Shown here: positions 1 through 48,137 of the stretch, piece by piece
How positions within the stretch are numbered: position 1 is the stretch's first letter
Layout: each line of letters begins with the position of its first letter
Source of the DNA: Candidatus Gastranaerophilales bacterium
GTDB lineage: Bacteria > Cyanobacteriota > Vampirovibrionia > Gastranaerophilales > Gastranaerophilaceae
NCBI GenBank assembly: GCA_944325705.1
Contig: CALVBB010000017.1
Coordinates: 1 to 48,137 of the forward strand
Length of the DNA: 48,137 nucleotides
Reading direction: 5' to 3'
The notes under the pieces: model-generated
What the model saw: only the letters and a program-made list of their open reading frames with translations
What the model was told of the DNA's origin: nothing
Database searches by the model: none
Made by a program: the position numbers and the translations under genes

Positions 1-81
<81 letters not shown>

Positions 82-84
82 TAT

Positions 85-108
85 AAAGAGCTGAAAAGCT
101 CTTTTTTT
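85..108 (+). terminator. Rho-independent terminator of tRNA-Tyr
   Basis: The stem AGAGCT/AGCTCT closes a GAAA loop and is followed by seven T. It starts five bases after the tRNA CCA end, so it is the natural 3' end of this transcript. The next 215 bases up to position 323 hold no gene I can support. Confidence 0.85.
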
Positions 109-323
109 ATTGGTAGAGCGAACACACAACTTGGGGCGGAGCATTATTTAAGGTTTGAGCGGGCTTGTATATGGAAAGACTTTCTTTGTAGCAAGCGCAA
201 AGTTTGCGAAAAAAGGTCTGAAATCGTGTTAAATGAGAGTGAGCAAGACACACCCTCCCTGCCAGAGCTATGAGAGAGGGCTAAACGTTGATTTGTGCCA
301 GCTCAGACGATACGGTTTTTAAT

Positions 324-2324
324 TTAAAACGATTGCTGGAGAAATTCAGATTTAAGCTTGAATTCCCCTTTTGTATCCTTAATCATTTTTGTAAGGTTAT
401 CGCAGATTGCTTTCTGGTCAATCCCCTGTTCTTTTGAGAAAACTTCTATCTCGTCAAGAATTGATGAAATCTGTTTGACAGTGTATTCTCTGTTTCCGTC
501 AGCGGTGCGTTGTTTCAGTAAACATCTGACAAGTTTCTGGTTTTTCCCTTTGATTTTTGAATACAAATCAATTACATCAGCGTTTGAAACATTAGGGCGT
601 TTTATGCCTTCTGAACGCTGCTGTGCGCGGGTTTCTTTAACAGAATCGAACATTTCGTTCAAAAACGCATTTCTCATTTTTGTGTAACGTTTTATATTTT
701 GCCCGTAATCTTTTTTAGAACGCATTTTTTTCTTAATTATTTCCTGCCCTTCCTGAGTGATTTGCAGGCGCATTGCTTTATAATCCCGTTTTATTTTTAT
801 TTTCGGTGCGGCAAGCATTGTTTCCTGAATATTAACGGTTTTTGCAGGCTGTTGCAAAACTGCCTCTCCCATTCCAGAAGCTGCCATTCTGTATGTTTCA
901 TAGCTAATTTTATTTTTTATCGGAGTAACTTCCACTTTGCCGATTAGTTTCGGAAGAATTTCGTAGGATAAAATTCTTCCGGCTTTTTTTATTTTAGCTT
1001 TAGTATTGCCGAAAAACATATTATTAATTCTTGTATTATATTCATCTTCTTTTGCCTGATGGATTTGAGCTTTTGTAATATAAAAATTATTATTAAGATT
1101 TTTGCTTAACAATTCGACAATCTCATCAGGATTAGAGCTTCCGGTAATATTAGAACTAAGTATTTTTGTGAAGTTTTTCAGTTTTTTGGCAATTACATCC
1201 GAGCCGAAACTGTCAGTATAAAACATCAACTCTGCAACCGGTCTGCTGTTTATTGCAGTTGAATTTTTAGATGCGTATTCATAAATTTTTCTGAAATTTT
1301 TGTCGCTGTCAACTTTTTTGAAAAATTTCATTATTTCATCGTTTGAATTTTTGTTTAACTGGAATGAATTGTTATTTACAAAGAAATTCTTACGGATTTC
1401 ATAATTCTCTTTAGTTGTTGAATTTATAATGTATTTGAAAAATTCTAAATCTTTTGGTGAGAGTTTTTCACCTTTGGGCGGTAAAAGATTTTCCATAGCC
1501 ATATATCTGTTTGATAGAAGCTTTAATCCTGTCGGATTATAGTTTTGTTCTAAAAATTCAAGCGGAAGTTCTCGAAGAACAATTGACTTGTCGTGTATTT
1601 TGATAAGAGCTATTTTTTTTGCCAGTTCTTCCGGATTGAAAGATACTTCTTTTTTATTCAGTTCGTTCATCAGATTTTCAGTAAATCCTTTTTCTTTGTT
1701 GTTGAGGATAATATATGAACGAAAATCTTCAAAATTTTTGCTGAGTTTTTGAGTTTTATCTGATGTAAGTATAGAAATAATTGTTTCAGGAGAAAGGTCA
1801 AGTGCGTAGTCATTCAAACCTTTTAATGACTGCAGCTGTTTTAAAAGTTCCAGTCTTTCAGGATGACCTGCTGTTATGCTGAGAATTTTTTCTTTATCTT
1901 TGAACGAATATGTCTGATTTTTTATTAAGCTGAAGTGAGTCTCCTGCGGTTTTTTTATACTGTCAAATATTTTACCGATAATTAATTCAGAGTTTTCAGG
2001 AAGTATTCTGTTAGCTTTTTGAGAATCGGATAAAAGATTTTCAGTTAATAAATAGAATAATTCGCTTCTTTGTGGTGTTTCAGGCGTTGCAAATCTTCTG
2101 AGCTTTTGCGTCGGAACATTAAGATAGTAGCTTGCTCTTGTGATAAAGTCATTTGCTGCAGCTCTGTCAGCTTTTGCGTGTAAAAATCGAAGATTTATTC
2201 CTGTAAAACTAGGGGTGTTATTTATATTTGACGGAGTGTTTTGATTAACATTAGGACGTAAATTCTGTTTGTGTTGGAGATTGAAATTGCTTCTGTGGAT
2301 AGTTGGATTTAAGTTTACCTGCAT
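324..2324 (-). CDS. Hypothetical helical protein with N-terminal S-F-T-G motif
   Basis: The protein has 666 residues from the ATG at 2324, which has GAGG seven bases upstream. The frame stays open to 2582, but that would run through the divergent MerR gene and has no ribosome site. The first 35 residues are rich in N, Q and T, followed by P-S-F-T-G-I-N-L-R-F. The rest is charged (K/E/N) and probably helical. There is no Sec signal, membrane segment or recognised catalytic motif. Similar short N-terminal motifs occur in the proteins at 2883-3950 and 14032-14391, which suggests a lineage-specific family. Function is unknown. Confidence 0.8.
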   Translation of the reverse strand: MQVNLNPTIHRSNFNLQHKQNLRPNVNQNTPSNINNTPSFTGINLRFLHAKADRAAANDFITRASYYLNVPTQKLRRFATPETPQRSELFYLLTENLLSDSQKANRILPENSELIIGKIFDSIKKPQETHFSLIKNQTYSFKDKEKILSITAGHPERLELLKQLQSLKGLNDYALDLSPETIISILTSDKTQKLSKNFEDFRSYIILNNKEKGFTENLMNELNKKEVSFNPEELAKKIALIKIHDKSIVLRELPLEFLEQNYNPTGLKLLSNRYMAMENLLPPKGEKLSPKDLEFFKYIINSTTKENYEIRKNFFVNNNSFQLNKNSNDEIMKFFKKVDSDKNFRKIYEYASKNSTAINSRPVAELMFYTDSFGSDVIAKKLKNFTKILSSNITGSSNPDEIVELLSKNLNNNFYITKAQIHQAKEDEYNTRINNMFFGNTKAKIKKAGRILSYEILPKLIGKVEVTPIKNKISYETYRMAASGMGEAVLQQPAKTVNIQETMLAAPKIKIKRDYKAMRLQITQEGQEIIKKKMRSKKDYGQNIKRYTKMRNAFLNEMFDSVKETRAQQRSEGIKRPNVSNADVIDLYSKIKGKNQKLVRCLLKQRTADGNREYTVKQISSILDEIEVFSKEQGIDQKAICDNLTKMIKDTKGEFKLKSEFLQQSF

Positions 2325-2425
2325 AGTTACCTCTTGTTGATTTTTCTGAACTGGTATTCTTAAAACACGAAAAAATATTTTTTTGCTAACAAAACATAAA
2401 ATTATAAAGAAAGTTTGCGATTTAC

Positions 2426-2444
2426 TATTATTTGTGAAATAATA
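2426..2444. promoter_or_regulatory. Perfect palindrome upstream of the MerR gene
   Basis: TATTATTT-GTG-AAATAATA is a perfect inverted repeat of 8 + 3 + 8 bases, placed 28 bp before the MerR start and inside the divergent intergenic region. MerR-family operators are typically about 19-20 bp dyads between -35 and -10, so this is a reasonable autoregulatory or divergent operator. The arms are AT-only, so chance is not excluded. Confidence 0.45.
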
Positions 2445-2472
2445 ATGCCGGAATATTTTTGAGGAGGGGCTT

Positions 2473-2895
2473 ATGTACACAATTAAAGAAGTTGCGTTAA
2501 AGACGGAGGTGTCGGAGCACACTCTGAGATTCTGGGCAAAGAGCGGCTTTTTCCCGTTTATAAAAAGAAATAAAAATAACATAAGAATGTTTTCTGATGA
2601 TGACCTTGGCTGGGTTAAAATTGTAAAGTGCCTGCGCTCTGTCGGAACTGATAATAAATCCGTTAAGCGTTATATTGATTTGTGTGTTAAAGGTGATTCC
2701 ACAATACCCGAAAGGTATGAAATTATCCATAATACCAGAGCTAAGGCGCTTAATCAGATGGAAGAACTTAAAAAACAGATTGAAGTTCTTGATTATAAAG
2801 AAGCAATTTACCAGAATTTAATTAAACATAATCTTAAAGATGCTTGGAATCCAATGAACAGTATTAAAGAAAAAAATACTGTTCAGGCATTATAA
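2473..2895 (+). CDS. MerR-family transcriptional regulator
   Basis: This 140-residue protein begins with the MerR winged-helix signature (Y-T-I-K-E-V-A, then H-T-L-R-F-W at residues 17-22). It continues through a D-D-L-G-W-V-K-I-V-K-C-L-R segment to a coiled-coil dimerisation helix at about 85-112. It has only two cysteines and no metal-binding loop, so the effector cannot be read from sequence; it looks closest to the short MerR types such as AdhR. The ribosome site GAGGAGGGG lies just before the ATG. It is divergent from the gene at 324-2324. Its 3' end overlaps the convergent gene at 2883-3950 by 13 bp. Confidence 0.88.
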   Translation: MYTIKEVALKTEVSEHTLRFWAKSGFFPFIKRNKNNIRMFSDDDLGWVKIVKCLRSVGTDNKSVKRYIDLCVKGDSTIPERYEIIHNTRAKALNQMEELKKQIEVLDYKEAIYQNLIKHNLKDAWNPMNSIKEKNTVQAL

Positions 2896-3950
2896 ATCTT
2901 TTGTTTTTCCTGTAAAAGCAGTGCGTTTAGTTTTTTATTAACGCGGTTCTGTGCGTTCAGGGTTCTGTCAATAACCCGCGGGCTAATTTTTATCTGGTGT
3001 GAGGTATAATATTTATCAAGGGATTGTGTGTTTTTTTCTATAATACTGTCTGCTTTTTCAAGAAGCTCTGAATATACTGTTTTAATTTCGTCTTCACTCA
3101 GGTTTTCTGAGAGGTAATTTTTATTTCTTTTAAGGAAGCTGTCTATTTCATCATCAATATGAGCGCGGTTTTCCATAGTGTTCATCTGGAAATCCTGAGC
3201 GTCATAGCTTAATTTTTCGGCACGCTCCATAAGCTTATACAGAGGTTCCTTTTTTTCATTGTAATCTTTAAACAAATTCCCGGCATCTGTTGTTAGTTTT
3301 AAAACCTCCGGATAGCCTGAAACAAGCATCAGCATTACAGCTTCCTTGTTTTGATAATTAAGCTCCTCAATCTTTTTAGCAAATTCCGGTCTGTTTTGAA
3401 TTACTTTAGCTTCCAGCTCTGTACTTATGAGGTCTTTTGTTTGCTCATATTTGTCATGGAGTGGTTTTAATTTTTCGAATTCTTCTGCATCCTGATAAAT
3501 TTTTGCCTTATTCTTTTCTATAAATTTTTTTATTTCCGGTGTTGAATAAATTTCACTGTTTTGTATAAAATTTGAAGTTCTCTCAAATGTTTTTATATTT
3601 TGCCGGTATTGTTCATATGGTTCAACGTATTTTTTTACTTTTTGCAGTACGGGATTTTCTTCATACGTAAATCTTTTCTGAAACAGTTTCTGAGTGTAGT
3701 TGTTTACGATTTTGAGTTTTTCCTGTGAGTCGTACCCGATTTTTCCGATTTGAATGTATTTCGGTTTGTTTTCTTCAAAAAAAGGATTGATTTCACTATC
3801 AAAAGTTTCTTTCAATTCTGCAATCTGTCTGTCAAGAATTGTTCCGAAAGAAGTTCGGTCATTAGAACGAAATGAAGGCGCAGTGGTTTTCCTGCTGCGA
3901 ATGTTTTGTTGATTTTGAATGCAAAAAATATTTACCGGTGAGATTTTCAT
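2883..3950 (-). CDS. Hypothetical coiled-coil-rich protein with N-terminal S-F-R-S / S-F-G motifs
   Basis: The protein has 355 residues with a strong ribosome site (AAGGAG) before its ATG. The N-terminus is basic and Asn/Gln-rich, with P-S-F-R-S-N-D-R-T-S-F-G at about 25-37. The remainder is highly charged (K, E, Q, Y) with long predicted helices. No signal peptide, transmembrane segment or enzyme motif is visible. The N-terminal layout resembles the proteins at 324-2324 and 14032-14391. Function is unknown. Confidence 0.8.
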   Translation of the reverse strand: MKISPVNIFCIQNQQNIRSRKTTAPSFRSNDRTSFGTILDRQIAELKETFDSEINPFFEENKPKYIQIGKIGYDSQEKLKIVNNYTQKLFQKRFTYEENPVLQKVKKYVEPYEQYRQNIKTFERTSNFIQNSEIYSTPEIKKFIEKNKAKIYQDAEEFEKLKPLHDKYEQTKDLISTELEAKVIQNRPEFAKKIEELNYQNKEAVMLMLVSGYPEVLKLTTDAGNLFKDYNEKKEPLYKLMERAEKLSYDAQDFQMNTMENRAHIDDEIDSFLKRNKNYLSENLSEDEIKTVYSELLEKADSIIEKNTQSLDKYYTSHQIKISPRVIDRTLNAQNRVNKKLNALLLQEKQKIYNA

Positions 3951-4113
3951 AACTTTACTCCTTCAGGTTTCATCCTTTTGAATTTATATTCCTCTGAATT
4001 TAAAAGACTGTCAATCCAAAATTTTGCGTGTTTTTACATAACTTTAGATACACTTGCTGAAAAGAAATTTTACTTGTAAAATTGTAGTGTATATTTATTA
4101 TAGGAGAATGGTT

Positions 4114-5268
4114 ATGAAAAACATATTGAGAATGGCTTTTGCAGTGCTCGTATTATTTTTCGGGGTTAATACGGCAAATGCGTTTCAGTTTCCGGATGTT
4201 GCAAAAGACCACTGGGCATCGGAGCAGATTGAGATTCTTACAGACAAAGGGGTAATTGTAGGGTATCCTGACGGAACTTTTAAGCCGGATGACAATGTTA
4301 CAAGGGCTGAATTTGCGTCAATGGCAATAAGAGCACTGGGCCAGCAGCATACAAATGTTGCACAACCGGTTGCCTTTACTGATATAAATGAGGAGTTCTG
4401 GGCTTATGATTCTATTCAAAAAGCTTTATTTTTCGATTTGATTTCCTGTCCGCCTGCCGGTGAACCTTTCAGACCGGATGATACAGTTACAAGAGCAGAG
4501 TCTATGACAGTTGCCGTCAATGCTTTAACAACTGAACAAATAAGCGCACAAAAAGCAAAAGAAGTTCTATCAAGAAAGTATGCTGATGCAGATGAAATTC
4601 CTGAAACTTTTGTTATTCCTGCCGGCAAAGCTGAAATTCTTAATATGATTGTTGTGATGCCATCAGACAGTAAAAAGAAAAATCTTGAGGCTGAACGTCC
4701 TGCCACAAGGGCGGAAGTTGCCGCTATTCTTTATAATATGATGGAGCAGGCAAAACTTAACCCGAATGCTAAACTGGCTGAAGCTATGAGAAAGAAAACC
4801 GGCGACGGGTATGTTGTTGAAAATGCTGTTGTTCAGGGAAGTATTGGTACAATTCCTGCAGGGGCTGTTGTTCCTATAAAGCTTACAAAATACATAAGTT
4901 CGCAGACTTCAAATGCCGGTGAGCTTTATGCTGCTGTTGCGCCTGAAAATTATATTACAAAAGATAAGTATATTCTTGTCTATAAAGGTTCGCAGTTAAA
5001 AGGTCAGCTAATGGATGTGAGAAGCGGTAAGTGGTTTGTGAGAAACGGGGTGCTTGTTCTTGATAACTCGCTAGTTGTCACAAACAATGACCAGACTGCC
5101 GGTTTCCATGGTACAAGCAGTGTTTCAAAACACAGAAACTGGTTTATGAAGTTTGTAAGAGCAACTTTAAAAGGCGAAAAACTTGATGTTCAGCCTGATG
5201 GCGTCCTTTATCTAAAACTTCTTCAGCCTATCAAGGTTGATTTAACAAACGGATGGATTTATGAATAA
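4114..5268 (+). CDS. S-layer homology (SLH) domain surface protein
   Basis: The protein has 384 residues. The start at 4114 is chosen because AGGAG lies seven bases before it; the ATG at 4108 is only one base from the same site. A Sec signal peptide covers residues 1-21 (M-K-N-I-L-R, hydrophobic core, A-N-A cleavage). Two SLH repeats follow. The first begins F-P-D-V-A-K-D-H-W-A and contains G-Y-P-D-G-T-F-K-P-D-D-N-V-T-R-A-E. The second contains F-R-P-D-D-T-V-T-R-A-E. A weaker third repeat and a beta-rich C-terminal domain with a G-S-Q-L-K-G-Q-L segment complete it. SLH domains anchor proteins to cell-wall polysaccharide; cyanobacterial outer-membrane porins also carry one, but no OprB barrel is seen here. 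It is probably exported to the envelope. Confidence 0.88.
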   Translation: MKNILRMAFAVLVLFFGVNTANAFQFPDVAKDHWASEQIEILTDKGVIVGYPDGTFKPDDNVTRAEFASMAIRALGQQHTNVAQPVAFTDINEEFWAYDSIQKALFFDLISCPPAGEPFRPDDTVTRAESMTVAVNALTTEQISAQKAKEVLSRKYADADEIPETFVIPAGKAEILNMIVVMPSDSKKKNLEAERPATRAEVAAILYNMMEQAKLNPNAKLAEAMRKKTGDGYVVENAVVQGSIGTIPAGAVVPIKLTKYISSQTSNAGELYAAVAPENYITKDKYILVYKGSQLKGQLMDVRSGKWFVRNGVLVLDNSLVVTNNDQTAGFHGTSSVSKHRNWFMKFVRATLKGEKLDVQPDGVLYLKLLQPIKVDLTNGWIYE

Positions 5269-5270
5269 TA

Positions 5271-5299
5271 AAAAGGCTCCCTTTTAAAGGGAGCTTTTT
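5271..5299. terminator. Bidirectional terminator between SLH gene and pilin A
   Basis: GCTCCCTTT-T-AAAGGGAGC is flanked by A4 on the left and T5 on the right, so it can end transcription from both strands. It lies between two convergent genes. Confidence 0.88.
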
Positions 5300-5971
5300 C
5301 TATATTTTATACGGATAATCGTCCTTAAATTCCCAGTTGTCATATTGAAGCAATACTGTGCAGTATTTTGCATCAGCTTTACAATTAGTGATGGCATCCT
5401 CCCTCGTAGGTGATTTTACCGGATTGTATGTGCAAAAATGTTTGTTGCCGCCGCAGAATGATTTAGCATAAGGTTCTTTGCATAATAAAAAACGAAAACG
5501 GTCATATCCTTCTTTATTCGGATTTTTATCACCGTTAAGGTCAAATATCATATCACTGCAAGTTCCGTTATGCCAGTACATTATTGTCCCGTCTGTAAGT
5601 GTAACCTTGAGTGAATAATCTATGTTACTCACACCGTCTGTAATTTTTTTTGAAGTAATGGAGGTATATTTAATATAAGGTTTTATATAAGAATTAAAAA
5701 ATTTTTCACCTGCCTGAGCATTGGCAATCTGGTCTGTGTGTCCATCCTCATCCTTAATTTCTTCTGATTTTTCCCAGTAAATACTTTCGCTGTTGTCGAC
5801 TTCTGAGCGCATAATAGCCTGCTGCATAGTACTGTAGATTTTTTTAATTTTGGAAGAATATTCTTTCTTTCTTGAGTTAGCAGTGATTGAAGGCATGGTC
5901 ATCGCAGCCACAATACCTATAATTCCAAGGGTAATCAAAACTTCCGCCAGTGTAAACGCATTGTTTCTCAT
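5300..5971 (-). CDS. Type IV pilin-like prepilin (pilin A)
   Basis: The protein has 223 residues. A very short leader is followed by the class III signal A-F-T-L-A-E-V-L-I-T-L-G-I-I-G-I-V-A-A-M, with Glu at mature position 5, which is the prepilin peptidase site and N-terminal helix. The globular part has six or more cysteines, a D-L-N-G-D-K-N-P-N-K-E-G-Y-D motif shared with the other pilins of this window, and the C-terminal W-E-F-K-D-D-Y-P-Y. AAGGAGG precedes the ATG. A consensus promoter lies at 6026-6054, and a small XRE regulator is transcribed divergently at 6122. It is a probable pseudopilin or minor pilin; its partner machinery is not in the window. Confidence 0.88.
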   Translation of the reverse strand: MRNNAFTLAEVLITLGIIGIVAAMTMPSITANSRKKEYSSKIKKIYSTMQQAIMRSEVDNSESIYWEKSEEIKDEDGHTDQIANAQAGEKFFNSYIKPYIKYTSITSKKITDGVSNIDYSLKVTLTDGTIMYWHNGTCSDMIFDLNGDKNPNKEGYDRFRFLLCKEPYAKSFCGGNKHFCTYNPVKSPTREDAITNCKADAKYCTVLLQYDNWEFKDDYPYKI

Positions 5972-6025
5972 GTAATCCTCCTTATATTACTACTTTTTTT
6001 TAAAAAGTGTGATATTATATATTTT

Positions 6026-6054
6026 ATTATGCTTTATTTGCATATTTTTGTCAA
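6026..6054 (-). promoter_or_regulatory. Sigma-70-type promoter of pilin A
   Basis: On the minus strand TTGACA (6049-6054) and CATAAT (6026-6031) are separated by exactly 17 bp, pointing to pilin A. This leaves a leader of about 48 nt. The -35 box is a perfect consensus. Confidence 0.75.
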
Positions 6055-6093
6055 TATATAATAAAATTAGAATGTTTAAAATTCTTACATTAT

Positions 6094-6120
6094 AACCTAT
6101 CCTTTTACTAAAGGATGGTT
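6094..6120 (+). promoter_or_regulatory. Hairpin masking the ribosome site of the XRE gene
   Basis: AACC-(T)-ATCCTTT, loop TACT, then AAAGGAT-GGTT forms an 11-bp stem with one bulged base. The 3' arm contains the only ribosome site (AAGG) of the ATG at 6122. It could be a translational switch or, as DNA, an operator for autoregulation. Confidence 0.5.
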
Positions 6121-6121
6121 T

Positions 6122-6439
6122 ATGCACGATACAAAAAAATATTTGGGAGCAAGAATTCAGGAAATCAGAAAACAACAGGGGCTTAAGCAGACGGAACTTG
6201 CAGAGCTTGTCGGAATAGATTCAAAACACATGAGCAAGATTGAATGCGGGAGGTGTTACCCGTCTTTTGAACTGCTTGACAAAATAGCTTTAAAGTTAAA
6301 TAAGCCTGTTTCATCATTCTTAAATTCGGAGCATCTTGAAAGCAGAGATGTTTTGACAGAAAAAGTTTTTCGTATTATAGAAAATCTGCCGGAGGATAAG
6401 TTCAGGCTGGTGTACAGAATTATACAGACGTTTGTTTAG
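6122..6439 (+). CDS. XRE-family helix-turn-helix regulator (next to pilin A)
   Basis: This 105-residue protein has an HTH_3 domain over residues 8-63 (R-I-Q-E-I-R-K-Q-Q-G-L-K-Q-T-E-L-A, G-I-D-S-K-H-M-S-K-I-E), followed by a helical tail of about 40 residues. The ribosome site lies in a hairpin just before the ATG. It is divergent from pilin A with a 150-bp gap, and its last four bases overlap the convergent polymerase gene. It is probably a repressor of itself and/or pilin A; this is inferred from position only. Confidence 0.88.
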   Translation: MHDTKKYLGARIQEIRKQQGLKQTELAELVGIDSKHMSKIECGRCYPSFELLDKIALKLNKPVSSFLNSEHLESRDVLTEKVFRIIENLPEDKFRLVYRIIQTFV

Positions 6440-7665
6440 ACATCCTTTGTTATGAAACCTGTCTGGATTATGTTTTTTCCGAATTTTTCTTCCAGTTTGT
6501 CAAAACATCGGGTGAGTTTGTCTTTTTTTATTTCTGTTTCGTTGTCCGCAAAAAGCGACAGCTGGGCTTCTGAATTTTGAACAAAGTTATCCAGTGTGAC
6601 GCCGGTGCTTCTGTATAAGATGTTCGGGTTATATAATTCATCAAGCATTTCAAAGATAATATCAGATATTTCAAGTTCAAAACTTGTTGCCTGATTTAAA
6701 ATTCGTTTATCATAATAAACTTTAAAATCTTTTGTTCTGAGCATAATACCGATACCGTGGCATTTCGCGTTAATTTTTCTGAGTTTTACACAGGCGCGGT
6801 GGATGTGGTAATTCAGCGAATTTTTTATGTATTCTTTGTCAGAGGTGAATTTTGCCATTGCACTCGTTTTCTGAATTGATTTTGGAAGCTTAACTTCATC
6901 CGATACTGGCGACACCATTTCTCCGAGAAGTTCGTGTTTCATCTCGAGGCCCCTGATACCTATTTGCTTGTTAAGCCAGACGTCTGATTGTCTTACAAGT
7001 TCGTAGGCTGTTAAAATGCCGTTGCGACGCAGAAGTGCGGAAAGATTTTTACCTATTCCCCAGATTTCGTCTATGCTCGTTTTTTCAAGGACGGGGATGA
7101 TTTTTCTCGAACCGATTAGAAAAATTCCTGTTTCTTGCGTTTTTGCTTTATCAGAGGCGAGTTTAGCGAGTGATTTCGAGGAACTTAAACCGATTGATAC
7201 CGGAATATCCACTTCCTTTTTAATTGTTTCCCGTATCATCTGTGCAATTTCAAGGTAATTCTTTTTATAAAGTCTTTCAAGTCCAGTTAAATCAACAAAG
7301 GCTTCGTCAATTGAATAAACCTCAACTTTTGGCGAAAACCGTTTTAAAACAGCCATAACCTCTTTTGAAACTTTTCCATATAGGTCATGGCTTGCGTTGA
7401 TATAGATTGCATCTTTCATTTTCCCGGTAACCTGAAAATATGGCATACCCATACGGATGCCTAGCGCTTTTGCTTCTTTGGAACGGGAAATTACGCATTG
7501 CCCGCGCGCTGACATAACGCAGACTGGTTTCCCTTTTAGTTCGGGGTTAACCTTCTGCTCGCAGGATACAAAAAAAGAATCACAATCGATAAGTGCTATA
7601 ACGTGTTTCTTCGCCATAGCAATATTATCAATTATCTTTTGAATTTCATCCAATCCGTTTGCCAT
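6436..7665 (-). CDS. Y-family translesion DNA polymerase, UmuC/Pol IV type
   Basis: The protein has 409 residues. The palm starts at A-L-I-D-C-D-S-F-F-V-S-C-E with catalytic Asp, followed by V-Y-S-I-D-E-A-F-V-D-L-T (second acidic pair). A helix-hairpin-helix segment W-G-I-G-K-N-L and a little-finger domain come next. The C-terminal Q-L-S-L-F is a beta-clamp binding motif like that of UmuC. The fingers region (R-G-Q-C-V-I-S-R-S-K-E-A-K-A-L-G) is also UmuC-like. The start overlaps the rqcH stop as TAATG, so translation is probably coupled. A second possible start is the M-A-K-K-H methionine 16 residues in. The role is error-prone bypass of DNA lesions; no SOS box was recognised. Confidence 0.9.
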   Translation of the reverse strand: MANGLDEIQKIIDNIAMAKKHVIALIDCDSFFVSCEQKVNPELKGKPVCVMSARGQCVISRSKEAKALGIRMGMPYFQVTGKMKDAIYINASHDLYGKVSKEVMAVLKRFSPKVEVYSIDEAFVDLTGLERLYKKNYLEIAQMIRETIKKEVDIPVSIGLSSSKSLAKLASDKAKTQETGIFLIGSRKIIPVLEKTSIDEIWGIGKNLSALLRRNGILTAYELVRQSDVWLNKQIGIRGLEMKHELLGEMVSPVSDEVKLPKSIQKTSAMAKFTSDKEYIKNSLNYHIHRACVKLRKINAKCHGIGIMLRTKDFKVYYDKRILNQATSFELEISDIIFEMLDELYNPNILYRSTGVTLDNFVQNSEAQLSLFADNETEIKKDKLTRCFDKLEEKFGKNIIQTGFITKDV

Positions 7666-9254
7666 TAGTCAATTATTATTTCTTTTTCGTTTTTGTAAGT
7701 TACATATCCTAAATTTGCCTTAGGCGGTTTTCTAAGGTATTTTCTTTTGGTATAAATTACTCCTATTTTAGACGATTCCGGTGCAGATGAATGTTCTTTT
7801 GCAATCTTTGCGCACTGTAAAATGATTTTATCCGGCGGATTATCTCCTTTTAAAAGTACGTGTGAGCCCGCGCAGTCTTTTGTATGGAACCACAAATCTT
7901 CATCTTTTGCGAGTTTTGAGATTATGTAATCATTCTGGCGGTTGTTTTTGCCGATAAAAATAGTAAAACCGTCAAGTTCTAATTTCTCCGGCTCAATAGC
8001 CTTGCGTTTTTCAATTTTTTCGTTTTCGTCAGGCATGAGTTCTGATTTTATTTCCAGTAAATCCGTGATTTCTTTTGCTGTTTCCAGTGAATATAAAACC
8101 TGTTCAAAATAGGCAAGATTTTCAGAAATTTGTTCTTTCATTTCTGTCGATTTTTGCAGCGAAATTTTCCCTTTGTTATAGAGTTTATAGAATTTATTTG
8201 CGTTTTCTTTCAGTGTTCTTGTGTTATCAAGTTCAATTGTAATATTTTTATTGTTTTCGTAATCAAAAACATCAATAGATGATGAAAAATCTTTGTTATT
8301 ATAGAGATTTGCCATAATCAAATCTCCGAAAAGACGGTATTTATTTGAATTTTCTTCTCTTTTTAGCTGAACATCTATTTTAGCAAGTGAATTGTTTAAT
8401 TTTTTAATTTTTTGGCCGGTAAACGACAAAAGGTGCGATTTTATGGTTTGGAATTTATCTGTTTCCTGATAGTGTGTAAAATAATTATCAATCATGTCGT
8501 TTACGGAATTTTGCGGCAGAGGATTTTTCAGGAGTTCTTTATAAAGAGAAAACTCTTTATAATCCGATGATATTGCAGGAGAGATATTTTTCAGACTGAT
8601 AAAATCCTTCAATTTTGCAAGCGGAACATTTTTACACTGCTCTGCAAAAGATTTTGAAAACCAGAAAAAATCTTTTGAAAGCGTTTCGTAGTCAATTTCG
8701 CCGTTGTAGTTCAGTATGTCTGATTTAATTTGTTTTGGCGGATAAATATAAGGAAGCGTGCCTGCCATTTCTCTGACGCTGCTCTTTTCAGCCCCGACAT
8801 TATGGGCGCAGCCTATAATTACATTTGTGTCATCGTTGTATAAAATTACGTTCGAGTGCTTGCCCATAAGTTCAACGGCCAGGCAGAGGTAAATTTTTTC
8901 CGAAAGTTCGTTAAAGGTTTCTATATAAAATTCCAGAATCCTTTCGTAAGGCGGCTGTTTTACCGCGCAGATTTTTGAATTTTCGAGATATTTTCTCAAA
9001 AGCATGCAAAACATAGGCGGTTTTTTAGGTATTTCAATCATTCTGCGGTTTTCGTTTTCTTTGCTCATAAAGCACAGGTGGTGAAACTGAGGATTAATAT
9101 TCACGTAAAATTTTCGCATCTGTGCGTTATTTCTTATGAAAAACACAAGTTCCCGTCTTGTAGGCTGCTGAATTTTTTGTATCCTTGCACCCGTCAGAAA
9201 TTCTGTATTTTCTTCTATAAATGCTTTTAATGTTAAGCTGTCAAACGTAATCAT
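7665..9254 (-). CDS. rqcH: Rqc2/RqcH-type ribosome quality-control protein (NFACT family)
   Basis: The protein has 529 residues. The NFACT-N domain (E-L-M-G-K-H-S-N at about 149-156), a central coiled coil (about 280-400) and a C-terminal NFACT-R domain with L-W-F-H-T-K-D-C-A-G-S-H-V are all present. Members bind stalled 50S subunits and recruit tRNA-Ala to add alanine tails; older annotations call them fibronectin-binding proteins. The usual Asp-Arg pair near residue 98 appears here as Y-E-R. No Shine-Dalgarno is visible; instead TACAAT lies 6 bp before the ATG, which predicts a leaderless mRNA. The Y-family polymerase follows in a coupled arrangement. Confidence 0.92.
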   Translation of the reverse strand: MITFDSLTLKAFIEENTEFLTGARIQKIQQPTRRELVFFIRNNAQMRKFYVNINPQFHHLCFMSKENENRRMIEIPKKPPMFCMLLRKYLENSKICAVKQPPYERILEFYIETFNELSEKIYLCLAVELMGKHSNVILYNDDTNVIIGCAHNVGAEKSSVREMAGTLPYIYPPKQIKSDILNYNGEIDYETLSKDFFWFSKSFAEQCKNVPLAKLKDFISLKNISPAISSDYKEFSLYKELLKNPLPQNSVNDMIDNYFTHYQETDKFQTIKSHLLSFTGQKIKKLNNSLAKIDVQLKREENSNKYRLFGDLIMANLYNNKDFSSSIDVFDYENNKNITIELDNTRTLKENANKFYKLYNKGKISLQKSTEMKEQISENLAYFEQVLYSLETAKEITDLLEIKSELMPDENEKIEKRKAIEPEKLELDGFTIFIGKNNRQNDYIISKLAKDEDLWFHTKDCAGSHVLLKGDNPPDKIILQCAKIAKEHSSAPESSKIGVIYTKRKYLRKPPKANLGYVTYKNEKEIIID

Positions 9255-9260
9255 AAGATA

Positions 9261-9269
9261 ATTGTAGCA
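9261..9269 (-). promoter_or_regulatory. Extended -10 of rqcH (leaderless start)
   Basis: On the minus strand TGCTACAAT ends six bases before the ATG at 9254, so the normal -10 to +1 distance places transcription start on the A of the start codon. No -35 match is needed with a TGn extension. Confidence 0.6.
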
Positions 9270-9340
9270 TGAAATAAGGTTTAATCTTTTCTTTTTAGCC
9301 TTTTTAAGTGTAAACTGCTATAATGACAAATCAAGACGAT

Positions 9341-9369
9341 TTGCATAAATCCAAAATATATGCTATAAT
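9341..9369 (+). promoter_or_regulatory. Promoter of nfeD-SPFH operon
   Basis: TTGCAT (9341-9346), a 17-bp spacer and TATAAT (9364-9369), preceded by TGC, form a strong extended promoter. A second TGCTATAAT lies at 9316-9324 and may be an additional start. Confidence 0.75.
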
Positions 9370-9402
9370 CACCGTTGTATTAATAAACAGGAGTTTTATA
9401 TT

Positions 9403-9831
9403 ATGCTTTTATGGCAGATTTATTCAATAGTAGGCGTTGTGTGTATTATTCTTGAAATACTTGTTCCTTCAATGTTTTTTCTTAATCTTTCGATTGCAGG
9501 TTTTATCACGGCAGTAATTTCTCTGTTTATCCATGACAGTAATATGCTTGCCGTAGATTTTCTGGCACTGTCGGTGGTTTCTATTTTTGTGTTAAGACCG
9601 CTGCTTTTGAGAACCATTAAGCCTTCAAAGGATAAAGAAACAGGTGTTCAAGCTGAATATATAGGTAAAATTGTGAAGGTTATTGAGCCTGTAAATAAAT
9701 ATAAAGGCGCTATTACAATTTATGATGAACGCTGGGATGCCAGAGTTGAAAATGACGATGAAATCCCTGCGGGAACCGAGGTTCGGATTGTCAAAAATGA
9801 CAGTCTGGTTATGTACGTAGAAAGGATATAA
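9403..9831 (+). CDS. NfeD-like membrane protein
   Basis: This short NfeD-type protein of 142 residues has two or three N-terminal transmembrane segments (about 4-27, 30-46, 48-66) and a C-terminal OB-fold domain (about 83-140). That domain has G-K-I-V-K-V-I-E and W-D-A-R-V-E-N-D-D-E-I-P-A-G, the classic NfeD pattern. AGGAG precedes the ATG. It is three bases upstream of an SPFH protein, the standard partnership in which NfeD and stomatin-like proteins organise membrane domains and quality control. Confidence 0.9.
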   Translation: MLLWQIYSIVGVVCIILEILVPSMFFLNLSIAGFITAVISLFIHDSNMLAVDFLALSVVSIFVLRPLLLRTIKPSKDKETGVQAEYIGKIVKVIEPVNKYKGAITIYDERWDARVENDDEIPAGTEVRIVKNDSLVMYVERI

Positions 9832-9834
9832 ATT

Positions 9835-10806
9835 ATGACGATTTTATTGTGGATTTTACTTGTAGCGGTAATTATTTATATCGCAAAAGGGGTTTTGATT
9901 GTACAGCAGCAAGAAGTTATGATTATTGAGCGGCTCGGTAAGTATGAAAAAACTCTGGAATCAGGTTTGAACTTTATTATTCCGGTTTTTGAGGCTCCGC
10001 GCGGTATGGCAAAACGTGTGACACAAAGGGGGCTTGACGGTACGGTTTATTCTTATTCAAAAGAAGTTTCCAGAATTGATTTGAGAGAAACTGTTTTTGA
10101 TTTTCCGCGTCAGAACGTAATCACAAAAGATAACGTAACAATTACGATTAACGCGCTTTTGTATTATCAGATTGTGGACGCTAAAAAGGCTGTTTACGCT
10201 ATTGCAAACCTTCCGGATGCTATTGAAAAGTTAACCCAGACAACATTAAGAAACCTTGTCGGGCAGCTTGATCTGGATGAAACCCTTGTATCACGTGATA
10301 AAATTAATCAGGAATTGAGGGCAATTCTGGATGAAGCTACAAACAAATGGGGCGTAAAGGTTAACAGGGTAGAATTACAGGATATTATTCCTCCTGCTGA
10401 TATTCAAAGCTCTATGGAAAAACAGATGAAAGCAGAGCGTGACAGACGTGCCGCAATTCTTGAGGCTGAAGGTTTGAAAAAATCTGCAATCCTTAAAGCT
10501 GAAGGACAGAAAGAAGCCGCTATTAATCAGGCTGAAGGTGAAAAACAGGCTGCAATTCTAAAAGCCGAGGGTATTGCTCAGGCGCGTGTTATTGAAGCTG
10601 ACGCCGAAAAAGAAGCAATCCATAGAATTATTGATGCGCTTGCAGATAAAGGCCAGCCTGATAAATATTTGATTGCTATGAAGTATCTGGAAACACTTTC
10701 AGATATAACTACAGGTGAAAATAACAAAGTTGTTTATATGCCGTATGAAGCAACCGGAATTTTATCTTCAGTTGACGGTATTAAACAGATGTTTGATAAA
10801 AAATAA
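9835..10806 (+). CDS. SPFH/stomatin-like membrane protein (QmcA type)
   Basis: The protein has 323 residues. An N-terminal membrane helix (1-20) is followed by the SPFH/band 7 domain (I-V-Q-Q-Q-E-V-M-I-I-E-R-L-G-K-Y through P-P-A-D-I-Q at about 190). A long Ala/Glu/Lys heptad-rich helix (about 195-260, with repeated A-E-G units) and a C-terminal cap follow. These proteins oligomerise into membrane microdomain cages and regulate proteolysis. It is cotranscribed with NfeD and ends at the terminator at 10815-10841. Confidence 0.93.
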   Translation: MTILLWILLVAVIIYIAKGVLIVQQQEVMIIERLGKYEKTLESGLNFIIPVFEAPRGMAKRVTQRGLDGTVYSYSKEVSRIDLRETVFDFPRQNVITKDNVTITINALLYYQIVDAKKAVYAIANLPDAIEKLTQTTLRNLVGQLDLDETLVSRDKINQELRAILDEATNKWGVKVNRVELQDIIPPADIQSSMEKQMKAERDRRAAILEAEGLKKSAILKAEGQKEAAINQAEGEKQAAILKAEGIAQARVIEADAEKEAIHRIIDALADKGQPDKYLIAMKYLETLSDITTGENNKVVYMPYEATGILSSVDGIKQMFDKK

Positions 10807-10814
10807 TTTGTAAT

Positions 10815-10841
10815 AAAAAGGGCGGCATATCCGCCCTTTCT
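10815..10841 (+). terminator. Terminator of the nfeD-SPFH operon
   Basis: AAAGGGCGG-CATAT-CCGCCCTTT lies 10 bases after the stop codon of the SPFH gene. The stem is nine base pairs with a short T tail. Confidence 0.85.
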
Positions 10842-10898
10842 ATTACTTTTAACGGAATTTCCGGCGGCTGAGAATACAGCACAGGATTCAAGAGGGCT

Positions 10899-12158
10899 AT
10901 GTGGATTAAGAAACCTGAATTTATATTTTTAATTTTTGCTATTATTTTCGGGATAATATTTATGATAGTAACCCCGCCATACAAGGTGCCGGATGAGTCC
11001 TCTCATCTGCTCAGGGCATGTGAGGTGGCTGACGGAATTTTGTATAACAGAACTCCGGCTCAAAATGTTGAATGTGATAAGTATATTCAGAAAAATCTTT
11101 CTCTGATAAGGCCGGATGAGGTTTATCAGGTTACAGGCTATCCGCCTTTATTGTATGCGTTTTCTTCTTTAGGTTTAAATGCAGGAAAACCTTTGGGCGG
11201 AACTGTTATGTTTTATCTCGGGAGAATTTTTAATTTTCTTGTCTGGACGGCGCTAATTGCTTTTGCTATTCGAATAACTCCTGTTTTCAAGTGGCTGTTC
11301 TTTTTCACGGCGCTTCTTCCTATGTCATTATATGAGGGAATGTCTTTATCTGCAGATTCGTTTAATAATGCTTTTGCATTTCTGTTTTTTGCGTATATTT
11401 TTAAACTTATTTTTGAGAAGAAAGAACTTGAGCGGCAGGATTACGCATTGCTTGTTAGTTTGTCTGTACTGAGCGCATTTACAAAAGGTGGTATATATCC
11501 GGTATTTCTTTTCTTTTTTCTGCCTGTTAAAAAGCATAAATATTTATTTGCACTGTCATGTCTTGGGCTTGCGTTCGGCTTAATGTTCTGGTGGGCTGCT
11601 ATTAATCTGCCGTTTTACAATCCTCTGGGGGCGCCGGAATATCACAAATATATGCTTATGCACAACCCGCTTGAGTTTATTGTTCTTTATGTAAAAGCAC
11701 TTGTTTACAATTGTTTTTACTATATAAGAGGCTGTATCGGAATTCTCGGGCTTCTGGATGTCAGGTTTGCAATGCCTGTGTATATAATAACTGCTATGGT
11801 ATTTTTTACCTCATTTTTTGTGTTGCCGGAAAAGAAAATCACTAATCCTCAGAGAATTATGTCTATAGTTGTATTTTTTATGTTTTTAACAATGCTGCAC
11901 TGCGTATTGTATATAACCTGGACTCCGCAGGACAGCTATAAAGTTATAGGTTTTCAGGGAAGATATTTAATCTCTGCCCTGCCGTTTGTTTTTATCATTC
12001 TCGCACAGAACAGAAGTTATTTCGGGGAAAAGTTTCAAAATTATTATAAAATTTTTCTGGTTGTGTTTATATTTCTTCTGTTAATGTATGCCTCATGGGT
12101 ACTGGTCATGACTTATCACACACGCTGGGTAAACCCGATTTTGTATTATTTTTCATAA
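10899..12158 (+). CDS. Polytopic membrane protein, DUF2142 family
   Basis: The protein has 419 residues with about nine or ten hydrophobic helices. After the first helix comes P-P-Y-K-V-P-D-E-S-S-H-L-L-R-A, matching the conserved P-D-E-x-x-H loop of DUF2142. These proteins resemble GT-C glycosyltransferases and often occur with surface-polysaccharide genes. An acidic loop after the first helix, as here, is the likely catalytic site in GT-C folds. AGAGGG before the ATG is a modest ribosome site. The gene stands alone, so the substrate cannot be inferred. Confidence 0.82.
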   Translation: MWIKKPEFIFLIFAIIFGIIFMIVTPPYKVPDESSHLLRACEVADGILYNRTPAQNVECDKYIQKNLSLIRPDEVYQVTGYPPLLYAFSSLGLNAGKPLGGTVMFYLGRIFNFLVWTALIAFAIRITPVFKWLFFFTALLPMSLYEGMSLSADSFNNAFAFLFFAYIFKLIFEKKELERQDYALLVSLSVLSAFTKGGIYPVFLFFFLPVKKHKYLFALSCLGLAFGLMFWWAAINLPFYNPLGAPEYHKYMLMHNPLEFIVLYVKALVYNCFYYIRGCIGILGLLDVRFAMPVYIITAMVFFTSFFVLPEKKITNPQRIMSIVVFFMFLTMLHCVLYITWTPQDSYKVIGFQGRYLISALPFVFIILAQNRSYFGEKFQNYYKIFLVVFIFLLLMYASWVLVMTYHTRWVNPILYYFS

Positions 12159-12192
12159 AAAATACAAAAAACTGGTGCAATTTTTATGTTTT

Positions 12193-12201
12193 TGCTAAGA
12201 T
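12193..12201 (+). promoter_or_regulatory. Extended -10 element before aspS
   Basis: TGCTAAGAT matches the TGnTAnnnT pattern and would start transcription near 12208, giving a leader of about 27 nt that includes the ribosome site AGGAAG. No clear -35 is present. Confidence 0.45.
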
Positions 12202-12234
12202 AAAAACAGACATTTACTAGAAAAGGAAGATAAA

Positions 12235-14013
12235 ATGATTAAAACAAGAATGAAATCGCATAATTGCGGAGAGCTTAATCTGAATAACCTCGGAGAAGAA
12301 GTTGTATTATCCGGCTGGGCATCTACTATCCGTGATTTAGGCGGAATTTTATTTGTGGAATTGAGAGACAGAAGCGGATTTTTCCAGATTGTTGCAAACC
12401 CGCAGATTAACCCTGACGTTCACAAAGTTCTCGAAAAAGTCAGAACGGAATATGTTATTACAGTTAAAGGAAAGGTTTCAAAAAGACCGGAAGAAACTTA
12501 CAATGAAAAATACCCTACAGGGCAGGTTGAAATGTATCCGGAAAGCATTGAAATTTTATCAGAAGCAAAAACATTGCCGTTTGTGTTAGATGATGAAAAC
12601 GTTTCGGAAGATGTGCGCTTAAAATACAGATACCTTGACATAAGACGTGACGCTATGAAGGATAAGCTTGTCCTCCGTCATAAAATTGTTCAAGCTGCAA
12701 GAAACTATTTGAATAATTTAGATTTTCTTGAAGTTGAAACACCTATTTTGATTAAGACAACTCCTGAGGGCGCAAGAGATTATCTTGTTCCTTCTCGTGT
12801 TCAGGAAGGTAAATTCTATGCGTTACCGCAGTCTCCGCAAATTTTTAAACAGTTATTGATGGTAGGCGGACTGGAAAGATATTATCAGATTGCAAAATGC
12901 TTCCGTGATGAAGATTTGCGTGCTGACAGGCAGCCTGAATTCACACAAATTGACTTAGAGATGTCTTTTGTTGAACAGCAGGATGTTATAAGGGTTGTTG
13001 AAGGCTTAATTGTTGATACATTCAAAGCTGCAGGCGTTGAAGTTAAGCCTCCGTTTATCCAGATGCCTTGGCAGGAAGCTATGGACAGATTCGGTTCTGA
13101 TAAACCGGATACACGTTTCGGGCTGGAACTTTTTGACATAGGTGATATTATCTTAGAATCAAACTTCGAAATCGTTAAAAATACGCTTCTTAACGGTGGA
13201 ATTGTCCGCGGTATAAGAATTCCGGGCGGTGCAAAATATTCAAGAAAAGATATTGATGATATTACAAAACTCGCTGTATCATTCGGCGCGAAGGCGCTCG
13301 CTAATATTATCTACAATGAGGATGGCACAGCTAAATCTCCGGTATTAAAGTTTGTTACAGAAGAGCAGGCAAAAGCTATTCAGGAAAGAGCTGGTGCTCA
13401 GGCCGGCGATATTATCTTCTTTGTCGCTGATAAACCGAAACTAGTTTACGACATTATGGGAAGATTAAGACTGCATTTCGGCAAATCTTTAAACCTGATT
13501 GATGAGAATAAACATAACCTTCTCTGGGTTGTAGATTTCCCTATGTTTGAGTGGTCTGATGAAGAAAATCGTTATATGGCAATGCATCACCCGTTCACAT
13601 CCCCATGTCTGGAAGATCTGGATAAACTTAAATCAGGTGATTTAGGTAATGTTAAATCAATTGCTTACGATATTGTATATAACGGAACAGAACTCGGCGG
13701 CGGCAGTGTCAGAATTCACTCATCCGAAGTTCAATCCGCAATCTTCAAGGCTCTCGGATTAACCGAAGAAGAAGCAAAAGAAAAATTCGGATTTATGGTG
13801 AACGCGCTTCAATACGGAACACCTCCTCACGCAGGGCTTGCAATCGGTCTGGACAGACTTGTTGCATTGTTGGCAAGAACCGATTCTATTCGTGATGTTA
13901 TTGCGTTCCCGAAAAACTCTGGTGCGAAAGACCTTATGAGTGACGCCCCAGGTGAGGCTTCTCTGCAGCAGTTGAGAGAACTCCACTTAAAAAGTACGGT
14001 TACTCACAAATAA
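12235..14013 (+). CDS. aspS: Aspartyl-tRNA synthetase
   Basis: The protein has 592 residues, the usual length of bacterial-type AspRS. It shows the N-terminal OB-fold anticodon domain (G-W-A-S-T-I-R-D-L-G-G-I-L-F-V), class II motif 2 (F-R-D-E-D-L-R-A-D-R-Q-P-E-F-T-Q-I-D), the GAD insertion domain at about 300-410, and motif 3 (G-L-A-I-G-L-D-R-L). It charges tRNA-Asp in the cytoplasm. Whether it also charges tRNA-Asn cannot be judged here without knowing if asnS exists in the genome. AGGAAG precedes the ATG. Confidence 0.97.
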   Translation: MIKTRMKSHNCGELNLNNLGEEVVLSGWASTIRDLGGILFVELRDRSGFFQIVANPQINPDVHKVLEKVRTEYVITVKGKVSKRPEETYNEKYPTGQVEMYPESIEILSEAKTLPFVLDDENVSEDVRLKYRYLDIRRDAMKDKLVLRHKIVQAARNYLNNLDFLEVETPILIKTTPEGARDYLVPSRVQEGKFYALPQSPQIFKQLLMVGGLERYYQIAKCFRDEDLRADRQPEFTQIDLEMSFVEQQDVIRVVEGLIVDTFKAAGVEVKPPFIQMPWQEAMDRFGSDKPDTRFGLELFDIGDIILESNFEIVKNTLLNGGIVRGIRIPGGAKYSRKDIDDITKLAVSFGAKALANIIYNEDGTAKSPVLKFVTEEQAKAIQERAGAQAGDIIFFVADKPKLVYDIMGRLRLHFGKSLNLIDENKHNLLWVVDFPMFEWSDEENRYMAMHHPFTSPCLEDLDKLKSGDLGNVKSIAYDIVYNGTELGGGSVRIHSSEVQSAIFKALGLTEEEAKEKFGFMVNALQYGTPPHAGLAIGLDRLVALLARTDSIRDVIAFPKNSGAKDLMSDAPGEASLQQLRELHLKSTVTHK

Positions 14014-14020
14014 TAAAATT

Positions 14021-14049
14021 AAAAGCCCTTTTTAAAAAGGGCTTTTTTT
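14021..14049. terminator. Bidirectional terminator after aspS
   Basis: AAAAGCCCTTTTT and AAAAAGGGCTTTTTTT form a long stem with runs on both sides. The stop codon of the convergent gene at 14032 lies inside the stem, so the terminator is shared. Confidence 0.88.
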
Positions 14050-14391
14050 ATTTCTGGCGATTTTATCTTTTACTTTCTGGCTGGAAATCTTATCTATATA
14101 TTTGCCTAAAACAGTTTTCATAAATTTTGCTTTAAGATGTTCTGCGCCTTCTTCAAGTACAAGACCTGCATATTTCCCGTTTAAGAAATTAACTATTCCG
14201 GAAACTTCTCTCCCGTTATCCAATCTGGTGCTTATTTCAATGGAACCTGAAGACTGAAATATATCAGGGTATTGCACTTGTGCCTTCCGGTATATATAGT
14301 TCATCATGGATGAAAAATGTTTCGGATGATGACCTCCCGTGAAGGTCTGATTATGGCTTCTGTAATTGAAACGGGATTGTATTGAATTCAT
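14032..14391 (-). CDS. Small hypothetical protein with T-F-T-G motif
   Basis: The protein has 119 residues. The N-terminus is basic and polar, with N-Q-T-F-T-G-G-H-H-P-K-H at about 14-25, similar to the proteins at 324 and 2883. A beta-like segment around 49-85 (I-E-I-S-T-R-L-D, V-S-G-I-V-N-F) and a basic helical C-terminus follow. AAGGAG precedes the ATG. No signal peptide or known domain is seen. Function is unknown; it belongs to the same lineage-style group by its N-terminus. Confidence 0.75.
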   Translation of the reverse strand: MNSIQSRFNYRSHNQTFTGGHHPKHFSSMMNYIYRKAQVQYPDIFQSSGSIEISTRLDNGREVSGIVNFLNGKYAGLVLEEGAEHLKAKFMKTVLGKYIDKISSQKVKDKIARNKKSPF

Positions 14392-14466
14392 TAATTTATC
14401 TCCTTTGTTGTATTAAGTAGCAAAATAAATTTTTTTAACAGTATATGAAGTAATATTAATTTGTAT

Positions 14467-14472
14467 TATAAT
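14467..14472 (+). promoter_or_regulatory. -10 box of ribF (leaderless start)
   Basis: TATAAT ends six bases before the ATG at 14479, which places +1 on the A of the start codon. No ribosome site and no room for an FMN riboswitch exist. Confidence 0.6.
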
Positions 14473-14478
14473 AAAGCT

Positions 14479-15378
14479 ATGCAGATATTCACCGAATTAA
14501 ACAATAATCCTGATTTATCCCTTGCTCTCGGGTACTTTGACGGCGTACATCTGGGGCATCAGAAAGTAATCTCCACAGCCGTGAATTTTGCGCATAAAAA
14601 TGGGAATAAATCGGCAGTAATTACCTTTAAAGATCATCCGTGCTGCTTTTTTAAAGGTGTCTGTCCGAAATATATTTTGACCCGTGAGGACAGATTAAAA
14701 CATATTGAAGCCCTCGGGGTTGATTACGTGTATATTCTTGATTTTGATGAAGAGTTAAGCAGGTTTACAGCTGAAGAATATTTGAAAAAGATTTTGATAG
14801 ATAATTTTTCGCCTGTATCTATATCAACAGGGTTCAATCATTATTTCGGGGCAGAAAAATCCGGCGGGGCGGATTTGCTTGCAAAAATGCAAACTGTTTA
14901 CGGGTATAAATATTTTGAGGTTTCGCCGCAGAGGATTAATAATGAAACGATAAGCAGCACAGCAATAAGAAACTCACTCTCAAAAGGGCAGATAAAAAAT
15001 GCTAATGAAATGCTCGGTTACAATTTTACTATTTCCGGAGAAGTTGTGAGAGGGCAGCAATTAGGCAGAAAAATCGGGTTCAGAACGGTAAACCTGATTT
15101 TTCCGCCGGAACTTATTGATTTGCCGTTCGGAGTGTATTCAGTAGTTGTCAGTTACGGCGGTAAGGTTTATAAAGGTATAACTAATTTTGGTATAAGACC
15201 GACAGTTTCCAATACGCATAAATGTTCTCTCGAAACTCATATCCTTGATTTTGATAAAGATATTTACGGTAAAAGAATTTCTGTTGAATTCCTAAATATG
15301 ATTAGACCGGAGAAAAAGTTTGCCTCTATAGATGAGTTGAAATCGCAGATTCTTTTCGATATATCATCAATCAGTTGA
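14479..15378 (+). CDS. ribF: Bifunctional riboflavin kinase / FAD synthetase
   Basis: The protein has 299 residues from the ATG at 14479; an upstream in-frame TTG overlaps the -10 box and is rejected. The N-terminal adenylyltransferase domain has G-Y-F-D-G-V-H-L-G-H-Q and the later I-S-S-T-A-I-R segment. The C-terminal flavokinase domain has G-R-K-I-G-F-R-T-V-N-L, where the usual P-T-A-N loop reads R-T-V-N but keeps Thr and Asn, and then G-I-T-N-F-G-I-R-P-T and L-E-T-H-I-L-D-F-D. It makes FMN and then FAD from riboflavin. Translation is predicted from a leaderless mRNA. Its stop codon overlaps the promoter of pilin B. Confidence 0.95.
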   Translation: MQIFTELNNNPDLSLALGYFDGVHLGHQKVISTAVNFAHKNGNKSAVITFKDHPCCFFKGVCPKYILTREDRLKHIEALGVDYVYILDFDEELSRFTAEEYLKKILIDNFSPVSISTGFNHYFGAEKSGGADLLAKMQTVYGYKYFEVSPQRINNETISSTAIRNSLSKGQIKNANEMLGYNFTISGEVVRGQQLGRKIGFRTVNLIFPPELIDLPFGVYSVVVSYGGKVYKGITNFGIRPTVSNTHKCSLETHILDFDKDIYGKRISVEFLNMIRPEKKFASIDELKSQILFDISSIS

Positions 15379-15403
15379 TATTTTTTGAAAAATATTTTAT
15401 AAT
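15375..15403 (+). promoter_or_regulatory. Promoter of pilin B
   Basis: TTGATA (15375-15380), a 17-bp spacer and TATAAT (15398-15403) overlap the end of ribF. The transcript would start near 15410 and carry AGGAG before the ATG at 15442. This supports 15442 as the true start of pilin B. Confidence 0.75.
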
Positions 15404-15441
15404 AAAATAAGAAACATGAAAATATAATAGGAGATGTAACT

Positions 15442-16267
15442 ATGGGAAACGCACTAATATCAAGAAAAATCGGGGGGGGGGACAAGTAGTTTAAGCTCCT
15501 TAACCAGCATTTGGCGAGGGTTTACGCTTGCCGAGGTGTTGATAACCCTTGGCATCATAGGAATTGTTGCTGCGATGACGCTTCCTACTCTTGTTAACAA
15601 TAAGCAAAATAAAGAACTTCAGACACAGTTTAAAAAAGTTTATTCTGAACTAAACCAGATGTCACGGTTGTTTTACAAAGATTACGGCATGTCTGTTTCT
15701 GAATATCTTGGAGGCACCTCAAACGGTAGTGCGACTTATCAAAAGTTTCTTAATGAAATTTTTCCGCACTATTTTAAAGGAGGGAAGGTCTTGAGCGATT
15801 GGACTTATTCAGATGTTGATGAAGAAACCGGCAGTGCAAATCTAAATGCTCTTTATCCTATTTATAATATGGTTGGAAATTCTATCGTATTTATATGTGA
15901 TAACGGCGGTTTTCAATCTGATGTGGGTGGAAGAATTTATTTGTTTAATGATGTACCGGCTTCCGGTAATAACGGTCCTATTGTCTGTGTTGATATAAAC
16001 GGTCAGAAAAAGCCTAACCGGTGGGGGTATGATTATTTTATGTTTGTATTTACAACAGACGGGTTTGTTATACCAATGGGGCAGCCTCATCCAAACAATG
16101 TGCCTGCCGGGCAAAGTGCTGTAAATCATTTTGTTACGGGTGAAGAATATTGTAAAAGATCTAATGGAAGTTATAGTCAGGAAGCATGTGCTTATTATGC
16201 GCTTGCGGATAAACATCCGTCTGAAGAGGGCAAAAATTACTGGCAGGATTTTCTTGGCAGCAAATAA
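15442..16267 (+). pseudogene. Type IV pilin-like gene B, frame-broken at a G10 tract (possible phase-variable gene)
   Basis: The promoter and AGGAG ribosome site support the ATG at 15442. Ten codons later a run of ten G (15472-15481) puts the frame into a TAG at 15487. With nine G the frame would continue as G-G-G-T-S-S-L-S-S-L-T-S-I-W-R-G and then F-T-L-A-E-V-L-I-T-L-G-I-I-G-I-V-A-A-M-T, giving a 274-residue prepilin. The downstream frame is open to 16267 and carries D-I-N-G-Q-K-K-P-N-R-W-G-Y-D, shared with the other pilins, but not the D-D-Y-P end. It could be ON/OFF phase variation, a decayed gene or a miscounted homopolymer. Without correction, no start with a ribosome site serves the pilin frame. 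Confidence 0.75.
15472..15481 (+). repeat. Homopolymer G10 inside the pilin B leader
   Basis: Ten consecutive G lie 30 bases into the gene, unusual in this AT-rich DNA. A related gene (pilin F) has G5-A-G6 at the same place. Slippage by one G would restore the pilin frame. Confidence 0.9.
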
Positions 16268-16278
16268 TATAAACAAGA

Positions 16279-16306
16279 AAAACTCCCGTTTTCGCGGGAG
16301 TTTTTT
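16279..16306. terminator. Terminator between pilin B and the XRE gene
   Basis: ACTCCCG, loop TTTTCG, CGGGAGT, then T-rich, with A4 on the left arm. It lies just past pilin B and overlaps the stop of the convergent XRE gene, so it probably serves both. Confidence 0.85.
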
Positions 16307-16523
16307 ATTTATCAAATTCAAACAATTCAGGAAGCTTTATTTTTAAAGCTCTTGATATTTTAAAAATCATTAAAAGGCTAGGATTTCTGATGCCGCGTTC
16401 AATAAAGCTCATATATGTTCTGTGAATTCCTAGTTTTTCGGCAAGTTCTTCTTGAGAGAGCTCTGCGGCCTTGCGTTTTTTGCGTACAGCTTCTCCAAAT
16501 TTTTCGAGAATTTTTGTGTTCAT
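16305..16523 (-). CDS. XRE-family helix-turn-helix regulator (next to pilin C)
   Basis: The protein has 72 residues from the ATG at 16523; an ATG at 16562 would add 13 residues and cannot be excluded, as neither has a clear ribosome site. HTH_3 covers nearly the whole protein (A-V-R-K-K-R-K-A-A-E-L-S-Q-E-E-L-A-E-K-L, H-R-T-Y-M-S-F-I-E-R-G). It is divergent from pilin C with a 128-bp gap and tail-to-tail with pilin B. The gap contains GTTAC-N11-GTAAC (16554-16574), a possible operator. It is a probable local repressor. Confidence 0.88.
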   Translation of the reverse strand: MNTKILEKFGEAVRKKRKAAELSQEELAEKLGIHRTYMSFIERGIRNPSLLMIFKISRALKIKLPELFEFDK

Positions 16524-16601
16524 AGGATTAATTTTATGTATATGATACTGTGAGTTACACATACAATAAGTAACAAAATGTTGCTAAGTTAGGCTTATAT
16601 A

Positions 16602-16630
16602 TTGAAATATACCTCTATTTTGGTTATAAT
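16602..16630 (+). promoter_or_regulatory. Promoter of pilin C
   Basis: TTGAAA (16602-16607) and a perfect TATAAT (16625-16630) are spaced by 17 bp. The transcript would start near 16637, just before the AAGGAGG ribosome site. Confidence 0.78.
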
Positions 16631-16651
16631 TAAAATGGTTAAGGAGGATAT

Positions 16652-17365
16652 ATGAAACGAGCATTTACGCTGGCTGAAGTTTTAATTACTCTCGGCATAA
16701 TAGGAGTTGTTGCTGCAATGACCTTGCCGTCGCTTGTTGGAAATTACAAAAAGAAACAGGCTGTCACACAGCTTCAAAAAGTTTATACGGTCTTAAATCA
16801 GGCGCTGCGTCAATCAGAAGCCGCAAATGAGTCGTCGCAATACTGGGATACATCAAAGGGTGTCAATGTTTATTTTGATACTTACTGGAAACCTTATTTA
16901 AAGATTGTCAGATACTGTACAGAAGCTGGAGGCTCAAAAGAATGCGGTTATTCGTCAAGAACTCCATGGTACAGGGCGAATGGTAAACGGGATGCCTATA
17001 TTATAGCAATAGACGCTAATAGAGTTGCCTCAATACTTCCTGATGGCAGTTTTGTCAGTATTTTAACGGGTTCCGGTTATGGATCGGCTGAAGGCGGCAC
17101 TGATGAGGAGGGGAATATCACAGGTAATACAGGAGGTGTTGATACCAGAATAATAGTGGATTTAAACGCTTCTAAAAGACCAAATATCTTCGGACAGGAT
17201 GTCTTTCTCTTGCAAAGGGTAGCAGGTAAGGGCATATTACCGTACGGCTACGACCAGGATGATGATACCGTGAACGAAAACTGTTCCAAAAATGGTTCAG
17301 GTTTTATGTGTGCAGCAAGGCTGATGCGTGACGGCTGGGAAATCAAAGACGATTACCCGTGGTAG
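16652..17365 (+). CDS. Type IV pilin-like prepilin (pilin C)
   Basis: The protein has 237 residues. The leader is M-K-R-A, then F-T-L-A-E-V-L-I-T-L-G-I-I-G-V-V-A-A-M-T as the prepilin peptidase signal and membrane helix. The globular domain has paired cysteines, a Gly-rich loop (about 140-165), the shared D-L-N-A-S-K-R-P-N-I-F-G-Q-D motif and the C-terminus G-W-E-I-K-D-D-Y-P-W. AAGGAGG precedes the ATG and a strong promoter lies at 16602-16630. It is divergent from an XRE regulator and intact, unlike its neighbour pilin B. Probable pseudopilin. Confidence 0.9.
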   Translation: MKRAFTLAEVLITLGIIGVVAAMTLPSLVGNYKKKQAVTQLQKVYTVLNQALRQSEAANESSQYWDTSKGVNVYFDTYWKPYLKIVRYCTEAGGSKECGYSSRTPWYRANGKRDAYIIAIDANRVASILPDGSFVSILTGSGYGSAEGGTDEEGNITGNTGGVDTRIIVDLNASKRPNIFGQDVFLLQRVAGKGILPYGYDQDDDTVNENCSKNGSGFMCAARLMRDGWEIKDDYPW

Positions 17366-17450
17366 ATGGAATAAACCTGTATAAAACTTCCGAAAACCAG
17401 TCAGAATTAATGTTTTCAAAAGTACGCTGTACAGGTTAAAGGTTATATCA

Positions 17451-17491
17451 TGCGGTGCCGGTGACTTTATTAAGCCGCCCGCACTTTTTTT
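17451..17491 (+). terminator. Probable terminator after pilin C
   Basis: TGCGG and CCGCA arms with partly paired GC-rich inner segments are followed by C and seven T. It ends right at the stop of the convergent hydrolase gene. The stem is imperfect. Confidence 0.55.
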
Positions 17492-17492
17492 A

Positions 17493-18038
17493 TTATTTAA
17501 TTAACGCCTGAACCTCTTTGAATTTTGGGTGTTTTGCCCCTTTTAGCCATTCAAAAAGCGCGATTTCAACACACGAAATTTTGGCACCGTTTTGCTGCAT
17601 AATTTCTATTCCCTGCTTAAATTCATATTTATTACGGCTTGCGCATGCGTCCTTTATTATATAAACATCATAACCTGCTTCCAATAGCGCAGCGGCTGTC
17701 TGGTGCACGCAGATGTGAGTTTCTATTCCGAATAAAACTATCTGTTTTCTGTTGTATTTTGCAATCCTATCCGGCATGCCTTCTTCTAAAAGTGCATTAA
17801 AAGAAGTCTTTTCTAATATTTCAGAGCACTCAGGCAGTGCAACTTTTAATTGCGGCACGGTAGAGCCTAGACCTTTCGGATACTGTTCTGTCACAATTAC
17901 GGGAATTCCAAGAGCCTTTGCTGCACTTGCAACTTTAACTGCTCTTGTTACAACTATATCTTTATCAAGTGCGGCAACTAGCCTTTCTTGAATATCTATT
18001 ATCAGTACAAGACTGTTTTCTACAGACAGTGTATTCAT
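17493..18038 (-). CDS. Isochorismatase-like cysteine hydrolase
   Basis: The protein has 181 residues from the ATG at 18038, chosen because AAGGAG lies before it; an in-frame ATG at 18056 has none. The fold motifs are L-V-L-I-I-D-I-Q-E-R-L (catalytic Asp), V-T-E-Q-Y-P-K-G-L-G and G-I-E-T-H-I-C-V-H-Q-T-A with the nucleophilic Cys. This pattern fits the YcaC-like branch, whose substrates are mostly unknown; isochorismate cleavage itself is not implied. Its ribosome site overlaps the stop of the receiver/GGDEF-like gene upstream, so the two are cotranscribed. Confidence 0.88.
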   Translation of the reverse strand: MNTLSVENSLVLIIDIQERLVAALDKDIVVTRAVKVASAAKALGIPVIVTEQYPKGLGSTVPQLKVALPECSEILEKTSFNALLEEGMPDRIAKYNRKQIVLFGIETHICVHQTAAALLEAGYDVYIIKDACASRNKYEFKQGIEIMQQNGAKISCVEIALFEWLKGAKHPKFKEVQALIK

Positions 18039-18048
18039 TTTTTTCTCC

Positions 18049-19266
18049 TTAATCAATAGTGCTCTTAAATTCTTTTATAAAATCTTCCACAATTTTTATA
18101 AGTTCTTTTTGCGAAATTTTGTTCAGCGGCATTGAAATCTCTCTGTTCTCAGGGCTCTCCAGTCCGGCATGGGTAATATAAATTATAATTTTTGCAAACC
18201 CCGGATATACTATCTTTAAACGGCTTTCCTGCTTTGGATTTTTCAGACAGAATACACTCTGGTTATCATCGGTGTACTGCTCAATTTTTGTGTTGAAAAG
18301 TTTTTCCTCATAACTTTTTTGCAGTCTGAAAAACACAGGTGCAATAACTTTTTCCAGCTTTTTGTTAAAAATCTGTCTGAACAGTTTGTAATTTTTTTCG
18401 GTTATTTTCGGGGTATCAAGCCATTCATCAAGTGTGTCATTTTTATCGGCGTAAATTACCATTTCCTGATTGTTAATAAGAGCTTCTGTTAGCGCGCACT
18501 GTGCTCTTTTTTCTGTATCTTTAAATTTTGACCCTTTAATTTCGCAGATGCCGGCTTTTATTGTAAATTGACCATTTAAATATGCTTTAATTTTTTCGTA
18601 AACGCTTACGGCGCCGTTTAAACCTGTTTCGGAAAGCAGTATGTAATATTTTGAGCCGGTTGCACAAGCTGCAATATCGCCTGTTCTTACTGACTTTTTT
18701 ATAGCCTCGCAGAGTTTTTCTGCAGAAAAGCTCGCTTTGCCTTCTTCGTCCGGTGCAATCATAATAAAGGCACCGGTACCTGCAAAATTTTTAAGTTCAA
18801 CCTGGCAAATTTCATTTGTAAATTTAGGGCTGACAAAGCCGTTTGTTTCTGATAAAACCCCGTATTCCTGCAGGTAATTTTTGTACCGTGTAATTTCGTT
18901 TTTTAAATTTGTCTTTTTTATACAGTTAATAACCCGTATAAGCATTTCTGAAGGGTCTGATTTCGTGGAACAGTAGTCGTCAATTCCTTCGTCATAAGCG
19001 CTCAGAACAAAATCCCTGTCGTAATTGTTTATTAAAAGAATTATGTTCTGACAATGTTCTTGTATGTATTTAATCAAACCCAGAGTTTTGGCTCTGTCAG
19101 TATTTTCATGTACAATAGCTAAATCGCACCTGTTTTCAAATATAATATCCGGAGCATCCTCGTAATCACAGTAAGACACCCTGTCAGATTCTCTTAATAA
19201 CATAAGTTTATCGTCAAATGCCTCTATTGTAGATGTGTCGTCTGTGATTAGTAAGATGTCATTCAT
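18049..19266 (-). CDS. Degenerate receiver plus degenerate GGDEF-like protein
   Basis: The protein has 405 residues. The N-terminal ~120 follow a response-regulator fold (L-L-I-T-D-D, D-L-A-I-V-H-E-N, I-L-L-I-N-N-Y-D). The phosphoacceptor position reads H-E-N rather than Asp, and the Thr/Lys switch residues are altered. Residues ~155-290 resemble a GGDEF domain in spacing (F-A-G-T-G-A-F-I-M-I-A, K-S-V-R-T-G-D-I-A-A). The signature half-site reads G-S-K-Y-Y-I-L-L, so cyclase activity is unlikely. A C-terminal region of ~110 residues is unrecognised. It lies 10 bp after ftsX and before the hydrolase in an apparent operon. It may be a protein-interaction or nucleotide-sensing module. Confidence 0.72.
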   Translation of the reverse strand: MNDILLITDDTSTIEAFDDKLMLLRESDRVSYCDYEDAPDIIFENRCDLAIVHENTDRAKTLGLIKYIQEHCQNIILLINNYDRDFVLSAYDEGIDDYCSTKSDPSEMLIRVINCIKKTNLKNEITRYKNYLQEYGVLSETNGFVSPKFTNEICQVELKNFAGTGAFIMIAPDEEGKASFSAEKLCEAIKKSVRTGDIAACATGSKYYILLSETGLNGAVSVYEKIKAYLNGQFTIKAGICEIKGSKFKDTEKRAQCALTEALINNQEMVIYADKNDTLDEWLDTPKITEKNYKLFRQIFNKKLEKVIAPVFFRLQKSYEEKLFNTKIEQYTDDNQSVFCLKNPKQESRLKIVYPGFAKIIIYITHAGLESPENREISMPLNKISQKELIKIVEDFIKEFKSTID

Positions 19267-19276
19267 AAGTTTTTAT

Positions 19277-20185
19277 CTACACCTGCAGGTGTTTTTTGAT
19301 ACACAAAAAGCTTCCGCCTGCACCGAATAGTATTGCCATCAAAAACATTGTAAAGATTACAAGGCTCTGTGCATACAGAGGCGACGGCACCATGAAGAAT
19401 TTGTGCATATTAATAAGCCCGTTTTGGACAAAATTCAGCGGAATAATAGCGATAATTGCCCCTGTAAATCCGTAAAACGCCCCCTGCATAATAAGCGGAA
19501 ACCTGATATACCAGTTTGAAACGCCCATAAGCCTCATGATTTCAATTTCGTCTTTTCTGGACTGGATTACAAGCTGAATTGTGTTATTGATAATTGTGAT
19601 TGTCAAAATTCCCATTATTATTATGACAAGAACTGTAATTGTATTAACTACGTGATTAAGCGTCTGGATTTTTTTAGCCAGTTCCTGCGCGTAACTCATA
19701 TCTTCTACAGAGTTAAGCTTTTTTATTTTTTTGAAAACAGTGGAAATATTTTCAGGCTTGTCTACCTTAACATGCAATGTATCCGGCAGAGGGTTGCTTA
19801 TGTCAGGAAGATCCATTTCCCGTTTCAAATTTTGCCATGAAACATCTTTCGGAATAATTTTTACTGTTTCGACATGCTCAAATTCTTTAATCCTGTTTTT
19901 TACAATGTTTGTATCTGTTCCTGATTTCAGATAAACCGAAATTTCCAGAACATTCCCGAGTTCATGCGCAAAAGATGAAATTGACATGGCTGTTCTGAAA
20001 AATGAGCCGAATATGGTCAAAATTGCTGCCATTGTTGTTATGATAACAAGGTTTACGATACCTGTCCTTTTTATATCGTAAAATGTTTCCATTGTAAGTC
20101 TGTATAAAATTCTCAACTCACACAGCCAATCCTTTGGAATATGTTTTTTTACCTGTTTCTTTATTTTTAATTTTTGATCACTCAT
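19277..20185 (-). CDS. ftsX: Cell-division ABC transporter permease FtsX
   Basis: The protein has 302 residues. A cytoplasmic basic N-terminus is followed by the first membrane helix (about 41-62), a large extracytoplasmic loop (about 70-165) and three C-terminal helices (about 175-200, 225-250, 270-295), the FtsX topology. The segment E-I-E-I-M-R-L-M-G-V-S-N-W-Y-I-R-F-P is the typical coupling region. With FtsE it controls septal peptidoglycan hydrolases. Its start overlaps ftsE by 8 bp. Confidence 0.94.
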   Translation of the reverse strand: MSDQKLKIKKQVKKHIPKDWLCELRILYRLTMETFYDIKRTGIVNLVIITTMAAILTIFGSFFRTAMSISSFAHELGNVLEISVYLKSGTDTNIVKNRIKEFEHVETVKIIPKDVSWQNLKREMDLPDISNPLPDTLHVKVDKPENISTVFKKIKKLNSVEDMSYAQELAKKIQTLNHVVNTITVLVIIIMGILTITIINNTIQLVIQSRKDEIEIMRLMGVSNWYIRFPLIMQGAFYGFTGAIIAIIPLNFVQNGLINMHKFFMVPSPLYAQSLVIFTMFLMAILFGAGGSFLCIKKHLQV

Positions 20186-20855
20186 AAGTACCTGCTTGAA
20201 TATCCCTTACCACTTCACCTTTATCAAGGGTAATAACTCTTTTCCTGAAATAATCCACCATCGCATTGTCATGTGTGGAGACAATAACAGTAATTCCTCT
20301 CTGGTTAATCTGATCAAGTATCTGCATGATTTCCATAGAGTTTTTAGGATCTAAGTTTCCGGTAGGTTCATCCGCTATCAGAAGCGGCGGCCCGTTTACG
20401 ATTGCGCGGGCAATCCCTACTCTCTGTTGTTCTCCTCCGGAAAGTTCAGCCGGAGTTGCGTGCATTTTGTCATGTAACCCGACTATTTTCAATGCGCCTG
20501 TTACACGTGCATTGATTTCTCTTGAACTAATTCCGAGGGTTCTGATAACGTACGCTACATTATCATAAATGCTCATGTTCTGGAGCAGTTTGTAATCCTG
20601 AAACACAATTCCCATGCAGCGTCTCAGGTTTGGAACCTTGTCATTTGAAAGGTTTGCAATGTTAATCCCGCCGATGGTCACAGTGCCGCTTGTCGGCCGT
20701 TCTTCGTTGTAGAGAAGCTTCATAAGCGTGGATTTTCCGGCACCGGAGGCTCCTACTATAAATACAAATTCGCCGGAGAGAATATCAAGGTTAATATTCT
20801 TTAAAGCATAATGGTCGTTTTTGTATTTTTTTGTTACTGCTCTGAATTGAATCAT
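20178..20855 (-). CDS. ftsE: Cell-division ABC transporter ATPase FtsE
   Basis: The protein has 225 residues. Walker A G-A-S-G-A-G-K-S-T, Q-loop F-Q-D-Y-K-L-L, signature L-S-G-G-E-Q-Q-R, Walker B L-L-I-A-D-E-P-T-G-N-L-D and the switch H in V-S-T-H-D-N are all intact. The short length and the F-Q-D-Y-K-L-L segment fit FtsE rather than LolD. It overlaps ftsX. AAGGAT is the ribosome site, and a transketolase half-gene precedes it by 16 bp. Confidence 0.95.
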   Translation of the reverse strand: MIQFRAVTKKYKNDHYALKNINLDILSGEFVFIVGASGAGKSTLMKLLYNEERPTSGTVTIGGINIANLSNDKVPNLRRCMGIVFQDYKLLQNMSIYDNVAYVIRTLGISSREINARVTGALKIVGLHDKMHATPAELSGGEQQRVGIARAIVNGPPLLIADEPTGNLDPKNSMEIMQILDQINQRGITVIVSTHDNAMVDYFRKRVITLDKGEVVRDIQAGTYE

Positions 20856-20871
20856 TATTTCTTAATCCTTA

Positions 20872-21834
20872 TTATTTTACCAGTCTGTAGGTATCAACAT
20901 GTTTTTTTATTGTTCCGGCAAGTTTATTTGCGGTCAGTCCGTAATACTCAAGCAGGTAATCCCACTTGCCGCTCTGTCCGAATGTGTCGTTGATGCCTAT
21001 TCTTTGAACAGGCATAGGGTAGTATTCTGCAAGCAATTCGCATACTGCACTCCCGAGCCCGCCTATAATTGAATGGTTTTCTACGGTTATAACAAATTTT
21101 GTCTGCTTTGCCTTCTCAATAATTGTTGCTCCGTCAAGCGGTTTTACAACAGGGGCATGCAAAATTTGAATTGAATATCCTTCTTTTTTTAAAATTTCAG
21201 CGGCATCAATTACTTCGGCAAGAGTTTCTCCGTTTGTTATAACCGTAACATCGGAGCCTTCTTCCAGAACTTTCACTTTGCAGAAGTCAAATTCATAGTT
21301 TTCATCAAATATGTCGCAGACATTTGTCCGCGGAATTCTTATATACATAGGCCCGTAATTTTCTGCGGCAAATTCAATTACCTGTTCGCATTCTCTGCAA
21401 TCTGCCGGAACTATAACAGACATGTTCGGAATTGAGCGCATGAGCGAAATATCTTCCAGCGCCTGATGGCTTGCACCATCCTCGCCTACGGTGATACCTC
21501 CGTGTGTTCCTACTATTTTAACGTTAAATTCCGGATAACAAACTGTGTTTCTAATCTGGTCGTAAGTCCTTCCAGTTGCAAACATTGCAAAGCTTGATAC
21601 AAAAGGTGTCTTGCCGGCTGCTGCAAGTCCTGCTGCAGAGGCTATCATGTCCTGTTCAGCAATTCCGACATCGAAAAATCTTTCAGGAAATTCTTTCTGA
21701 AAAATTTGTGTCTGTGTCGAGCATGCCAGATCCGCATCCATAACAACAATTTCAGGATGCGAATGCCCCAGTTTTGCAAGTGTTTTGCCAAAAGCGGAGC
21801 GTATTGATTTTTTTTCTTTTCTGTTAATTAACAT
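20872..21834 (-). CDS. Transketolase-type C-terminal subunit (pyrimidine-binding and C-terminal domains)
   Basis: The protein has 320 residues and covers only the C-terminal half of a transketolase. The Pyr domain has F-F-D-V-G-I-A-E-Q-D-M-I-A (the catalytic Glu that activates thiamine diphosphate), G-T-H-G-G-I-T-V-G-E-D-G-A-S-H-Q and Y-I-R-I-P-R. A C-terminal domain follows from about residue 195. Split transketolases normally have the N-terminal thiamine-binding subunit immediately upstream; here only a 269-bp AT-rich gap lies upstream, so that partner must be elsewhere. AAAGGTG precedes the ATG. It runs into ftsEX. Confidence 0.88.
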   Translation of the reverse strand: MLINRKEKKSIRSAFGKTLAKLGHSHPEIVVMDADLACSTQTQIFQKEFPERFFDVGIAEQDMIASAAGLAAAGKTPFVSSFAMFATGRTYDQIRNTVCYPEFNVKIVGTHGGITVGEDGASHQALEDISLMRSIPNMSVIVPADCRECEQVIEFAAENYGPMYIRIPRTNVCDIFDENYEFDFCKVKVLEEGSDVTVITNGETLAEVIDAAEILKKEGYSIQILHAPVVKPLDGATIIEKAKQTKFVITVENHSIIGGLGSAVCELLAEYYPMPVQRIGINDTFGQSGKWDYLLEYYGLTANKLAGTIKKHVDTYRLVK

Positions 21835-22103
21835 GATTTTATAAACACCTTTATTTAAATAAATTTTTATTGTCCGGATAAATTCCCCGTGTCCAACAGC
21901 ATTATATCATAAACAAATTATTTGTCCTACAAATGTAAATATATCTTATGTTTTTGTAAATTTTAAATTTTTTTTTTTATTTTTTTTTGTTAACTTTTGT
22001 TAAAAATAAAAGATATTTTAGCAATTTTATTTTTTGAGGAGTATTTAAAGGGTAGAATAGGAAAAGACTTAATATTTTTATTTATCGAAAGGAAGAAAAT
22101 AAT

Positions 22104-23201
22104 ATGATGCAAGTTCCAAATTATGTAAATCCTTACATGCAGCAGCCGATTGTGCAGCCTTTCGCTACACCTGCTCCTAATTACAACGCTGTAAAAATTG
22201 ATGTTCACAACCCTAGCGTTTCAACACCTGGCGTAGGTCAGGCAGTTGTAAACGTTCCACAGCAGGCTCCGCAGTATGCAACTCCGACAATGCCTTATTA
22301 CACATACCCGCAGACACAGCTGTATCAATACCCGCAGGCTCCTCAGCAGCCTTATTACATGCCGCCTGTTCAGAACTTACCGGCACCTGTAGCACAGGCT
22401 CCTGTAGCTCCGGCACCGGCAATGCCAGCCCCTCAGGTAGCCCCAGCCCCGGTCGAAGTTCCGGCTCCTCAGGTTGCACAGCAGAATATTAATGTTCCGC
22501 AGCCTGTAGTTACTCAACCTTCAGCCCCTCAGCCGGCAGCAGTTCCTGCTGAAGTTCAAAAACCTGAAGTTGTTCAGTCAGCCCCGATTGCACCACAGGT
22601 TGATTTAAATGCTTATATTGCAAAGTTGACAAACCCTGACTATGAAGTTCAGGCAACAACTATGGAAGAAATGGCTAATATGGTAAAAGAAGATCCGCAG
22701 AAAGCTACAGAACTTCTTGATGTAAAAGTAATGGATGCACTTTCAAACATTGTTAAAGCTGATACAAGCAAACTCGCAGGCCCTACACCAGAACAGATTG
22801 CTGCAAGACAGAAATTGCTCTCAAACCAGCAGATGACTGATGCTGAAAAACAGTTAGCAACTTCTATCACACCGATGGAACAGGCTGAGAGAAACAAAAG
22901 CTATGCCCTCTTTACATCGGCAATCCTCCAGAAACTTTATGGAGATGAAGTTTCAAAATTAACAAATACAACAGTTCCACTTACTGAATTACCTGGTGCA
23001 GTAACAGTTGTTGAACAGTTAAAGAACAATCCTAACCCGATGGTTAGAACCTCTGCGATAGAAGCCTTAAGCTATATCCAGAACCCGAGCTACAAAAAAG
23101 ATTTGAATACATTGTTTACAATCGCTAAGAATGATGAAGACAAAGGTGTTCAAGAAGCAGCAACAGCAGCATTAGATAAATTAAATCAAATGCCAGCGTA
23201 A
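22104..23201 (+). CDS. Pro/Gln/Ala-rich protein with C-terminal HEAT-like repeats
   Basis: The protein has 365 residues. Residues 1-170 are a low-complexity P/Q/A/V/Y-rich linker (many A-P-A, P-Q-Q and Y-Y-x-P units). Residues ~170-365 are alpha-helical with HEAT-like pairs, e.g. N-P-M-V-R-T-S-A-I-E-A-L-S-Y-I and D-K-G-V-Q-E-A-A-T-A-A-L-D-K-L. GGAAG precedes the ATG. Codon use in the repeat region looks more uniform than in neighbours, hinting at high expression. No signal peptide is seen. It is probably a scaffold or binding protein; the function is not recognised. Upstream, 21835-22103 is very AT-rich with long T runs. Confidence 0.8.
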   Translation: MMQVPNYVNPYMQQPIVQPFATPAPNYNAVKIDVHNPSVSTPGVGQAVVNVPQQAPQYATPTMPYYTYPQTQLYQYPQAPQQPYYMPPVQNLPAPVAQAPVAPAPAMPAPQVAPAPVEVPAPQVAQQNINVPQPVVTQPSAPQPAAVPAEVQKPEVVQSAPIAPQVDLNAYIAKLTNPDYEVQATTMEEMANMVKEDPQKATELLDVKVMDALSNIVKADTSKLAGPTPEQIAARQKLLSNQQMTDAEKQLATSITPMEQAERNKSYALFTSAILQKLYGDEVSKLTNTTVPLTELPGAVTVVEQLKNNPNPMVRTSAIEALSYIQNPSYKKDLNTLFTIAKNDEDKGVQEAATAALDKLNQMPA

Positions 23202-23245
23202 GCCGCACCATTCAATTCATTCCTTTCTTTAAATAACAATGACAG

Positions 23246-23278
23246 AAAATCCCTGAATGATTATTTCAGGGATTTTTT
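23246..23278. terminator. Terminator after the HEAT-repeat gene
   Basis: AAAATCCCTGAA and TTCAGGGATTTTTT form a 12-bp stem with a seven-base loop. The convergent XRE gene ends six bases later, so both may use it. Confidence 0.88.
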
Positions 23279-23283
23279 GTTCT

Positions 23284-23508
23284 TTATTTTTCTTCAAAGT
23301 GTTCAAACTCATTTAAAAATTCCGCGGGAGTTTTCCCAAAGTTAATTGCTATTTTCTCCAGAATATTCATCTTTATTCCCTGTTTTAAATTCTCTATTCT
23401 ACAGAGTATAGCACAATCCACATCTGCTTCCTGGGCAAATTTGTTTAAAGATACTCCTGAGGCTTCTCTTTTAAGTTTTATATATCTGCCTAAATCTTTA
23501 TATTGCAT
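23284..23508 (-). CDS. XRE-family helix-turn-helix regulator (next to pilin D)
   Basis: The protein has 74 residues, almost entirely an HTH_3 domain (Y-I-K-L-K-R-E-A-S-G-V-S-L-N-K-F-A-Q-E-A, I-L-C-R-I-E), with an acidic tail. It is divergent from pilin D. Its start codon overlaps the -35 box of the pilin promoter, and two copies of an ATTGAGAT-type dyad follow within the promoter. This makes it a strong candidate repressor of pilin D and of itself. No clear ribosome site precedes the ATG. Confidence 0.85.
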   Translation of the reverse strand: MQYKDLGRYIKLKREASGVSLNKFAQEADVDCAILCRIENLKQGIKMNILEKIAINFGKTPAEFLNEFEHFEEK

Positions 23509-23531
23509 TTATTGAGATTATGCAATATAAT
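23503..23531 (+). promoter_or_regulatory. Promoter of pilin D
   Basis: TTGCAT (23503-23508), 17 bp, TATAAT (23526-23531). The -35 overlaps the divergent XRE start codon, and operator-like dyad O1 fills the spacer. Confidence 0.72.
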
Positions 23532-23559
23532 GTAGTTAATGTCATTGAGATTTCTCAAT
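23510..23559. promoter_or_regulatory. Paired operator-like dyads O1 and O2
   Basis: O1 (23510-23527, TATTGAGATTATGCAATA) and O2 (23544-23559, ATTGAGATTTCTCAAT) share ATTGAGATT and a CAAT end. O2 has perfect 7-bp arms. Their centres are about 33 bp apart, near three helical turns. The likely ligand is the adjacent XRE protein. Confidence 0.6.
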
Positions 23560-23648
23560 AGTAAGGCGTAAAGATTTTGTTCTGTCGCAGTATGAAAAAA
23601 ATAAGGACTAAGGATTATATCAGTTTGAAAATCTGGAAAGGAGTATTT

Positions 23649-24398
23649 ATGGATAAGAAAAAATTTAATGCGTTCACGCTTGCGGAAGTTTTGATAACTC
23701 TCGGCGTAATAGGCGTTGTTGCCGCACTTACTATTCCGCAGCTTGTTAAGAATTATAAGGAAAAGGTTTTGCTGCAGTAGGCAAAAAAGATGTATTCAGT
23801 TCTCAGCAATGCTCTTGTCGCTTATGCTAATGATATGGGGACACCCGGAGAATACTGGTTAGTTTTTGATGGTTCAAAAACGCGTGCGCAAATTGTCGAA
23901 GGTTTGCTGAAATATTTTACCCCTGTTGAAGTTTGTGATACCCAGTCTGAAATTACGGCAGGAAAATGCGGCGGAGATTATATGATAAGAACTTTTAAAC
24001 GTAAAAACAACGGCAGCGGAAAAAATTCAGTTTATACGAATCTGATGAGGCAAAAAGGCAGAATCGTTTTAAAGGATGGAAGTTTTGTTTCTGTAATGAA
24101 TGATAATACATCTTCCGGTACTTGTTTTTATAACTGGACAGAACGTGTAACTGATGAAAACGGGAATTATACAGGAGAAACTATTGCACGAACATCAGAC
24201 AGATGCGGAAGAATTTATTTTGATGTTAACGGTTTAAAAGGACCTAATCAGTATCAGAATGATGTTTTTGAAATTCAAATTGCTGCAAAAAAATTTTGGG
24301 CAAGCGATTCGCTACAGGGTACAGGCGGACTTGACAGTGCAATACAAAAAGATAACCTTGAAAAAGGTGAAATTTATGACGTGAACGGTGATTTTTAA
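23649..24398 (+). pseudogene. Type IV pilin-like gene D interrupted by one in-frame TAG
   Basis: The ATG at 23649 has AAAGGAG before it. It encodes F-T-L-A-E-V-L-I-T-L-G-V-I-G-V-V-A-A-L-T and then stops at TAG 23778-23780 after 43 residues. The same frame continues without another stop to 24398. It carries A-K-K-M-Y-S-V-L-S-N-A-L, the helix that follows the hydrophobic segment in the other pilins, and D-V-N-G-L-K-G-P-N-Q-Y-Q-N-D. A single CAG-to-TAG change would explain it. The promoter, ribosome site and rest of the frame look undamaged, so inactivation is recent, or the stop is read through, or it is a base error. The C-terminal D-D-Y-P motif of pilins A, C and F is absent. Confidence 0.8.
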
Positions 24399-24508
24399 TT
24401 TTTTTTTAAGACTTGAAGTCTCCACAAGTCTGATAAACCTCAATCAACTAGCTTTTCACTTGTAAAATGAACGGATTATTTGAGAGCGTCACTCGGCGTA
24501 TTTTATAT

Positions 24509-25228
24509 TTATACACTTGCCGGCTGTTCGGTCTGCTCTTTTTTGTAGCTTTCAGGAAGAGGGGCGCAGTTTTCGTATTCTGCCAGTTCTGAAATCTGTT
24601 TGCACCATTCGTAAATTATCACATCTTCTGGCAGTTTGTAAGAGATAGGTTTTCCAATATGAAGCTGAACATTGCGTCTTGTGAACGGTTTTAGTTTCGG
24701 ATAGCCGTCCCAGCCTGCAATTGCAACAGGAATTATGTCAGCTTTTGCATTTTTTGCAATTACAACAAAGCCTTTTTTAATACCTTCAAGTTTGCCGTAC
24801 GGACGGGTTCCGCCCTGAGGAAATACTCCGAGCGACCAGCTTGTTTTAAATATATCTCTTACTGTTTTGAAAGTTGCGATTTCAGGTTTTGTTCTGTCAA
24901 CGGCAAATGCACCAAGGCGTTTAATCAGCCAGCTGAATTTTTCCTGCGGTTCAAAAAGTTCTTTCTTAGCCATGAATGCGATTATTTTTTTCACAGCCAT
25001 AGGAACTAAAAACGGATCAAATATAGAAACATGGTTCGCCGTAAAAATATATTTGTCGCGTTTATTCCATTTCGGAAGGTTTTCAACTCCGGTGATTTTG
25101 TAGTTATAAAATATTGTAAAAAACGGTATTACAACCCCGTATAGAAAACATAAATAGAAAATTGACCTGAATATATTGTATTCGGACGCGTATCTTCTAT
25201 TAAAATTTCTTGGCGGCTTTTTAGTCAT
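24509..25228 (-). CDS. plsC: 1-acyl-glycerol-3-phosphate acyltransferase (PlsC type)
   Basis: The protein has 239 residues from the ATG at 25228, which has GGAG upstream. It has one N-terminal hydrophobic segment, the acyltransferase motif N-H-V-S-I-F-D-P-F (catalytic His-Asp) and F-P-Q-G-G-T-R-P as the glycerol-phosphate site. In that motif the usual Glu is Gln and one extra Gly is present. The start overlaps the stop of a second plsC by 8 bp, so the pair is coupled. It would acylate lysophosphatidate or a related lipid at the membrane. Confidence 0.9.
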   Translation of the reverse strand: MTKKPPRNFNRRYASEYNIFRSIFYLCFLYGVVIPFFTIFYNYKITGVENLPKWNKRDKYIFTANHVSIFDPFLVPMAVKKIIAFMAKKELFEPQEKFSWLIKRLGAFAVDRTKPEIATFKTVRDIFKTSWSLGVFPQGGTRPYGKLEGIKKGFVVIAKNAKADIIPVAIAGWDGYPKLKPFTRRNVQLHIGKPISYKLPEDVIIYEWCKQISELAEYENCAPLPESYKKEQTEQPASV

Positions 25229-25907
25229 TCTTAACTCCAATCTTATCTTGAGAACTATCATCAGGAATATACTTAAATCCGGTTAATTTTTGGATTTCAT
25301 CAGTCCACTTTTCAACAACGCTTTCCACATCATCGCTGTAAGGTATTGGCTTCCCTATTTTTACTATAATTTTGCCGGAGAAAGGCAGTCTTTTAACCTC
25401 ATTTGTTCCTATAATTCCGACGGGCAAAACATCACATTTTGTAATTTTTGCAAGACCGGCAAAGCCTTTTGTAACTCCTCTTATTTCACCCGGAAGCCCC
25501 CTTGTTCCCTGAGGAAATATGCCGAATACCCATTTGCTTTTTTTTATTTCCATGACTGTTTTGATGGTAGATGGCCCGAGGCTTTCTCTGTTTACCGCAA
25601 ATGCTCCAAGCCAGTCAATCCACCAGCGCAGGAATCTAATGTCAAATAATTCTTTTTTTGCCATAAACGCAACACGTCTTGGCAAAACCGCACAAATTAA
25701 TGGCGGATCCAGTGTTGATAGGTGGTTAGCGCATACGATATACTTATTATCTTCCGGAACATTTTCAAGCCCCTCAACTTCAAGCCTGTAAACAAGCTTA
25801 AATCTAATCATATAAAAAATTTTGCATACCAGAAACATAAAAAGACTGCGCCAGAAGTTATATTCAGAGGCTGTACGTTTTGAGTATTCTTTTTTTACTT
25901 TAGACAT
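25221..25907 (-). CDS. plsC: 1-acyl-glycerol-3-phosphate acyltransferase (PlsC type), second copy
   Basis: The protein has 228 residues. It shows an N-terminal membrane anchor, motif I N-H-L-S-T-L-D-P-P, M-A-K-K-E-L-F in motif II, F-P-Q-G-T-R-G in motif III and a V-G-I-I-G-T-N motif IV-like strand. The paralogue downstream shares M-A-K-K-E-L-F and F-P-Q-G, so this is a tandem duplication that has diverged. AAGGGAG precedes the ATG. The two may differ in acyl donor or acceptor. Confidence 0.9.
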   Translation of the reverse strand: MSKVKKEYSKRTASEYNFWRSLFMFLVCKIFYMIRFKLVYRLEVEGLENVPEDNKYIVCANHLSTLDPPLICAVLPRRVAFMAKKELFDIRFLRWWIDWLGAFAVNRESLGPSTIKTVMEIKKSKWVFGIFPQGTRGLPGEIRGVTKGFAGLAKITKCDVLPVGIIGTNEVKRLPFSGKIIVKIGKPIPYSDDVESVVEKWTDEIQKLTGFKYIPDDSSQDKIGVKND

Positions 25908-25989
25908 AGGTTTCTCCCTTAACTCATATTATACAATAAAAATTTTTTATTATATAATTAGGTGGACGAATAAGAAGGAGATAAGATAC

Positions 25990-28257
25990 ATGTCAATGCC
26001 AAAAACATCTGAGAATAGACTGGAAAATGAATTATTTAAAAGTGTTTATGACAAAACCCCTGATTATATTAAAAAGGCTGATTTAATGGATTTTTCGCAG
26101 GATGGAGAGTTCTCTTTTGTCTTAAAAAAAGAGCATCTGGAAGCTTATGACGAGAAGAAAAATCCTGAGGGCTTAAACTTAAAAGAATGGTTTGCAAATT
26201 ATGCAAAAGAAGCAAAAGTATCTACTGCCGGCATAAGAGGCCCCCAGAATATTTTATATCCGCAGGATACAAGGTTCCCTATTAACCTTGTCGGAATTGT
26301 GCTTGCTACTTTAGCAAAAGCGCTTGTTGCAAATGAAAAATATAAAGGCAAAGAAATTGTAAAAATTGCAGGCAGAGAAGTCCGCTATAATTCAGCACTT
26401 TTTCTGGATGCAATAGCCAGAGTTCAGGCTGCTAACGGTATCAAAACGCTGGTTCCTGCAGGCAGAAAAACTATTCCTATATGGCTTGCCTCATTTCTGG
26501 CGTTCAAGCTTGACCTGCTCGGCGGGGAATATATTACCTCAAGCCACGGGATTTCAGTTAAAAACGCTACCAAAGACCTGAACTGTCAGGGCAGCCAGTA
26601 TTTGCCGGAAGAATCAATGGAATTTGTTGATAAAATTCAGGAAATATTTGATAAAGTTGAGAAAAACGGTACCTATGAAATTAGGATTTCAGCAAAAGAC
26701 AATCCGCTTATTGATGAAAAAGTAATGACAAAACTTGACGACGGGGTTGACCTGTATGTTGAATACCTTAAATCCGGCGTTGCACAAAAAATTAATCTTG
26801 ATTTGATAAAGAATTTAAAACAAAAAATAGTTATTGAAAATGTCGGAGGGTCTGCTTACAGAACGCTTTCCAGGGTGCTTAATAAACTTGAAATCTCTGA
26901 AAATTTTGATTGGCTGAACATTGAGGAAGATCCGTTCTTCCATTCAATCGGAAAATACGATGTTACACCGAAAGGCGAGCATGCTTTCTATGACTATTCA
27001 GTAGATGCAACTGTCGTTGCAAAACGGCAGAACGGCGAAAAGTTTTTCCCGGTAATTGAATCTATGCACTACGATGAAAAGTTGAAAAATTATCCGCTCA
27101 ATACTGCTGTATTGATTACAGATCCTGACCATGACAGGCTTACAGTAACACAGGTTGAGAGTTCTGACAGGATTCCTTTTCTGGAAGAAAACGGCATCGA
27201 TTATGTAAGTCTTGATGACGGAAGAATTTTGACTGTATTTACTGCAAATCAGGCATTTTTAATGATTATGGACTTCTGGGCAAAACAGCTTAAGGCTCAG
27301 AAGCTGTGGGAAAAGCATCCAAGATTTATTATTAAGACTACTGCTTCTGCCAGTTCATGGGATGAATGGGCGCAAGCGCATGACGTAAACGTTGTTAATG
27401 TTCCTGTCGGGTTCAAAGAGATTGCAAATATTATGAAAAAAGTTGAACTTCAATTGAAAAAGCATCCTGAAAAAGAGGTTGTTGTCGATGATGTTTTCGG
27501 CAGAGCAATAAATCTCGGCAAGAATCCGCGGCTTCTTTTCGGCGGGGAAGAATCCGGCGGAATGATTATGGGAACTGAAGACTTGATTGCATCTCTTGCA
27601 GGAAGAAAAGCCGTTGCAATGAGAGAAAAAAGTGCAACAGAGGCTATAATTGTTGCCTCTGCATTGATTGCAAAACGCAAAAATCAGCCGCTTTCAGATT
27701 ATCTGAAAGAAATATTTGATGACAATAGTATCACAGGTCGTTATGATACCCGCGTGGATATTGCATACTATAATGAATCTGAGCCTGATATTGAAAAGCT
27801 TAAGGCTGATAAAATTGAAGGTGAAAAGAAACGAACTAAAAACGATTTATTCTATCTTTCCATGGCAATGGCTGTTAAAGAAGGGCTTATGACAATGGAT
27901 GATGTAAGAGAAGTTCTGAATGATTCTTTCAAGAGCCTTATTTTTGATAATTTGCTTGATATAAAATTTGTAGGCGACGGAACTTATTTAAAATTTGCTC
28001 ACAAGTATATAGAAATCAGACCTTCAGGAACTGATGCTAAAACAAAGGCTTACGGCGGCGGTTCTAACAAAGGAATGATAGAAACTTACGCTAATGTTCT
28101 CGGCAACTACTCAGGTGATAGAACAGAACTCCATAAGAAATTTATTCCGGAGGATTTCTATAACAAAACTAAGGACGAGGCAATGAAATATTATCTTGCT
28201 TTTGTTGAGAAGGATGCAAACAACGAAAAGTTTGAAATTCCTGAATATAAATTCTAA
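25990..28257 (+). CDS. Alpha-D-phosphohexomutase family enzyme (phosphoglucomutase-like)
   Basis: The protein has 755 residues from the ATG at 25990 (AAGGAG upstream). It is much longer than the usual 450-580. It has the family landmarks A-G-I-R-G (about 80-84), a phosphoserine loop T-S-S-H-G-I-S at 183-189 in place of T-A-S-H-N-P, the metal loop D-P-D-H-D-R, the sugar loop G-G-E-E-S-G-G and the phosphate loop R-P-S-G-T-D-A-K. It would interconvert sugar 1- and 6-phosphates. The order of motifs supports function, but the altered serine loop makes the substrate uncertain. It is divergent from plsC. Confidence 0.85.
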   Translation: MSMPKTSENRLENELFKSVYDKTPDYIKKADLMDFSQDGEFSFVLKKEHLEAYDEKKNPEGLNLKEWFANYAKEAKVSTAGIRGPQNILYPQDTRFPINLVGIVLATLAKALVANEKYKGKEIVKIAGREVRYNSALFLDAIARVQAANGIKTLVPAGRKTIPIWLASFLAFKLDLLGGEYITSSHGISVKNATKDLNCQGSQYLPEESMEFVDKIQEIFDKVEKNGTYEIRISAKDNPLIDEKVMTKLDDGVDLYVEYLKSGVAQKINLDLIKNLKQKIVIENVGGSAYRTLSRVLNKLEISENFDWLNIEEDPFFHSIGKYDVTPKGEHAFYDYSVDATVVAKRQNGEKFFPVIESMHYDEKLKNYPLNTAVLITDPDHDRLTVTQVESSDRIPFLEENGIDYVSLDDGRILTVFTANQAFLMIMDFWAKQLKAQKLWEKHPRFIIKTTASASSWDEWAQAHDVNVVNVPVGFKEIANIMKKVELQLKKHPEKEVVVDDVFGRAINLGKNPRLLFGGEESGGMIMGTEDLIASLAGRKAVAMREKSATEAIIVASALIAKRKNQPLSDYLKEIFDDNSITGRYDTRVDIAYYNESEPDIEKLKADKIEGEKKRTKNDLFYLSMAMAVKEGLMTMDDVREVLNDSFKSLIFDNLLDIKFVGDGTYLKFAHKYIEIRPSGTDAKTKAYGGGSNKGMIETYANVLGNYSGDRTELHKKFIPEDFYNKTKDEAMKYYLAFVEKDANNEKFEIPEYKF

Positions 28258-28278
28258 AGAGCATAATGCAGATTGATT

Positions 28279-28306
28279 TAAAGGTCGGGAAATGCCTGAC
28301 CTTTTT
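28279..28306 (+). terminator. Terminator after the phosphohexomutase
   Basis: AAAGGTC-(G)GG-AAATG-CC(T)-GACCTTTTT is a slightly imperfect stem followed by a T run, 22 bases after the stop codon. Confidence 0.75.
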
Positions 28307-28361
28307 GTCTGGCTTTTAGAAGTAGTTATATTAATTAATTACCGGCTCGGCTGTTAAGATC

Positions 28362-30002
28362 TCACTTTTTATATTTTTTATGCGCGTTTCTGGTAAGTGA
28401 TTTTTTTGCAAACTCAATAGCTTCAATTTCCGAGTAGAAAATGTGTTTTGTGCCGATTTCGTCTGTCAATTTATACTCCGAGAGTTGTTTATAAATATCT
28501 TTGTTTTTTAATACCAGAATAAGTTTTATGTGCTGTGATTTCAGCCTCAGAATAATATCTTCAAAAGCAAACAGCGCAGATATATCGAGAGTTTCATCAA
28601 AGTCGCAGTTGATAATCAAATATCTGGTTCCTAAAAGTTCGTCAAACTGTGCAATAAGCTGGGTTGCCGAGCCGAAGAAAAATTCTCCGTCAATATGTAC
28701 CGCACGGATTTTGTGTTTGTAATCCCTTTCCACCTTCTGTTCGAGTTTTACAATATCTTCATCGTAAACTGGCTTATGGATAAGTTTTGCCCTGTCGGCA
28801 GCTTTTTTCGCATATAAAAGTGCAGCAAGAGTAATTCCTGCCCCGACCGCTACTATAAGATTATAAAATACCGTAAGAAGAAATACTATGGCAAGGACGT
28901 ATAAATCTTCTTTTGGTGCAAGTTTTATGACTTTAAGAAGTTTTACATCAATAATATCGTAGCCAATTTTTATTAGTATGCCGGCAAGAACGCAAAGCGG
29001 AATTTCCGCTACAAACCCTGAAAATTTATAAAGCAGTAAAATAAGTACAACCGGAGTTACAATTGCGGCAAATCTTGTTGTTGCACCGGTTTTTAAAGCT
29101 GCGACAGTTCTCATTGTAGCAGCAGCACCGGGAAGCGTTCCGGTAAGTGCGCAGCAAAGGTTCCCGATACCCTGTGAGGCAATAAGTCTTTGCGGGGAGG
29201 AGTTTATTTTAGTTAAAGAATTGCACACAAGTCCGGTCATTAGAGTTTCGGCGGACAGAATTATTGCAAGAGTTACCGCATAATGAAAGTATGTAATAAT
29301 GTCGTGCAGGTTTGCGGAAGGCAGGCTAAGTTTTGGAAATGCTGCAGATACGTTTGCAATTTTAGGAATATCCAGACCAGCCTTTATTGAAATTATTGTA
29401 CAAATTATTAAAGCAAGAATCTGTGACGGCAGATATTTTGTGAAGCGTTTCGGTATTCCAAATACAATGGCAAGAGTTAAAAGTCCGAGGAGAGCTGCTT
29501 TTATGTTCATTGTGTTTAATGCTGTAAAAACATGTTCAAGACTTTCTATCGTGTTGGAAAAAGGCTGCAGGCCAAGCAACGGATTTAACTGCATTATGAT
29601 AATTATTGTTCCGACCCCGTTCATAAATCCTGATATAACAGGATATGGAACATATTTTACAATATCAGTTAACTTTGTTAAAGATAGTATAATCTGTATT
29701 GCAGCAGCCATTAGCATAACCAGAATAACTGAATTAATATCTTTATTCAGTGCGTGCATAACCGAGGCAATAACAATTGCGGAAGGCCCTGTTATTCCGG
29801 AAATCATCGGAACTTTTGTACCTAAGATTCCTGCAACAAAACATAATATTATAGCTCCCCATACACCGGCTCCCGCGCCGAAACCGGTTGCAACACCAAA
29901 TGCAAGCGCCTGCGGCAGCGCGATTATTGCTGCGTTTATTCCGCCTAAAATATCCCCTGTGATAATGTTTAGTTTAAGTTTTATCGTTTCACTGCTGAAC
30001 AT
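28362..30002 (-). CDS. SulP/SLC26-family anion transporter with STAS domain
   Basis: The protein has 546 residues. About 12-14 hydrophobic segments span residues 10-400, beginning with G-D-I-L-G-G-I-N-A-A-I-I-A-L-P-Q-A-L-A-F-G. The G-I-T-G-P-S-A-I-V motif is in the third segment, and C-A-L-T-G-T-L-P-G-A-A-A-T-M-R-T follows later. A cytoplasmic STAS domain covers about 425-535 (L-I-I-N-C-D-F-D-E-T-L-D-I-S-A-L). Substrates in the family include sulfate, bicarbonate and dicarboxylates; sequence alone does not decide. No ribosome site precedes the ATG, so it may be leaderless like metF, which is divergent from it. Confidence 0.92.
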   Translation of the reverse strand: MFSSETIKLKLNIITGDILGGINAAIIALPQALAFGVATGFGAGAGVWGAIILCFVAGILGTKVPMISGITGPSAIVIASVMHALNKDINSVILVMLMAAAIQIILSLTKLTDIVKYVPYPVISGFMNGVGTIIIIMQLNPLLGLQPFSNTIESLEHVFTALNTMNIKAALLGLLTLAIVFGIPKRFTKYLPSQILALIICTIISIKAGLDIPKIANVSAAFPKLSLPSANLHDIITYFHYAVTLAIILSAETLMTGLVCNSLTKINSSPQRLIASQGIGNLCCALTGTLPGAAATMRTVAALKTGATTRFAAIVTPVVLILLLYKFSGFVAEIPLCVLAGILIKIGYDIIDVKLLKVIKLAPKEDLYVLAIVFLLTVFYNLIVAVGAGITLAALLYAKKAADRAKLIHKPVYDEDIVKLEQKVERDYKHKIRAVHIDGEFFFGSATQLIAQFDELLGTRYLIINCDFDETLDISALFAFEDIILRLKSQHIKLILVLKNKDIYKQLSEYKLTDEIGTKHIFYSEIEAIEFAKKSLTRNAHKKYKK

Positions 30003-30053
30003 AGTTTTTATATTAACATAAAAAGTGCAGTCAGGAAAAGTTTGTATTATTTG

Positions 30054-30062
30054 TGATATAAT
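30054..30062 (+). promoter_or_regulatory. Extended -10 of metF (leaderless start)
   Basis: TGATATAAT ends six bases before the ATG at 30069, putting +1 on the A of the start codon. There is no ribosome site. Confidence 0.65.
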
Positions 30063-30068
30063 TCAGAT

Positions 30069-30917
30069 ATGAAGTTGAATGAAATTTATGCAAAAGAGGA
30101 CGGGCTAAAAATATCTTTTGAAGTTTTTCCTCCGAAAGACGGTGAAGCCGGTCATCCTGCACTTTTGAGCGAGCTTGAATTTTTAAAAAATTATAAACCT
30201 GTTCTTGTGTCTTTAACCTGGGGTGCCGGTGGAAATAACAACAATTCATTTGAACTTATAAAGCTAATTAATGAAAAATTTAATCTGATGCCGCATTTTA
30301 CCTGTGTGTGTAGCAGTAAAGAAACTGTTGAAAATCATCTTGAATGTATTGAGCATCTCGGCATTGAAAATATTCTGGCACTCAGAGGAGATGAACCGAA
30401 AGATATAGATGTTTGTCATACTGATTTTCGATATGCAAATGAACTTGTGGCATTTATAAGAGGGCGCGCTGCATTAAGCGTTGCTGTTGCCGGTTATCCG
30501 GAAGGGCATATTGAGGCTCCTGATATAAAAACTGATATTATTAATCTTAAAAAGAAAATAGATGCAGGGGCGGAAGTTATCTATACACAGCTGTTTTTTG
30601 ATAACGACAAATTCTTTAAATACAGGGAACTTGTTGCTAATGCAGGAATTAACGTCCCCGTAATTCCAGGGATTATGCCTGTTCTGAGTATGAAACAGGT
30701 TAAGAAAATGACTTCCATGGCAAAAATTAGTATTCCTGCTGAGATGATGAAAAATCTTGAAAAGTTTGAAAATTCCCCTGATGATATGAAAAATTTCGGT
30801 ATTGAATTTGCACTATCGCAGTGCTCTAATCTTATATCAAACGGCGTTGATGCCATGCACTTTTACACGCTGAATAAGTCTTATTCGGTTTCAAAAATTC
30901 TGGATAGTATTTTATAA
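30069..30917 (+). CDS. metF: Methylenetetrahydrofolate reductase
   Basis: The protein has 282 residues, typical of MetF. The N-terminal I-S-F-E-V-F-P-P-K holds the catalytic Glu. The barrel continues with T-W-G-A-G-G, H-F-T-C-V-C, I-L-A-L-R-G-D-E-P and Y-T-Q-L-F-F-D. It reduces 5,10-methylene-THF to 5-methyl-THF for methionine synthesis with FAD. No S-box or other riboswitch is possible because the mRNA appears leaderless. It is followed after 17 bp by deoC, probably cotranscribed. Confidence 0.95.
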   Translation: MKLNEIYAKEDGLKISFEVFPPKDGEAGHPALLSELEFLKNYKPVLVSLTWGAGGNNNNSFELIKLINEKFNLMPHFTCVCSSKETVENHLECIEHLGIENILALRGDEPKDIDVCHTDFRYANELVAFIRGRAALSVAVAGYPEGHIEAPDIKTDIINLKKKIDAGAEVIYTQLFFDNDKFFKYRELVANAGINVPVIPGIMPVLSMKQVKKMTSMAKISIPAEMMKNLEKFENSPDDMKNFGIEFALSQCSNLISNGVDAMHFYTLNKSYSVSKILDSIL

Positions 30918-30934
30918 AATGTGAGGTTTATATT

Positions 30935-31585
30935 ATGGATAATTTAAATAAATATATTGAGCATACTCTTTTAAAGCAGGACGCAAAAAAAGAAGATTTT
31001 GAAAAGCTTTTTTACGAGGCAAAAGAGTACAATTTTTCAGGCGTTTGTATCAATCCGGCTTATGTAAAAATGGCAAAAGAAGCGCTTGAAGGCACAGGTA
31101 TTAATGTTGTAACTGTAATAGGCTTTCCTCTCGGTGCAAATAAGACGGAGGTTAAAGCTTTTGAAGCATCCTGTGCAAAAGCTGACGGTGCCGATGAAAT
31201 TGATATGGTTATTAATGTTACCGGCATGAAAAACAAAGATTATGACTTTGTGCGGGATGACATTAAAGCTGTAAAAATTGCCTGCGGTAATATCCCGCTT
31301 AAAGTTATTCTGGAAACGGATCTTCTGGAAAAGGATGAAATTAAACAAGCCTGCGAACTCGCGGTACAGGCAGGTGCAGATTTCGTAAAAACTTCAACAG
31401 GCTTTGTTAAAAACGGTACAGGTGCAAAGGCTGAAGATGTAAAACTGATGTATGAAACGGTTAATTCTCATGGGCTTAAAGTAAAAGCTTCAGGCGGGAT
31501 AAGAGATAAAGAAACTGCGCTGCAAATGATTGACGCGGGCGCCTCACGTCTTGGAACTTCTTCGGGTGTGAAAATTGTTTCATAA
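30935..31585 (+). CDS. deoC: Deoxyribose-phosphate aldolase
   Basis: The protein has 216 residues, the usual size. The class I aldolase barrel shows E-H-T-L-L-K at the start, V-I-G-F-P-L-G-A, E-I-D-M-V-I-N, F-V-K-T-S-T-G-F (Schiff-base Lys) and V-K-A-S-G-G-I-R-D. It cleaves deoxyribose 5-phosphate to glyceraldehyde 3-phosphate and acetaldehyde in deoxynucleoside salvage. GAGG lies before the ATG. It is downstream of metF, an unusual pairing of pathways. Confidence 0.95.
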   Translation: MDNLNKYIEHTLLKQDAKKEDFEKLFYEAKEYNFSGVCINPAYVKMAKEALEGTGINVVTVIGFPLGANKTEVKAFEASCAKADGADEIDMVINVTGMKNKDYDFVRDDIKAVKIACGNIPLKVILETDLLEKDEIKQACELAVQAGADFVKTSTGFVKNGTGAKAEDVKLMYETVNSHGLKVKASGGIRDKETALQMIDAGASRLGTSSGVKIVS

Positions 31586-31645
31586 TCATTATAATGTTAT
31601 TGAGGGCTGCCGTACCGGAGCTTATGCAAGATAAAGGGTTAAATA

Positions 31646-32740
31646 ATGGGTGATGAAGACAAGCAATATGATGCCACCCCGAGAAAACTGGAGCAGGCAA
31701 GAAAGGAAGGGCAGGTTGTTAAATCTAAAGATTTTTCAACCGCTGTTTCGCTGTTGATATTGTTTTCTGCGATATTCGGGCTTGCTCCTTTTATATGGAA
31801 CCAGATTACCCAGCTTTTTACTCTTTTATATGAACAGATACCCAACACGCATCTTGAGCGGATTGGGCTTGCGTATATTTTTCTGGTGACAGTAAAAGCT
31901 GCTGTACTGATTATCGCGCCTATACTTGCGCTTGCGTGGTTTGTTGCGGTAATGGCGGATTTTATTCAGGTCGGCCCGCTTGTTGCGACAGCGCCTCTGA
32001 TGCCGAAGCTTGACAAACTTAACCCGACCAAATATTTCAAAAATATTATGTCCATAAAGACACTTTTTGAATTGTTCAAAAATATTTTAAAGGTTGTTAT
32101 TCTTGGTTATATCGGCTGGTCTGTTTATATGGATCATATCAAAAGTATATTGATGCTTGCTGCAATTGATAACAATTTTGCAGTTATGATTGAGTTTGGA
32201 AAACTCATCACTGATTTTATTTTCAAAGCATGTATTGCCTTTTTAATAATTTCTGCTGCAGATTACGGGGTTACAAAGTGGAAATTCTTAAAAGACCAGA
32301 AAATGTCATTTAAAGAGATAAAAGATGAATATAAAAACACAGAAGGCGATCCGAATGTAAAAGCAGCTCTCAGGCAGCGCCGTATGCAAATGCTGCAGCG
32401 TGGTATGATGGATTCTGTTCCGGAAGCGGATTTTGTTGTGACAAACCCTGTCCACGTTGCCTGCGCTCTTAAATACAAGGCTGAGGAAATGGCTTCTCCG
32501 ATGCTTATTGCAAAGGGAACAGAGCTTATTGCTAAAAAGATTATAAAAATTGCGGCAGAACATGGGATACCTGTCATAGAAAACCCTCCTGTCGCAAGGG
32601 CGCTGTTTAAGATGGTTGATTTAAACCAGCAGATACCGCCGGAACTCTATAAAGCCGTTGCTGAAATCTTACTTTTTGTTTACAACTTGAAAAATAATAG
32701 GAATCAGGGTAGAATAAATCCAGAGCCTAAGAAAAAATAA
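31646..32740 (+). CDS. flhB: FlhB-family flagellar/type III export gate protein
   Basis: The protein has 364 residues. It begins with the family motif D-A-T-P-R-K-L-E-Q-A-R-K-E-G-Q-V-V-K-S-K-D, has four membrane segments (about 32-50, 78-108, 140-165, 190-206) and ends with the cytoplasmic domain carrying the self-cleavage site N-P-V-H at 267-270 (N-P-T-H in most). Cleavage after Asn switches export specificity. AAGGG precedes the ATG, and a TATAAT at 31590-31595 may be its -10. A sigma-28-like gene follows by three bases; no other flagellar or secretion genes are in the window. Confidence 0.92.
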   Translation: MGDEDKQYDATPRKLEQARKEGQVVKSKDFSTAVSLLILFSAIFGLAPFIWNQITQLFTLLYEQIPNTHLERIGLAYIFLVTVKAAVLIIAPILALAWFVAVMADFIQVGPLVATAPLMPKLDKLNPTKYFKNIMSIKTLFELFKNILKVVILGYIGWSVYMDHIKSILMLAAIDNNFAVMIEFGKLITDFIFKACIAFLIISAADYGVTKWKFLKDQKMSFKEIKDEYKNTEGDPNVKAALRQRRMQMLQRGMMDSVPEADFVVTNPVHVACALKYKAEEMASPMLIAKGTELIAKKIIKIAAEHGIPVIENPPVARALFKMVDLNQQIPPELYKAVAEILLFVYNLKNNRNQGRINPEPKKK

Positions 32741-32743
32741 TTA

Positions 32744-33409
32744 ATGATGATTATGCAGGATAAAAATAAGTTAAAAGAATATATAGACATAGTTCAAAAG
32801 GTTGCAAGGGTTGAGCATAGAAGAATTCCATCACACATGGTAGAATATGAAGAACTTTTGTCTATCGGTATTATTGCAATTCAGGCTCTTATTAAAAATA
32901 AAACAGAAGAACAGCTGGCTCGTTATAATTCTGCATACATTGCAACTGCTGTAAGATGGGCTATCCGAAATGAGTTAAGAATCAGATATAAATGGTATTC
33001 TCTGAAACACAAAGTTGAAGAAGATGAAGAAGATGCGGAAGAGCCAAATAATCCAGAAACCCAAAAAGCAAAAGTCCGGGAGGCGATCTATGAAACAGTG
33101 CTTTCTATAGACGGGCTTGCTGATGCAGCCAGTGATAACGATTCCCCGTTTGACTTTTTGAAAGATAATCATGCAACGCCTGATGAAAATGCTGAAATTT
33201 CCGAGATGGGACGTATGATAAGAGAGGCAATCTCAAAACTTCCGCCTAAAGAAAGAACGGTTGTTGAGTATAGATTTTACAGAAATATGCAGGTGAAAGA
33301 CATTGCACGTCAGGTAGGACTTTCTTCTTCCCGTGTAACGAGAATTGTTCAGGCATCATTGAATAGCGTGAGGGAATACCTCAATTCCAAAGAACAGTTC
33401 GGTTATTAG
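32744..33409 (+). CDS. Sigma-28-like (FliA/WhiG type) RNA polymerase sigma factor
   Basis: The protein has 221 residues. Region 2 shows Y-E-E-L-L-S-I-G-I-I-A-I-Q-A-L and T-A-V-R-W-A-I-R-N-E-L-R. An acidic linker follows (E-E-D-E-E-D-A-E-E). Region 4 has L-P-P-K-E-R-T-V-V-E-Y-R-F-Y and the helix-turn-helix M-Q-V-K-D-I-A-R-Q-V-G-L-S-S-S-R-V-T-R-I. Adjacent flhB is a classical flagellar neighbour. The acidic linker of about 15 residues is unusual. Start choice among three close ATG codons (32744, 32747, 32753) is unclear. It probably directs export-apparatus or pilus-type gene classes. Confidence 0.85.
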   Translation: MMIMQDKNKLKEYIDIVQKVARVEHRRIPSHMVEYEELLSIGIIAIQALIKNKTEEQLARYNSAYIATAVRWAIRNELRIRYKWYSLKHKVEEDEEDAEEPNNPETQKAKVREAIYETVLSIDGLADAASDNDSPFDFLKDNHATPDENAEISEMGRMIREAISKLPPKERTVVEYRFYRNMQVKDIARQVGLSSSRVTRIVQASLNSVREYLNSKEQFGY

Positions 33410-33417
33410 TCTTAGCC

Positions 33418-35046
33418 TTATGCTGCATCTGTTGAGGCACTGTGGGTAATAATTTTTACTCTGTCATCATTTTTTACTTCAAATGATCCGTTCATTTTTT
33501 TTATATAATCACAGGCAAGTTTGTTTTTATCCATATTAAATTTTTTGATTATAAAGTCAGGATTTTCATTTGTCGGCAGATAATTGTCCCCGCCTGTAGC
33601 AAAGAAATCATCCATTGCCACTGTATATTTACGTTCTGTTTCAGGATTATTTATATCAATAGGAATTTCTTTTCCTGTTTTATCAATGAATGATAGTTTT
33701 TTTAATTCTCCTTTATCGGTCATTGTGTATCTTAGACCGGATACCAGCAGGATACCGGGTTTATGTCCGGTTCTTTCAAAAGACTTACCTCCTACTTTTA
33801 TCGCATCAACAATTTCTTTTTCGCTTAACTTTCCGATAATCATTTTATCCTCAAACGGGGTGATGTCATTGATTAATCGAGAATCAACAGGACCTATATC
33901 AAAGTGCCCCCTGATATTTCCGGCATTAAGTATAGCAATATCAGTTCCGAGTTCACTTCTCATTGCATCTGCAATAATATTTCCGTGAGGATTGTTTTCT
34001 ATCAGTCTTTCTTTTGGTGGAGCTACAGTTGAAGTTACTTTGCCGAGAACTTCCGGTTTCCCGATAATACTTTCAACCGCACTTCTTGAGGAAAGATTTC
34101 TTCCGTAGTTTCTAGTTTTAATAATACTATTTTGTGCCTTGCTAATGACGCCGGACGGAGTAAATTCAAGATTCAGAATTCCAACATTTTCACCGTCTTT
34201 ACCAGCCTGAGTGATGACTACTGGTTCACCTGTTTTTGAATAGAAAAGGTTTTCGCCTTCTTTTATCCCGTCTATTAAGTCGTGAGTATGTGCACCAAGT
34301 ATTACATCTATTCCGCTTGTTTCCTGCGCAAGTTTTTTATCGTGTTTTAGACCGCTGTGAGAAAGAACAATAATTTTATTTATCCCTTCTCCTTTAAGAC
34401 GGTTGACTTCCTCCTGAACTTTTTTGACTGTAGTTGGAAAATCATCAATTTTTATTTCTTTCATTGAGTCATTCAATTTAACTCGTTCAGCCATATCTGA
34501 TGGAGCTATACCTATTATACCGTATTTTTGACCGTTGCGTTCTTCAATAATTGATTTGCCTATTTTGTCTGCCATTGGGCTTGAGCTGTCAACAGACGCA
34601 TTTATTGCAAGAAGTTTGTATTTTGCATTATCAAGAAGGGAAGCAAGGTTTTTCGGAACAACATCAAGTTCATGATTCCCGAGTGCATTTGCGCTTACGC
34701 CAATCCAGTTTAAAAATTTGCTGGCAACCTGATTGGATGTATAATTTGCCCCGAGAATAATATCACCGGAGGCAAGTTTTAATTTATCTCCTGTATCCTT
34801 TGAGTTGTCAAATTCTTTAGATACCGCATATATCCTTTCCATATTTGTCATTTTGCCATGAACATCATTTATATAAAAAATGCTGGTTCTGGTTGGTTTA
34901 TCTATGTTACTGTTAGTTTGCGGCGGCTGGATGATGTAACTATTATTATTTAAAACGGGCTGTTGGGGCTTTTTATTTTGTTGCTGCTTGTGCTGGTAAG
35001 CCCTGAGTAGATTTGTATTGGAGTAAGTGTTGATATTATTAATCAT
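33418..35046 (-). CDS. 5'-nucleotidase / UshA-like metallophosphoesterase without signal peptide
   Basis: The protein has 542 residues. Residues 1-52 are N/Q/P-rich and polar with no Sec or lipoprotein signal. The calcineurin-like domain follows with I-N-D-V-H-G, S-G-D-I-I-L-G, L-G-N-H-E-L-D, V-L-S-H-S-G and G-A-H-T-H-D. The C-terminal 5'-nucleotidase domain has N-A-G-N-I-R-G, N-D-I-T-P-F and A-T-G-G-D-N-Y. Relatives hydrolyse extracellular nucleotides and are normally exported. Lack of a signal peptide together with the disordered N-terminus suggests another route or a cytoplasmic role. It lies downstream of the protease-like gene, 18 bp apart. Confidence 0.88.
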   Translation of the reverse strand: MINNINTYSNTNLLRAYQHKQQQNKKPQQPVLNNNSYIIQPPQTNSNIDKPTRTSIFYINDVHGKMTNMERIYAVSKEFDNSKDTGDKLKLASGDIILGANYTSNQVASKFLNWIGVSANALGNHELDVVPKNLASLLDNAKYKLLAINASVDSSSPMADKIGKSIIEERNGQKYGIIGIAPSDMAERVKLNDSMKEIKIDDFPTTVKKVQEEVNRLKGEGINKIIVLSHSGLKHDKKLAQETSGIDVILGAHTHDLIDGIKEGENLFYSKTGEPVVITQAGKDGENVGILNLEFTPSGVISKAQNSIIKTRNYGRNLSSRSAVESIIGKPEVLGKVTSTVAPPKERLIENNPHGNIIADAMRSELGTDIAILNAGNIRGHFDIGPVDSRLINDITPFEDKMIIGKLSEKEIVDAIKVGGKSFERTGHKPGILLVSGLRYTMTDKGELKKLSFIDKTGKEIPIDINNPETERKYTVAMDDFFATGGDNYLPTNENPDFIIKKFNMDKNKLACDYIKKMNGSFEVKNDDRVKIITHSASTDAA

Positions 35047-35064
35047 AGTGTTTTTTTTCCCTGT

Positions 35065-36510
35065 CTATGCTGCCTGTTGTAACGCTGATTGATGTAGCGG
35101 AACCATTTGTGGTGATTGTTCAATCTGTTTTTTCTTGAGTTCTTTGTAATTCTTTAAGCCTTCAACCCAGTTTTCCACGAGTTTTACGTCGTTTTCCACA
35201 ATGTCGTGCGGAAGCGCTGCGTGGTGTATTTTGGGAAGAAGATAATCTTCGCTGTATTCAATTTGTTTTGAAAGATTGTCGTCAGTGTCGTTGCAGATGA
35301 AGGTCAGTTTTCCGTCTTTTCCCTGTTTATAGCCGGTAATTGTAATTTCATGTCCATTAATAATTGTGTTATTTTTATCTACCTGTGTGTAGCCGATGAT
35401 TACGTTTTCGCCTCTGTCGAGCGACTGGACGAGGTGGCGTTTTAATGTTGCCATATCTGTTTCATAGCCGATAAGTTTTGCGTTTTCGTCTACTGTCTGA
35501 TAGGTTACAGAGATTTTGTTTTTATCTTCAACAACAGATTCTGTAAAGGTTTTTTCAAATTCGATTAAGCCTTTGTCGTTCTGGTTAAACTTGCCCTGCC
35601 GTTTGTCTGTTAATGAATTATAAGACTGCTGCGAGCCTACCTGCATTAAGGTTGACTGCATTAAAACATCAATAACAGAGCGTTCCTGAGGATCTTTGTC
35701 AGTGGTCTGTATCTGCGCTCTTATGATTGCGTTTTTGTCAGGTGCAAAAGTAAGAGTAGCTTTGTTAAAGTCTTTTGCCTCAAACGGAACTTCAAAAGCG
35801 TTCAAAAGCCATACAGCATCCAGTGTATTATCTGCAAGGTTTGTTAAGTGGATTTCTTTTTTTACTGACATTTGAGGGGAGCTTAAACCTTCTGCAAATC
35901 TCGCGAATTCTGCAGGATGCTTTTGTGCCATATTAAATTCAATGCTTGCGGCAACGCATGTGCCTGAATGTGTTACGTTAATATCAGCTTCTGCATTTTT
36001 CTTTTCAAAACGGTTTGTTGAACCGGCTGAGTTTGCCTGTTTTGCATAATCCTGATATTTGGCAGGAATGTCGCCGAACTCCTGGTTGATGACAAACGGA
36101 TTGTTAAGGGTGCTTATTGTTTCTTTCAGTGTAACAATGTTGTTTAGACCAACGGCTCTCGGAGTTGTTGCAATTTTGTGGAGATTATCAAGAACTGTGG
36201 ATTTATCGTTTGAGTCCGCATTGAGTAAAATCCCTTTTTTTAAAAGTGCATCAAGATTCTTTTTGCTCTGTCTGTCCAGCATTTTCTGTAAATCATTGTA
36301 TTTCTCTTTTTCCTCTTTAGAAATAAATCTTGTTCTAAAATCTGATGAATGAAGTGCTGCATTAAACGGAACGTTATATTTCGGATTCGTAACATAACCC
36401 TGCGGAGCCCTGTTAACAGGTTTTTCAGTATTTACAATAACACGTTCGGTCTTTGTTCTGCCTGTTGTGTTATAATTATATTGAGGAAAATTTGGATTTA
36501 TAGAATACAC
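35065..36510 (-). CDS. Putative papain-like cysteine peptidase or transglutaminase-like protein
   Basis: The protein has 481 residues. The N-terminus is N/Y/T-rich with V-P-F-N-A at about 47-51 and no Sec signal. A Cys sits in S-G-T-C-V-A-A-S at 185, a His in N-G-H-E-I-T-I-T-G-Y at 387 and an Asn in I-C-N-D-T-D at 407. This order (Cys in a helix start, His and Asn in strands, G-Y after His) fits papain-fold enzymes. No specific family was recognised and the triad is inferred. GGAG precedes the ATG. It is the first gene of an operon with the nucleotidase-like gene. A secreted or host-directed role is speculative. Confidence 0.7.
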   Translation of the reverse strand: MYSINPNFPQYNYNTTGRTKTERVIVNTEKPVNRAPQGYVTNPKYNVPFNAALHSSDFRTRFISKEEKEKYNDLQKMLDRQSKKNLDALLKKGILLNADSNDKSTVLDNLHKIATTPRAVGLNNIVTLKETISTLNNPFVINQEFGDIPAKYQDYAKQANSAGSTNRFEKKNAEADINVTHSGTCVAASIEFNMAQKHPAEFARFAEGLSSPQMSVKKEIHLTNLADNTLDAVWLLNAFEVPFEAKDFNKATLTFAPDKNAIIRAQIQTTDKDPQERSVIDVLMQSTLMQVGSQQSYNSLTDKRQGKFNQNDKGLIEFEKTFTESVVEDKNKISVTYQTVDENAKLIGYETDMATLKRHLVQSLDRGENVIIGYTQVDKNNTIINGHEITITGYKQGKDGKLTFICNDTDDNLSKQIEYSEDYLLPKIHHAALPHDIVENDVKLVENWVEGLKNYKELKKKQIEQSPQMVPLHQSALQQAA

Positions 36511-36604
36511 TTTTTCACTCCACTACTACTATTATATAAAAAAACAGAAACTTCAAAAAGTTGCTATTTTAATTAATTTTTGTAAATTATGTTACGAGGA
36601 AGTA

Positions 36605-37636
36605 TTGAAAAATCTTAAGATTAAGCCGCTTTCAAAAGAGCAGATAATAATTTCAATAGACAGATTGACAAGGTTTAAGGAGCCTGAGGTAAAATATCTG
36701 CGTGTATTTTCGGATATTCTGACGGCAAACCTTATTGCTCCTAAGTTCAAAAAATCCGAACTTGAGCGGATAGATTATTCTGAAATAAGGACGCTTGCAG
36801 AATTCGTTGTTAACTATTCCCTGAAAGATGCAGGCTTAACTTTTGATGATGATTATTTGATAAATCAGAGGCTGCTGGATTATGAAAAGTCTGTTTTTAA
36901 TCTTGATGATAAAGTTGAGAACCTTTTAAAAAATAAGATTAACTATAAGGCTGCACTATCACTGCTGCCGCCGGAAGAGGAACTGCCTCTCAACTTAAAA
37001 TGGCTGAAAGCACTTTCGATAGCCGCTGACCTTGTGAAGGAACGGGAAGAAAAATCGTTGCTCTATCCTGTTGAGAAGGTTCTTATCTGTGAAGGAATTA
37101 CGGAAGAAACGCTCCTGCCTGTTTTTGCGCGTATTCTAGGGTTTGATTTTAACAGAAACGGAATTTACGTACTTTCGGCAGGAGGTAAAAATCAGGTGGT
37201 CAAAACTTTTTACAAACTTGCGGATATAATAAAAATTCCGCTGTTTGTTCTGCTTGACAGTGATGCAGGGGAAAATTACAGGGAAATTCTGCCCCGTTTG
37301 AGAAGTTGTGATAAGGTTCATGTTTTGAAAATTGGTGAATTTGAAGATGCGCTGCCGCTTCATTTGATAGAGAAAACGCTTCAATATGCAACAAAAAATA
37401 TTTCGTTTGCGCCGATAGATGATATGGCTTCTGTATCATCAAGAGTTGAATATTTGGAAAATTTCTTCAAGCACCGCGGGCTGCACGAGTTTAAAAAGGC
37501 AGAGTTTGCCTCAATGGTTAAAAATAATATTTCTGATATTAATGATGTTTCTGATGAGATAAAAGAGGTTATAGAGGAAATTAGGTGTTTAAGAAAAGGT
37601 GATAAGGCAATCCGGCGGTTAGGTGATTATAGGTAG
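36605..37636 (+). CDS. Stand-alone OLD-type TOPRIM domain protein
   Basis: The protein has 343 residues from a TTG start with GAGGAAG upstream. Residues 1-155 are helical and unrecognised. From about 158 a TOPRIM domain follows: V-L-I-C-E-G-I-T-E-E-T (conserved Glu), Y-V-L-S-A-G-G-K-N-Q-V and F-V-L-L-D-S-D-A-G-E (the D-x-D pair). This pattern matches the TOPRIM of OLD-family nucleases, but the ABC-ATPase domain that normally precedes it is absent. The C-terminus is helical and basic. It may be a nuclease or a nucleic-acid-binding defence remnant. No partner ATPase gene is adjacent. Confidence 0.75.
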   Translation: MKNLKIKPLSKEQIIISIDRLTRFKEPEVKYLRVFSDILTANLIAPKFKKSELERIDYSEIRTLAEFVVNYSLKDAGLTFDDDYLINQRLLDYEKSVFNLDDKVENLLKNKINYKAALSLLPPEEELPLNLKWLKALSIAADLVKEREEKSLLYPVEKVLICEGITEETLLPVFARILGFDFNRNGIYVLSAGGKNQVVKTFYKLADIIKIPLFVLLDSDAGENYREILPRLRSCDKVHVLKIGEFEDALPLHLIEKTLQYATKNISFAPIDDMASVSSRVEYLENFFKHRGLHEFKKAEFASMVKNNISDINDVSDEIKEVIEEIRCLRKGDKAIRRLGDYR

Positions 37637-37701
37637 GGCGGATTTATCTATCGGACAAAGTATTTTTTCTCCGGAGTAACATTATTATTAATTTTCTCAA
37701 C

Positions 37702-37830
37702 ATGCTCCCGTCCTGCTCACGCTATCGTTTCGAAAACAAATACTACTGTTACTCTTAAGCGCAGCAACAGTCGATAAAAAGTGTTCTCTCGCCCATGGGG
37801 AGATGTATAAAGGGAGAGGGGGCAAGTCTG
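37702..37830 (+). repeat. Dispersed intergenic element resembling the leader of pilin F
   Basis: Positions 37712-37738 match 41971-41997 at 25 of 27 bases (core CGCTATCGTTTCGAAAACA). About 80 bases later GGGAGAGGGGGCAAGT resembles the G-rich tract of pilins B and F. A short frame at 37702-37758 (19 codons with stop) contains C-S-R-Y-R-F-E-N, the same peptide as in the pilin F leader. It may be the remnant of a pilin leader. Confidence 0.55.
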
Positions 37831-37865
37831 CGAAAATTGTGACCATGCCTTGTACTGACAAAATA

Positions 37866-37899
37866 AAAAAGACGGAATTTTTAAAAATTCCGTCTTTTT
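37866..37899. terminator. Bidirectional terminator after pilin E
   Basis: A perfect 17-bp inverted repeat with AAAAAGACGGAATTTTT as one arm has A/T runs on both ends. It lies 24 bases beyond the pilin E stop codon. Confidence 0.9.
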
Positions 37900-37922
37900 C
37901 CAGTCTTAAGTAATCCTGATAA

Positions 37923-38570
37923 TTAGTTACCAGCACCGTAGAGAACAGCTTCACCGGCTCTGGTAGCAGGAAGGATTGTCTGGTCGTACATAACTACAGG
38001 ATAAATATCTGTAGGGTTGGATACTGTACAAGTGTCAGCACCAGTACCGCTGTCGCATTTAACTTCTTTGTTCGGGTTCTTTTCACCGTTAACATCGATT
38101 ACACCGTAGCATTTTTTATCACTGGTTACCCCTGCTGCAGGGTTGTAGTCAGTACAGTTGCCGGCATTGTTTTTGAATGAGAATACAATACCGTCATTAA
38201 AGAACAATGTATAGTTGCTGGCCCCAGCAAATTTAATTTTAGAGTTGTTAGAAGCAGTCCAGCCGGTACCTGTAGTAGCAGTTTTAACAACGTTCATACG
38301 GTTGTTGAACAGGTTGTACAATGAAGCTGAAGAACCGTCAGTAGCTTTAGCTGTACTGGTTTCAGTAGCCTGAGACATATCATAATCATCCAGTGCAACG
38401 TTAAGAACTACAGCCTGAGAAAGTACTGACAATGCTTTTTTATAAGCTGTTTTGTACTGTGCGCCATTTGTTGAGTTCATCAATGTAGGCATTGTCATGG
38501 CAGCTACAACACCGATGATACCTAATGTGATTAATACTTCTGCCAAAGTAAAACCGAATCTTTTTGTCAT
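37923..38570 (-). CDS. Type IV pilin-like prepilin (pilin E)
   Basis: The protein has 215 residues. Leader M-T-K-R-F-G is followed by F-T-L-A-E-V-L-I-T-L-G-I-I-G-V-V-A-A-M-T. The globular part is Ser/Thr/Asn/Ala-rich with two cysteine pairs and D-V-N-G-E-K-N-P-N-K-E-V. It lacks the D-D-Y-P end of pilins A, C and F. The composition (small residues, many Thr and Ala) is the most major-pilin-like of the six. AAAGGTG precedes the ATG and a consensus promoter lies at 38640-38668. No XRE regulator is adjacent. Confidence 0.9.
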   Translation of the reverse strand: MTKRFGFTLAEVLITLGIIGVVAAMTMPTLMNSTNGAQYKTAYKKALSVLSQAVVLNVALDDYDMSQATETSTAKATDGSSASLYNLFNNRMNVVKTATTGTGWTASNNSKIKFAGASNYTLFFNDGIVFSFKNNAGNCTDYNPAAGVTSDKKCYGVIDVNGEKNPNKEVKCDSGTGADTCTVSNPTDIYPVVMYDQTILPATRAGEAVLYGAGN

Positions 38571-38639
38571 AATCTTTTCACCTTTCTTTTTAAATGAAGC
38601 TATGATCTTCTAATATCTTTTTGTTACTCTCTACGGATT

Positions 38640-38668
38640 ATAATATCAATATTCTTTAAATGTGTCAA
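38640..38668 (-). promoter_or_regulatory. Promoter of pilin E
   Basis: On the minus strand TTGACA (38663-38668), 17 bp and TATTAT (38640-38645). A TATAAT overlaps it three bases later. This is a strong housekeeping-type promoter giving a leader of about 60 nt. Confidence 0.75.
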
Positions 38669-38681
38669 GTATATGTATGAT

Positions 38682-40973
38682 TTATGCCTTTTGAAGTACA
38701 AAAATTCTGAATTCAGCCGGCTTTAATTCTTCAAAAATAAGCTCGGTTTGCGGGTTTTCCAGGTGTGCAGGACTGTATTTCGAATCGGTAAACACATATT
38801 CTGAGAGAACTGCAAAGTCACCCGGAAGCTTAATTGTTTTATTAAAAACACTGCAGCCTTCCCTAACCTCAGAGTAGCATGAACCGTCATCGTTATGCAC
38901 AGTTACAAATTCTGTCGGATAATTGTAGTTTGCAGCAATAAGAAAAGCTTTTTTCAGAGGTTCTTTAGAAATAAGCCATGCTGCGAACCCATCATCTTCC
39001 TGTATAAGAATCTGAGCTTCCCCGTCGGTTATTATAGGCTGTGTTTTTACAAACCGGTCAAGAGCGTCAAATTTTGCATAAAAATCGTAATTCTTTTCCC
39101 TCGGCATGGAAACTTCTTCACCTATAACGTGCTCAATTCCGTTTTTTGTAAAGCTTTCATCTCCGTCAACGTACATGACAGGGCGTTGTGCGTATTTCCC
39201 GCCCGGAAGAAGTTTATATTTTGCCCATTTGAAAAGCGCACCCTCTTTACCGAGTTGTCCAGGATACTGGTTTATGCAGCGGAATTCGCCGTCCTGATTG
39301 TTGTATGTCTTTAATATAGACAATCTTTTTCCTTCTTTATAGTTAACATTATAGTTTGTAAGGTTCTGGTTATCTTCAGTAATTCTTTCAGGCGTTTTGT
39401 CCTGCTGTGAGATTATGTCGTTGCCCCAGAGAATGTCAAAGTTCATATCATCATGGTATTCTTTCAGGTAATTATCCCAGAGCATGTATTCAGCAAGGGT
39501 GCCAAAATAAGGAATTTTTTCCTTTAATGTTGAATTAAGTTTATTTAAAACAAGCCGCGGCGCTCTGTAGCTTATAGGTACTCCGTCTTTTTCCGAAACC
39601 TCATCAACAATATGGTCAATATGGTCGACTCTGTAGCCGTCAAAGTTGTATTCCTGCTGCAGTTTAACCATATAATCTATGAAATAATCGATAACCGGCT
39701 TGTTGTAAGTGCCGTCCTCAAGGTAAACAAAATAATAAGGTGTCTGGCAGTCAAGGTTTGCAAAAGATGTAACCTCTTCCCCTTTATAGTCATAGTGCTT
39801 GAATACAGGATACCCGCCGCATTCACTCATTTTGTCGTAAACAGGAATCCCTGCAGAACACCATGCTCCGCCAGGTGCAGGCCACAACCCCGCTTTTATT
39901 AATTCCTGAATTATATCTATCTGTTTTACTATATCATTTTCGCTAAGTTTTTGATTGACCTTTGTACCGTTAACTTTTGCAACAATATCTTTTACCCGCT
40001 TATGAATTTTAATCTGTCCGGCTTTAGTAAGCATTGTATTGCAAAGTTCTTTTTTCAGGTTGTCCATTTCTTTTTCAAACAAATCAAATATTGCCTGATA
40101 TTTCTCGCTTAATGTGCCTGTAGAACCTTCTTGCGCCTGTTTATAAATACCTTTTATAACGTCAATGTCCTCGGCATCGTAGTCCTGTTGAAGTTTTTTT
40201 GCTGTATCTTCAATTTTTTCAGCAAGCTGGGTTTGCAGGGCTGTAATATCATACCAGCGTGCAATAACAGGGTTTGCAAGCACAGCCTTGGAAAATCTGC
40301 CTGTCTGAGGAAGTATGTCATATATTACCGGATGCCCTGCAAGCTGTGCAAGTTCAATAAATGTCTGCACCTGAGCTTTTGCATCCATGCCTGTAAGTTC
40401 CTGCAAATCTTTATCAAGAAGTGCTGGGCTGACATCAGAGCTTTTCGGAAGGTATGCACATCCAAATTCTCTCGGATGGAACGGTATTAAATATATTGTT
40501 GTGCTGAAAATGTTATTTGTAAGTTCTCCTGACGGAAGTATCAAAAGCTGGCGCAGCCAGTCCATAAAGTTGCCGGTTTCTTTTGTTTTGTTCCCGTTGC
40601 CGAGGCCTGCAAGGTTGATAAGCTTTATGTCATGTCCTTCCCTCTTTATCCAGTCAGAGTTCAGAACATTATGCCTTGCAAGCACGCTTACTTTATCGTT
40701 TGCAAATTCAAATTTGCCATCTTTAAAAACTTTGTTCTTCTTCCATTTTATCTCCAGTCCGTAAAGCACTTCCTCCGGGGAAAGCTCTTCCTGCGCCTTT
40801 ATATAAGGGTATGGCAGGTAGCCGTATTTGTTTATCAGGCTTTTTAGTTCAGTTTTTCGTTTAACCGTAATATTGTCAAAACTGTATTTTTTCTTTAATT
40901 TAGCGTAAATCTCATTTAAAATATCGTCTTTTTTTTCTTCTTTTTTCTTTTTTCTGAACAGAAATTCCAGCAT
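38682..40973 (-). CDS. GH13-like alpha-glucan-active enzyme
   Basis: The protein has 763 residues from the ATG at 40973, with AAGGGAG upstream; a GTG at 40994 is possible but less likely. Residues 1-100 are basic and helical. The catalytic barrel shows F-D-G-Y-R-V-D-H-I-D-H (nucleophile Asp after the conserved Arg) and G-T-L-A-E-Y-M-L-W (probable acid Glu). H-P-R-E-F-G-C-A-Y-L-P occurs earlier, and an inserted helical region lies at about 255-350. A beta-sandwich C-terminal domain follows. This fits GH13 but the subfamily is not recognised. No signal peptide, so it probably acts on stored glucan in the cytoplasm. Confidence 0.78.
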   Translation of the reverse strand: MLEFLFRKKKKEEKKDDILNEIYAKLKKKYSFDNITVKRKTELKSLINKYGYLPYPYIKAQEELSPEEVLYGLEIKWKKNKVFKDGKFEFANDKVSVLARHNVLNSDWIKREGHDIKLINLAGLGNGNKTKETGNFMDWLRQLLILPSGELTNNIFSTTIYLIPFHPREFGCAYLPKSSDVSPALLDKDLQELTGMDAKAQVQTFIELAQLAGHPVIYDILPQTGRFSKAVLANPVIARWYDITALQTQLAEKIEDTAKKLQQDYDAEDIDVIKGIYKQAQEGSTGTLSEKYQAIFDLFEKEMDNLKKELCNTMLTKAGQIKIHKRVKDIVAKVNGTKVNQKLSENDIVKQIDIIQELIKAGLWPAPGGAWCSAGIPVYDKMSECGGYPVFKHYDYKGEEVTSFANLDCQTPYYFVYLEDGTYNKPVIDYFIDYMVKLQQEYNFDGYRVDHIDHIVDEVSEKDGVPISYRAPRLVLNKLNSTLKEKIPYFGTLAEYMLWDNYLKEYHDDMNFDILWGNDIISQQDKTPERITEDNQNLTNYNVNYKEGKRLSILKTYNNQDGEFRCINQYPGQLGKEGALFKWAKYKLLPGGKYAQRPVMYVDGDESFTKNGIEHVIGEEVSMPREKNYDFYAKFDALDRFVKTQPIITDGEAQILIQEDDGFAAWLISKEPLKKAFLIAANYNYPTEFVTVHNDDGSCYSEVREGCSVFNKTIKLPGDFAVLSEYVFTDSKYSPAHLENPQTELIFEELKPAEFRIFVLQKA

Positions 40974-41074
40974 GTTTTTACTCCCTTCCGTCACTTATAA
41001 AATTATATCATAAGTTTTTCATGCGAACGAAGTATTTTCTTAACTTTTCTTAATATTATATCCATGCGGGTAAT

Positions 41075-41084
41075 GGATTAATCC
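41075..41084. promoter_or_regulatory. Palindrome upstream of the response regulator
   Basis: GGATTAATCC is a perfect 10-bp palindrome 50 bp before the ATG at 41135. It could be an operator for the regulator itself; the evidence is only symmetry and position. Confidence 0.3.
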
Positions 41085-41134
41085 GTTTCGATAGGCTTAA
41101 ATAATTCTGTCAGTAAAAATATGAGGGTAAAACA

Positions 41135-41827
41135 ATGGCAGAAAAAAGTGTTACAGTGGTAGAAAAGAAGCTGATTAAGGTTGCAATAATCGAGGATTTT
41201 AAGCTTACCCGTGTGGGTTTGAGGTGTGCACTCAACGAAAACGATGACATTAACGTCGTAGCCGAGGCGGAAGATGCAATTGAGGGGTTAAAGCTAATAG
41301 AGCGTTCAAAACCGAATGTAATTCTTATGGATTTAGGACTTCCGGGAATGAACGGTATTGAGGCAACAATTAAAGCGAAAGAGATGTATCCTGATACTAA
41401 GGTAATTGCACTTACCTCCCATGACAGGGAAGAAGAAGTGATTGCCGCATTAAGCTCAGGTGCCAGCGCTTATTGTCTTAAAGACATTGATCCGGCAAAA
41501 CTTGCGGATGTGGTGCGTGATGTTGCAGAAGGTGCTTGCTGGATTGATCCTATGGTATCGCAGATGGCGCTGAATTCCTTCCCGAAAGTTGAAAATATAG
41601 GGTTTCTCCCTAATAAAAATCAGAGTGAAGGCAGAGTTCCTCTGACCGAACGTGAATACGAGGTTCTTAAGCATCTTGTAACCGGAAAAAGCAACACTGA
41701 AATTGCAAAAGAATTAATCGTAAGTGTTCATACAGCCAAAGCGCATGTCTGCTCCATATTGCAAAAAATGTGTGTAAATGACAGAGTTCAGGCTGCTGTT
41801 AAAGCTGTTAAGGAAGGCATGGTTTAA
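41135..41827 (+). CDS. NarL/LuxR-family response regulator
   Basis: The protein has 230 residues. Receiver domain: I-I-E-D-F acidic pair, phosphoacceptor in V-I-L-M-D-L-G-L-P-G-M-N-G, A-L-T-S and Y-C-L-K-D. DNA-binding domain (about 165-225): L-T-E-R-E-Y-E-V-L-K, N-T-E-I-A-K-E-L-I-V-S-V-H-T-A-K-A-H-V. All phosphorylation residues are intact. An extra N-terminal tail of about 13 residues precedes the receiver. GAGGG before the ATG. The cognate histidine kinase is not in the window. It stands directly upstream of pilin F, so it could control it; this is only positional. Confidence 0.93.
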   Translation: MAEKSVTVVEKKLIKVAIIEDFKLTRVGLRCALNENDDINVVAEAEDAIEGLKLIERSKPNVILMDLGLPGMNGIEATIKAKEMYPDTKVIALTSHDREEEVIAALSSGASAYCLKDIDPAKLADVVRDVAEGACWIDPMVSQMALNSFPKVENIGFLPNKNQSEGRVPLTEREYEVLKHLVTGKSNTEIAKELIVSVHTAKAHVCSILQKMCVNDRVQAAVKAVKEGMV

Positions 41828-41840
41828 ACCATAAAAATTC

Positions 41841-41877
41841 AAAAACGCGCCCGTGCTTTCCTGCGAGGACGCGTTTT
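41841..41877 (+). terminator. Terminator of the response regulator
   Basis: AAAAACGCG and CGCGTTTTT arms enclose a 20-base loop with a possible inner CC/GG pair, followed by T. It lies 14 bases after the stop codon. Confidence 0.8.
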
Positions 41878-41881
41878 TTTA

Positions 41882-41910
41882 TAGACATTTGTACCGGAAT
41901 TTGTTATAAT
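41882..41910 (+). promoter_or_regulatory. Promoter of the pilin F leader
   Basis: TAGACA (41882-41887), 17 bp and TATAAT (41905-41910). The 18 bases from 41904 (TTATAATAAAAAAGGCAG) recur exactly at 47995-48012, so the promoter belongs to a repeated module. Confidence 0.72.
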
Positions 41911-41951
41911 AAAAAAGGCAGCAGAAAATATTCTAGAACATTAAAAAGTAA

Positions 41952-42023
41952 ATGAAAAGCTTTTCTCGGGCCTGCTCTCGCTATCGTCTCGAAAACATAT
42001 ATAGATTGTCCAGAGAAAAGTAA
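41952..42023 (+). CDS. Possible 23-residue leader peptide before pilin F
   Basis: ATG at 41952 to TAA at 42021-42023, encoding M-K-S-F-S-R-A-C-S-R-Y-R-L-E-N-I-Y and six more residues. A similar peptide core (C-S-R-Y-R-F-E-N) is found at 37702-37758. No convincing ribosome site is present. It may be a translated leader or only part of a DNA repeat; I lean to the latter without expression data. Confidence 0.35.
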   Translation: MKSFSRACSRYRLENIYRLSREK

Positions 42024-42052
42024 TAAAAAAATAAAGCAAAGGAGACTAAACA

Positions 42053-43015
42053 ATGGAAAACGCAAGTATAGCAAGGATTTCCGGGGGAGGGGGGCAAGTA
42101 GTTTAAGCTCCTTAACCGGCACAGAACAGGGGATACAGGCAGCCGAAGAGGGTAAAGCCTTATTTTGGCGTGCATTTTTGCGGAAACTGATTGAAATAAA
42201 ATACCCCTTTGCTTCCCCCGGTTTTGGATTATTCGGGGTGTCCGAAAACTCAATGTTTCCGAACACCTTACGGGCTAACGCCCTACCGGAAAGCCGCTTT
42301 TACATTGGCAGAAGTTCTCATCACCCTCGGAATTATTGGTATTGTCGCAGCAATGACACTGCCTGCGCTTATTCAGAAAAATAACAACCGTGTGGTTGAA
42401 ACACGTCTTATGAAATTTTATTCAGCAATAAATCAGGCAGTACTGATGGCGGAAAAGGATTACGGAGATAAAAAAGTCTGGTACGAAGATTTAGCAGGAG
42501 CGGATGTCGATGAAGAAGGAAATATTATAGAGGGCTCATCTGAGGCTGAAGTATGGTTTAGAAAGTATCTTGCACCGTATATGAAGATTACTAAGATAGA
42601 AAATTCAAAAAGCGGTATAACTAAAGGCTCATTAATAATATATTTCGCTGATGGAAGTGCATTAAGAACAAGACGAAAGGATAGTACAAGAGATTGGGAT
42701 TTTTATCCCGGTAATGTGAACAAATGTCTTAATGCTCAGAAAGCGGCTGAAGGTTGGCGTGATACCGGCGGAAGATGCTCTTTTGCATTTAACTTTGTGC
42801 CGACAAGCAACACTGAATACTGGAAATACCATTACAACAGGGGCTTTGAACCGTACAAATATAAATGGGACGGAAATACAGAAACGCTTTATAATGATAG
42901 TGAATATGGCTGTAATTCGACCGGTGGCAGCAGCTGGAGGCAGTACTGTACTGCAATCATTCAGATGAACGGCTGGAAGATACCGGATGATTATCCGTAT
43001 AAGGTTTCTTATTAA
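42053..43015 (+). pseudogene. Type IV pilin-like gene F with G-rich leader and two frame breaks
   Basis: ATG 42053 has AAAGGAG before it and reads M-E-N-A-S-I-A-R-I-S-G-G-G-G-Q-V-V, then TAA at 42104. Shifting frame at G5-A-G6 (42083-42094) gives S-S-L-S-S-L-T, as in pilin B, then F-W-R-A-F. An inserted segment of about 120 bases with two hairpins follows. A second shift near 42290 enters the prepilin frame A-F-T-L-A-E-V-L-I-T-L-G-I-I-G-I-V-A-A-M-T. The globular part continues intact to 43015 and ends G-W-K-I-P-D-D-Y-P-Y. No ATG with a ribosome site exists in the pilin frame. The two shifts cancel, so net frame is kept. It is probably decayed or recombined. Confidence 0.7.
42237..42283. repeat. 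Two adjacent hairpins inside the pilin F leader
   Basis: GGTGTCCGAAAAC (42237-42249) pairs with GTTTCCGAACACC (42255-42267) at 11 of 13 positions. GGGC-TAAC-GCCC follows at 42272-42283. They sit in the segment that separates F-W-R-A-F from the pilin signal and is absent from pilin B, which suggests a small palindromic insertion. Confidence 0.6.
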
Positions 43016-43036
43016 ATAAGGTCAATATGATTTAGT

Positions 43037-43062
43037 AAAAAGCTCCTTACCGGAGCTTTTTT
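43037..43062. terminator. Bidirectional terminator after pilin F
   Basis: AAAAAGCTCC, loop, GGAGCTTTTTT. The convergent kinase gene ends within the T run. Confidence 0.85.
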
Positions 43063-43576
43063 AATCTTTCAAATCTTCCACAACTTTATCTACCTGTTTT
43101 TCAAGGTGTTCATAGTCAGAGTTGTTGTCTATGACGTAATCCCAATCCTTAATATGGTCAAGTCCGGTTTCTGTTACATCATTTTCTCCGATAAGTTCAC
43201 CTCTTTTAGCTCGTGTTTCTCTGGATGCTTCCACTCTGATTGTTTTTGCGCCTGCCTCTTTAAATACGTCATATTCATGCTGAACTCTCACATCAGTTAC
43301 CATAATGTTTCCCGGTTCATTTATAACTTTTTTAAGCCAGTAATCAGGATCCTGTGCCCGCCCCCAGTTACCCAGAGTAATCAGGTCTTTTCTGTATAAA
43401 GCTTTGTTTTTTTCAATTTCTTCATAAGTAAGATTTTTCTGCCTGCCGTATTCAAGTTTTATGGAATCCCCGATTGCGCATCTGTGAAAATCTTTCATCT
43501 TTTTTAACATCATCTTTGCAACTGTGTCTTTGCCGGAATATTGTTTTCCTGAAAATATTAATATTTTTAATGCCAT
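43061..43576 (-). CDS. P-loop (deoxy)nucleoside-monophosphate-kinase-like protein
   Basis: The protein has 171 residues. The N-terminal P-loop is F-S-G-K-Q-Y-S-G-K-D-T-V-A-K. A later V-T-D-V-R-V-Q-H-E-Y matches the family's Asp-Val-Arg segment, and V-I-D-N-N-S-D ends the last strand. This layout resembles phage-type deoxynucleotide kinases and phosphomevalonate-kinase-like proteins. The acceptor cannot be chosen from sequence. AAGGAG precedes the ATG. It is a single-gene unit convergent with pilin F. Confidence 0.8.
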   Translation of the reverse strand: MALKILIFSGKQYSGKDTVAKMMLKKMKDFHRCAIGDSIKLEYGRQKNLTYEEIEKNKALYRKDLITLGNWGRAQDPDYWLKKVINEPGNIMVTDVRVQHEYDVFKEAGAKTIRVEASRETRAKRGELIGENDVTETGLDHIKDWDYVIDNNSDYEHLEKQVDKVVEDLKD

Positions 43577-43930
43577 TCATATACTCCTTTTTTGTTATTG
43601 ATTATAACATAAGAAAAAATAGGTACGTTAAATATTAAATAGAAGTAGTGAAAACTGCCGGCAGGCAAGTTGCTGAACGTTCACCTAGTGCGATAGTGAG
43701 ACTGAATGGTTGTAGAAACTTCTGTCTGCCACGTCATTCTGAACTAGTTTCAGAATCTCTGTTATATCCGGTGCGGGGGAGCGGGGAGGGGGCAGCATAA
43801 GCCCCATATAGAAAAGGATAAACTTATTTTATAGACTTAATTCTTTTCTTAATATTTTTAAACATAGATTTGCAATTTTGCTATGTTGGTCGTACCATAA
43901 ACGAACGAGTGTAAACAGTACGATATTGGA
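43577..43930. other. 354-bp intergenic region with repeat-like pieces
   Basis: No gene is seen. It holds a segment whose reverse complement (CTCACTATCGCAC) resembles the core of the dispersed element at 37712 and 41971 (43689-43704). It also has a palindrome at 43736-43756 and a G-rich stretch at 43774-43792 (GGGGGAGCGGGGAGGGGGC). TCGTAC (43890-43895) and GTACGA (43918-43923) are 6-bp inverted arms just upstream of glyQ. No T-box elements were found. Confidence 0.6.
43736..43756. repeat. REP-like palindrome
   Basis: ATTCTGAA-CTAGT-TTCAGAAT has eight-base inverted arms, preceded by GTC. Palindromes of the TCATTCTGAA type are common dispersed repeats in many bacteria; only one copy is seen here. 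Confidence 0.55.
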
Positions 43931-43939
43931 ATGTGTGTT

Positions 43940-44824
43940 ATGGCTTTAAATTTTCAAGAATTAGTTTTTAATTTACAAAAATTCTGGTCGGATTACGGAT
44001 GTATAATCCAGCAGCCTTATGATATAGAAAAAGGTGCATCAACAATGAACCCTGCAACGTTTTTACGTTCACTGGGGCCTGAACCGTGGAATACTGCTAT
44101 GATTGAACCTTGCAGACGTCCGACAGATGCTCGTTATGGTGAAAATCCTAACAGACTCGGGCATTATTTTCAGTTTCAGGTTATATTAAAACCGTCTCCC
44201 GATAATGCTCAGGAACTTTATCTCAAAAGTCTTGAGGCTATGGGGATTGATTTGAAAGAACATGACGTAAGATTTGTTGAGGATAACTGGGAATCTCCTA
44301 CTCTAGGTGCAGCAGGTGTAGGTTGGGAAGTCTGGCTTGATGGCATGGAAATTACACAGTTTACATATTTCCAGCAGGTTGGAGGGCTTGAGGTTAAGCC
44401 GGTTGCACTTGAACTTACTTACGGTCTTGAACGTATTGCTATGTATCTACAGAATAAAGAATCCGTGTTTGATATTATGTGGAACGATACTTTAAAATAC
44501 GGCGACATTTATTTGCAAAATGAAATCGAACAGTCAAAATATAATTTTGAAGTAAGCGATGCAAAAGCTTTGTTTACCATGTTTGACCTTTATCAGAAAG
44601 AGGTTGATAATTGTGTTAGTGCAAAGCTTGTTCTTCCGGCTTATGATTATGTTTTAAAGTGTTCTCATACGTTTAATCTTCTCGATGCAAGAGGAGTTAT
44701 AAGTAAAGATGAGAGAATTAATTTTATAAACCGTGTAAGAACAATGGCGTCAGCAGTTGCAAAATTATATGTAGCACAGAGAGAAGAACTCGGGTTCCCC
44801 CTCTGTAAAGAAGAAAATAAGTAA
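43940..44824 (+). CDS. glyQ: Glycyl-tRNA synthetase alpha subunit
   Basis: The protein has 294 residues from ATG 43940. An in-frame ATG at 43931 (three residues longer) has TACGAT exactly six bases upstream and may be a leaderless start. The sequence has the GlyQ hallmarks [41 protein letters not shown] and [11 protein letters not shown]. It forms the alpha2beta2 enzyme with GlyS, whose gene is not adjacent; instead two permeases follow. Charging of tRNA-Gly. Confidence 0.95.
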
Positions 44825-44833
44825 GGATACTAA

Positions 44834-46426
44834 ATGGCAGAAAAATATCATCGTGCGACATTAAGCCGCAATTTTTTGAAAACGATTACCCGCATTAAAA
44901 ATCCGGATGAAATGCTGAAAGAAGCAAAAGCTGAGGGTTTGGAAAAGACGCTGGGTGTCTGGGATTTGATTATTCTTGGTGTTGGCGCGATTATAGGTTC
45001 CGGCATATTTGCTGTTGTCGGGATTGCGGCGGCAGGTAGTGCGGACGGTTCTGCTCTCGGAGCGGGGCCGGCACTTATGGTTTCAATGGTAATAGCAGCT
45101 GTTGCCTGTATTTTTTCTGCTCTATGCTACAGTGAATTTGCAACAATGATTCCTGTTGCAGGTGGGGCTTACACCTATACGTTTGCAACTCTCGGCGAAT
45201 TCGCTGCATGGATGGTAGGCTGGGTGTTGATGCTTGAATACGCTATCGGGTTTATTGCGGTTGCTTGCGCATGGTCTAATCATTTGGTTCAGCTTTTAAG
45301 TGGTTTTGAAAAGTTTCTGCCGGCATGTGTCGCTCATCCGCCGGTATGGCTTGTGAATGATATTTTTTCGGCATCGAAACTTCTTGCCGAAAATCCTGAT
45401 ATGTTTGTTCCAAGGCTTTTTGGCGTACCTATTTGTATAAATCTGCCTGCTATTTTAATTGTGCTTTTGATTACCGCAATTCTTGTAAAAGGTACTAAAG
45501 ATTCCACAAAAATGGCCGGTATAATGGTTTTTGTCAAACTTGCAGTTATTGCATTATTTGTGCTTGCCGGTGCATTTTTTGTAAAGCCTGATAACTGGGT
45601 TCCTTTTGCTCCAAACGGTGCTGCAGGGATTTTCGCGGGGGCTTTTTTGATATTTTTTGCATATATCGGGTTTGATGCCCTTGCAACTGCTGCAGAAGAA
45701 TGCAAAAATCCGCAGAAAGATTTACCGGTAGGCATTATCGGTTCTCTTATAATCACAACTATAGTATATGTGCTTGTTGCTCTTGTATTAACTGGCATGC
45801 AGGATACTTCAGGAGCGGTTCCGGCAGCATTTTTGAAAGCTCCTATGGCATACTGCATGACGCTTGCTCATCAAAACTGGGCTGCGGGATTAATCTCTGT
45901 AGGTTCGCTTGCGGGGCTTACTTCAGTTTTGTTAGTGCTTGAAATGGCGGCTACCCGTATTTTATACGCAATGAGCAGAGATCACTTTATTTCTCAAAGA
46001 TTTCAGAAACTTCATCCAAAATTTAAAACTCCGGCACTTTTGACATGGACAGTCGGATGGCTTGCTGTTGTAGGAATTTTGACTTTAAATCTGGATGTTG
46101 CGGCAGAATTATGTAATTACGGAACATTTACTTCATTTATAATAGTTTGTGTTGCTGTTTTGATATTGAGAAAGATTGATCCAGAAAGACCAAGACCGTT
46201 TAAAGTTCCATTTTCGCCGCTCGTACCATCACTCGGTATAATTACCTGCGGCGGATTGATGATTTATAAATCCATGCAGCCTTCTAGCTCTGCATTGCTT
46301 TTCCCGGTATGGCTCGGTGTGGGTGCTATGATTTATTTACTTTACGGTTTTGTTAAAAACAGACTTAACGAAAACTTGCTTCACAATGAAAAAGTAGAAC
46401 AAAGAAGACAGGAATTATTAAAATAG
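44834..46426 (+). CDS. APC-family amino-acid permease (cationic amino acid transporter type)
   Basis: The protein has 530 residues with about 12-14 hydrophobic helices. Helix 1 has I-I-G-S-G-I-F, the backbone-binding break of APC transporters. The motif E-E-C-K-N-P-Q-K-D-L-P follows helix 6. The domain E-R-P-R-P-F-K-V-P near the end is typical of the CAT subfamily. It would import amino acids by proton or sodium coupling or exchange. It lies 9 bp after glyQ and abuts the next permease. Confidence 0.92.
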   Translation: MAEKYHRATLSRNFLKTITRIKNPDEMLKEAKAEGLEKTLGVWDLIILGVGAIIGSGIFAVVGIAAAGSADGSALGAGPALMVSMVIAAVACIFSALCYSEFATMIPVAGGAYTYTFATLGEFAAWMVGWVLMLEYAIGFIAVACAWSNHLVQLLSGFEKFLPACVAHPPVWLVNDIFSASKLLAENPDMFVPRLFGVPICINLPAILIVLLITAILVKGTKDSTKMAGIMVFVKLAVIALFVLAGAFFVKPDNWVPFAPNGAAGIFAGAFLIFFAYIGFDALATAAEECKNPQKDLPVGIIGSLIITTIVYVLVALVLTGMQDTSGAVPAAFLKAPMAYCMTLAHQNWAAGLISVGSLAGLTSVLLVLEMAATRILYAMSRDHFISQRFQKLHPKFKTPALLTWTVGWLAVVGILTLNLDVAAELCNYGTFTSFIIVCVAVLILRKIDPERPRPFKVPFSPLVPSLGIITCGGLMIYKSMQPSSSALLFPVWLGVGAMIYLLYGFVKNRLNENLLHNEKVEQRRQELLK

Positions 46427-47983
46427 ATGGATATTAAAACGATTGCAGGAAACTGCCTAAAGAAAAGAAGCCCCGATGAACTTATAGCAACCAGTAAAAA
46501 ATCAGAATTAAAAAAGACATTAAATGTATTTGACCTTATCGTAATCGGTATAGGCGCAGTTGTTGGTACCGGCATTTTCACCATAATAGGAACTGCTATT
46601 CAAGGAGGGCCTGAAGGCGCAGGTGCGGGGCCTGCCATTATTATTTCAATGGTTCTTGCGGCAGTAGCATGTGTTTTTTCTGCTCTGTGTTACAGTGAAA
46701 TTGCCGCAATGATTCCTGTTGCGGGAAGTGCATACACCTATACTTATGCAACAATGGGCGAATTTATGGCATGGATGGTAGGCTGGATTTTGATGCTGGA
46801 ATATGCTATCGGGAATATTACGGTTGCCTGTGCATGGACAGGGTATTTTGTCCAGTTTTTGAAAGGTTTTAAGCATATTCTCCCTGCGTTTGTGGTGAAT
46901 TTTCCGATGTGGCTCAGGAACGATTACAGGTTCATGTTTTCATATTGTGATAAATTTGGACTGGATCCTCATACCCAGATGCCGTATTTGTTTGATAAAA
47001 TACCGGTAGCGGTAAATCTTCCGGCTATTTTTATAGTGCTTGCGCTTACACTGTTATTGATTAAAGGTGTAAAAGAATCCACCAGGGTTGCAAGTATTAT
47101 GGTTGGTGTTAATATGTTTATGATTTTATCTTTTATCTGTGTCGGAGCGTTTTACGTAAAGCCGGAAAACTGGACGCCATTTGCCCCGAATGGATTTGAA
47201 GGAATATTTATGGGAGCGTTCCTCATATTTTTTGCATACATAGGATTTGACGCAATCTCAACAACGGCTGAGGAAACAGAGAACCCGCAGAGAGATTTGC
47301 CGATTGCAATTCTCGGAACGTTAATAATCTGTACAATTCTTTATGTCTGTGTTGCGCTTGTTTTGACAGGTAATGTTCCACTCGGACACATTGATATTCA
47401 GGCTCCTATTGCACATGCAATGAGGGCAATAGGGATGGATTGGTTTGCAGGGCTTATTTCAATAGGTGCACTTTGTGCGTTAACGTCTGTTCTTTTAATT
47501 TATCAACTCGGAACAACCCGAATTTTATACGCAATGAGCCGCGACAGATTTTTGCCAAAATCCTTAAGACTTATACATAAAAAATTCAGAACCCCGCATG
47601 TTCTCACATGGATTTCGGGTATTGTGGTAATTGTTTGTTCGCTGTTTATGGATTTGAATATCTCGGCCGAACTCTGTAATTTCGGAACTTTTACATCTTT
47701 TATAATAATCTGTATTGCAGTATTAATTTTGAGAAAAACAGAACCGGAAAGAGAAAGACCGTTTAAGGTTCCTTTCTGCCCGGTATTTCCTGTTCTTGGA
47801 ATTTTAACCTGCGGCGGGCTTATGGTTTATTCTATGAAATTTTTGAAAACATCATCACTGTATTTCCCGCTTTGGTTAGCCATGGGTGTTTTGATATATA
47901 CAACTTACGGCTACAGCCAGAAGCGGCTTGAGGAGAAAAAACGGAATTCGTTTAAACCTGCAAAGCAAAAGCTTGAAGTTTAA
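46427..47983 (+). CDS. APC-family amino-acid permease, second copy
   Basis: The protein has 518 residues and is a close paralogue of the permease just upstream: V-V-G-T-G-I-F in helix 1, A-E-E-T-E-N-P-Q-R-D-L-P after helix 6 and E-R-P-F-K-V-P near the end. The extracytoplasmic loop at about 150-185 differs most, which may change substrate choice. The ATG directly follows the TAG of the first copy. Tandem duplication is evident. Confidence 0.92.
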   Translation: MDIKTIAGNCLKKRSPDELIATSKKSELKKTLNVFDLIVIGIGAVVGTGIFTIIGTAIQGGPEGAGAGPAIIISMVLAAVACVFSALCYSEIAAMIPVAGSAYTYTYATMGEFMAWMVGWILMLEYAIGNITVACAWTGYFVQFLKGFKHILPAFVVNFPMWLRNDYRFMFSYCDKFGLDPHTQMPYLFDKIPVAVNLPAIFIVLALTLLLIKGVKESTRVASIMVGVNMFMILSFICVGAFYVKPENWTPFAPNGFEGIFMGAFLIFFAYIGFDAISTTAEETENPQRDLPIAILGTLIICTILYVCVALVLTGNVPLGHIDIQAPIAHAMRAIGMDWFAGLISIGALCALTSVLLIYQLGTTRILYAMSRDRFLPKSLRLIHKKFRTPHVLTWISGIVVIVCSLFMDLNISAELCNFGTFTSFIIICIAVLILRKTEPERERPFKVPFCPVFPVLGILTCGGLMVYSMKFLKTSSLYFPLWLAMGVLIYTTYGYSQKRLEEKKRNSFKPAKQKLEV

Positions 47984-48001
47984 TAAAAAATAGCTTATAA
48001 T
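47973..48001 (+). promoter_or_regulatory. Promoter of a leader like that of pilin F
   Basis: TTGAAG (47973-47978), 17 bp and TATAAT (47996-48001). It is followed by the same AAAAAAGGCAG as at 41911-41921. It overlaps the end of the second permease. Confidence 0.68.
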
Positions 48002-48039
48002 AAAAAAGGCAGGATTAAAATAAATAGGAAAAGCAATAA

Positions 48040-48123
48040 ATGATTTCTCGAACACGCTTCCGCGCTGTTTCCGCAATCGCCTCAAAAAGTTGTTTACATG
48101 TTGAAAAGAAGCGGAAGATTTGA
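48040..48123 (+). CDS. Possible 27-residue leader peptide
   Basis: ATG 48040 to TGA 48121-48123, with AGGAAA upstream, encodes M-I-S-R-T-R-F-R-A-V-S-A-I-A-S-K and eleven more residues. It sits 44 bases after a TATAAT, as the 41952 frame does (47). The codons resemble the pilin F leader only loosely. A pilin-type gene may lie beyond the window. Confidence 0.35.
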   Translation: MISRTRFRAVSAIASKSCLHVEKKRKI

Positions 48124-48129
48124 TATAAT
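48121..48129 (+). promoter_or_regulatory. Extended -10 at the window end
   Basis: TGATATAAT is identical to the metF -10. The start site and gene would be at or beyond the window edge. Confidence 0.45.
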
Positions 48130-48137
48130 TAAAGTAG

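Follow-up and report, generated by a model that had tools for sequence, protein, structure and literature searches.

Within the window, by which we mean the whole 48,137-nucleotide stretch of DNA analyzed, a type IV prepilin gene on the plus strand lies behind a run of ten guanines that sets it out of frame with its apparent translation start. A promoter-like site of the form TTGATA-17-TATAAT (15375-15403), overlapping the stop codon of an upstream ribF-like gene, matches at 11 of 12 positions, as the preliminary description of this DNA had proposed, sites of this type being frequent here (7 found versus 3.5 expected). The Shine-Dalgarno sequence AGGAG (15429-15433), read directly from the sequence, is placed 8 nt 5' of the ATG at 15442, which together with nine further codons (MGNALISRKI, 15442-15471) forms a leader whose 30-nt spacing from ATG to tract is common to most module-A copies of the family described below. 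The leader runs into the G10 tract (15472-15481), one base longer than the in-frame length, and its frame then closes at a TAG (15487-15489), leaving the short ORF MGNALISRKIGGGDK with an early stop of a kind conserved across copies. The open-frame scan places the prepilin frame, 261 codons and a stop, at 15482-16267, with its N-terminal methylation helix (FTLAEVLITLG..., 15521-15586) recognized by PF07963 and TIGR02532. A terminator-like inverted repeat with a T run (16278-16309) lies 3' of the pilin gene; the repeat scan scored it on the minus strand, and its plus-strand T run was read from the sequence. The earlier reading of ATG 15442 through G10 into the TAG at 15487, with an intact prepilin frame downstream, is thus borne out, as is the 274-residue prepilin predicted at nine G (13 codons plus the 261-codon open frame); the two frames also coincide at 12 G.

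The encoded protein matches PF07963 at 23.2 bits (cut-off 21.2) and TIGR02532 at 23.9 bits (cut-off 16.3). Its structure model, of middling confidence (mean pLDDT 73.5), shows a helix (3-55) followed by strands, and the best, though weak, PDB match of the model is the pilin 1ay2 (E 1.2, probability 0.13). The genome of the window (assembly G000; 1.95 Mb in 44 contigs) contains 131 prepilin N-terminal motifs (E <= 0.01) and encodes a single prepilin peptidase (PF01478, on contig G000:C23), whose cut is expected between the G and the F of the motif, removing the leader, the polyglycine and the spacer. Compared with its ortholog in genome G012, the window pilin has a dN of 0.031 and a dS of 0.284, that is, a dN/dS of about 0.11, seven other pilin pairs giving 0.06-0.15; the window pilin is accordingly under purifying selection although it is out of frame. 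That the pilin is dead and its frameshift a sign of decay, as the closing of the ATG frame at 15487 might suggest, is hardly credible in the face of this ratio, of 261 codons bearing no other defect, and of dozens of paralogs built alike. Decay of the downstream frame behind a uniform count of ten G, named in the preliminary description as a reason to give up the idea of a switch, is likewise not what is seen, as far as the sequences can be tested.

The prepilin frame is closed upstream of the tract by a TAA at 15455, and no ATG, GTG or TTG was found in that frame of the window locus from this TAA to the tract, nor from there to FTLAE. Because the prepilin frame has no start codon of its own, the pilin can be made only if something joins the two frames. 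Use of another start codon in the pilin frame was rejected for the family, 113 of 135 OFF loci lacking any ATG, GTG or TTG downstream of the last in-frame stop as far as the end of the tract, and so was re-initiation after the tract, the spacer being devoid of a start codon at 84 of 150 loci, the window locus included.

The G10 tract is the sole run of at least eight G in the window (3 overlapping 8-mers against a shuffle mean of 0.28, 3 being reached in 1 of 100 shuffles), and in the whole of G000, where sequence was fetched around all such tracts, 74 runs of G>=8 were counted against about 5 expected and 62 of G>=10 against about 0.2 expected (independent bases). Forty-five of the 74 belong to a module in which a Shine-Dalgarno sequence and an ATG are followed after 22 to 36 nt by the G run. 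Its full layout comprises the Shine-Dalgarno sequence, the ATG, approximately ten codons, the G run, an early stop and then, usually, a type IV prepilin in another frame, and its sequence takes two main forms, ATGgaaaacgcagtaatagcaagg..ttttc[G]caagtagtttaagctccttaacc and ATGcaaaacacaactatagcttcaaaactcaga[G]tagatttacttccgctcagg. Judged against a reversed-pattern control, such modules are common throughout the genus and in several genera of its family, 87 matches being counted in one relative, and they are rare beyond the family; the nearest named relatives of G000 are Candidatus Gastranaerophilales MAGs and one uncultured bacterium. A 1.5-Mb genome of the same genus (G003) has only 4 prepilin motifs and gave no match in the family-wide search for the ATG-polyG pattern. 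A poly-G module lies at or close to the end of many contigs, the cause being repeats, heterogeneous tracts or the two together (in G000, C1:67, C5:1-11, the ends of C6, C13 and C25, C21:52 and C33:213; in G012, the end of C56).

A prepilin motif follows within 400 codons in 177 of the sampled modules, and in 155 of these no stop interrupts the frame between tract and motif, the spacers reaching up to 200 codons. The open spacers of at least 20 codons add up to 6,234 codons; their two other frames contain 443 and 348 stops, and the pilin frame, by selection, 0. Because most of the sampled modules open into the pilin, often through long spacers, the fused frame is probably translated at least sometimes, which suggests the same of the pilin genes behind the tracts. 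At many loci the sequence separating tract and FTLAE looks as if composed of genome repeats that have stayed in frame; the spacer of the window pilin's ortholog in G012 (L194) is at least 135 codons long, compared with about 13 codons in the window gene. The module also occurs as a stand-alone unit, in which leader, poly-G and stop are followed by a terminator-like hairpin and then by a prepilin with its own Shine-Dalgarno sequence and ATG (L028 on the minus strand, L032 and L034 in G000; L132, L182 and L185 in G012; L203, L209, L211, L221, L223 and L227 in relatives within the genus), and the stretch from tract to terminator is conserved among copies in the relatives. These units, found in both genomes and in the sampled genus relatives, and the fact that a short ORF with an early stop is the most constant feature of the family would fit a role for the short ORF (M...GGG..stop) or its RNA as the functional product, for example as a leader peptide or attenuator-like element, with the pilin fusion as a side use. 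We regard this as improbable, given how many modules open into the pilin and given that no Rfam match was found at the units.

The relation between the two frames is not left to chance. For each pilin-linked tract, the offset was taken as whether the ATG, chosen by the best Shine-Dalgarno match, and the prepilin share a frame, the loci of the thinly sampled G009, G010 and G011 being pooled. The genus has 93 such tracts, of which 73 exceed the in-frame length by one base, 12 have the other offset and only 8 (about 9%) are in frame. In another genus (G021), 13 of 15 tracts are again one base too long, and in two further genera (G033 and G018) 31 of 36 are one base too short, the opposite offset. 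The in-frame length itself varies with leader architecture (about 9, 10 or 11), and the observed tract length follows it: the tracts that are one base too long in the genus are G10 at 8 loci that would be ON at 9, G11 at 50 loci ON at 10, and G12 at 15 loci ON at 11. Permuting the tract lengths among the loci of one genome destroys this fit (P 5e-5 in G000, 7e-4 in G012); in G007, G021, G033 and G018 the permutation was not significant, its power there being low because nearly all loci share one architecture. Since the leaders are partly copies of one another, offsets were also counted by leader cluster, and 28 of 36 clusters in the genus share the same modal offset. The proposal that the G10 tract is an ON/OFF switch therefore holds in part. 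The evidence strongly favors a frame gate on a prepilin, but the gate is not a single free switch: there are about 45 modules in G000, and the pilin-linked ones stand nearly all at the same one-base offset, with 8 of 93 ON in the genus, whereas free flipping, or neutral drift, would leave about one third ON.

The poly-G tracts in genes other than pilins provide an internal control. In the same two assemblies, 17 of 27 non-pilin poly-G genes are in frame, as against 4 of 49 pilin modules (Fisher P 6e-7), the 27 being counted after leader modules without a recognized pilin and one doubtful short ORF had been set aside. They include glycosyltransferase-like, adhesin-like and other genes; by eye, the G000 tracts L029, L074, L053, L060 and L023 lie in glycosyltransferase-like and very large adhesin-like ORFs, and L064 (1554-1567) of G000 and L135 (minus strand) of G012 lie in a gene resembling a family 6, ABO-type glycosyltransferase, off frame with G14 in the former and in frame with G13 in the latter. 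Because most of these genes are in frame, the DNA frame evidently matters to the cell. This control also bears on a homopolymer miscount in the assembly, by which the true tract would have 9 G and the gene would be intact. The preliminary description regarded such a miscount as the main alternative; poly-G is hard for Illumina sequencing, several tracts lie at contig ends, and in Bifidobacterium breve a RefSeq call of G11 stood against a majority of G12 in culture (PMC9187656). An error process, however, is blind to reading frame, and it would neither choose one gene class nor make tract length follow the frame across loci, as is observed here. With the same-assembly non-pilin tracts mostly in frame, the pattern recurring in independent assemblies and the early stop of the default frame conserved, the family-wide evidence makes a miscount very unlikely.

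Tract length also differs between species. In three ortholog pairs from sister species the flanks are nearly identical and the tracts are one G apart (L019 G11 and L139 G12; L029 G11 and L184 G12; L064 G14 and L135 G13); one pair lies in a prepilin and two in glycosyltransferase-like genes. These pairs are evidence for the family, the sister contig of the window locus itself breaking off within the leader, at the tract or directly beside it. The tract lengths of most other ortholog pairs do not serve as clean evidence because leader or spacer sequence has been exchanged. A homopolymer far beyond chance inside the 5' end of an ORF and, at the family level, a tract length that differs between orthologs or close relatives are both found, so that the locus would qualify by sequence as a poly-G contingency gene, without the usual balance of ON and OFF, a balance that the non-pilin poly-G genes of the two genomes do show. 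From these features we infer switching within the population. A general mismatch-repair defect was rejected as a cause, at least of the kind tied to MutS, which is present in all 13 genomes of the genus.

The frame that is read by default is also the one that ends early. Of 44 downstream clusters, 35 have a stop within five codons in the default OFF frame (28% expected by chance, P 2e-12), compared with 18 in the other OFF frame, and the identity of this stop varies among TAG, TAA and TGA. In G033 and G018, where the offset is opposite, the early stop is found in the default frame in 14 of 15 clusters and in the alternative OFF frame in 0 of 15. Within each lineage, then, the default frame is the one with the early stop.

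A conserved offset combined with an early zero-frame stop is what would be looked for in a programmed frameshift site, and the family has both. To our knowledge, the known cases of programmed frameshifting or slippage are single genes or IS elements. They resemble the present family in the homopolymer, the conserved out-of-frame layout and the early zero-frame stop (PMC5009743, PMC1088944), and it is conceivable that the one-base-off arrangement is itself the functional state, a fixed fraction of product arising when the RNA polymerase slips or the ribosome shifts frame on the G run. Being off frame could then, as a less probable alternative, be the working state of dozens of prepilins per genome, the direction of slippage (+1 or -1) being fixed for each lineage and the early stop belonging to the device; the outcome might be a low, buffered expression of all these prepilins. 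Such a device would account for an offset kept at one value per lineage over many leaders and compensated architectures, for the early stop typical of recoding sites, and for deviants that are about equally rare in the two directions, the 8 ON and 12 other-OFF tracts looking like stabilizing selection on one exact frame and not like mere selection against ON. In herpesvirus thymidine kinase, moreover, G runs are decoded at a low level (reviewed in PMC5009743). Against it, the direction needed differs by lineage, +1 in the genus and in G021 but -1 in G033 and G018, which sets the family apart from the known recoding systems; the non-pilin poly-G genes of the same genomes are mostly in frame, and tract length differs in the clean ortholog pairs. 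No conserved stimulator was found, the CTCC/TCCT box after the tract, whose pairing with the poly-G was considered and rejected, being mildly enriched (87 of 204 loci versus 49 in shuffles) and clustered mostly at one position. Slippage on DNA combined with selection for a default OFF state is thus preferred as the probable explanation, slippage of the RNA polymerase or the ribosome being the chief but less likely alternative.

On balance, it is likely that the gut Gastranaerophilales-type bacterium possesses a default-OFF repertoire of prepilins gated by slippage. The architecture, the copy number, the conserved offset, the early stops, the intact and selected pilins and the interspecies differences in tract length are the observations underlying this proposal. 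In the predicted mechanism, translation would start at ATG 15442 and, at the majority tract length, the ribosome would leave the tract in the wrong frame and stop a few codons later, so that the default is OFF. A change of one base in the G run, for which replication slippage on DNA would be the likeliest source, would join the leader to the prepilin frame, and the prepilin peptidase would then remove the leader, the glycines and the variable spacer. Because of this removal, all three parts would be free to vary while the mature pilin stays unchanged, and the mature pilin should be identical whether the frames are joined by slippage on DNA or by recoding. Selection would hold each locus one base from ON, and the population would contain rare cells that show different small subsets of the large pilin repertoire. 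Slippage within the population, the rarity of ON cells, surface display and an advantage to the bearer are what we infer from the above.

The proposed gating is worth comparing with known systems. In Neisseria, the type IV pilus gene pilC is subject to phase variation through a poly-G close to its 5' end, and one or two pilus-associated genes are concerned, whereas here a prepilin family with a shared leader module is involved. The closest published case that we found is the sortase-pilin G-tract switch of B. breve, in which a G11/G12 tract splits the first sortase-pilin gene into two ORFs and one frame allows the pilus; tract lengths are mixed in culture, and the length apparently allowing pili is enriched in vivo (PMC9187656). 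Both are gut commensals with a G tract gating a pilin gene, but the B. breve strain has two G-tract loci and Gram-positive sortase pili (PMC9187656), whereas here each genome has dozens of type IV prepilins whose default offset is conserved and whose default frame stops early. In Campylobacter, too, each AT-rich genome contains numerous poly-G tracts inside genes, with the G mostly on the coding strand; the tracts there, however, peak at G9-G10 and, in a larger isolate set, their ON proportion is near the neutral-drift prediction (PMC6321876), while those described here are G10-G13, belong mostly to one gene class and are about 9% ON with one modal offset. Among the papers searched, none links Gastranaerophilales with phase variation, and PMC4451040, one of those that mention pilin, does not describe such gating. 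Uncultured gut relatives of cyanobacteria thus seem to possess a very large number of surface genes gated by poly-G. Their default is held one base from ON and is not random, which suggests selection for a pilus repertoire that is combinatorial and mostly silent or, alternatively, recoding on a genome scale. Automatic annotation will report the gated genes as disrupted or assign them false starts at internal codons.

Two further features of the window concern prepilin genes. A prepilin-like gene at 23577-24398 has a stop near 23780, the rest of its body being open from 23790, and is without a poly-G tract. Small helix-turn-helix proteins, XRE-like by eye, adjoin prepilin genes at 16305-16562 and at 23284-23508, both on the minus strand.
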